In this document: piece after piece, positions 1-28,153 of the stretch
Numbering within the stretch: position 1 is the stretch's first letter
Layout: every line of letters begins with the position of its first letter
Position numbers and translations under genes: made by a program
Origin: a virus
Virus record (IMG/VR): IMGVR_UViG_3300015360_000158
Location: 1 to 28,153 of that record
Length of the DNA: 28,153 nt
Direction: 5' to 3' (one strand)
The notes under the pieces: model-generated
Seen by the model: only the letters and a program-made list of their open reading frames with translations
What the model was told of the DNA's origin: nothing
The model's database searches: none

Positions 1-1
1 C

Positions 2-694
2 CTGGAAACGCTCGCCTCCGAACTCCTCGCCCGCGACTGGCCGCGGGAAGACGGCGCGACGATGCGGATCGAACGCTGCCTGATTGATGCGAGCTGGGGG
101 GCGTCGACGGAGATCGTCCGCGAAGTGGTCCGCCGCAATCCGGCCGGCGGCGTCCTCGCCCCCAGCCATGGCCGCTACGTCGGCGCCACCTCAATCCCTT
201 TCGGCGAGTACAAGAAAAAGCCAGGGGACCGGATCGGCGCCTTCTGGCGGATGCCGAACGCCGCCGGCAAGAAGGTCCGCAACGTCCTCTTCGACGCGAA
301 CCACTGGAAGAGCTTCGTCCACGCCCGCTTGGGAACCACGCTCGGCGACGTCGGCAGCCTGTCGCTGTTCGGCGCGAACGCCGATCGCCACGCCGTCTTC
401 GCCGAACACCTGGTGGCCGAAGACCGCGTGCGGGTCGAGGCCAAAGGGCGAGTCGTCGACGAGTGGAAGGCGAAGCCGGATCGGAGTGAAAACCACTACT
501 TCGACTGCGTCGTCGGCTGCGCCGTCGGGGCGGCGATGCTCGGCTGCGAAATGATGGGCTTCACGGCGCCGCGGAAGTTCGTCTCGACGCCGATCAAGCT
601 CTCGTCGAAGCAGTCCGCCACCCAGCCGGCGCCATCGGCGATGCAGCCGAACCAGCGTTTGCGGCTCTCCGACATCCAGTCTCGAAGGGGGTGA
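2..694 (+). CDS. terL: Phage terminase large subunit, C-terminal part (GpA/TerL family), cut by left edge
   Basis: The reading frame is open from base 2, so the N-terminal ATPase lies outside the window and only the C-terminal nuclease portion is seen (about 230 residues). Visible features are the stretch CLIDASWGASTEIV, whose Asp fits a metal-binding residue of the RNase H-like nuclease, and ENHYFDCVVGCAVGAAMLG near the end, the typical 'H-x-x-D' closing motif of GpA-type terminases. In the family this domain cuts concatemeric phage DNA during packaging into the prohead. The tail after about residue 190 is low-complexity and Ser/Gln/Pro-rich. The stop overlaps the region that serves as ribosome binding site of the next gene. 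The family call is firm; the exact subfamily is inferred. Confidence 0.87.
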   Translation: METLASELLARDWPREDGATMRIERCLIDASWGASTEIVREVVRRNPAGGVLAPSHGRYVGATSIPFGEYKKKPGDRIGAFWRMPNAAGKKVRNVLFDANHWKSFVHARLGTTLGDVGSLSLFGANADRHAVFAEHLVAEDRVRVEAKGRVVDEWKAKPDRSENHYFDCVVGCAVGAAMLGCEMMGFTAPRKFVSTPIKLSSKQSATQPAPSAMQPNQRLRLSDIQSRRG

Positions 695-696
695 GC

Positions 697-876
697 ATGG
701 CGCGAACGCCGCCGCCGTCCACGGACGACGCCGGTCGGGAAGGCCGGGGGATCGCCTGTCCGAACTGCGGCTGCAAACACTGGATCGTGATCCGCACCTG
801 GCGGATCAACGGCGGCGTCCGCCGCCTTCGCGAATGCCGACACTGCGGCCGCCAGCGGCGGACGACCGAGCAATAA
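697..876 (+). CDS. Small zinc-ribbon protein
   Basis: A 59-residue protein with two CxxC knuckles, CPNCG and CRHCG, separated by about 26 residues. The spacing and the run RRLRECRHCGRQRRTTE resemble the zinc ribbon of the NrdR repressor and of small phage transcription activators such as Ogr, but the ATP-cone of NrdR is absent. A nucleic-acid-binding or regulatory role is inferred. I chose the ATG at 697 because AAGGGGG lies at a good distance upstream; a GTG at 691 overlapping the terminase stop is the alternative. It is followed by a long hairpin terminator, so it closes the terminase transcription unit. Confidence 0.75.
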   Translation: MARTPPPSTDDAGREGRGIACPNCGCKHWIVIRTWRINGGVRRLRECRHCGRQRRTTEQ

Positions 877-894
877 AAGACCCCCTCTTCTGAT

Positions 895-930
895 GCAGGA
901 ATTAGCACCCATGCTAATTCCTGCTTTCGT
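895..930 (+). terminator. Long perfect hairpin, probable intrinsic terminator
   Basis: A 13-bp perfect stem (895-907 with 912-924) around the tetraloop CCCA is followed by TTTCGTTT. The stem is AT-richer than the surrounding DNA. It lies 19 bases after the zinc-ribbon gene and before the tRNA island, so it would separate terminase transcription from the portal operon. An operator or RNA processing site is an alternative, since the T run is interrupted. Confidence 0.6.
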
Positions 931-985
931 TTCCACTCCGCGCTGTTGCGTTTCCATTTCTCGCGGCAATGGTTCAGTCGCCGGA

Positions 986-1000
986 CGTGTGATTCACACG
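986..1000. repeat. Inverted repeat upstream of tRNA-Met
   Basis: CGTGTG and CACACG form a perfect 6-bp inverted repeat with an ATT spacer, 14 bases before the tRNA. It could be a regulator site or a 5' processing hairpin of the tRNA transcript. Confidence 0.35.
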
Positions 1001-1014
1001 CGTCTTGACGTTGG

Positions 1015-1086
1015 AGCGGGGTAGATCAGTGGCCGATCGCAAGGTTCATACCCTTGAGGACGTGGGTTCAAGTCCCACCCCCGCCA
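1015..1086 (+). tRNA. tRNA-Met (anticodon CAT)
   Basis: Full cloverleaf by hand folding: acceptor 1015-1021 with 1079-1085, D stem GATC/GATC with a GG-containing loop, anticodon stem CAAGG/CCTTG with loop TTCATAC, 5-base variable loop, and T arm GTGGG-TTCAAGT-CCCAC. Pair 1:72 is A/C and does not form. An unpaired 1:72 is a mark of bacterial initiator tRNA, but the GGG/CCC anticodon-stem pairs of initiators are missing, so an elongator Met or a CAT-anticodon Ile tRNA is equally possible. CCA is not encoded directly after the discriminator A1086 (the next bases are CTGCCA). Confidence 0.85.
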
Positions 1087-1088
1087 CT

Positions 1089-1290
1089 GCCAGAGTCGAA
1101 CGCCGTGAGGCGGAAAGCGCGCCGCTGTGTTTATCCGAAGGGTGTAAGCGGAACTGTAGAGCAAGCACGTTCGAGCCGTGCGGCTGGCACGATACTCGTG
1201 ATGCCGGGTGGCCAAGCATCCGACCCCCTCAGGTCGCAAATCCGGGCGTTGAGTCCTGACGCTACAGGACCAGGAGGGTGCGAAGCCTCT
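1089..1290 (+). other. Degenerate tRNA-like structured stretch between two tRNAs
   Basis: This stretch has tRNA parts but no cloverleaf I could close. A perfect T arm (stem GCACG/CGTGC, loop TTCGAGC, 1165-1181) is followed by GGCTGGC-A, which pairs in 5 of 7 positions with GCCAGAG at 1089-1095. Between them are a GTGA-tetraloop hairpin (CGCC/GGCG) and other stems but no clear 7-base anticodon loop. Further right are a CGACC/GGTCG hairpin and a perfect 6-bp hairpin, GTCCTG/CAGGAC at 1253-1270. Decayed tRNAs, or highly divergent ones, are both possible. Confidence 0.4.
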
Positions 1291-1295
1291 CCGCC

Positions 1296-1367
1296 CAAGT
1301 AGTAGTTCAACAGGCAGAACACTCTCCTTTACGGAGCGGCATGCGGGTTCGACTCCCGCCTACTCGG
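1296..1367 (+). tRNA. Candidate suppressor-type tRNA (anticodon TTA)
   Basis: Cloverleaf by hand: acceptor CAAGTAG (1296-1302) with CTACTCG (1360-1366) and one A/C mismatch; D stem GTTC/GAAC with an 8-base loop containing GG; anticodon stem CTCTC/GAGCG with one T/C mismatch; loop CTTTACG giving anticodon TTA at 1329-1331; 4-base variable loop; perfect T arm GCGGG-TTCGACT-CCCGC. TTA would read the stop codon UAA. Doubts are the C at position 37, normally a purine, and the two stem mismatches. Shifting the loop by one base gives TAC (Val) but two stem mismatches and abnormal spacings. It may be a decayed tRNA. Confidence 0.6.
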
Positions 1368-1388
1368 CTTCCTCGAAAGGGCTCCACC

Positions 1389-1589
1389 ATGGCGGACGAC
1401 GACCTCAAAGAAACGATCGTCGACGCCGCGAAAGGCCTCCTGAAATCCGCCGGCGACAACGTCTCCGCGGAATCCCATCCGCTTCCGGACCTCATCGCGG
1501 CCGATCGCCACCTGAGTTCCAAAGCGGCGACGAAACGCAAAGGCTTCCCGCTTCGCATGGCGAAGATCGAACCGCCTGGAACCATCTAG
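1389..1589 (+). CDS. Small head protein between terminase and portal (gpW-position)
   Basis: A 66-residue protein with an acidic N-terminus, a predicted helix at about residues 5-20, and a basic C-terminal part ending MAKIEPPGTI. It lies two bases before the portal start and shares its reading direction, so translational coupling is likely. In lambdoid phages this slot holds gpW, the small head-tail joining protein, and size and position fit, but I see no decisive gpW motif. Upstream the CGAAAGGG sequence at about 1374-1381 can serve as ribosome binding site for the ATG at 1389. Function is inferred from position only. Confidence 0.65.
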   Translation: MADDDLKETIVDAAKGLLKSAGDNVSAESHPLPDLIAADRHLSSKAATKRKGFPLRMAKIEPPGTI

Positions 1590-1591
1590 CG

Positions 1592-3061
1592 ATGCTCGCG
1601 AACATCGTCCGATGGTTCAGCGGCGGAAAGCGCGTCCAGGCCCCGCGGGTCGCCTTCAAGTACGACGCCGCCGCCCGATCGGTCGAAAGCCGCAAGCACT
1701 GGGCGAACGCCGACCTCCTGTCCGCCGAAGCGGCGAACAGCCCCGAAGTTCGGCGCATCCTGCGCAGCCGCAGCCGCTACGAAGTCGCGAACAACAGCTA
1801 CGCCAGCGGCGTTGTGCTGACGCTTCAGAACTACCTCATCGGGTCCGGGCCGAGGCTTCAACTCCTCATTCCGGCTTCGAGGAATCTGAACACCGAGATC
1901 GAAGCGAAGTTCTGTGAATGGGCGATGGCCGTCAAGCTCGGCCAGAAGCTTCGCACGATGAAGGAGTCGAAGACGGTCGACGGGGAAGCCTTCCTGCTTC
2001 TCAGGACGAACCCCGGCCTTCCGACTCCCGTGAAGCTCGACGTCGAGACGGTCGAAGCCGACCAAGTGACGACCCCGAACTTCCGCCCGTCGCCGTATGC
2101 GACCGACGGGATCGTCTTCGACGAGTACGCGAATCCACGATACTACCACGTTTTGAAGTCGCATCCCGGAAGTTCCACCGCGGGACTCGCCGCCGAAGTG
2201 GAGATCGTCCCCGCGGCGTACATGATCCACTGGTTCCGCCCGCGACGGCCCGGCCAGGTCCGCGGGATTCCGGAGATCATGCCGGCGCTGCCGCTGTTCG
2301 CGATGCTCCGCCGCTACACGCTGGCGGTCCTCGGCGCGGCGGAGACGGCGGCCGACTTCGCCGCGGTGATCCAGACCGATTCGCCGGCGGACGGCGAGGC
2401 GCAGGCCCTGGAGCCGATGGACGTCTTCAGTCTGGAGACGCGGTCGGCGACGGTGCTTCCGGCCGGGTGGTCGCTCGGGCAGCTCAAGGCCGAGCAGCCG
2501 ACGAACACCTACCCCATGTTCAAAGCCGAACTCCTCAACGAGATCGGCCGCTGCGTGAACATGCCGTTCAACCTCGTGACCTGCAACAGCAGCTCTTACA
2601 ACTACTCCTCCGGCCGGCTGGACTACCAGTGCTTCTACGCCGACCTCGGCGTCGAACGCAACGACGTGGAGTGTTACACGGTCCGCCGCGTGTTCCTCGC
2701 CTGGCTTGAGGAAGCGGGTCTGATCCCCGGATACATCGCTTCGCCGCTCGTCCGCCAGTTCAGCAGCGGCGGCGACGTCCGTCCGGCGATCCCGCAGAAA
2801 TGGTATTGGGACGGCCTGCCTGAAGTGGACGTCGTGAAGTCGGCCGAGGCCGACGACATCCGCCTCCTGAACAACACGACGACGCTGTCCGCGATCTACG
2901 CCCGAGACGGCGGCGACTGGGAAGTCGGGATGCGGCAGCGGGCCGTCGAGCAGGCTTTGCAACGTGAACTCGGCGTCGTCTCCGGTCCGCCGGCGCCGCC
3001 GGCCTCGGACCAGCAGGGAGGGAAGCAGGGTGAAAACGGCCCTCCTCAAAGTACCGAGTAG
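1592..3061 (+). CDS. Phage portal protein, lambda family
   Basis: At 489 residues the length is typical of lambda gpB-type portals, which form the dodecameric ring at the capsid vertex for DNA passage and connector docking. The N-terminal segment with RSRSRYEVANNSYASGVV followed by an NYLIGSGPRLQ-like stretch is the family hallmark: an Arg-rich region, then N-x-YA-G, then 'vG.G...'. Later come VETVEADQVTTP, the FDEYANPRYYHV strand and the IHWFRPRRPGQVRGIPE clip/stem segment, all in the expected order. The C-terminus (residues 465-489) is Pro/Gln-rich and disordered. Its 3' end overlaps the next gene's start at 3030 by 32 bases. Confidence 0.93.
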   Translation: MLANIVRWFSGGKRVQAPRVAFKYDAAARSVESRKHWANADLLSAEAANSPEVRRILRSRSRYEVANNSYASGVVLTLQNYLIGSGPRLQLLIPASRNLNTEIEAKFCEWAMAVKLGQKLRTMKESKTVDGEAFLLLRTNPGLPTPVKLDVETVEADQVTTPNFRPSPYATDGIVFDEYANPRYYHVLKSHPGSSTAGLAAEVEIVPAAYMIHWFRPRRPGQVRGIPEIMPALPLFAMLRRYTLAVLGAAETAADFAAVIQTDSPADGEAQALEPMDVFSLETRSATVLPAGWSLGQLKAEQPTNTYPMFKAELLNEIGRCVNMPFNLVTCNSSSYNYSSGRLDYQCFYADLGVERNDVECYTVRRVFLAWLEEAGLIPGYIASPLVRQFSSGGDVRPAIPQKWYWDGLPEVDVVKSAEADDIRLLNNTTTLSAIYARDGGDWEVGMRQRAVEQALQRELGVVSGPPAPPASDQQGGKQGENGPPQSTE

Positions 3062-5177
3062 CATCCACCTCCGTGAACCGGGTGGCGAAGCGGTCGAGTT
3101 CGCGACGAGCGAAAGCGGCGGCGTCAAGAACCGCACTTACAAGGCGGTCGCCTACACGGGCGTCGAAGCCCGTCCGGGCAACTGGGGTGGGGCGCGGGTC
3201 ATCATCGATCTCGCAGGCCTCGAAGCCGCTTCGCAAGTCGTCCCCAACTTCATGGGGCACGACCAGGAGCGTCAGGTCGGACAGACGTCGTCCGTGGAAA
3301 TCACTCCTCGGATGGTGCGGGCCGCGGGGATCGTCTCGAACGACGACGCGGACCGCGACGTCCAGAAGTTGAAGCTCCGCGCCGACGAAGGTTTCCCCTG
3401 GCAGATGAGCGTAGGGGTGTGGCCGAGTTCGGTCGTCTACGTCGCCAAGGGCGAAAGCGCGATCGTCAACGGCCGTCGCTTCGAGGGCGAGGGTTACATC
3501 ATCCGCAAGGGTCTCTTGCGGGAGATCAGTTTTTGCCCCCTTGGGGCGGACGGCAACACGAGCGCAGTCATCTCGGCTTCGGCCGAAGGTGAATCCACGG
3601 TGGAGGCTCTTACGATGAAGTTTGAAGACTGGCTCAAGAGCCTTGGTTTCACCGACGCCGCGGCCGTTCCGGCGACGCAGCTTCCCGCCCTTCAGGAGGC
3701 CTTCAAGACCTTCGAGGCGAAGACCGCTGCGGCCGGCGCGTCCGCTCCGCCGAAGGCCGAGGCGAAGTCGGCGACGGCCCTCCTCGAAGAGGACCAGCTG
3801 GAAGATCCGGTGGTCGCGCAGCGGAAGCGGCTCGCCGCGGATCTGAAGGAGGTCGACAAGATCCGCACGGTCTGCGCGACCTACGGCCATCCCAAGATCA
3901 AGGTCATGGATGCGATGGTGTCGCTCGAAGCGCACGCCCTCGAAAACGCTTGGAACGAAGACAAGGTCCACCTCGAAGCGCTCAAGGCTTCGCGTCCCGC
4001 GGGTCCGGCGATCCACTCCCGCGGCCCGGCCGAGTTCACCTCGGAGAATCTGGAAGCCGCCGTCTGCAAGTCGCTGCGGATGCAGGGCTTCGAGAAGCAG
4101 TTCAAGGAACCGACCCTCGAAGCCGCGGACAAGATCTGCAAGCTCGGGATCGGCCTCCAGTGGCTGGTCCTCCAGGCCGCTCGTGCGAACGGCTACTTCG
4201 AGCCGATCGGCCGTTTCACGAACGGCAATCTCCGCGGCGTGCTGCGGGCGGCCTTCCCCGCCTACGAAGGTTCCTCGGCTTCGACGCTGTCGCTGCCGGG
4301 CATCTTCGCCAACGTGATGAACAAGTCGATCCTCGAATCGTGGTCGGCCGTCGAACAGACGTGGCGCGGCATCAGCGCCGTCCGCAGCGTCTCCGACTTC
4401 CGGCCCGTGAAGGGCTATCGCCTCACCGGGGCGATGGAATACGAGAAGATCGGCCCGAACGGCGAGATCAAACACGGCGCCCTCGGCGAGATGGATTACA
4501 CGAACCAGGCCGAAACGTACGCGAAGATGTTCGCCCTCACCCGGACGGACCTCATCAATGACGACCTCGGCGCTCTGACGCGGGTTCCGGCGCGGCTCGG
4601 CCGCGGGGCGGCGCTCAAGCTCAACGACGTGTTCTGGGCAGAGTACCTGAACAACTCGGCGTTCTTCACGACCGGCAACAAGAACTACTACGCCCACGCG
4701 ACGCTGAGCCTCCTCGACACGTCCGGCCTGGAAAAGGCGAACACCCTTTTCCGCGACCAGACCGACCCCGACGGCAAGCCGATGGCGATCAACCCGGCGA
4801 TCCTCCTGGTGCCGAACGCCCTGGAGTTCACCGCGTCGCGGATGATGCAGTCGACCACGATCCTCCAGGACGGCAACGGTTCGGCCGTCTCCTACGGGAC
4901 CGCGAACGTCTTCGCCGGCCGCTTCCGGATCTTGCAGTCGAGCTACCTCTCGAACAGCAAGTACACCGGCTACAGCTCGAAGGCGTGGTATCTCCTCGCC
5001 AACCCGGCGGACTTCCCGACGATCGAAGTCGTGTTCCTCAACGGGCTGGAGACTCCGACGATCGAGACGGCGGAAGCCGACTTCGACACCCTCGGCGTCC
5101 AGATCCGCGGCTACCACGACTTCGGCGTCGCGAAGCAGGAATACCGCGGCGGCGTGAAGATGAAGGGCGAGGCGTAA
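3030..5177 (+). CDS. Prohead protease / major capsid protein fusion
   Basis: A 715-residue protein that joins two normally separate head proteins. Residues about 1-170 look like the HK97-type prohead serine protease: His77 in NFMGHDQE and Ser127 in WQMSVGVW match the catalytic His and Ser regions, and LLREISFCPLG follows. Residues 196-715 are a Mu gpT-like major capsid protein (for example ALKLNDVFWAEYLNN and NPAILLVPNALEFTASRM), with an Ala/Glu-rich linker or delta-like scaffold region between about residues 215 and 290. I chose the GTG at 3030 because AGGGAGGGAAG lies just upstream and homologous protease sequence starts there; upstream extension is Arg/Ser noise. Such fusions are known in other phages. 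An internal ribosome binding site lies before residue 196. Confidence 0.88.
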   Translation: MKTALLKVPSSIHLREPGGEAVEFATSESGGVKNRTYKAVAYTGVEARPGNWGGARVIIDLAGLEAASQVVPNFMGHDQERQVGQTSSVEITPRMVRAAGIVSNDDADRDVQKLKLRADEGFPWQMSVGVWPSSVVYVAKGESAIVNGRRFEGEGYIIRKGLLREISFCPLGADGNTSAVISASAEGESTVEALTMKFEDWLKSLGFTDAAAVPATQLPALQEAFKTFEAKTAAAGASAPPKAEAKSATALLEEDQLEDPVVAQRKRLAADLKEVDKIRTVCATYGHPKIKVMDAMVSLEAHALENAWNEDKVHLEALKASRPAGPAIHSRGPAEFTSENLEAAVCKSLRMQGFEKQFKEPTLEAADKICKLGIGLQWLVLQAARANGYFEPIGRFTNGNLRGVLRAAFPAYEGSSASTLSLPGIFANVMNKSILESWSAVEQTWRGISAVRSVSDFRPVKGYRLTGAMEYEKIGPNGEIKHGALGEMDYTNQAETYAKMFALTRTDLINDDLGALTRVPARLGRGAALKLNDVFWAEYLNNSAFFTTGNKNYYAHATLSLLDTSGLEKANTLFRDQTDPDGKPMAINPAILLVPNALEFTASRMMQSTTILQDGNGSAVSYGTANVFAGRFRILQSSYLSNSKYTGYSSKAWYLLANPADFPTIEVVFLNGLETPTIETAEADFDTLGVQIRGYHDFGVAKQEYRGGVKMKGEA
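3599..3617 (+). promoter_or_regulatory. Internal ribosome binding site and ATG inside the protease/capsid gene
   Basis: GGTGGAGG (3599-3606) stands 8 bases before the in-frame ATG at 3615. This is the best Shine-Dalgarno sequence in the area and sits exactly at the junction between the protease and capsid domains. Initiation here would give a 520-residue capsid protein without the protease. That it is used is inference. Confidence 0.55.
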
Positions 5178-5263
5178 TCTCCTCTCCTGGTGGATGAATA
5201 CGGGGGCGGAGCGATCCGCCCCCGGCCCCTCTTGCAACAGCTCTTCACGCGAAAGGCGCCACT

Positions 5264-5608
5264 ATGGCCGCGCTTGTTTCCTACGTGCAGCGAGGCGACT
5301 CGCTCGACTACACCCCTAGTTCGGCCGTCGCTGCCGGAGACGTGGTCGTCGTCGGCGACCTCCTCGGCGTCGCGGTCCGCGACATCCCGGCGGGCACCCT
5401 CGGTTCGCTCCTGGTCGAAGGCGTCTTCGACTGGCCGAAGGCGACCGGCGGCGGCTCGGCGATCACCGGCGGCGACACCGTCTATTGGGACGTCAGCGAG
5501 CAGGTGGCGACCGGCACCAGCAGCGGGAACGTCAAGATCGGCAAGGCCGTCCCCGCGGGCGCCTCCGACTCCGACACGACGGTCCGCGCCAAGCTATTCC
5601 AGGCGTAA
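5264..5608 (+). CDS. Capsid decoration/cement protein, DUF2190 family
   Basis: A 114-residue all-beta protein. The ordered motifs YVQRGDSLDYTP, AAGDVVVVGDLLGVAVRDIPAG, GVFDWPKATG and GDTVYWD match DUF2190 proteins, which decorate the outer capsid of many siphophages and stabilise it after expansion. It directly follows the major capsid gene, the usual place. Start at the ATG at 5264 with AAAGG upstream. The length is normal for the family and no residue looks out of place. Confidence 0.88.
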   Translation: MAALVSYVQRGDSLDYTPSSAVAAGDVVVVGDLLGVAVRDIPAGTLGSLLVEGVFDWPKATGGGSAITGGDTVYWDVSEQVATGTSSGNVKIGKAVPAGASDSDTTVRAKLFQA

Positions 5609-5662
5609 GCCGCCCATCGTCGAATCCGCCTCCTGATTCTTTCACCCGCTGGGGATTCCGCC

Positions 5663-6718
5663 ATGGGCACGCTCGCCCCCGACTTGGTCCGCGTCCGGTC
5701 CGACTTCTCCTCGCCGCCGAAACGGCAGCGGTTCTGCGTCCGGCAGGCGGCGCTCTCGGCTGGCTCGGACGTGGCGGCTTCGACGGTCTACGTCGCCGAG
5801 AAGGACGTCATCCTGCGTTCGGCGTCGATCACTCCCGACGGCTCGGGGGCGAACATCAACGACTCGAATGCGTCGACCTGGTCGATCCACGCCGGCGCGA
5901 CGATGATCCTTTCGCAGACGTTCGACGACGCGGTTCCGTTCCCGGCGAGCGGCGTTCCGGCTTCCCTGGGATCGCAGCCGCGGCTGATCCCCGCGGGCAC
6001 GAGCCTCAAGTATTCGGTCGCGAACGGCACCACGGCGGCGACGCCGGCGACGGTCGTCACGCTGGAACTCGAAGAGGCTTCGCCCTGGCTCGACGGCTTC
6101 AACGTGGCGGCGAGCGACGGTGGTTACGCGTCGATCTTGGATGCGGCCGGCGGGGGCGTCCAGCTCTTCGCCAGCGACGCCGCGCCGGAGGACAACAACG
6201 AGGCGGCGATCTACTCTGCCGAGGTGTTCAAGGTCGCGGCCGGCAAACCGATCGTGGCCGAAGCGCTGCTTCAGTACGCCGAGGCCAACACCGACGACGC
6301 GAACGTCTTCCTCGGCCTCATGGACGCCGTCGGTCCGAATCTCCTTCGCGACGATGGCGCGGGTCCGAAGACCAGCTACAGCGGCGCCGGGATCTACAAG
6401 GTCGACGGCGGAACCGTCTGGCGCTGCCATTCGTCGATCGGCTCGTCGCAGACGGCGACGGCCTCCACGACGACCGCCGGCGGCGCGGACTACCACACGC
6501 TTCGCGTCGAGATCCGCCCGATCCGCGGCGGCTCCACCGCCAAGGTCTGGTTCTTCGTCGACGGCGTCCGTCTCCGCGACGCGGACGACGCCCTCATCGA
6601 ACACACGATCGACTTCACCTCGACGACCGAGATCGCTGCGGTTGCGGCCGTGAAGACCGGCGGGGCGAACGCGGAGTCGATCAAGCTCAAGTGGTTCGTC
6701 GCCGAGCAGTCGAGGTAA
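5663..6718 (+). CDS. Virion structural protein with lectin-like C-terminal domain
   Basis: A 351-residue protein rich in beta-forming sequence. Residues 1-140 hold a Thr/Ala/Gly-rich domain with an ITPDGSGANI-like stretch typical of small phage fibre or head-decoration modules. Residues about 150-350 look like a concanavalin-type jelly roll: ADYHTLRVEIRP, AKVWFFVDGVRLRD and the closing IKLKWFVAEQS strand follow the order of LamG-like folds. Position between decoration protein and neck genes suggests a head-fibre or head-surface adhesin. I recognise no named family and the function is inferred. Confidence 0.7.
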   Translation: MGTLAPDLVRVRSDFSSPPKRQRFCVRQAALSAGSDVAASTVYVAEKDVILRSASITPDGSGANINDSNASTWSIHAGATMILSQTFDDAVPFPASGVPASLGSQPRLIPAGTSLKYSVANGTTAATPATVVTLELEEASPWLDGFNVAASDGGYASILDAAGGGVQLFASDAAPEDNNEAAIYSAEVFKVAAGKPIVAEALLQYAEANTDDANVFLGLMDAVGPNLLRDDGAGPKTSYSGAGIYKVDGGTVWRCHSSIGSSQTATASTTTAGGADYHTLRVEIRPIRGGSTAKVWFFVDGVRLRDADDALIEHTIDFTSTTEIAAVAAVKTGGANAESIKLKWFVAEQSR

Positions 6719-6721
6719 GCC

Positions 6722-7087
6722 GTGGGGGACATGCTCGCCCGCGGCTCCGCCTGGCTCGAAGGCCGCCGCAAAACCGACCTCTCCAGCGAGGTCGTCTACT
6801 TCCGCCCGGCGGTCGCGGACGGCGCGCCGATGCAGGCCATGATCGGCCAATCGACGTTCAACGCCGTCGACCGCCAGGGCTTCGTCTCCGAGGTGCAGAC
6901 CCGCGACTTCTTGGTCTCCAAGACGGACGTCGTCGAGGCCGGGTTCTTCCCGCCGATTCGCGGCGACTGGATCGAGCAGAATGGGGAGCGGTTCGACGTC
7001 CTCAATCCGACGGGTGAAAACCCGTGGCGATACACCGACGGCTTCCAAAACACGGTCCGCATCCACACCCGCAAGATCAAAGAGTAG
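6722..7087 (+). CDS. Head-tail connector / head closure protein
   Basis: A 121-residue protein starting with GTG at 6722 and a GAGG sequence just upstream; an in-frame ATG at 6731 is the alternative. The sequence begins with a helical LARGSAWLEGRRK segment, followed by beta strands (VVYFRPAV, QTRDFLVSKTDVVEAGFFPP) and GDWIEQNGERFDVLNP. This arrangement resembles small phage neck proteins of the lambda gpFII/head-closure type that sit under the portal. Three bases separate it from the next gene. Family assignment is by style and position, not by a diagnostic residue. Confidence 0.65.
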   Translation: MGDMLARGSAWLEGRRKTDLSSEVVYFRPAVADGAPMQAMIGQSTFNAVDRQGFVSEVQTRDFLVSKTDVVEAGFFPPIRGDWIEQNGERFDVLNPTGENPWRYTDGFQNTVRIHTRKIKE

Positions 7088-7090
7088 CCG

Positions 7091-7528
7091 ATGGCGGGAA
7101 GCGTCAACGAGGTCGCCGAGCTGCTGCGGGCGCACGTCGCCGCCCAGGACTGGGGCGCGGTTGCGGTCCGGGTGGAGCGGACGCATCTGCCGCTCCTCGA
7201 TTGCAAAGACCTCAGCACGACGCAGTGCAGGGTAACGGTCGTCGGCAAGACGGTGGAAACCGAGATCATCACGCGCGGCGGCCCCTTCTCGAAGGTCGTC
7301 ACCGTCGACGTGGGTTTGCGGGCGCTGGCCGAGGATGACTCGAACGAAAAGATCGATCCCTGGGTCGACTTCGCCGAGGCCTTCGGAGACTTCTACTTGC
7401 ACGGCCCGCGGATCGGCGACTGGAGCTGCATCGCGACCGAGGTGACGGCCCTGTCGATGGAAGCCCTCGCCTCTGAACACCAGGTGTTGATCGTCGTTTC
7501 GATGCAATGGCGCCGGGTGAAGAGATGA
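7091..7528 (+). CDS. Neck or tail-completion protein
   Basis: A 145-residue protein with a helical N-terminus (NEVAELLRAHVAAQDW) followed by alternating strands and helices, including ITRGGPFSKVVTVDVGLRAL and HQVLIVVSMQWRRV at the end. The layout, a helix, a four-stranded sheet and a final strand, fits tail terminator proteins of the lambda gpU kind. The stop overlaps the next start as ATGA at 7525-7528, indicating coupled translation with the gp10-like gene. Function is inferred from order within the neck module. Confidence 0.6.
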   Translation: MAGSVNEVAELLRAHVAAQDWGAVAVRVERTHLPLLDCKDLSTTQCRVTVVGKTVETEIITRGGPFSKVVTVDVGLRALAEDDSNEKIDPWVDFAEAFGDFYLHGPRIGDWSCIATEVTALSMEALASEHQVLIVVSMQWRRVKR

Positions 7529-8091
7529 AAGGGAAAGCCTCCAAGTCCACCGTCTCGGTCGAATGGTTCTTCGACCGCGAACGGGTGATGACGGAGGTGG
7601 ACAAAGGCACGCTCGGCGCGCTGAAGTCGTCCGGCTCCTACGTCCGGAAGTCCGCACAGAACAGCATCAAGAAGGGGCGTCCGACGGCTGCAAGACGCAT
7701 CCGCGGCGAAGGCGGCCGGTTCATGAAGAACCAGTCGGCGGCGACCGGAACCACCCCTTCCGCTCCTGGAACTCCTCCGAATACGAAGCGCGGCTTCCAA
7801 AAGAAAAACACGTTCTACGCCTACGACCCTGTGAATCGCAGCGTGGTGATCGGCCCTCTCTGGTTCCCGGTCATCAACAACCTGATCGAGTTCGGCGGAA
7901 GCGCCCAATACGAGATGTGGGCGAACCCGAAGGGGCGGACCTGCGTGACGCTCGGAAAGACTCCGCAGCGGGGTGGACCGTGGAAGCACATCGGTTCGCG
8001 GATGCAGCACTATCCCGCCCGGCCCTACATGTTCCCGGCGCTGGAGCGGTCGCAACAGAAGATCGCATCGTTCTTCGGCAAGATCATTTAA
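7525..8091 (+). CDS. HK97 gp10 / lambda Z-like neck protein
   Basis: A 188-residue basic protein. The motifs GALKSSGSYVRKSAQNSIKK, RPTAARRIRGEGGRF, then a loop of G/T/P, FIEFGGS-like LIEFGGSAQYEMW and YPARPYMFPALERSQQKI near the C-terminus match gp10/minor tail Z proteins: an N-terminal helix with RxSAxxxI, the 'EFGG' turn and the 'aRPfm.pAl' ending. These proteins help join the tail to the head. I chose the ATG at 7525, which overlaps the preceding stop and has GGTGAAG upstream, rather than the in-frame ATG at 7507. Confidence 0.75.
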   Translation: MKGKASKSTVSVEWFFDRERVMTEVDKGTLGALKSSGSYVRKSAQNSIKKGRPTAARRIRGEGGRFMKNQSAATGTTPSAPGTPPNTKRGFQKKNTFYAYDPVNRSVVIGPLWFPVINNLIEFGGSAQYEMWANPKGRTCVTLGKTPQRGGPWKHIGSRMQHYPARPYMFPALERSQQKIASFFGKII

Positions 8092-8103
8092 GCGAGGCGT
8101 CCC

Positions 8104-8604
8104 ATGGCGGTGGCAGTAGAGGCGGCGATCTCCGCCAAACTTTCAATCGAAGAGAGCGTCGACCTGACCTCCGTCGACGCCTTCAACACGACGAAGCTCG
8201 AAACCGGCGCCTCGAAGTGGAGCGGTTCGACGAAGCTCAGCGCGACGACGACCCCCGCGGCGCAGGACTCCGCCAGCTTCGTTCAAGCCCTCACGGCCGG
8301 CGCGGCGACGATTGACCTGTCCGCCCTCACCGGCACCAACGGCCGCGCGGTGAACGGCACGGGAAAGAAGATCCTCGCGATCTTCTTGAAGCCTCTCGGT
8401 GCGAATCCGATGACGTTCACGGCCGGAGCTTCCAACGGCTATCTCCTCTTCGGCGCCTCCGGTTCGGTGGCGGTTCCGAACGGCGGCTTCCTCCTCAAGG
8501 GTTTCGGCTCCGCCCTTTCCGCGATCGACGGTACGCATAAGACGATCGACGTCGCGGGCACCGGATCGCAGACCTGCCAGGTCCAAATCCTCTTCGGCCT
8601 GTAA
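8104..8604 (+). CDS. Beta-rich phage structural protein, unknown
   Basis: A 166-residue protein, Ala/Gly/Thr/Ser-rich, without signal or membrane segments. Predicted strands alternate with turns (ILAIFLKPLGANPMTF, YLLFGASGSVAVP, GGFLLKGFGSALSAI, TCQVQILFGL). This pattern is seen in small virion proteins encoded just before the tail tube gene in related prophages, but I do not recognise a named family. GAGG upstream of the ATG at 8104 supports the start. A tail-associated or decoration role is inferred from place. Confidence 0.65.
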   Translation: MAVAVEAAISAKLSIEESVDLTSVDAFNTTKLETGASKWSGSTKLSATTTPAAQDSASFVQALTAGAATIDLSALTGTNGRAVNGTGKKILAIFLKPLGANPMTFTAGASNGYLLFGASGSVAVPNGGFLLKGFGSALSAIDGTHKTIDVAGTGSQTCQVQILFGL

Positions 8605-8666
8605 TAGGCACCGACGAAATACGACGACAAGCGTTTTGGTGCGTGTGAAGAGTAGGATGTGCGGCG

Positions 8667-9119
8667 ATGTCTGCCGACGCGAAACTGGGGATGGACGGCG
8701 CCCTCTATTACAACGCCGCCGAGTACGAAGATCCGGACTGGCAGGAGTTCACCAACGTCAAGGACGCTTCGCTCAACCTCAAGAAGGGGGAAGCGGACGT
8801 CACCACGCGCGCCAACGACGGGTGGAAGGCGTTGATCGGCACCCTCAAGGAAGCCGAAGTCACGTTCCAGATGGTGAACGACGGCGGCTCCGACCTCTCT
8901 CTGGTCCGCACTTCGTTCCTCTCCCGCCGCCCGCGTGTGCCGATCGAGATCCTGTACCTCGACGGCGACCTGGAGACCAGCGGTTCCACCGGCTGGCGCA
9001 TGACGACGGAGTGTTTCAACTTCAGCCACAACGACGCCTTGGCGGAAGCCCAGATGATCGACGTGTCGCTGAAGCCCACCTATTCGGAACACGCCCCCGA
9101 ATTCTACGAAGTCGCCTGA
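8667..9119 (+). CDS. Major tail tube protein
   Basis: A 150-residue protein with the tail-tube pattern: WQEFTNVKDASLNLKKGEAD, then VTTRANDGWKALIGTLKEAE, EVTFQMVNDG, a hydrophobic IEILYLDGDLE strand and FNFSHNDALAEAQMIDVSLK before the end. This is the usual order in tube proteins of non-contractile phages, which stack as hexameric rings around the tape measure. The next two products, the tail assembly chaperones, and the tape measure support it. The ribosome binding site is weak. Its stop lies 55 bases before the chosen chaperone start. Confidence 0.85.
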   Translation: MSADAKLGMDGALYYNAAEYEDPDWQEFTNVKDASLNLKKGEADVTTRANDGWKALIGTLKEAEVTFQMVNDGGSDLSLVRTSFLSRRPRVPIEILYLDGDLETSGSTGWRMTTECFNFSHNDALAEAQMIDVSLKPTYSEHAPEFYEVA

Positions 9120-9173
9120 TCCTTCCGGATGCAGGTCCGCTTTTCGCGATTCGCTCCCCTGTGGATTCTCGCC

Positions 9174-9614
9174 GTGAAATTCAAAGACAAGAAGAACCGC
9201 GAGTGGGTCTTCAGCCTCTCGGTCCGCCTCCTTCGGAACGTGAAGCGCGAGATCGGCGTCGACCTCCTGTCGGCCGTCTCCGACGCCGGCCTGATGACGC
9301 GGCTTTTCCGCGAAGACCTCTTCCTGGTCGACGTCCTGGAGGCCGTCCTGGGGCCGCAGATCGCTTCCAAGAAGATCAAGGACTTCGACGAGTTCCTTGA
9401 CGGCAAGGTGATCCAGGCGGCGCGGGAGGCCTTGCTGGAAGCTCTGGAGGATTTTTCCTCGGAGACGAACGCCGCCGGCCTCAAAGCGGCGTTCGGAAGG
9501 TTCCAGGCCGCCGTCGCCGAGGCGATCCAGACCCTGGAGACGGATGGCGGATCGTCCACGAGTGCGCCGGACGCCTCGGAGTCGAGCCCTGGGAATGGAC
9601 CTACCACGAGCTGA
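9174..9614 (+). CDS. Tail assembly chaperone (lambda gpG-like)
   Basis: A 146-residue helical protein. I chose the GTG at 9174, giving VKFKDKKNREWVFSLSVRL, because family members begin at this beta-turn-beta segment; an ATG at 9129 would add 15 untypical residues. The body (LLRNVKREIGVDLLSAVSD, LFREDLFLVDVLEAVLGPQI) matches gpG-like chaperones that bind the tape measure and tube protein during tail assembly. After about residue 122 the frame becomes Ser/Thr/Gly/Pro-rich and ends at 9614, while a conserved sequence continues in the -1 frame, the classic gpG/gpGT arrangement. Confidence 0.8.
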   Translation: MKFKDKKNREWVFSLSVRLLRNVKREIGVDLLSAVSDAGLMTRLFREDLFLVDVLEAVLGPQIASKKIKDFDEFLDGKVIQAAREALLEALEDFSSETNAAGLKAAFGRFQAAVAEAIQTLETDGGSSTSAPDASESSPGNGPTTS

Positions 9615-9862
9615 CGACCGCTTTCCGCGGCGCGGAGCGGATCGCCTGGGACCACACCGCGATCCTCTACCAGGTGTTCCACAACGCCTTCCGCGGCAAG
9701 GACGCCGAGGGCGTGAAGGCCGACGATGTGAACCCCTACCGCTCGGGCGCGGCCGACCCGCTTCCGACCATCAAGGTCAGCGGCGCGGAGCAATCGGCGG
9801 CCCTCGGCCTGCCTCGCAAGCCGCCCACTCCGACCAAGCATCGCAGGAGTTTACATGACTAG
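9542..9862 (+). CDS. Frameshifted extension of the tail assembly chaperone (gpT-like)
   Basis: In the -1 frame relative to the chaperone, 106 codons read WRIVHECAGRLGVEPWEWTY, then HELTTAFRGAERIAWDHTAI and a conserved tail with DDVNPY. The AG-x-x-G-x-x-P...DHT...N...NP pattern is that of gpT-type extensions. The coordinates give the part of the frame that looks conserved; no ATG, GTG or TTG starts it, and the first start codon (GTG 9674) falls inside the domain. It is therefore probably made as a G-T fusion by programmed -1 frameshifting around 9500-9560. I see no canonical X-XXY-YYZ slippery heptamer there. The stop overlaps the tape measure start. Confidence 0.75.
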   Translation, partial: GWRIVHECAGRLGVEPWEWTYHELTTAFRGAERIAWDHTAILYQVFHNAFRGKDAEGVKADDVNPYRSGAADPLPTIKVSGAEQSAALGLPRKPPTPTKHRRSLHD

Positions 9863-11936
9863 CGGAAAAGACCTGCGTGCGGGCGGAGCGTCGGTCGAGA
9901 TTTCGGCCGACCTGAAGAAGCTCGACGCGAACCTGAAGCGAGCGGAAGTGACCATGGCCGAGTGGGCGAACCGCTCGGCCGCGAGGGTCCAGAACGCCTT
10001 CAACTTCAAGAACGTCGGCGCTTCGCTGGCGGGCGTCGGCGCCGGCCTGTCGGCGCTTTCGGCGGCGATGGCGGCCCCCTTCGCGGCGGCGATCGCCGAC
10101 CTCACGGTCTACGCCGGCTTGATCCAGGACAACGCCGACCGCCGCGGCTTCGTCGTCGAGCAGTTCCAGGAGATGGCTTACGCCGCGAAGATCACCGGCG
10201 TGCCGATCAAGGACGTCGGCAACGCCTGGCAGAAGATGCAGAAGCAGATCTCCGACGCTTCCAGCGGGTCGAAGCCCGCGATCGCCGCTCTGGCCAAGCT
10301 CGGCCTGACGGCCGCCGACCTCAAGGGGAAGGGGACCGACGAGCAGTTCGCGATCATCGCCGACCGGCTGAACGGGATCACCGACGCCGCGGACAAGACG
10401 GCTGCGACGATGGGCGTCTTCGGCCGGTCGGGGCTGACGCTCCTCCCCCTTTTCAAAGAGGGTTCGCAAGGACTCTCCGCCCTCGGCAAGGAAGCCCGCC
10501 GGCTGGGGGTCGTCCTCAGCCAGGAAGCGATCGTCGCCGCCGACGAGTTCATGGATGCGTGGGTGCGGCTCAAAGAAACGCTCCTCGGCGTCTCGCGCTC
10601 GATCGCCAGCGCGTTCATCCCGATCTTGAGGCCGATCGTGGACTGGACGCGGGAGGCGGCCGGCGCCGTCTCCCGTTGGGCGAAGGAGAACGGCGACCTC
10701 TTCCGCAGCATCGGCGCGGGGATCGCCGTCGTCGGGGCGGTCGGCGCGGCGCTCCTGGCCACCGGCACGGCGATGGTCGCCTTCAGCTTCGCGACGGTCG
10801 CGGTCAAGACGGCGCTGTCGCTCTTCGTCGGGGCGGCCGTCAACGTCGCCTCCGTCGTCTACGCCTGGACCAACCCCTTCACGATCGCGCTCGCGGCGTT
10901 CACGGCGCTCACCGCCTACGTCCTCTACGCCACGGGAGCGGGATCGGCGGCGATCGAGACGTTGACTCGCACTTTCAACGACCTTTCCGCGACGGCGACG
11001 AACGCCTTTCAAGGGATCACGAACGCCTTCAAGGCCGGCGACTTCGGCCTGGCCGTAGAGATCCTGGTCGCCTCCTTCAACCTCGGTTGGGCGCAGCTCA
11101 AAGCGGGCGCGGCCGAGGCCTGGAACGACGTCGTACAGCCCTTCATCAACGGCGCGGCCGACATCGTAGGCGCGTTCGACCTGGTCGGCAAAGAAATTTA
11201 CAACGAGTTGACCCGCGCCTTTGAAACAGCCTTCGATTTTGCATATCGCCTCGGAGTAAACGTCTCGGCTTCGATCGCAAAAGCGATGGTTGAAGCGACC
11301 AGGTCCGCGGCGTTGACGATGCTGTCCGTCTATTACACCGCGCAGGACGTAATCGGTGCCAAAACCACCGAGCAGGCGGCGAAAGAAGGCTCGGAACAAG
11401 CCGCGGGCGTCAAGGGATTTGCGGACAAGGCGAACAGCCTGATCGATTCCACGGCCAGCAACCTCAAGGGGGACGATCCGAACGACTCTCCCGAGGTTGC
11501 CGACCGCAAAGCCCGAGAGGCGATCGATAAAAAATACGACGACCTCGGCCGGAAGGGTTTCGAGGAGGCCGTGAAAGGCAAGGACGAGTTCCGCAAGGGG
11601 CTCGAATCGATCTTCCAATTCAAGCCCGATTTGAAGGCGATCGACGACCTCAAAGAGAAGATCGACAAGCTCACCGGCGACGCGAAGGACAAGGCCGACA
11701 AGGCGGTCGCCGACGGTGTCGGCAAGGGGCTTCCGGGCGTCGGCGCAAGAGTCGCCGAAGACGCCGCCATGTTGAAGGACAGCTCCGCTTCCCGCGGCAC
11801 GTTCAACCCCTTCGCGGTCTCCGCGCTGGGGGGCGTGTACAGCGTCCAGGAACGCACGGCGAAGGCCTCGGAGCGGACGGCGAAGGCGACGGAAGAGATC
11901 GCGGACGCGGCCGAAGAAGGCCTCGCATTCCAATAG
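9855..11936 (+). CDS. Tail tape measure protein
   Basis: A 693-residue protein with GCAGGAG before the ATG at 9855. It begins with the usual helical entry (VEISADLKKLDANLKRAEVT), has a Phe/Gly/Ala segment FGRSGLTLLPLFKEGSQGLS shared by many tape measures, and a long hydrophobic region at about residues 285-360 with three or four possible membrane-spanning helices. The C-terminal 200 residues are charged and coiled-coil-like (ASERTAKATEEIADAAEEGL). The protein sets tail length and is ejected with the DNA. At about 0.15 nm per residue its length would predict a tail of roughly 100 nm. It sits right after the tail chaperones, as expected. Confidence 0.93.
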   Translation: MTSGKDLRAGGASVEISADLKKLDANLKRAEVTMAEWANRSAARVQNAFNFKNVGASLAGVGAGLSALSAAMAAPFAAAIADLTVYAGLIQDNADRRGFVVEQFQEMAYAAKITGVPIKDVGNAWQKMQKQISDASSGSKPAIAALAKLGLTAADLKGKGTDEQFAIIADRLNGITDAADKTAATMGVFGRSGLTLLPLFKEGSQGLSALGKEARRLGVVLSQEAIVAADEFMDAWVRLKETLLGVSRSIASAFIPILRPIVDWTREAAGAVSRWAKENGDLFRSIGAGIAVVGAVGAALLATGTAMVAFSFATVAVKTALSLFVGAAVNVASVVYAWTNPFTIALAAFTALTAYVLYATGAGSAAIETLTRTFNDLSATATNAFQGITNAFKAGDFGLAVEILVASFNLGWAQLKAGAAEAWNDVVQPFINGAADIVGAFDLVGKEIYNELTRAFETAFDFAYRLGVNVSASIAKAMVEATRSAALTMLSVYYTAQDVIGAKTTEQAAKEGSEQAAGVKGFADKANSLIDSTASNLKGDDPNDSPEVADRKAREAIDKKYDDLGRKGFEEAVKGKDEFRKGLESIFQFKPDLKAIDDLKEKIDKLTGDAKDKADKAVADGVGKGLPGVGARVAEDAAMLKDSSASRGTFNPFAVSALGGVYSVQERTAKASERTAKATEEIADAAEEGLAFQ

Positions 11937-11946
11937 GAGGTGGTCG

Positions 11947-12789
11947 ATGGCGCGTATCGTCGAATTGACGACCTCCGACAAGAATACGTCGGTGAAGGGC
12001 CAGAAGCACGAGAAGATCTACGTCGTCTTCGACACGGACGATTGGCAGGAAGCCGACTCCTTGGTCGCGGCGACGGCGCCGGAAGAGATCGTCTACGGCG
12101 ATCTCGTCCTGGAGCGGAACGAACTCACCGTCTCGCCGACGAACGCCGGCGACGTGTGGGAATGCACCGTCTCCTACAAGCTGCCGAACCCGGCCGGCGA
12201 CGACCAGAAGAACCCGCCGCAGAACGGCACGATGCGGGTCTCGATCGACACGTCGGGCGGGACGCAGAAGATCTATCAGAGCATCGAAACGCTTCGGTTC
12301 TACAAGGGGGATTGGGACGGGACTCCGCCCGATCCCGACTTCAAAGGCGCGATCGGCGTGACGAAGGATTCGATCGAGGGGACCGACATCGTCGTCCCCA
12401 CGTTCAAATACCAGATCACCGCCTACATCGACGCCGCGGACGTCACCGACGCCTACATCAACAGCTTCTTCCTCCTCACCGGCAAGACGAACGACGCCGA
12501 TTTCAAGGGGTTCAAAAAGGGCGAAGCTCTCCTGGTCGGCGCCCGTCTCCAGACCAACGGCGAGAAGCAGGCCCAGGCGCAGTTCGACTTCGCGTGTTCG
12601 CCGAACCGCACCGACCTCAAGATAGGCGACATCACGGGGATCAAGAAGGGTGGGTGGGAATACCTCTGGGTCTACTACGAACCCGATCCGAACGACGAAC
12701 AGAAGAAGATCATCAAGCGCGCCCGCTACGTGATGATCGAGAAGGTCTACAACTCCGGCGACTTCAGCGCGTTGGGACTGGATTCCTAA
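11947..12789 (+). CDS. Tail-tip structural protein following the tape measure, unknown
   Basis: A 280-residue beta-rich protein with a very strong ribosome binding site (AGGAGGTGG) before the ATG at 11947. There is no signal, membrane segment or catalytic motif. Notable stretches are VYGDLVLERNELTVSPTNAG, a VSYKLPNP strand, and the ending ARYVMIEKVYNSGDF. In siphophages the genes after the tape measure encode distal tail and baseplate parts, and that is the likely role. I do not recognise a named family. The stop is immediately followed by the next ATG. Confidence 0.7.
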   Translation: MARIVELTTSDKNTSVKGQKHEKIYVVFDTDDWQEADSLVAATAPEEIVYGDLVLERNELTVSPTNAGDVWECTVSYKLPNPAGDDQKNPPQNGTMRVSIDTSGGTQKIYQSIETLRFYKGDWDGTPPDPDFKGAIGVTKDSIEGTDIVVPTFKYQITAYIDAADVTDAYINSFFLLTGKTNDADFKGFKKGEALLVGARLQTNGEKQAQAQFDFACSPNRTDLKIGDITGIKKGGWEYLWVYYEPDPNDEQKKIIKRARYVMIEKVYNSGDFSALGLDS

Positions 12790-13665
12790 ATGGGCTTCCT
12801 GCAACAGGTCTCGCAAGGCCAGCCGTTCCGCCCAAACGCGGCGGACCACAACGCATTCATCGACACCGCCAAGGCGCATCGGGCGAGCCTGTTGCAGATC
12901 CCCGGCAACGCGATCGGCGGGCCGCTGAAGGCCGGAGTCGTCGAAGTCAAGAACATGTCGGAGACCGACCGGAAGCAGTTCGAGATCCTCGGAATCGACG
13001 GTCTGTTGTTCACGATCGAGGATTCCAAAATCGCTCCGACGGTGCTGTCCGGCTACGCGATGAAGGGGGTCGACCCAACCGCTTCGCACAGTGGAAAGTT
13101 CGTCGTCCTTCAGGAGCCGATCCCCGCGGGCGCGACCGGCCGGGCGGCGATCCTCGGATTGACCGCTGTGAAATTGCAGGTCGACCACGAAGGGCTGAAC
13201 TACGCCGACGTGAAAGCCGGCGACGCGACGAAGTTGCAGGCGACGTCGTGCGGCGCGGCGATCCTCTACAAGGAGAGCGGCACCGGCGTGAAATGGGGCG
13301 TGATCGACCTCGATCCGCTGCGATCCTGCACCGCCTTTGCGGTCCTGCAAGAAGACCTCGAAGCCGACGGGGAGGCGGAAGCGAAGGTCTGGGCTCTCGA
13401 AGACGACGAGATGGTCGAGACGGACCACGTCATCGACGTCCATGGCTGGATGCTCGACGGCGACCGCAAGGCGAATGAAGACGATCGCATCTTGGCCGTA
13501 TGGATGAACGGCCGATGGGAAGTGGTCGAGATTTTCCCGAGCGAATGCACGGACCTTCGCGACCCGAAGCAGATGCCAGGGTACGTCGAGGGCGTCGACC
13601 AGACCGTCTACAAGACCGCGGCCGGCTGCTACGCCTTGGGCGAGACGGACGACGATTGCGACTAG
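12790..13665 (+). CDS. Tail-tip / baseplate-associated protein, unknown
   Basis: A 291-residue acidic protein that starts directly at the base after the preceding stop, so translation is probably coupled. The N-terminus GFLQQVSQGQPFRPNAADHN followed by AFIDTAKAHRAS resembles the opening of many prophage tail-tip proteins ('v..G.pl.a..wN..vdaa'). The rest contains repeated short beta segments with VLQEPIPAG and a second similar VLQEDLEADGEAEAKVW, suggesting two related small domains at about residues 105-155 and 185-225. A structural role is inferred from position. Confidence 0.7.
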   Translation: MGFLQQVSQGQPFRPNAADHNAFIDTAKAHRASLLQIPGNAIGGPLKAGVVEVKNMSETDRKQFEILGIDGLLFTIEDSKIAPTVLSGYAMKGVDPTASHSGKFVVLQEPIPAGATGRAAILGLTAVKLQVDHEGLNYADVKAGDATKLQATSCGAAILYKESGTGVKWGVIDLDPLRSCTAFAVLQEDLEADGEAEAKVWALEDDEMVETDHVIDVHGWMLDGDRKANEDDRILAVWMNGRWEVVEIFPSECTDLRDPKQMPGYVEGVDQTVYKTAAGCYALGETDDDCD

Positions 13666-13674
13666 GAAAAGCAG

Positions 13675-14253
13675 ATGCCTCCGAAGTTCCACCGCCGCGG
13701 CGGGAAGTGGGTGCGGCGCGGCGGGCTGTGGCTCACCGGCGATTGCGACTGCCCGTGCGGCGGCGGGGCGTGCAGCGTCTGCCCGGACCTGACGATTGAA
13801 CAGGAGTTCTTGGCGACCGTGACGGGGGTCGGGGGCGGCGGAGGCCGGTGCGACGCTCACAACGCCAGCGTGGTTCTGACGTTCGCGGGGGCCTGTACGT
13901 GGTCGAAGAACCCCGCCTATCCGCCTCCTGAAGACAGTGAAGGGTGTGAATTCTCTCTGTGGAACCCGCTCTCCGCAATCGTACTTGAATTCATGGCGGA
14001 AGGTGTCCTGCAAGTGCGAATCACCGACAGCATCGGAGCATCCGCCGGACAGTTCGTCGAATTCAATAGCAGCTTCAGCGGCCCTTGCTCCGCTCTGAAC
14101 GTGACGCTGTCCGGCCCTGAGATCGACGAGTTCGGATCGCTGTGCGGCATCTGTGACGAGCTTTGCCCGCCTGAGTCATGCGGCTTCGGCGGCGGCGGCT
14201 GCTACGGCTGGTGCGATTGGAGCGGCGCGACGATCCAGATCGAGGCCTTGTGA
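13675..14253 (+). CDS. Cys-rich structural protein, unknown
   Basis: A 192-residue protein with AGGAAAAG before the ATG at 13675. A basic N-terminus (PPKFHRRGGKWVRRGGLWL) is followed by a Cys cluster, GDCDCPCGGGACSVCPD, and a second cluster at the C-terminus, LCGICDELCPPESCGFGGGG then CYGWCDW. The middle is a beta domain. Two Cys-rich clamps around a beta domain suggest metal binding or disulfides in a tail-tip part. The stop overlaps the next ATG (TGATG). I know no family name. Confidence 0.65.
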   Translation: MPPKFHRRGGKWVRRGGLWLTGDCDCPCGGGACSVCPDLTIEQEFLATVTGVGGGGGRCDAHNASVVLTFAGACTWSKNPAYPPPEDSEGCEFSLWNPLSAIVLEFMAEGVLQVRITDSIGASAGQFVEFNSSFSGPCSALNVTLSGPEIDEFGSLCGICDELCPPESCGFGGGGCYGWCDWSGATIQIEAL

Positions 14254-14606
14254 TGGACTGCGACTTCGAGGCCGACGCCGAAGATGCGACGCGGGTAGTG
14301 TGCATGGTCTGCGGCCGTCGCCTGCCGCGGAAGTGGGACGACCCCGCCAAGCACCTGGCTGATTGTGGGGGCGTCGGCCCGCGGCGGAAGGCGAAGCCCA
14401 AGCCTCCTCCGCAGGAGCCGGAATCGCTGATCCCCTGCCGCTTCCGCGGTGCGGAGCTGCGGCGCGAGGAGTGTCAGCTTTGCGGCGGAAGCGGGCGGAC
14501 GATCGCCGTTTTCGCCTGTGAACACTTCGGCGAGTGTTCCGCCCAGCGGATCAAGCGTCGCCAGGAAATCCCTCTCTGCACCCTGTGCGAAAGTCGAAAG
14601 GCGTGA
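14253..14606 (+). CDS. Small protein with several zinc knuckles
   Basis: A 117-residue protein whose ATG at 14253 overlaps the preceding stop. It carries CMVCG with a later HLADCG (a CxxC...HxxxC finger at about residues 17-39), then a Pro/Lys linker, and a C-terminal half with CRFRG, CQLCGG, FACEHFGECS and CTLCESR. This is eight or more Cys, enough for two further zinc sites. The C-terminal set resembles a zinc ribbon seen in small proteins of related prophages. A DNA, RNA or protein-binding role is inferred; it sits between tail and lysis genes. Confidence 0.65.
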   Translation: MDCDFEADAEDATRVVCMVCGRRLPRKWDDPAKHLADCGGVGPRRKAKPKPPPQEPESLIPCRFRGAELRREECQLCGGSGRTIAVFACEHFGECSAQRIKRRQEIPLCTLCESRKA

Positions 14607-14607
14607 A

Positions 14608-14841
14608 ATGGCGACTCGCGAATTCATTGACGAGTGGCTTCGGATCATCAAGTGGTTGGGGCTCGTCGCCTTCGGCGTCGTCCTTTCCCTCGCCGTCGCC
14701 GGCGGCGTGTGGATGGGCGGCAAGCTCCTGTCCGAGCAATGCCCGTGCGGGGCCGAGTGCCACTGCCGCAAGGGAGGTAAATCGTGCATCCAAACCAGTG
14801 GAGCGACCTCAACTTCTACTCCGGCATCTTCGTCGGAGTGA
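14608..14841 (+). CDS. Single-span membrane protein with Cys-rich tail
   Basis: A 77-residue protein, one base after the preceding gene. Residues 13-39 (IIKWLGLVAFGVVLSLAVAG and on) form one membrane helix after a short amphipathic N-terminus. Just after the helix is CPCGAECHCRKGGKSC, six Cys plus a His in about 16 residues, which could bind metal or form disulfides outside the membrane, followed by a Ser/Thr tail. It opens a run of membrane proteins and may belong to the lysis module. The 3' end overlaps the next gene by 58 bases. Confidence 0.65.
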   Translation: MATREFIDEWLRIIKWLGLVAFGVVLSLAVAGGVWMGGKLLSEQCPCGAECHCRKGGKSCIQTSGATSTSTPASSSE

Positions 14842-14933
14842 TAGGGTCCGCTTCCCTTATCCTCGTTTGCGGCATGATCGGTTCGGCCGCAGAGTTCCTG
14901 TTCCGCGTGCTTTCCAGAAAGAAGAGACTATGA
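14784..14933 (+). CDS. 49-residue membrane protein, GTG start
   Basis: This short gene starts with GTG at 14784 after AGGGAGGT (14771-14778), a near-ideal ribosome binding site, and stops in an ATGA overlap with the holin-like gene. The product has one membrane helix at about residues 13-38 (YSGIFVGVIGSASLILVCGM and on), then a positively charged C-terminus, FRVLSRKKRL, predicting N-out, C-in. Size, charge and position fit a small holin, antiholin or spanin-type component. It overlaps the 3' end of the preceding gene in another frame, so the overlap region codes twice. Confidence 0.68.
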   Translation: MHPNQWSDLNFYSGIFVGVIGSASLILVCGMIGSAAEFLFRVLSRKKRL

Positions 14934-15115
14934 ACCCGAACGTGAAGTCCGCGATCCTCTCCGGCATCGGCATCCTCGCGGGCGCCATCGCTCTCTACGT
15001 CGGCGGCTTGGAGAAGGCTCCCGTCTGGGCCGTGCTCATCGGGCACGCCGCGGCGTTCATCGCCAACGCCATCAATCAGGCCACGAAGCCGGCCGACCCC
15101 GTCCAGCCCGCCTAG
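14930..15115 (+). CDS. Putative holin, two membrane helices
   Basis: A 61-residue protein starting in the ATGA overlap at 14930. Two hydrophobic helices (about residues 8-26, AILSGIGILAGAIALYVGG, and 30-48, APVWAVLIGHAAAFIANAI) are joined by a short loop, with a polar C-terminus (TKPADPVQPA). Two helices and fewer than 70 residues is the class II holin plan; holins form holes that release or trigger the lytic enzyme. The neighbouring membrane proteins and protease support a lysis role, but small membrane proteins cannot be told apart safely by sequence. Confidence 0.6.
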   Translation: MNPNVKSAILSGIGILAGAIALYVGGLEKAPVWAVLIGHAAAFIANAINQATKPADPVQPA

Positions 15116-15117
15116 TG

Positions 15118-15179
15118 GGTACAGCGTTGTACCGACTAGGGGACCACGTCCGCGAGTCGCGTTTCGCACGAAAGGAAAC
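15118..15179 (+). promoter_or_regulatory. Leader hairpin and shared 14-base ribosome-binding leader
   Basis: GGTACA-GCGT-TGTACC (15118-15133) is a perfect 6-bp hairpin just after the holin-like gene. It is followed at 15166-15179 by GCACGAAAGGAAAC, which is identical to 21136-21149 in front of the first early gene at 21154. Both contain the ribosome binding site AAAGGAAA. The hairpin could be an operator, a weak terminator or a translational control element. Confidence 0.45.
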
Positions 15180-15180
15180 G

Positions 15181-15510
15181 ATGTTTGTTCCCTATCCACA
15201 GATCGCCGGCGTTGTGGTGGCGATCGGCTTCGCCCTCGTGGTGTACGACTGGGCCCCCGCCCTCCTCGCCGCTGTGCAGTCCCTCGCCCCCGCGGCGTCG
15301 CCTGCGGCCGAGCCTCCGCTCTTCGCGGCGGCCGCGGGCTCGCCGACGTCGCCGGCGGAAGCGGTGATCCTTGCGATGCGGGCTTGCAGCCGCGCCAAGA
15401 TCGCCGAGGCGGAAGGCCCGCTCACGACGGCCCTGGAGATCGTCGCCAAAGCCCACGTCGCAAGGATCGTGGAAGCCGCGAAAGGAGGGGCCGTTGAACC
15501 GACGCAGTAG
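15181..15510 (+). CDS. Membrane-anchored small protein of the lysis region
   Basis: A 109-residue protein with AAAGGAAA before the ATG at 15181. Residues 8-30 (IAGVVVAIGFALVVYDWAPA) form one membrane helix; then an Ala/Pro-rich linker and a helical domain (SPAEAVILAMRACSRAKIAE to the end). This is an N-in single-span protein with an external helical domain, the plan of an inner-membrane spanin, but there is no match I can name. It overlaps the next gene by 17 bases in a different frame, with that gene's ribosome binding site inside it. Confidence 0.62.
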   Translation: MFVPYPQIAGVVVAIGFALVVYDWAPALLAAVQSLAPAASPAAEPPLFAAAAGSPTSPAEAVILAMRACSRAKIAEAEGPLTTALEIVAKAHVARIVEAAKGGAVEPTQ

Positions 15511-15883
15511 CTTCACCCCCATCGGCCTGATCCTCATCGGCGTCGGGCTGGCGATGATGGGCGGGACGGTCGGCGGATCGCTCTCCGCCGCCGTGCGGGC
15601 CGCCGCGGTGCAGTACGCTCCCTCCGCCGACCGGGCGACGCAGGCGAGAGCCGTAGCGGCCCTTTTCGGGGCTTCCGCGGCCCGCCTTGCGGACGGGAGC
15701 TTCAACGCCCTCGAAGCCCACCAGCACGTCTTGGACGGCGTGCAAACCCGCCTCCCCGCGTGGGGGCCGGCAATCAACGCGATCCGCCTGGAAGTCATTC
15801 GCCGAGCGGGCGACACCCCCGACCTTGCGGCCGTCCGCAAGGCGTTTTTGGAAGCCAAAGCCGGACTGGAGAGCGTGCAGTAA
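15494..15883 (+). CDS. Membrane-anchored helical protein, TTG start
   Basis: A 129-residue protein. I chose TTG at 15494, because AAAGGAGGGG (15481-15490) stands right before it, the strongest ribosome binding site nearby, and the product then starts with NRRSSFTPIG and one membrane helix (about residues 8-30). The rest is a soluble helical domain with repeated Ala/Arg helices. Together with the preceding protein it could form a spanin-like or chaperone pair for the protease that follows, which starts in the TAATG overlap at 15883. Function is inferred from arrangement only. Confidence 0.65.
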   Translation: MNRRSSFTPIGLILIGVGLAMMGGTVGGSLSAAVRAAAVQYAPSADRATQARAVAALFGASAARLADGSFNALEAHQHVLDGVQTRLPAWGPAINAIRLEVIRRAGDTPDLAAVRKAFLEAKAGLESVQ

Positions 15884-17082
15884 TGGGACTCTTCCGCAAC
15901 CTCTTCCGCCGGCTTCCGACGCCGGACCCCTCGCCGAAGACGTCGAGCCTCGGGGGCTGGCTCGTCAAGGGGATCATCTTCCTCGTACTCTGGCTGCTTG
16001 GCGCCGGGTGGCTCTATCCGTGGGTGGCGCCCTTCCTGGGGACCACGCCGCCCGTGCCGGTCCACGCCCCGCCGCAGCCGGGCATGGAAGACCCGGTCGA
16101 AGTCGACTCCGAAGCCCGCGGTCCGCCAGTGTACCGCTACGGTTGGGCGGGGCCGGAGGCAGCGAGGGAGGCTCGCGCCATCCTCGGCAAGGAGCTTCGC
16201 GAATTCCGCTACTATCCCGCCGAATGGAATGCGATCGAAGGCAAGCGGGTGGTGCTCTGGCCGTTCGTCCGCGTCAGCGCCGGCCGCGACCCGCCGAACA
16301 TTCCGCAGCCGGACGGCGACTGCGTCAGCCGCGGGTTCGCCCACGGCGCCGAGCATGCCCAGGCCGTCCACCTGTATTTCACGGGCGGGGAGTTTTATCG
16401 CGTCTACCCTCCTTGGATCTATGGAGGCTCCCGCGTCCTGATCGGCAAGGGCCGACTCGGCAACGGAGCGGGATCGGTCGGGGCGTGGGCCGCGAAGCTC
16501 ATCGAAGAGTACGGCGTGCTGCCGTGGACCAACGACCTTCCGCCCTACAACAAGTCGACCGTGCAGACGTGGGGCCGGCAGGGCCCGCCGAAGGAGATGC
16601 TTGCGAGGGCGGCGAAGCACAAGGCTTTGACGCGGTCCGTCGCCAGCTTCGAGGCCGCGTGCGTCGCCATCTCGCACGGCTGGCCGGTGCCGGTGTGCAG
16701 CGGTCAAGGCTTTCGGATCAAGCTCGCCCACGAGCGTATCGAAGGCGTACCGTCGGGCTCGTGGGCCCACTGCATGGTCTTCATCGGGTTCGACACCCGC
16801 GAAGGCCAGCAAGCCCTCTACTGCCTGAACTCGTGGGGGCCCGACGCCCACGCTCCTTGCCCGCAGTACGCCACCCTCGACGGCGCTCCGTGCGGCGGCT
16901 TCTGGGTGCCGCGGGCGACGGTGGAAGGGATGCTCGCCCAACAAGATTCCTTCTCGGTTTCCTTCGATGGATTCACTCGGCCGCAAGCCCCGATCCTCGA
17001 AGCGTTCACGGTGTTCACCGGGCGGGATGAAGGTCGAAAGATCCCCGCCGTCGAAGCTCCAGAGTTGTTCGTCAAGCCCTAG
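15883..17082 (+). CDS. Membrane-anchored papain-like cysteine protease, candidate lysis enzyme
   Basis: A 399-residue protein. Residues 27-47 form a membrane helix (LVKGIIFLVLWLLGAGWLYP), followed by a Pro-rich linker and a papain-fold (C1) domain at about 120-360. Gln142 and Cys147 in PQPDGDCVSRGFAHG fit the oxyanion Gln and nucleophile; His296 in SWAHCMVFIGFD and Asn316 in CLNSWGP complete the triad, the NSWG motif being diagnostic. The Cys-His distance of 149 and His-Asn of 20 are normal for the family. There is no muramidase, amidase or transglycosylase in the window, so this may be the lysis enzyme, or it may act on tail or host proteins. It starts in the TAATG overlap. Confidence 0.8.
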   Translation: MGLFRNLFRRLPTPDPSPKTSSLGGWLVKGIIFLVLWLLGAGWLYPWVAPFLGTTPPVPVHAPPQPGMEDPVEVDSEARGPPVYRYGWAGPEAAREARAILGKELREFRYYPAEWNAIEGKRVVLWPFVRVSAGRDPPNIPQPDGDCVSRGFAHGAEHAQAVHLYFTGGEFYRVYPPWIYGGSRVLIGKGRLGNGAGSVGAWAAKLIEEYGVLPWTNDLPPYNKSTVQTWGRQGPPKEMLARAAKHKALTRSVASFEAACVAISHGWPVPVCSGQGFRIKLAHERIEGVPSGSWAHCMVFIGFDTREGQQALYCLNSWGPDAHAPCPQYATLDGAPCGGFWVPRATVEGMLAQQDSFSVSFDGFTRPQAPILEAFTVFTGRDEGRKIPAVEAPELFVKP

Positions 17083-17141
17083 TTCCCCGTGCGGTCCGCC
17101 GCCGGGGGTTCCGGATTCTACTTCTACTCGTGAGGTGTGTT

Positions 17142-17663
17142 ATGCGTGGAATCTTCGCAGCGTTCGCAGGCGTCGTGGCGACCATCGCCGCGGCGATGAT
17201 GGGGAGCCCGGCTTCGCCGCCGGTGGAACCATCTCCGCACGGCCCGGTGCAGGCGTGGGCCGATCCTCCGGCGGACGCCCCGTTCAAGCCGCAGTTCGGA
17301 TGGACGCCCCCGAAGGTGGTGCAGGCGACGGCGACTTCCCGCGTCGCTCCGCCCGCTCGCCCTGAAGGGGCCTACGGCCTCTCCTATCGCGAGGCTCACC
17401 GGATCGCGACGGCGGAGCGACGCCCGCTCGTCGTGTTCGCTGGGCCGCAAGCGGACGCCCTCGCCGAGGCCGTGGCGGCGGAGCCTGACGCGGTGGTCGC
17501 CTACGGTGATCCCGCGACGTTCCCCGGCGGCGGCGTCTACCGCTACCGCTGGGATGATGCGGCCGGCGAACTCCGCGGCGGGGCCGTCCCCCAGGCGGCG
17601 ACCGTGGGCCGATCGGGGCCCGTCCGCTGGCGATGCCAGGGCGGCGTCTGCACGCCCTACTAA
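17142..17663 (+). CDS. Exported protein with degenerate thioredoxin-like domain
   Basis: A 173-residue protein. I chose the ATG at 17142 with GAGGTG upstream; it begins with a signal-like segment, MRGIFAAFAGVVATIAAAMM, then a Pro-rich stretch. The domain from about residue 75 (LSYREAHRIATAERRPLVVF and AGPQ) has the helix-strand opening of thioredoxin-fold proteins encoded near lysis genes, but the CxxC site expected after the strand is missing (GPQADAL stands there). A Cys pair remains only at the C-terminus, WRCQGGVCTPY. A non-catalytic or lost oxidoreductase is inferred. Confidence 0.6.
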   Translation: MRGIFAAFAGVVATIAAAMMGSPASPPVEPSPHGPVQAWADPPADAPFKPQFGWTPPKVVQATATSRVAPPARPEGAYGLSYREAHRIATAERRPLVVFAGPQADALAEAVAAEPDAVVAYGDPATFPGGGVYRYRWDDAAGELRGGAVPQAATVGRSGPVRWRCQGGVCTPY

Positions 17664-17688
17664 GTCAAGTCGCGTAGTTCGATTCACC

Positions 17689-17720
17689 CCCGCCGGTCGA
17701 CAGCGGCCGGCGGGTTCCTT
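17689..17720 (+). terminator. GC-rich hairpin, probable terminator between lysis and fibre genes
   Basis: CCCGCCGG (17689-17696) pairs perfectly with CCGGCGGG (17707-17714), an 8-bp stem with a 10-base loop, followed by TTCCTT. It lies 26 bases after the stop at 17663 and before the fibre gene. The T run is short, so termination may be partial. Confidence 0.5.
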
Positions 17721-17749
17721 CGGCCCCCTCACTCCCCGCGAGAATCACC

Positions 17750-18163
17750 ATGCCCCTCTCTGACGCGACGATGCTCGACTTGCTCAAGCACGCCTTCAAA
17801 ATCACTTCGATGACCGTGCCGACCAACATCTACATCGGCCTTTCCAAGGCGGACCCCGGCGAGGACGGGAGCGGGGTCGACGAGCCCACCCCCGGTTCGG
17901 ACGGCTACGCCCGCCAGCTCTGCAACTCCTGGCAGGTCGATACGCCCCCGCCGGCGGCCCAGATCAGCAACGTCAGCGCCCTGCTCTTCGGCCCGGCGAC
18001 GGACGACCTGGGGACGATGACGCATTGGGTCGCGTGGCCGGTCTCGACCGGAGGCACCCCCATCGCCAGCGGCGAACTCACCACGCCCCGCGACTTCGAC
18101 AACGGCCTTTCGCTGACCGCCGCCGCCGCCGCTTTGAAGATCAAGAAGAAGCCCGCAGCGTAG
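17750..18163 (+). CDS. Phage tail fibre-type protein
   Basis: A 137-residue protein starting at the ATG at 17750. The N-terminal pattern LSDATMLDLLKHAFKITSMT, then VPTNIYIGLSKADPGEDGSG and GYARQL, is that of small phage tail-fibre/tail proteins ('lld.lf....yt.p..vylgL...dP......e..g.gYaR'). The C-terminus is Ala/Lys-rich (KIKKKPAA). It opens the receptor-binding part of the genome; the large fibre gene follows after 32 bases. The family is recognised by pattern, and the precise role in the tail is inferred. Confidence 0.72.
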   Translation: MPLSDATMLDLLKHAFKITSMTVPTNIYIGLSKADPGEDGSGVDEPTPGSDGYARQLCNSWQVDTPPPAAQISNVSALLFGPATDDLGTMTHWVAWPVSTGGTPIASGELTTPRDFDNGLSLTAAAAALKIKKKPAA

Positions 18164-18195
18164 TGGAATCCGAGAAGGGAAGGAGGTGAGCCGCG

Positions 18196-20316
18196 ATGCC
18201 GCAAGTCTACGAATTGACGTTTACGCCTGCCTCTTCCAACCCGCTCGTCCCCTCGGGACCGGACGACAAGCACGGGTGGATCTTCCTGCCTGCCCGATCG
18301 GACGACCCGGCCGAAGCCCGCTTCGCGCAGTTCGTGGACAACGGCCTGACGAATTCCAACGTCCCTGCGACCACGGCCCGTCAGGACGCTTTGACGTTCG
18401 CTCAGGGCGAGTCCTTCGACGTGATCTATGCGAGCGTACTTTCGTGGTCCGAGTCCTATCGAGCCTACCTGACTTGGCGGGTTTGGGAGAGGTTGAACGT
18501 CCTCTACGGAGTCGGCGTCGGATGGGACGGACCCTGGATCGTGACTTTCAAGACGTTCGCGGACTTCAAAGCCTACGCCGCCCCCGGACAAGTCCAGATC
18601 ACGATCCCAGACGACGTTTCCGGGAGCCTCAACGGATCGTTCATCTCCTTTTTTTTGGGCGGTCGAACCGAAACTCTCCAGCTATGGGTCGTCGACGTTC
18701 TTGGCGATCCGCCCCCCCCTTCGGATGTAAATAGCGACAACTACGTAAACGGAACGTACTACGTCACCTACCTGGCGGACTCCGACGGCCCTACCATCGC
18801 GGCGGCGATCGAAGGCAAGATCCTCGGTTTGCTTTTCGGCGTCGACTTGAGCCGATCCAGCGACGTTCTCACGATCGGCGACCCGACGGCCTTTTCCGCC
18901 GCGACCGGCCCGGAAGACCCTAGTTCCGCGACGTTCGGCAACCTCCGCCGATGGTTCCAATTCTCCTCTACGTCCTTCTCTTCGCCTACTGTAACCGACC
19001 CCGGATGGATTTCCGGCCCTTTCGACGACTCCAACATCATCCTCCTGACCGCCGACGACGAGACGGCGTACACGGACATTCCCGAAGTCGAGGGATTGGA
19101 TGCGGGGGTAACGATCGCCCCGGCCGGGCCGCCCCCGTCCCTCCCTCTCGAAAACCTGACGGGCTACTGGCACTGGCAAGCGGGCGACGCGGGAGGCGAC
19201 GTCTCCCCGGACTACTCGGGCAACGGCCGCGACGGCACCACGCACGGCGGCGCCTACGCCAGCGATGGCACCTACGGCACGGTCTGGGAACAGGACGGTA
19301 CGTCGAGCGATTACATCGAAGTGCCCACCACGGCCTTCGCCAGCGGCACGCAGCCCATGACGCTGCTCGCACTGGTCAAGCCCGCGTCGGCTGCGGGCGG
19401 CTACACCTGGGCGGCGGCCTTCGGCGATTCCGAAGCCTTCTTTCTCGGGATTCACGGGGATGAGGCGATCGGCGGGGGATTCACTCCCGACTTCGTGGAG
19501 TCGTCCAGCAACCCCATCGTCGCCGACACCTGGCACGCCCTGGCCATCGTCTACGACGGCTCGGCGCTCGCCCTCTACGTCGACGGCACCCTTGTCGCGT
19601 CGGGCTCGGCCTCCCTCACGCACGGCTCGGCGACGTCTTACATCGGGCGGCAGGTCAGCTTTTTTGGGGAGTATTGGAACGGCCAGATCGCCCAAGTCGC
19701 GGCCTTCGACGACGTCGCGCTCTCCGCCGGCCAGGTCGCCGCCTGGGCTGCGGACCCCTTCGGGACGCTCCCCACCGAAACGCCGATCGGCGGGACGTGC
19801 GAAACCGAGACCGAGTGCGCCGGCGAACTCGGCCTGGCTGCGGCCCTCGAAGGGGCCTGCGAAACCGAGACGGAATGCACCGGCGAACTCCTCCCCACGG
19901 TGGCGATCGCTGGGCTGTGCGAGGCGGAGACGGAATGCACGGGCACGCTGTCGCTGTCCGTAAGCCTCGAAGGGTTGTGCGAGACGGAGACCGAATGCGG
20001 CGGGGCTCTGGGGCTGGCGGCCGCCCTCGGCGGCGTTTGCGAAACGGAAACCGAGTGCGTGGGGGGCTTGCTGCCCGGCCTGCCGATCGCTGGCGTGTGC
20101 GAAACGGAGACGGAATGCACGGGCGAGATGGGAACGCTCGTGTCTTTCGACCTTTGCATCTGCCTCGGCCAGGTCTATCCGACGGGCGGCGAGGAACCGG
20201 ACGACGGCTTCGACGACGGAGGCGATCTCGGCGAGGTCGGCGACGGCGGACCGCTGGGATTCGTGGACGAAGATGAACCGCTCGGATACGTCGGCTGTTG
20301 TGGACCGGAGGGGTAG
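18196..20316 (+). CDS. Large fibre/adhesin with LamG-like domain and CETETEC repeats
   Basis: A 706-residue protein with AAGGAGGTGAG before the ATG at 18196, the strongest ribosome binding site of the region. Residues 1-320 are beta-rich, of unknown fold. Residues about 321-530 form a LamG/concanavalin-type jelly roll: GYWHWQAGDAGG, DYSGNGRDGTTHGG, then WHALAIVYDGSALALYVDG and SYIGRQVSFFGEYWNGQIAQ, the standard order. Residues 535-654 hold six 20-residue repeats each starting CETETEC or CEAETEC; the C-terminus is acidic and ends YVGCCGPEG. It is a likely receptor-binding protein, the lectin domain recognising a surface sugar. The repeats are described separately. Confidence 0.8.
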   Translation: MPQVYELTFTPASSNPLVPSGPDDKHGWIFLPARSDDPAEARFAQFVDNGLTNSNVPATTARQDALTFAQGESFDVIYASVLSWSESYRAYLTWRVWERLNVLYGVGVGWDGPWIVTFKTFADFKAYAAPGQVQITIPDDVSGSLNGSFISFFLGGRTETLQLWVVDVLGDPPPPSDVNSDNYVNGTYYVTYLADSDGPTIAAAIEGKILGLLFGVDLSRSSDVLTIGDPTAFSAATGPEDPSSATFGNLRRWFQFSSTSFSSPTVTDPGWISGPFDDSNIILLTADDETAYTDIPEVEGLDAGVTIAPAGPPPSLPLENLTGYWHWQAGDAGGDVSPDYSGNGRDGTTHGGAYASDGTYGTVWEQDGTSSDYIEVPTTAFASGTQPMTLLALVKPASAAGGYTWAAAFGDSEAFFLGIHGDEAIGGGFTPDFVESSSNPIVADTWHALAIVYDGSALALYVDGTLVASGSASLTHGSATSYIGRQVSFFGEYWNGQIAQVAAFDDVALSAGQVAAWAADPFGTLPTETPIGGTCETETECAGELGLAAALEGACETETECTGELLPTVAIAGLCEAETECTGTLSLSVSLEGLCETETECGGALGLAAALGGVCETETECVGGLLPGLPIAGVCETETECTGEMGTLVSFDLCICLGQVYPTGGEEPDDGFDDGGDLGEVGDGGPLGFVDEDEPLGYVGCCGPEG
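19798..20157 (+). repeat. Six tandem 60-bp coding repeats (CETETEC units)
   Basis: The repeats begin at 19798, 19858, 19918, 19978, 20038 and 20098, in exact 60-bp register. Each codes for C-E-T/A-E-T-E-C followed by about 13 hydrophobic or Gly residues. The DNA for the motif differs among units almost only by synonymous changes, so the peptide is what is conserved. Units 1 and 4 (GLAAALxG) and units 2 and 5 (LLPxxxIAG) match each other, giving a higher-order period of three units. Confidence 0.92.
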
Positions 20317-20319
20317 ACG

Positions 20320-20766
20320 ATGGGATTCATCGCAGGCTACGCGAACGAAGGTTCGCCCGTCGACCTGGTGGCGCAGGTCCGCAAAAACAAGACCGACTTG
20401 GCGCTGATCGCCGACATTTCGAGCATCGCCGCCGAGGTCTGGAGGACTTCGCCGCCGCCTCGCTTCCGCGGGCCGAACTGGCGGAACGAGTGGGCGGAGA
20501 TCAGCGGCAGCAAGATCGGCAGCACGATCGCCTTGACGCCCTCCGACGTCATGAGCGACACCGCAACCGACTGGGATCTGGACGCCCTCGGCTCCAACTT
20601 CCTTTGGTCGGCGCCGGCTTCGGCGATCGGGTCGATTCCGGCGGTTAACGACGGCAAGGGCGAATGGCGGCGGGTCGAGATCAAGTTCACTCCGGCCGTC
20701 GGTCAGCCGAAATCGATCTTCTTTTGGTTCGGCCTCTACTTCAGCTACTCCGCGGTGAAATCATGA
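20320..20766 (+). CDS. Fibre-associated protein, unknown
   Basis: A 148-residue beta-rich protein starting 3 bases after the fibre gene, with GGAGGGG overlapping that gene's stop as ribosome binding site. The opening GFIAGYANEGSPVDLVAQV is followed by VRKNKTDLALIADISSIAAE and a C-terminal strand set ending FFWFGLYFSYSAVKS. I know no named family. Direct linkage to the fibre gene and the downstream short helical protein suggests a fibre-attachment or distal domain. The stop overlaps the next ATG (ATGA). Confidence 0.65.
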   Translation: MGFIAGYANEGSPVDLVAQVRKNKTDLALIADISSIAAEVWRTSPPPRFRGPNWRNEWAEISGSKIGSTIALTPSDVMSDTATDWDLDALGSNFLWSAPASAIGSIPAVNDGKGEWRRVEIKFTPAVGQPKSIFFWFGLYFSYSAVKS

Positions 20767-20972
20767 AAATCATGCCTGCGCTGCCGGCCGGAATGACGGT
20801 CGAAGAAGTCCGCGCCGCGAACTTGCGGGAGCTGATCCGGCGGCAACGCGCCGCCCTCGACGAAATGGAGGCGACGATCGGGCGTGACACGTCCCCCGGC
20901 GGCCTCGTCCGCGATCTGGCCAGGGAAGGCGCGAAGTTCATCCCATCTCCGCCGCCCGACGACCTGAAGTAG
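20763..20972 (+). CDS. Short helical protein ending the fibre operon
   Basis: A 69-residue protein starting in the ATGA overlap at 20763. After a Pro/Met N-terminus it has one long amphipathic helix (EEVRAANLRELIRRQRAALD and on) likely to form a coiled coil, then Gly/Pro-rich residues. It could be a fibre trimerisation or chaperone peptide. It is the last gene before a strong terminator, so it closes the late operon. Confidence 0.62.
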   Translation: MKIMPALPAGMTVEEVRAANLRELIRRQRAALDEMEATIGRDTSPGGLVRDLAREGAKFIPSPPPDDLK

Positions 20973-20997
20973 ACCAGCGGAAATTGCAAGCGTTATT

Positions 20998-21033
20998 CGC
21001 CCCGCCGGCTGAGCAAGCCGAGCGGGGCGTTTT
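20998..21033 (+). terminator. Strong intrinsic terminator of the late operon
   Basis: CGCCCCGC-CGGCT (20998-21010) pairs with AGCCG-GCGGGGCG (21016-21029) around the loop GAGCA, with one bulged A at 21021, followed by TTTTCG. This 13-bp GC-rich stem with a T run is the clearest terminator in the window, 26 bases after the last fibre gene. Confidence 0.85.
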
Positions 21034-21085
21034 CGTGCGCCGACGCAACCACCAAAACAATTCCAGAAAAACACGCAACAACCTG

Positions 21086-21113
21086 TTGACGTGGCGTGCG
21101 AGGCGTGTATAAC
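21086..21113 (+). promoter_or_regulatory. Sigma70-like promoter of the rightward early operon
   Basis: TTGACG (-35, 21086-21091), a 16-base spacer and TATAAC (-10, 21108-21113) lie between the late terminator and the gene at 21154. The area is AT-richer than the surroundings and transcription would begin about 30 bases before the ribosome binding site. It is the best consensus promoter I found. Confidence 0.7.
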
Positions 21114-21153
21114 TAGGGCATACAAGTAACCAACCGCACGAAAGGAAACCACG

Positions 21154-21345
21154 ATGAAGACCGCCGCCGAACTCCGCAAAGCCGCCGAACTCCACCGCGA
21201 AGAAGCCGCCCGCTGCGACCGCGAGGCGATGAAGGCGACGATCGCCGGGAACGAATCGAAGATGCACGCCTGGGACGCGGCGGCTGAAGGCCAGCGGGTG
21301 CGGATGCGGGCCTGCCTCCGCAAGGCCGAAGCCCTGGAAGATTAG
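21154..21345 (+). CDS. Short charged coiled-coil protein
   Basis: A 63-residue protein with AAAGGAAA before the ATG at 21154, in a leader identical over 14 bases to that at 15166. Almost the whole length is one Ala/Glu/Arg-rich helix (AAELRKAAELHREEAARCDR and on), with no other motif. It is the first gene after the promoter at 21086. Short helical first genes of this kind are common in phage early operons, but the role is unknown. Confidence 0.6.
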   Translation: MKTAAELRKAAELHREEAARCDREAMKATIAGNESKMHAWDAAAEGQRVRMRACLRKAEALED

Positions 21346-21360
21346 GCCGACGGGAGACGA

Positions 21361-21380
21361 GGGGGCCAGGGAAGGCCCCC
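21361..21380. repeat. GC hairpin downstream of the first early gene
   Basis: GGGGGCC-AGGGAA-GGCCCCC is a perfect 7-bp hairpin 15 bases after the stop at 21345. No T run follows. A close variant, GGGGGC-AAGGAA-GCCCCC, recurs at 21881-21898. It may act as an attenuator or as an mRNA 3'-end stabiliser. Confidence 0.5.
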
Positions 21381-21427
21381 GACCGCGGAATCAACCCGTC
21401 GCCTACCCCATTCAAAGGAGAGTCCCT

Positions 21428-21661
21428 ATGTCCGAACGCAGGAGCCCAACGATGTCAGCCGGGGCGTGGATGCGAGCCTCGCTCGCCACCGAAAGGGTCG
21501 AGGTGTGGGTGTGCGGCCGGCTACTCAACCCGCGGGGGCGTCTCTTGGTGCGAGTCGCTCGGGGGCGTCGTCACCGCTGCGATATGCGCCAAGCCACCAG
21601 CGCGGCGAAGCTTCGAGAAGACGGATGGCGGCTGTCGCACGTTGTGGATGTGGAGGAGTGA
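21428..21661 (+). CDS. Small basic protein, unknown
   Basis: A 77-residue Arg-rich protein with AAAGGAGAG before the ATG at 21428. The central part, VEVWVCGRLLNPRGRLLVRV, reads as a beta hairpin, and the end, KLREDGWRLSHVVDVEE, as a helix-strand. This is a compact alpha/beta pattern seen in small phage proteins, but I recognise no family. It is 5 bases before the next gene, so they are probably cotranslated. Confidence 0.55.
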   Translation: MSERRSPTMSAGAWMRASLATERVEVWVCGRLLNPRGRLLVRVARGRRHRCDMRQATSAAKLREDGWRLSHVVDVEE

Positions 21662-21666
21662 CGAGC

Positions 21667-21867
21667 ATGGCGCAGAGACAGACGATCGGCGTTTGCTGGG
21701 GGGAGATACATCGCACCGGCTGGGACGGGATCAGGCACGCGATCATGGCGACCTGCGAAAAACGCCCCCGGCAAGGGTGCCTCACATGCTGGTGGCATCG
21801 CAGCCAAGAAAGGCAGGCCCAGCGGCTGCAAGCCGAGCAGCCCCGGCCGCCGCGGAACGAACATTAA
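21667..21867 (+). CDS. Small Cys/His-containing protein, unknown
   Basis: A 66-residue protein with GGAGTGACGAGC before the ATG at 21667. It contains CEKRPRQGCLTCWWHRSQER, a C-x7-C-x2-C-x2-H set that could bind one metal ion, after a helical region (GWDGIRHAIMAT). The C-terminal third is Gln/Arg-rich. It is part of the rightward early operon; a role in nucleic acid binding is only a guess from charge and Cys spacing. Confidence 0.55.
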   Translation: MAQRQTIGVCWGEIHRTGWDGIRHAIMATCEKRPRQGCLTCWWHRSQERQAQRLQAEQPRPPRNEH

Positions 21868-21880
21868 GGGCCGGGAGGCC

Positions 21881-21900
21881 GGGGGCAAGGAAGCCCCCTT
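21881..21900. repeat. GC hairpin, second copy type
   Basis: GGGGGC-AAGGAA-GCCCCC followed by TT, 13 bases after the stop at 21867. Loop and stem resemble the hairpin at 21361-21380. It could be a weak terminator or mRNA stabiliser before the regulator gene. Confidence 0.5.
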
Positions 21901-21972
21901 GGTGCGGCAGGCGGTCAGCCGCTACGATCGAAGGGATGAGATCGCGGGGCGGTCTGAAGCGAAGGGGGCGGG

Positions 21973-22224
21973 ATGAGCGACGCAGGGACGGACGCAGCGA
22001 GGGTGCGGCTGGTGATCGCCGCGCACCTCAGGCCGCTGGTGGAGAAGGTCGGGGCGCTGAAGGTGGCGGGCCGGCTGGGGCTCACCCGGCAGACTGTGAA
22101 CCGCTGGTGCAACGGAAGCGCCGTGCCGTCATGCGAGCAGTGGGAGCCCTTGGCGGCGGCGCTCGGGCTGGATCACTGGCACGACATCTTCCCCGCCAAG
22201 CTCGACCCCGGCGGGAATGGTTGA
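21973..22224 (+). CDS. Helix-turn-helix regulator, Cro/XRE-like
   Basis: An 83-residue protein with GAAGGGGG before the ATG at 21973. The middle holds a clear helix-turn-helix: VAGRLGLTRQTVNRWCNGSA, with the Gly turn and the recognition helix RQTVNRW, followed by PSCEQWEPLAAALGL, the usual third helix of Xre/Cro folds. It is a DNA-binding switch protein, either repressor or Cro-like. It is small and lacks a dimerisation or cleavage domain. A perfect palindrome overlaps its stop codon, a plausible operator. It is the only obvious repressor candidate in the window. Confidence 0.75.
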   Translation: MSDAGTDAARVRLVIAAHLRPLVEKVGALKVAGRLGLTRQTVNRWCNGSAVPSCEQWEPLAAALGLDHWHDIFPAKLDPGGNG

Positions 22225-22232
22225 CTAGTCAA
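22221..22232. promoter_or_regulatory. Perfect 12-bp palindrome, candidate operator
   Basis: TTGACTAGTCAA overlaps the stop codon of the HTH gene and lies 24 bases before the next ATG. The palindrome contains TTGACT, which could double as a -35 box, although I see no good -10 at the right distance. A regulator binding here would control the gene at 22257. Confidence 0.4.
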
Positions 22233-22256
22233 GTATTTTGCCCTCGGGAGTCCGCC

Positions 22257-22559
22257 ATGCTCCGCCCGTTGCTGCTCGCCGCCTGCATCGCCTTCCCGTC
22301 GGCCGTCCTGGCTTCGGGCGACGCGCCGCCCCCGCCCGAGCTGGCCGCCGCCGCCCCGGACCACTGGCAAATCGAAGTGAGCTACGCCGTCGCCGAGGAC
22401 ACGCCCGGCCATGTGTGGACCCGCGTCGTCGTGTGGGTGCGGACGCGGGCGGATGGGCCGTGCGAACAGATCGGGGCATGGGACGCAGACAACGCCGCCG
22501 GGGCGCTGCGGCTGCTCGGGCCGGTGGCGGAGAGGATGGCCGAGGGGTGGGGGGAGTAG
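22257..22559 (+). CDS. Small exported protein
   Basis: A 100-residue protein with GGGAG before the ATG at 22257. Residues 1-20 are a signal peptide (LRPLLLAACIAFPSAVLASG, cleavage after ALA). The mature part has a beta pattern, HWQIEVSYAVAEDTPGHVWT followed by RVVVWVRTRADGPCEQIG, and a C-terminal helix with GALRLLGPVAERMAEGWGE. I recognise no family. It is the last gene of the rightward operon, converging on the leftward operon with only 7 bases between stops. An envelope role, for example superinfection exclusion, is possible but not shown. Confidence 0.6.
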   Translation: MLRPLLLAACIAFPSAVLASGDAPPPPELAAAAPDHWQIEVSYAVAEDTPGHVWTRVVVWVRTRADGPCEQIGAWDADNAAGALRLLGPVAERMAEGWGE

Positions 22560-22566
22560 GGGTGTT

Positions 22567-22839
22567 CTAGGATCTGGATGGACGCTCAAACATCTTCCAG
22601 AATTCCCATTCCATGGCGTCAGGGTGCTTTTCCCCATCGACCGGCCACGGTCCCGTGTCCTCGTGGACTGGCGGCATGGTGAAGGATGGGAACACGGCCT
22701 TCAACGCCGCTTCGACGGCTGGGACGTCCGCCTTCTGCACCTTGAGAGGTCGAGTAGGCGGCTGGCCATTCAGCCACACTTCGACTTCCGCTCCTTCCGG
22801 AGTGCGTGTGACTACGATGTTTGTTCTCAGCTCGCTCAT
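22567..22839 (-). CDS. Small acidic protein, last of leftward operon
   Basis: A 90-residue protein on the minus strand with GGGGG before its ATG. It opens with two strands, IVVTRTPEGAEVEVWLNGQP, then a helix, KADVPAVEAALKAVFPSF, and a Trp-rich end, MEWEFWKMFERPSRS. No membrane or signal segment. The family is unknown. It follows the 95-residue gene after a gap of 33 bases. Confidence 0.58.
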   Translation of the reverse strand: MSELRTNIVVTRTPEGAEVEVWLNGQPPTRPLKVQKADVPAVEAALKAVFPSFTMPPVHEDTGPWPVDGEKHPDAMEWEFWKMFERPSRS

Positions 22840-22872
22840 TCAGCCCCCTTTTTTCGGAAGATCAATCTAGAA

Positions 22873-23160
22873 CTACTCCCCGACGCTCGCCTCTTTGACG
22901 CTCGCCAGCACGCTTTCCTTACCCGTCCAGACCATGTGCCAGATCCGCCCGCGGCAGCGGATCGAGTCGGCTTTGAACCACGACAGCGCTTCGCCGAGCA
23001 GCGACCGCAGTTCTTCAGCGGCGGCGACCATGTTCTTTCGGGCGACCGCGGACGGGGGGCGCCGCTCGCTTGCGGCGGCCTGTAGCGACTCCTCAGCCGC
23101 GATGAACCGGGAAGCCGCCGCTTCGACCCGCTGCCGCAGATCGTCGCTCAGCGGGATCAT
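22873..23160 (-). CDS. Small helical protein, middle of leftward operon
   Basis: A 95-residue protein whose ATG overlaps the stop of the lipoprotein gene by 4 bases, so it is coupled to it. It is almost all helix (LRQRVEAAASRFIAAEESLQ, MVAAAEELRSLLGEALSWF), ending with a short strand region containing GRIWHMVWTGKES. I recognise no family. The helical, charged profile and coupling to a lipoprotein suggest a partner protein. Confidence 0.6.
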   Translation of the reverse strand: MIPLSDDLRQRVEAAASRFIAAEESLQAAASERRPPSAVARKNMVAAAEELRSLLGEALSWFKADSIRCRGRIWHMVWTGKESVLASVKEASVGE

Positions 23161-23435
23161 GGGGCGGCCTTCGGGGAGGACGTGGAGGCGGGCTTCCCGT
23201 ACTTCGCGTCAAGTCGCTCGAATTCAGAGTTTCCGGCGGCCTGGATCGCGGCTTCGATCTTCTTCCGGGCTTCTTCAGCCTCTTCCTTGGATAGCGGTTT
23301 TCCAGCGGGGGCCTGACGCGCCTCCAGCCGTTCGACCCTTTCCTGAAGCTCTTTGACCGACGGTTCCGGCTTCGCCGATCCGCACCCGATCGCCGCCAGC
23401 GCGCCCGCTGCGACCAACCATCGAAGCCCGTTCAT
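23157..23435 (-). CDS. Small lipoprotein with coiled coil
   Basis: A 92-residue protein on the minus strand with GGAAAGGACGAGG before the ATG. The N-terminus is a lipoprotein signal: NGLRWLVAAGALAAIGCGS, with the lipobox AAIGC and Cys18 as the modified residue. The mature part is helical (VKELQERVERLEARQAPAGK), a short coiled coil, with a Ser/Pro tail. It heads the leftward operon. Phage-borne lipoproteins often alter the host surface in the lysogen; here that is inference from location. Confidence 0.7.
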   Translation of the reverse strand: MNGLRWLVAAGALAAIGCGSAKPEPSVKELQERVERLEARQAPAGKPLSKEEAEEARKKIEAAIQAAGNSEFERLDAKYGKPASTSSPKAAP

Positions 23436-23556
23436 CGCCTCGTCCTTTCCGCCACCTGATGTTTTTCCGCCCGACCGTCGACGCTACCTCCGCCGCTTGC
23501 GGAATGCAACGAAATCCGCCCCTTTGGGGATCAGCAATTTTGCGGGGTTGAAATGC

Positions 23557-23584
23557 TTGACCTGAACGCTAGTGCAAGTACAAT
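23557..23584 (+). promoter_or_regulatory. Promoter reading into the gene-free structured region
   Basis: TTGACC (23557-23562), a 16-base spacer and TACAAT (23579-23584) give a good sigma70-like promoter pointing right. No convincing gene follows for about 900 bases; instead there is a series of perfect hairpins. The divergent leftward operon starts 120 bases to the left. Confidence 0.5.
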
Positions 23585-23700
23585 CATCGGCAGAGCCCAA
23601 CGCTATGGACGGCGCAACCCAAAGAGTCGAGATGCACGCCATGAACGTCGTCATCGTCGAAAGACGCAGGGACTAGCTTCGGGCTGGAACGCCCTTTCTT

Positions 23701-23725
23701 ATACCCTCAGCAATCCTGAGGGTAT
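23701..23725. repeat. Perfect 10-bp inverted repeat
   Basis: ATACCCTCAG and CTGAGGGTAT are separated by CAATC. It is AT-richer than its surroundings and has no T run on either strand, so an operator, cruciform or RNA hairpin is likelier than a terminator. It lies about 110 bases after the -10 box at 23579. Confidence 0.6.
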
Positions 23726-23813
23726 CCCGCCTCAATTCCGCTCGCGGCCGCCGTCGGCCTGCCGCGCCGGACCCTCCCCGCCGCCTCGGGGAACTCGTCG
23801 GGAAATATGCTTG

Positions 23814-23833
23814 CAGGCGCCAATTGGCGCCTG
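23814..23833. repeat. Perfect 20-bp palindrome
   Basis: CAGGCGCCAATTGGCGCCTG is identical to its reverse complement over all 20 bases. As RNA it gives a tight hairpin with AATT loop; as DNA it is an ideal dimer site. TTTTT follows 9 bases after it (23842-23846). Confidence 0.65.
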
Positions 23834-23845
23834 TAGGCTGCTTTT

Positions 23846-23915
23846 TCGTCCGCGGCTTGAAAAAGCCGGGGCCTCGGGGTGTGCTACCACACTCCGGCCC
23901 CTAACCCGCGGACGA
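23846..23915. ncRNA. Candidate structured RNA, nested three-stem fold
   Basis: TCGTCCGCGG (23846-23855) pairs with CCGCGGACGA (23906-23915). Inside are CGGCTT-GAAA-AAGCCG (23853-23868, a GNRA-loop hairpin that competes for three bases of the outer stem) and GGGGCC (23868-23873) with GGCCCC (23896-23901) enclosing GGGTGTG-CTAC-CACACTC (23877-23894). The junction-like arrangement is unlikely by chance in 70 bases, although high GC favours stems. I know no matching RNA family; strand is not settled, as both strands fold. Confidence 0.4.
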
Positions 23916-23947
23916 GATTCCCGATGTACCCGGGGCCCCCATCCTTA

Positions 23948-24007
23948 GGCTGCCGCGAATTCTAATTCGCGCTCCCTTCTGAGGCAGCCCCACCCCCGCG
24001 TTTTTTT
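23948..24007 (+). terminator. Nested hairpin with distant T run, possible terminator
   Basis: GGCTGCC (23948-23954) pairs with GGCAGCC (23983-23989) around an inner near-palindrome CGCGAATT-CT-AATTCGCG (23954-23971). A run of seven T follows at 24001-24007, 11 bases after the stem. The distance is long for a classical terminator, so part of a larger RNA is an alternative. Confidence 0.35.
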
Positions 24008-24502
24008 GATCGCCTTGCCGGCCTGCGGTGCATTTGCACGGCCGCGCCTGCCTGATGTTCCGCGCCGTTCGCCGGCGCTGGGGTGATACTATGCTTTCAC
24101 GTTGCCGCTGCGGAGGCACCCTGAAATCCAGAGCGGATCGGCCATTTTACGCTTGCAGTGCAGGCGCCTTGGGTCTATGTTTCGCCCTGGCCGCCCTGGT
24201 GCGTGCCGACGAAATGACGCCGCTTCCTTGCGGTCCGCCCGCTGAATCGCTCTCCGCTGGATTGGAGAGAGCCCTTCACGGCCGGTTCAAGTTCCTGATG
24301 CCTGCCCACGGCTCCGATAAAGCGGACCTCTTGGGCCCTTCTTGCCAGGATCAGCGACAGCGCTTTCTGCGCGTCGCTTCCAGATTGGACATCCCCAGAA
24401 CAGCGTTTCGCGCTTTCGTTGCGCGAACGTGTCTCCACGTCGCCGAGCGGCCGACGTCGACGCCTCGTTTTCGCCGCTCGTCATTTGTCTGTAGGTGCAT
24501 TC
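24008..24502. other. Gene-free stretch
   Basis: I see no convincing gene on either strand between the T run and the gene at 24503. Open frames here are Arg/Ser/Cys-rich and lack ribosome binding sites. Only short inverted repeats are visible, such as GTGCA-TT-TGCAC near 24029 and CTCTCC/GGAGAG near 24250. Together with 23436-23947 it makes about 1 kb without coding. Confidence 0.5.
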
Positions 24503-24769
24503 ATGCCGCAGATTCCCGATCCCGTCCTGTACCTGTCCGCGTCCGAAATCGGTCGACTGATCGGGGCTTCGAGCAACGATCTGACGACGCTGCGGCGCTG
24601 GCATCCGATCGACTTGGCGCCGGCCGTGAAGATCGGGCCGCTCCCCGGCTGGCGGGAATCCAGCTTGCCGCTGTGGCGCAAGCACTGGACTTCGCTGAAG
24701 GCTACCCGCGGCGAGCGGGCTTCCCGCTGGATTGCGGCGACCGAGGCCTTCGAGTCGAAGGCCGAGTAG
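24503..24769 (+). CDS. Small putative DNA-binding protein
   Basis: An 88-residue protein with AGGTG before the ATG at 24503. The order LSASEIGRLIGASSNDLTTL then RRWHPIDLAPAVKIGPLPGW suggests a winged helix: a helix-turn-helix followed by a two-strand wing, as in MerR/excisionase-like proteins, and a C-terminal helix WIAATEAFESKAE. No family is certain. It sits in the lysogeny region between the structured stretch and the antirepressor, consistent with a regulator or excision factor. Confidence 0.6.
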   Translation: MPQIPDPVLYLSASEIGRLIGASSNDLTTLRRWHPIDLAPAVKIGPLPGWRESSLPLWRKHWTSLKATRGERASRWIAATEAFESKAE

Positions 24770-24814
24770 CACTTTCGGCCGGCGACGATCGCAGGCTCTG
24801 GTCGAGTAACCGGG

Positions 24815-25225
24815 ATGGCTGCGAAAAGAACTGTACGGATGACACCGTCGGTAAAGCCGACGGTATCCAGGTCTGTTTGCGTCGGCAGCAGCGCGAGTTA
24901 CACTCCGACGTCGCCACCCCTACAAGCGTTCCAACTGTCGGCCCCGGTGCTAGCGCACCGTCCCATCGTGGACGGACGTTCATTTACGCTTGCGCCGCCT
25001 GGGGGAAGTCGGAATTTCTTGCAATACCCGCAAATCATTCCGGCTTATCAGTATGCTTTGAAAGGACTTAGGTTCGTTGAGCCGGTGCTTTCGAGGCTTC
25101 TGGAAGGGCACGGGTTGTTCTCGGATTTGGCAAGTTCTGCTACGTTCCCGCTGCGGCAAGTCGCCGCGGGGCTTCCCAAGGGAGTTTTAGACGAGCAACC
25201 AGGTTTTCATTCCCGTGTTCGATGA
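24815..25225 (+). CDS. Doubtful open frame, possible decayed protein
   Basis: A 136-codon frame from the ATG at 24815, without a clear ribosome binding site. Third codon positions are less GC-rich than in neighbouring genes. The first half is Ser/Thr/Pro-rich; the part AYQYALKGLRFVEPVLSRLL to FPLRQVAAGLPKGVL looks more protein-like. Its last 12 codons run, out of frame, through the duplicated 5' end of the antirepressor gene, so the present stop may be accidental. It may be a remnant rather than a working gene. Confidence 0.3.
   Translation: MAAKRTVRMTPSVKPTVSRSVCVGSSASYTPTSPPLQAFQLSAPVLAHRPIVDGRSFTLAPPGGSRNFLQYPQIIPAYQYALKGLRFVEPVLSRLLEGHGLFSDLASSATFPLRQVAAGLPKGVLDEQPGFHSRVR
24844..24864. 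repeat. Perfect 8-bp inverted repeat
   Basis: ACCGTCGG and CCGACGGT are separated by TAAAG; flanking GA and TC extend the dyad with one mismatch. A second, 6-bp repeat, CGGTGC-TAGC-GCACCG, lies at 24945-24960. Both are in the poorly coding stretch before the antirepressor. Confidence 0.45.
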
Positions 25226-25256
25226 CGCTGGTGACGAGCCTGAGACGGCCGGGTAG
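25191..25256 (+). pseudogene. Decayed copy of the 5' end of the antirepressor gene
   Basis: Codons 25191-25253 read T-SNQVFIPVFDDAGDEPETAG and stop at TAG, against M-SNQVFIPVFDDDGDDPES in the intact gene at 25376. The DNA leader before it is also similar (GGGAGTTTTAG versus GGAGAGTTTCG). The start codon is ACG instead of ATG, with an in-frame TAG directly before it, so it cannot be translated normally. It is a duplicated fragment about 185 bases upstream of the intact start. Confidence 0.75.
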
Positions 25257-25270
25257 CAGAAAAAGCGTCG

Positions 25271-25293
25271 AAGGTTACAGGTTCTGTAACCTT
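25271..25293. promoter_or_regulatory. Perfect 10-bp inverted repeat, candidate operator of the antirepressor gene
   Basis: AAGGTTACAG and CTGTAACCTT with a GTT spacer form a 23-base dyad between the decayed fragment and the intact antirepressor gene, 83 bases before its ATG. Two 10-base half-sites one turn apart fit a dimeric repressor. No T run follows, so a terminator is less likely. Confidence 0.6.
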
Positions 25294-25375
25294 CCTGGAA
25301 ACAGTCCCTAGGACTTTGGATAGGATCGCACTCGGCCCGGCACATCGCCGAGCCGTTCACCCTTGGAGAGTTTCG

Positions 25376-26251
25376 ATGAGCAATCAGGTTTTCATTCCGG
25401 TTTTCGACGACGACGGGGACGATCCCGAAAGCGTCGATGCCCGCGACCTCTGGCAGATGGTCGGCAGCCGGCAGAAGTTCACGGATTGGTTCGAACTGCG
25501 GGTCAAACAGACCCGGGCGGTGGAGGGGAAGGACTTCTGGATTGATTTCGTAAACGTCGGAAACCAATCCACTGGTCGCGGTGGCGATCGCCGTTCACAG
25601 CGGCGTCGCATCACCACCGACATGGCCAAGCATTGGGCGATGCTGGAGGCGACGGACCAGGGCTATGCAATCCGCGACTACTTCATCGAGCGGGACAAGA
25701 AGCTGAAGGCGGTTGGTCCGCTTCTTCAGGCCCTATTGAAGCGGATTCAAGCGATCGAGGAGCGGGCGCCCATGATCCAGCTCGGCAGCGACGGTGCCTC
25801 GCTTGACGGGAAGTCGTTGACCGACCTCGTCATGGCGCTGCGGGCGTCGCAGGGGGGGCACGAATCCATCCCTGAGTTTCTGCGGCTCTACCTTTCGGCC
25901 TTCGTCCGCGGCCGAATCGTCGCCGAGGACATCCAGGAACGCACCCGAAAGGGCGGCCTTCGCGAGGCGGAACCCGGCCGATTCGTGACAGCGATGGTTG
26001 CCGTGCTGCGAGACCTGCGTTACGGCGGGTGCGGCGGCGGCGCTCTCGCGGGGATCGATCTTCCCGGCGATGTCCGCAAGTCGGCCCCCGCCTTCGAGCA
26101 GTGGTACACCCACGAACGCGATCGGCCTTGGGTCGAAAAGGCCTGGACGAAGGTCGTGAACTCGCTCCCGCGAGTGGTCCGCGGTGGAGATCGGCAACGG
26201 GCGCTGCCTGGAATGGAAGGAGGCGACGCCAACCAAAAGCCAACGGGGTGA
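25376..26251 (+). CDS. Phage antirepressor, AntA/AntB family
   Basis: A 291-residue protein with TTGGAGAG before the ATG at 25376. Residues about 20-100 match the AntA/AntB domain: VDARDLWQMVGSRQKFTDWF, then the segment EGKDFWIDF, a linker, and RRITTDMAKHWAMLEATDQG followed by AIRDYFIERDKK. Such proteins bind and disable the phage repressor and so favour induction. The remaining 190 residues, with GGLREAEPGRFVTAMVAVLR and a C-terminal basic stretch, are specific and may hold the partner-binding part. It stands alone between a dyad operator and a terminator, so it is probably an independently controlled switch gene. Confidence 0.85.
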   Translation: MSNQVFIPVFDDDGDDPESVDARDLWQMVGSRQKFTDWFELRVKQTRAVEGKDFWIDFVNVGNQSTGRGGDRRSQRRRITTDMAKHWAMLEATDQGYAIRDYFIERDKKLKAVGPLLQALLKRIQAIEERAPMIQLGSDGASLDGKSLTDLVMALRASQGGHESIPEFLRLYLSAFVRGRIVAEDIQERTRKGGLREAEPGRFVTAMVAVLRDLRYGGCGGGALAGIDLPGDVRKSAPAFEQWYTHERDRPWVEKAWTKVVNSLPRVVRGGDRQRALPGMEGGDANQKPTG

Positions 26252-26277
26252 CCCCCATCGCTGAGGGACACCCCGTT
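26242..26277 (+). terminator. Hairpin terminator overlapping the antirepressor stop
   Basis: AACGGGGTG (26242-26250) pairs perfectly with CACCCCGTT (26269-26277), with an inner CCC/GGG pairing, then CCTGATCGTTTC. The stem includes the end of the coding frame and the stop codon. The T run is weak. Confidence 0.5.
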
Positions 26278-26369
26278 CCTGATCGTTTCTCACCGAGTAG
26301 TTCAGCCTGGTCGGCAAACTGAACTTCCCGGCCCCAAAACCGACCCAGCGACGTGGCAAAGATCGCCAG

Positions 26370-26402
26370 GTTGCCGACCCTCTTGGTAGAGGTTCGGCCA
26401 AC
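26370..26402. repeat. Long hairpin upstream of excisionase and integrase
   Basis: GTTG-CCGA-C-CCTCT (26370-26383) pairs with AGAGG-T-TCGG-C-CAAC (26388-26402) around the loop TGGT: 13 pairs, one C/T mismatch and one bulged C. The sequence TTGCCGACC in its left arm recurs inverted near 26310 (GGTCGGCAA). The area may hold recombinase or excisionase arm sites, or control int expression. Confidence 0.5.
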
Positions 26403-26486
26403 TTCAGGAGTCTACGCGCCTCGCTGGGCGGTTTGAAAGTTTTTTCCCTCGAAAAATTGCAATCCACCCAAACGGGAGCGTTTTTT

Positions 26487-26744
26487 ATGGCTACCGCGAC
26501 CGCCGGTTTTTCGATCGACCCGAACGACTTCTACCGCCCCTGCGACCTTTGCGAGCTGTTGGGCGTTTCGCCGCGGACCGTCACCAACTGGCTCAACCCG
26601 CCCGCCGGCCGCCGCCGGCTGCGCTGCTGGCGCCAGGGGGGGAAAGCGGCCTTCGTGGTCATCCGGGGCAAATGGTTGATCGACTTTTTCAACTGCGGAG
26701 AGAAAGAGGATGACACGGAGGAAGAAGCGGACGATCAAGGTTAA
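26487..26744 (+). CDS. Excisionase-like helix-turn-helix protein
   Basis: An 85-residue protein; GGGAG before a T run precedes the ATG at 26487. Residues about 15-50, FYRPCDLCELLGVSPRTVTN then WLNPPAGRRRLRCWRQGG, are a MerR-type winged helix-turn-helix; excisionases and torI-like factors share this fold. It ends in an acidic tail (EKEDDTEEEADDQG). The 3' end overlaps the integrase start by 35 bases, the usual xis-int coupling. It likely bends DNA and sets recombination direction. Confidence 0.72.
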   Translation: MATATAGFSIDPNDFYRPCDLCELLGVSPRTVTNWLNPPAGRRRLRCWRQGGKAAFVVIRGKWLIDFFNCGEKEDDTEEEADDQG

Positions 26745-28029
26745 GGTCGTCGCTCGCCGCGGCCGCGGGGTCTACGTCTTCCGCTGGCAGGACCACGACG
26801 GCAACTGGAATCAGCAAACCTCCGACGTCCAGATTGGCGGCCCCTCGGCGCGAGAAGAGCGGAAATCCCGCAATATCGCCGAGCGGGCCGCCGCTGATTT
26901 GGAAGTGAAGCTCAACGCCCTGCCGACCGACGACGAGCGATTCGAGCCGCACATTGCGACCTTCGTTCGGACGGTCCAGGCCGACGGGGCGACGATGGAC
27001 CACCTCCTTGAAACGCGATCGCGCCTTGAGCGTTTCGCCCGCGAGGCGCGGACCCCGCAAGACGCCCCGCTGGCCAGCGTCCGCGAGATCACCGAAGCCT
27101 GCATCGTCGATTTCGTCAACGGGTTGAAGCGCATCCTTCGCCCGCGGAAGCCGCGGACCGTGGCGAACTACAGCCGCAAGTTCGCCGTTCCTCGCACGCC
27201 CCCACCCGTTCCGCCGACTCCGCCCCCGGTTCCCGCCAGCCAGCAAACCAAGAACCACTACATCACCACGATCAAGGCGTTCTGCGCCTACCTGACGCGG
27301 CACAAATTCTTCGAGCAAAGTCCGGCGGAACGGCTGTCGCGGGGCTCGACGGAAGCGGACCGCCGGCGGGAAAGGCGAGCCCTCACCCCCGACGAGTTCG
27401 CGAAGCTCGTTGCGGCGGCCGCAGCCGGCGGGACGGTGGAAACCCTCACCGGCGCCGATCGGGCGATGCTCTACATCCTCGCCACCTGGACGGGCTTCCG
27501 TGCCAAGGAGCTGGCTTCCCTCACGCTCCGCTCGTTCACGTTGGACGGCCCGTCGCCGGCGGTGCGGTGCAAGGCCGCTCACTCCAAACACCGCAAGGAC
27601 GACTCCATCCCCATCCACCCCGCGGTGGTGTCTCGCCTGCGCGAATGGGTGCAGGCGAAGGGGCTGGTTTCGCTCGACGCCCCCCTCTTCGATTTGAAGG
27701 CGCCAGGCGGCCGGATGCGGAAGACCGCGAAGATGATGCGCGTCGACCTCGCCGCCGCCGGCCTGCCGTACCAGGACGAAGCCGGAGCGTTCGCGGATTT
27801 CCACGCCAACCGAGCGGCGTTCGTCACCAACTTGGCGAACGCGGGGGTGAATTTGTTCCGGGCCCAAAAACTGGCGCGGCATTCGGACCCGAAGTTGACC
27901 GCGAATATCTACGCCAAGGCGACGCCGGATCAGCTTTCGGAGGACGTCGACCGTCTTCCCGACCCGCCGTCTCTGGGAGGTTCACCGTCGCCAGAAGCGG
28001 CCCAGGTGCTTCGCTTCAAAAGCGGTTGA
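26710..28029 (+). CDS. int: Tyrosine recombinase, phage integrase
   Basis: A 439-residue protein starting at the ATG at 26710 inside the excisionase gene, with AGAAAGAGG just upstream. An N-terminal beta domain (VYVFRWQDHDGNWNQQ) resembles an arm-binding or AP2-like fold; residues about 80-205 are the core-binding helices, interrupted by a Pro-rich insert (161-175). The catalytic domain shows Arg264 (TGFRAKELASL), a Lys region around 293 (HSKHRKDDSIPIH), His365 and Arg368 (FHANRAAF), His391 (LARHSDPKLT) and the nucleophile Tyr401 (NIYAKAT). All catalytic residues are present, so it should be active. It stands about 80 bases from the tRNA-Arg attachment target. Confidence 0.93.
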   Translation: MTRRKKRTIKVKVVARRGRGVYVFRWQDHDGNWNQQTSDVQIGGPSAREERKSRNIAERAAADLEVKLNALPTDDERFEPHIATFVRTVQADGATMDHLLETRSRLERFAREARTPQDAPLASVREITEACIVDFVNGLKRILRPRKPRTVANYSRKFAVPRTPPPVPPTPPPVPASQQTKNHYITTIKAFCAYLTRHKFFEQSPAERLSRGSTEADRRRERRALTPDEFAKLVAAAAAGGTVETLTGADRAMLYILATWTGFRAKELASLTLRSFTLDGPSPAVRCKAAHSKHRKDDSIPIHPAVVSRLREWVQAKGLVSLDAPLFDLKAPGGRMRKTAKMMRVDLAAAGLPYQDEAGAFADFHANRAAFVTNLANAGVNLFRAQKLARHSDPKLTANIYAKATPDQLSEDVDRLPDPPSLGGSPSPEAAQVLRFKSG

Positions 28030-28049
28030 GGTGACCAAACAGGTGACCA
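28030..28049. repeat. Direct repeat after the integrase
   Basis: GGTGACCA occurs at 28030-28037 and 28042-28049, a 12-base period next to the integrase stop and about 60 bases from the tRNA. It could be an integrase arm-type site near the attachment core. Confidence 0.4.
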
Positions 28050-28108
28050 GGAGGGGATTACGTCCGGCAGGTCTTTTCGTAACTTGTTGGCCAGAACGAC
28101 TTTAAGAG

Positions 28109-28153
28109 TATGCCCGGCAGGGCTCGAACCTGCAACCTTCGGCTCCGGAGGCC
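28109..28153 (-). tRNA. tRNA-Arg (anticodon CCG), 3' part, cut by right edge
   Basis: On the minus strand the window holds the 3' half: loop CTCCGGA giving anticodon CCG flanked by GGC/GCC, variable loop AGGTT, perfect T arm GCAGG-TTCGAGC-CCTGC, acceptor half CGGGCAT and discriminator A. The 5' half lies beyond the window. No CCA is encoded. Its 3' end faces the integrase, the usual place of a prophage attachment site. Confidence 0.85.
28109..28153. other. Probable prophage attachment site (att) in tRNA-Arg
   Basis: A tyrosine integrase gene ending about 80 bases before the 3' end of a tRNA gene, with its 3' end pointing at the prophage, is the standard att arrangement. The phage half then restores the tRNA end. 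I could not define the core, since the other prophage end with the duplicate lies outside the window. The core probably lies in the T arm and acceptor region. Confidence 0.6.

Follow-up and report, generated by a model that had tools for sequence, protein, structure and literature searches.

The locus and its genes

The window analysed here is an entire IMG/VR virus record (IMGVR_UViG_3300015360_000158; 28,153 bp, 65% GC), which encodes a portal protein, a protease-major head fusion, a tape measure protein, an AntA antirepressor and a tyrosine integrase. Head genes related to those of the phage are present in 52 of 392 genomes from the phylum to which the planctomycete Stieleria tagensis belongs, and on this sequence relationship a planctomycete host is likely for the uncultured phage. 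Beside the integrase, the last bases of the record (28110-28153, minus strand) read as the 3′ portion of a tRNA-Arg gene, which is probably the attachment site, as expected next to an integrase. At the other end, a tRNA gene with the anticodon UUA (1296-1368; ochre suppressor-like, with mismatched stems) lies 209 nt past a tRNA-Met gene, and TAA is the stop codon in 7 of the 24 called genes, the protease-head gene included; reading TAA as sense would lengthen structural proteins.

A second contig of the same phage, UViG_3300020203_001037, is identical over the structured region described below, so the structured sequence is not an assembly accident, and it contributes no sequence variation. 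This twin contig (L046 / L183) fuses positions 18954-27567 of the window to 3752-1, inverted, with an 11-nt overlap. The junction breaks the integrase and the head gene, and represents either an assembly chimera or a true inversion.

The region of interest falls in a gap without a recognisable gene (23436-24502). To its left is a leftward lipoprotein-like gene (23157-23435), and to its right, on the plus strand, are a small ORF of 88 aa with no family match (24503-24769), which is the first gene downstream of the candidate RNA, and the gene for an antirepressor with an AntA/AntB domain (25376-26251; PF08346, E = 1.8e-14; PHROG Ant families). Both flanking genes point outward, so the terminator-like hairpins in the gap serve no annotated upstream gene. 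The gap adjoins genes that probably control lysogeny. Two perfect inverted repeats in the DNA that separates the small ORF from the antirepressor gene, ACCGTCGG-N5-CCGACGGT at 24844-24864 and GAAGGTTACAG-GTT-CTGTAACCTTC at 25270-25294, are operator candidates, and a truncated antirepressor 5′ end (25186-25243; 81% identical to 25371-25428) lies upstream of the intact gene.

Codon-usage scores in the gap were mostly negative. They were clearly so on both strands in nearly all 150-nt frames across 23401-24180, weakly positive coding patches being confined to 24181-24480, away from the structured part, and the ORFs at 23553-23948 and 24028-25071 matched no Pfam family. A preliminary description of this DNA had stated that no gene explains the region, and the negative scores on both strands together with the ORFs lacking Pfam matches bear this out.

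Inverted repeats and a promoter-like site

The same description had placed a promoter and a chain of perfect hairpins within the gap, and every piece that it listed was found in the sequence. These are a perfect 10-bp inverted repeat with a 5-nt loop, ATACCCTCAG-N5-CTGAGGGTAT (23701-23725), a perfect 20-bp palindrome (23814-23833), a three-stem fold near 23846-23915, a hairpin CGCGAATT/AATTCGCG (23954-23971) and a run of seven Ts (24001-24007); a 9-bp helix that closes a 131-nt domain had been overlooked. In 451 bp there are four perfect inverted repeats whose arms reach 8 bp or more, where 0.14 would be expected, and two whose arms reach 10 bp or more, where 0.012 would be expected. Neither count was reached in any of 1000 shuffles, in agreement with the earlier remark that such palindromes are hard to get by chance: the hairpins are real and well past chance. 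The repeat at 23701-23725 has no T run on either side and is absent from the scored terminators, and is therefore not a canonical terminator; it may be an operator or a leader hairpin.

Upstream of these hairpins, a sigma-70-like promoter (TTGACC-16-TACAAT; 23557-23584, plus strand) is predicted by consensus match, with a start near 23591. The promoter-like site that had been described is thus present (10 of 12 matches), and it is the one such site found in 2.7 kb, where 0.3 would be expected.

A compact fold specific to the plus strand

A sliding scan of the whole window on both strands ranked 23701-24000 on the plus strand first; of its 560 frames of 200 nt, those that start at 23701 and 23801 on this strand were the most extreme (z = -8.2 and -7.5). 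The exceptional folding is confined to a core at 23796-23926 (z = -10.05 on the plus strand, with dinucleotide-preserving shuffles as the control), narrower than the region first described. On the left, 23590-23795 is ordinary (z = -0.9), as is 23927-24010 on the right (z = -2.5), where a 3′ hairpin region (23932-23991) forms weak structure alone. In a ranking of 12,346 140-nt frames, which covered the window together with 22 tiles from contigs of related phages, the core came second, behind a C-rich low-complexity stretch; the structured windows in those phages were either coding or low-complexity sequence or a tRNA with a terminator. Chance folding of GC-rich non-coding DNA would fit the 65% GC of the window and the fact that the core is a single sequence for which no relatives were found, but it is hard to reconcile with a z of -10 at the core when the adjoining non-coding DNA at 24010-24500 reaches only -1.7, and we regard it as the most improbable of the explanations considered here.

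The predicted RNA domain is 131 nt long and consists of two nested three-way junctions. In the outer junction, the 9-bp closing helix P1, formed by CGUCGGGAA (23796-23804) and UUCCCGAUG (23918-23926) with a mean pair probability of 0.96, encloses P2 and P3. P2 is a 13-bp hairpin with an AAUU loop (23809-23838; pair probability 1.00) that includes the 20-bp palindrome, and P3 is a 10-bp helix between 23844-23853 and 23908-23917 (pair probability 0.97) on which the 3′ arm of P1 is directly stacked. In the inner junction, P3 encloses P3a (23854-23867; GGCUU-GAAA-AAGCC, a GNRA tetraloop hairpin) and P3b (23868-23901; a 14-bp hairpin with a 2-nt bulge and a CUAC loop). We counted the GAAA tetraloop and the direct stacking of P1 on P3 in favour of an RNA.

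The two strands of the core do not fold alike. The plus strand forms 51 pairs, five of them G.U, whereas the minus strand forms 43 pairs and no G.U (z = -7.1), since the five G.U pairs become A.C mismatches there. The absolute energies of the wider region are alike on both strands, so the difference in z over the whole region is partly one of composition, and a shuffle of the linkers is the cleaner test. In this test P2, P3a and P3b were held fixed and only the sequence that joins them was shuffled, in 1000 controls. On the plus strand the observed fold beat all 1000 controls (z = -5.1), while on the minus strand 70 of the 1000 were as good (z = -1.5), and because the controls were exceeded on the plus strand only, the joining helices are a property of that strand. 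Joining helices on one strand are not predicted by independent terminators or by DNA palindromes, and the result argues for one strand-specific RNA over loose palindromes. That a selected fold of the plus-strand RNA exists is in our view probable; a strand-specific structure of single-stranded DNA could in principle give the same result.

The proposal that the region holds a structured regulatory RNA that ends at 24007 accordingly survives in part. The strand-specific folding, the helices beyond the hairpins and the promoter-like site support a structured plus-strand RNA. Its end at 24007 is not supported: the T run is situated about 10 nt past the last stem, outside any canonical terminator, and fails terminator scoring, and a long-range closing helix (23659/24007) was rejected, as 91.5% of shuffles fold equally well.

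A folded or bound DNA site had been raised as well, in the form of a replication origin, a partition site or a packaging site, and the region is indeed palindrome-rich, gene-free and AT-poor. Against such a site stand the strand asymmetry with its G.U pairs and the lack of iterons in the region. With terminases of the lambda gpA family, the cos site adjoins the terminase genes. The terminase here is of this family and is encoded at 62-694 and upstream, about 23 kb from the core, which does not occupy the position of a lambda-type cos; a packaging element is therefore unlikely, cos being expected beside the terminase at the other end of the phage. The primase is also at that end (in the twin contig its gene is found upstream of the terminase), which leaves a replication origin unsupported. 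Taken together, we consider a DNA site of any of these kinds very improbable.

Searches for homologues

The only other copy of the core that we found is that in the identical twin contig. Neither blastn against phages and plasmids nor exact-pattern scans of IMG/VR returned anything besides this contig, and the blastn matches in the 392 genomes of the phylum were almost all in a low-complexity GC stretch at about 23730-23805. Covariance model R1, which recovers its own source at 158 bits, found no homologue in the 392 genomes, in 196 more draws, some of which overlap, in 41 virus records of relatives or in 132 loci; the genome searches were strictly filtered, with no genome in the set known to be positive, and so limit homologues rather than exclude them. 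One weak genomic match to the model (L259) was rejected, as it is a plain bidirectional terminator between host genes. The integrase, the antirepressor and the small ORF, used as anchors, located no diverged homologue of the core; 80 related contigs were found with the portal, and the loci compared have only the structural half of the phage in common. No Rfam family matched, hits up to E = 10 being at the level of chance.

These searches bear on the possibility that a palindromic mobile element of the host, of the MITE or REP/BIME type, landed in the phage and that its inverted repeats yield the fold. Like MITE, REP/BIME and ERIC sequences, the core is short (131 bp), palindromic and gene-free, and its length, its terminal inverted repeats CGTCGGGAA/TTCCCGATG and the nesting of its palindromes look MITE-like. 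Unlike such elements, it showed no second copy in the genomes and contigs sampled: it occurs once in the phage, its palindrome has no other copy in IMG/VR, and no copy was detected by BLAST or model in the 392 genomes of the phylum or by model in the 196 further draws. The P1 ends also show no target-site duplication (the flanks, ...GAACT and TACCC..., differ), and the G.U pairs favour an RNA. We therefore judge a mobile element to be improbable.

Possible termination within the core

An intrinsic terminator was defined as a GC-rich hairpin with a U tract immediately after it and a d score above 0. P2 followed by TGCTTTTTC is terminator-like by this definition (d = +4.4), no other hairpin of the gap scoring above 0 on the plus or the minus strand, and is similar to the other terminators of the phage (895-924, d = +2.6; 5201-5224 on the minus strand, d = +6.6). 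The locus could then be a cluster of hairpins in which P2 ends a short transcript that runs rightward (about 23591-23846), the others being terminators or operators with no joint fold. The weak genomic match to R1, a terminator of the same look, is in keeping with this, as is the presence in unrelated phages of ATACCCTCAG hairpins with runs of T or A beside them. However, P1 and P3 form from the linkers better than in any of the 1000 shuffles, and on the plus strand only, and the remaining hairpins fail terminator scoring on both strands. We find a mere cluster of this sort unlikely, though it deserves to be kept in mind.

While P2 resembles intrinsic terminators and attenuators in its GC-rich hairpin, its U tract and its score, it differs from them in lying inside two enclosing helices, with its U tract paired within P3. 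After synthesis of the 3′ arm of P2, no antiterminator is left as an alternative. Either the transcript stops near 23846 and the remaining domain is seldom made, or P2 is leaky or conditional. Termination at P2 is the chief problem of the RNA reading: if the stop is efficient, a transcript started at the 23557 promoter would lack the remainder of the domain.

Comparison with known phage RNAs

In phages P1 and P7, C4 RNA targets the ant operon. The gene order here, with the promoter at 23557, the core at 23796-23926, the small ORF at 24503 and the AntA gene at 25376, recalls c4-icd-ant of P1. Like C4 (RF01695), the predicted core is a folded untranslated RNA with multiple stems, encoded after a promoter and ahead of a small ORF and an AntA-type antirepressor gene, and it possibly pairs with the ribosome-binding region of that ORF. 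It is unlike C4 in its architecture, as C4 is about 77 nt long with three simple stem-loops and the core has 131 nt and nested junctions. C4 RNA, part of the P1/P7 immunity system, pairs through its loops a′ and b′ (PMC5320573), whereas the core exposes only tetraloops (AAUU, GAAA and CUAC) and offers no exposed loop that would match the ribosome-binding site of a target in the C4 manner. RF01695 yielded nothing at the gathering score in the window and nothing up to E = 10 in 23436-24520 or 24500-26500. Identity with C4 RNA is thus ruled out by the model and by architecture.

The core also recalls GOLLD and ROOL, which are ornate non-coding RNAs of phages and prophages whose function is unknown. 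Those RNAs are several hundred nt long (GOLLD often over 800 nt) and are usually near tRNA islands (PMC12286853), unlike the 131-nt core, which lies more than 22 kb from the tRNAs of the phage, and the GOLLD and ROOL models of Rfam gave no match.

A possible target in the downstream operon

The translation start of the small ORF (24489-24520, plus strand), a possible target of the RNA, contains the collinear repeats CTGTAGG and AGATTCCCGAT, which are found in the same order in the core, at 23831 and 23915, respectively. Shuffled cores match in 0.1% of trials (P about 0.001), and among 23 gene starts that of the small ORF is the best for repeats in common with the core; an equal repeat score occurs at one other site in the window, within the antirepressor gene. 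A 12-nt match to the core in the antirepressor gene near 25900 is at about chance level. The arms of the core are able to pair with the small-ORF start, about 570 nt separating the core from this gene, but the duplex energy is no better than that of shuffles (P = 0.59), and antisense pairing judged by duplex energy was not convincingly significant at any gene start. The collinear repeats are a weak hint of antisense action or mimicry, and serve as a lead only.

Past the antirepressor gene, a second structured-RNA candidate of 135 nt, with a cloverleaf-like four-way junction, lies at 26276-26410 on the minus strand. It folds with z = -4.2 on the minus strand vs. -2.8 on the plus strand and is the second-ranked region in the window scan, and a search for homologues found none above chance.

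Interpretation

The structural feature is real and strand-specific, and its most likely identity is that of an orphan phage RNA with a regulatory role in the lysogeny region. The AntA gene downstream supports this, because antirepressors of that kind are RNA-controlled in P1 and P7. On this reading, the gap would encode a compact untranslated RNA on the plus strand, presumably transcribed from the promoter at 23557, either as part of a 5′ leader or as a separate RNA. It may be a regulatory RNA of the lysogeny module that acts, most plausibly, on the next operon, formed by the small ORF at 24503 and the antirepressor gene at 25376. One option is an attenuator, in which the U tract of the terminator-like hairpin P2 would be captured by the enclosing helix P3; another is an RNA that pairs where translation of the small ORF starts. 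That the RNA controls the downstream operon is a tentative proposal, to which we give somewhat less credence than doubt. The combined proposition, a plus-strand RNA fold that acts as a regulator of the lysogeny module on the downstream operon, seems to us to fall a little short of an even chance. We think it quite unlikely that the locus represents a new class of phage immunity RNA, in which a 131-nt nested-junction RNA of unrelated fold would control an AntA operon in a C4-like manner, paired with the minus-strand RNA at 26276-26410.

A structured phage RNA is a known kind of element, and this one falls in no known family. The structural prediction is well supported, but it concerns a single sequence, and it matters mainly as a lead. 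To our knowledge, few systems with RNA regulators of lysogeny have been described, and for this group of phages knowledge of RNA-based control is scant. If an ant operon is controlled here by a compact orphan RNA encoded next to its antirepressor gene, the case would be a second one of its kind and open to test.
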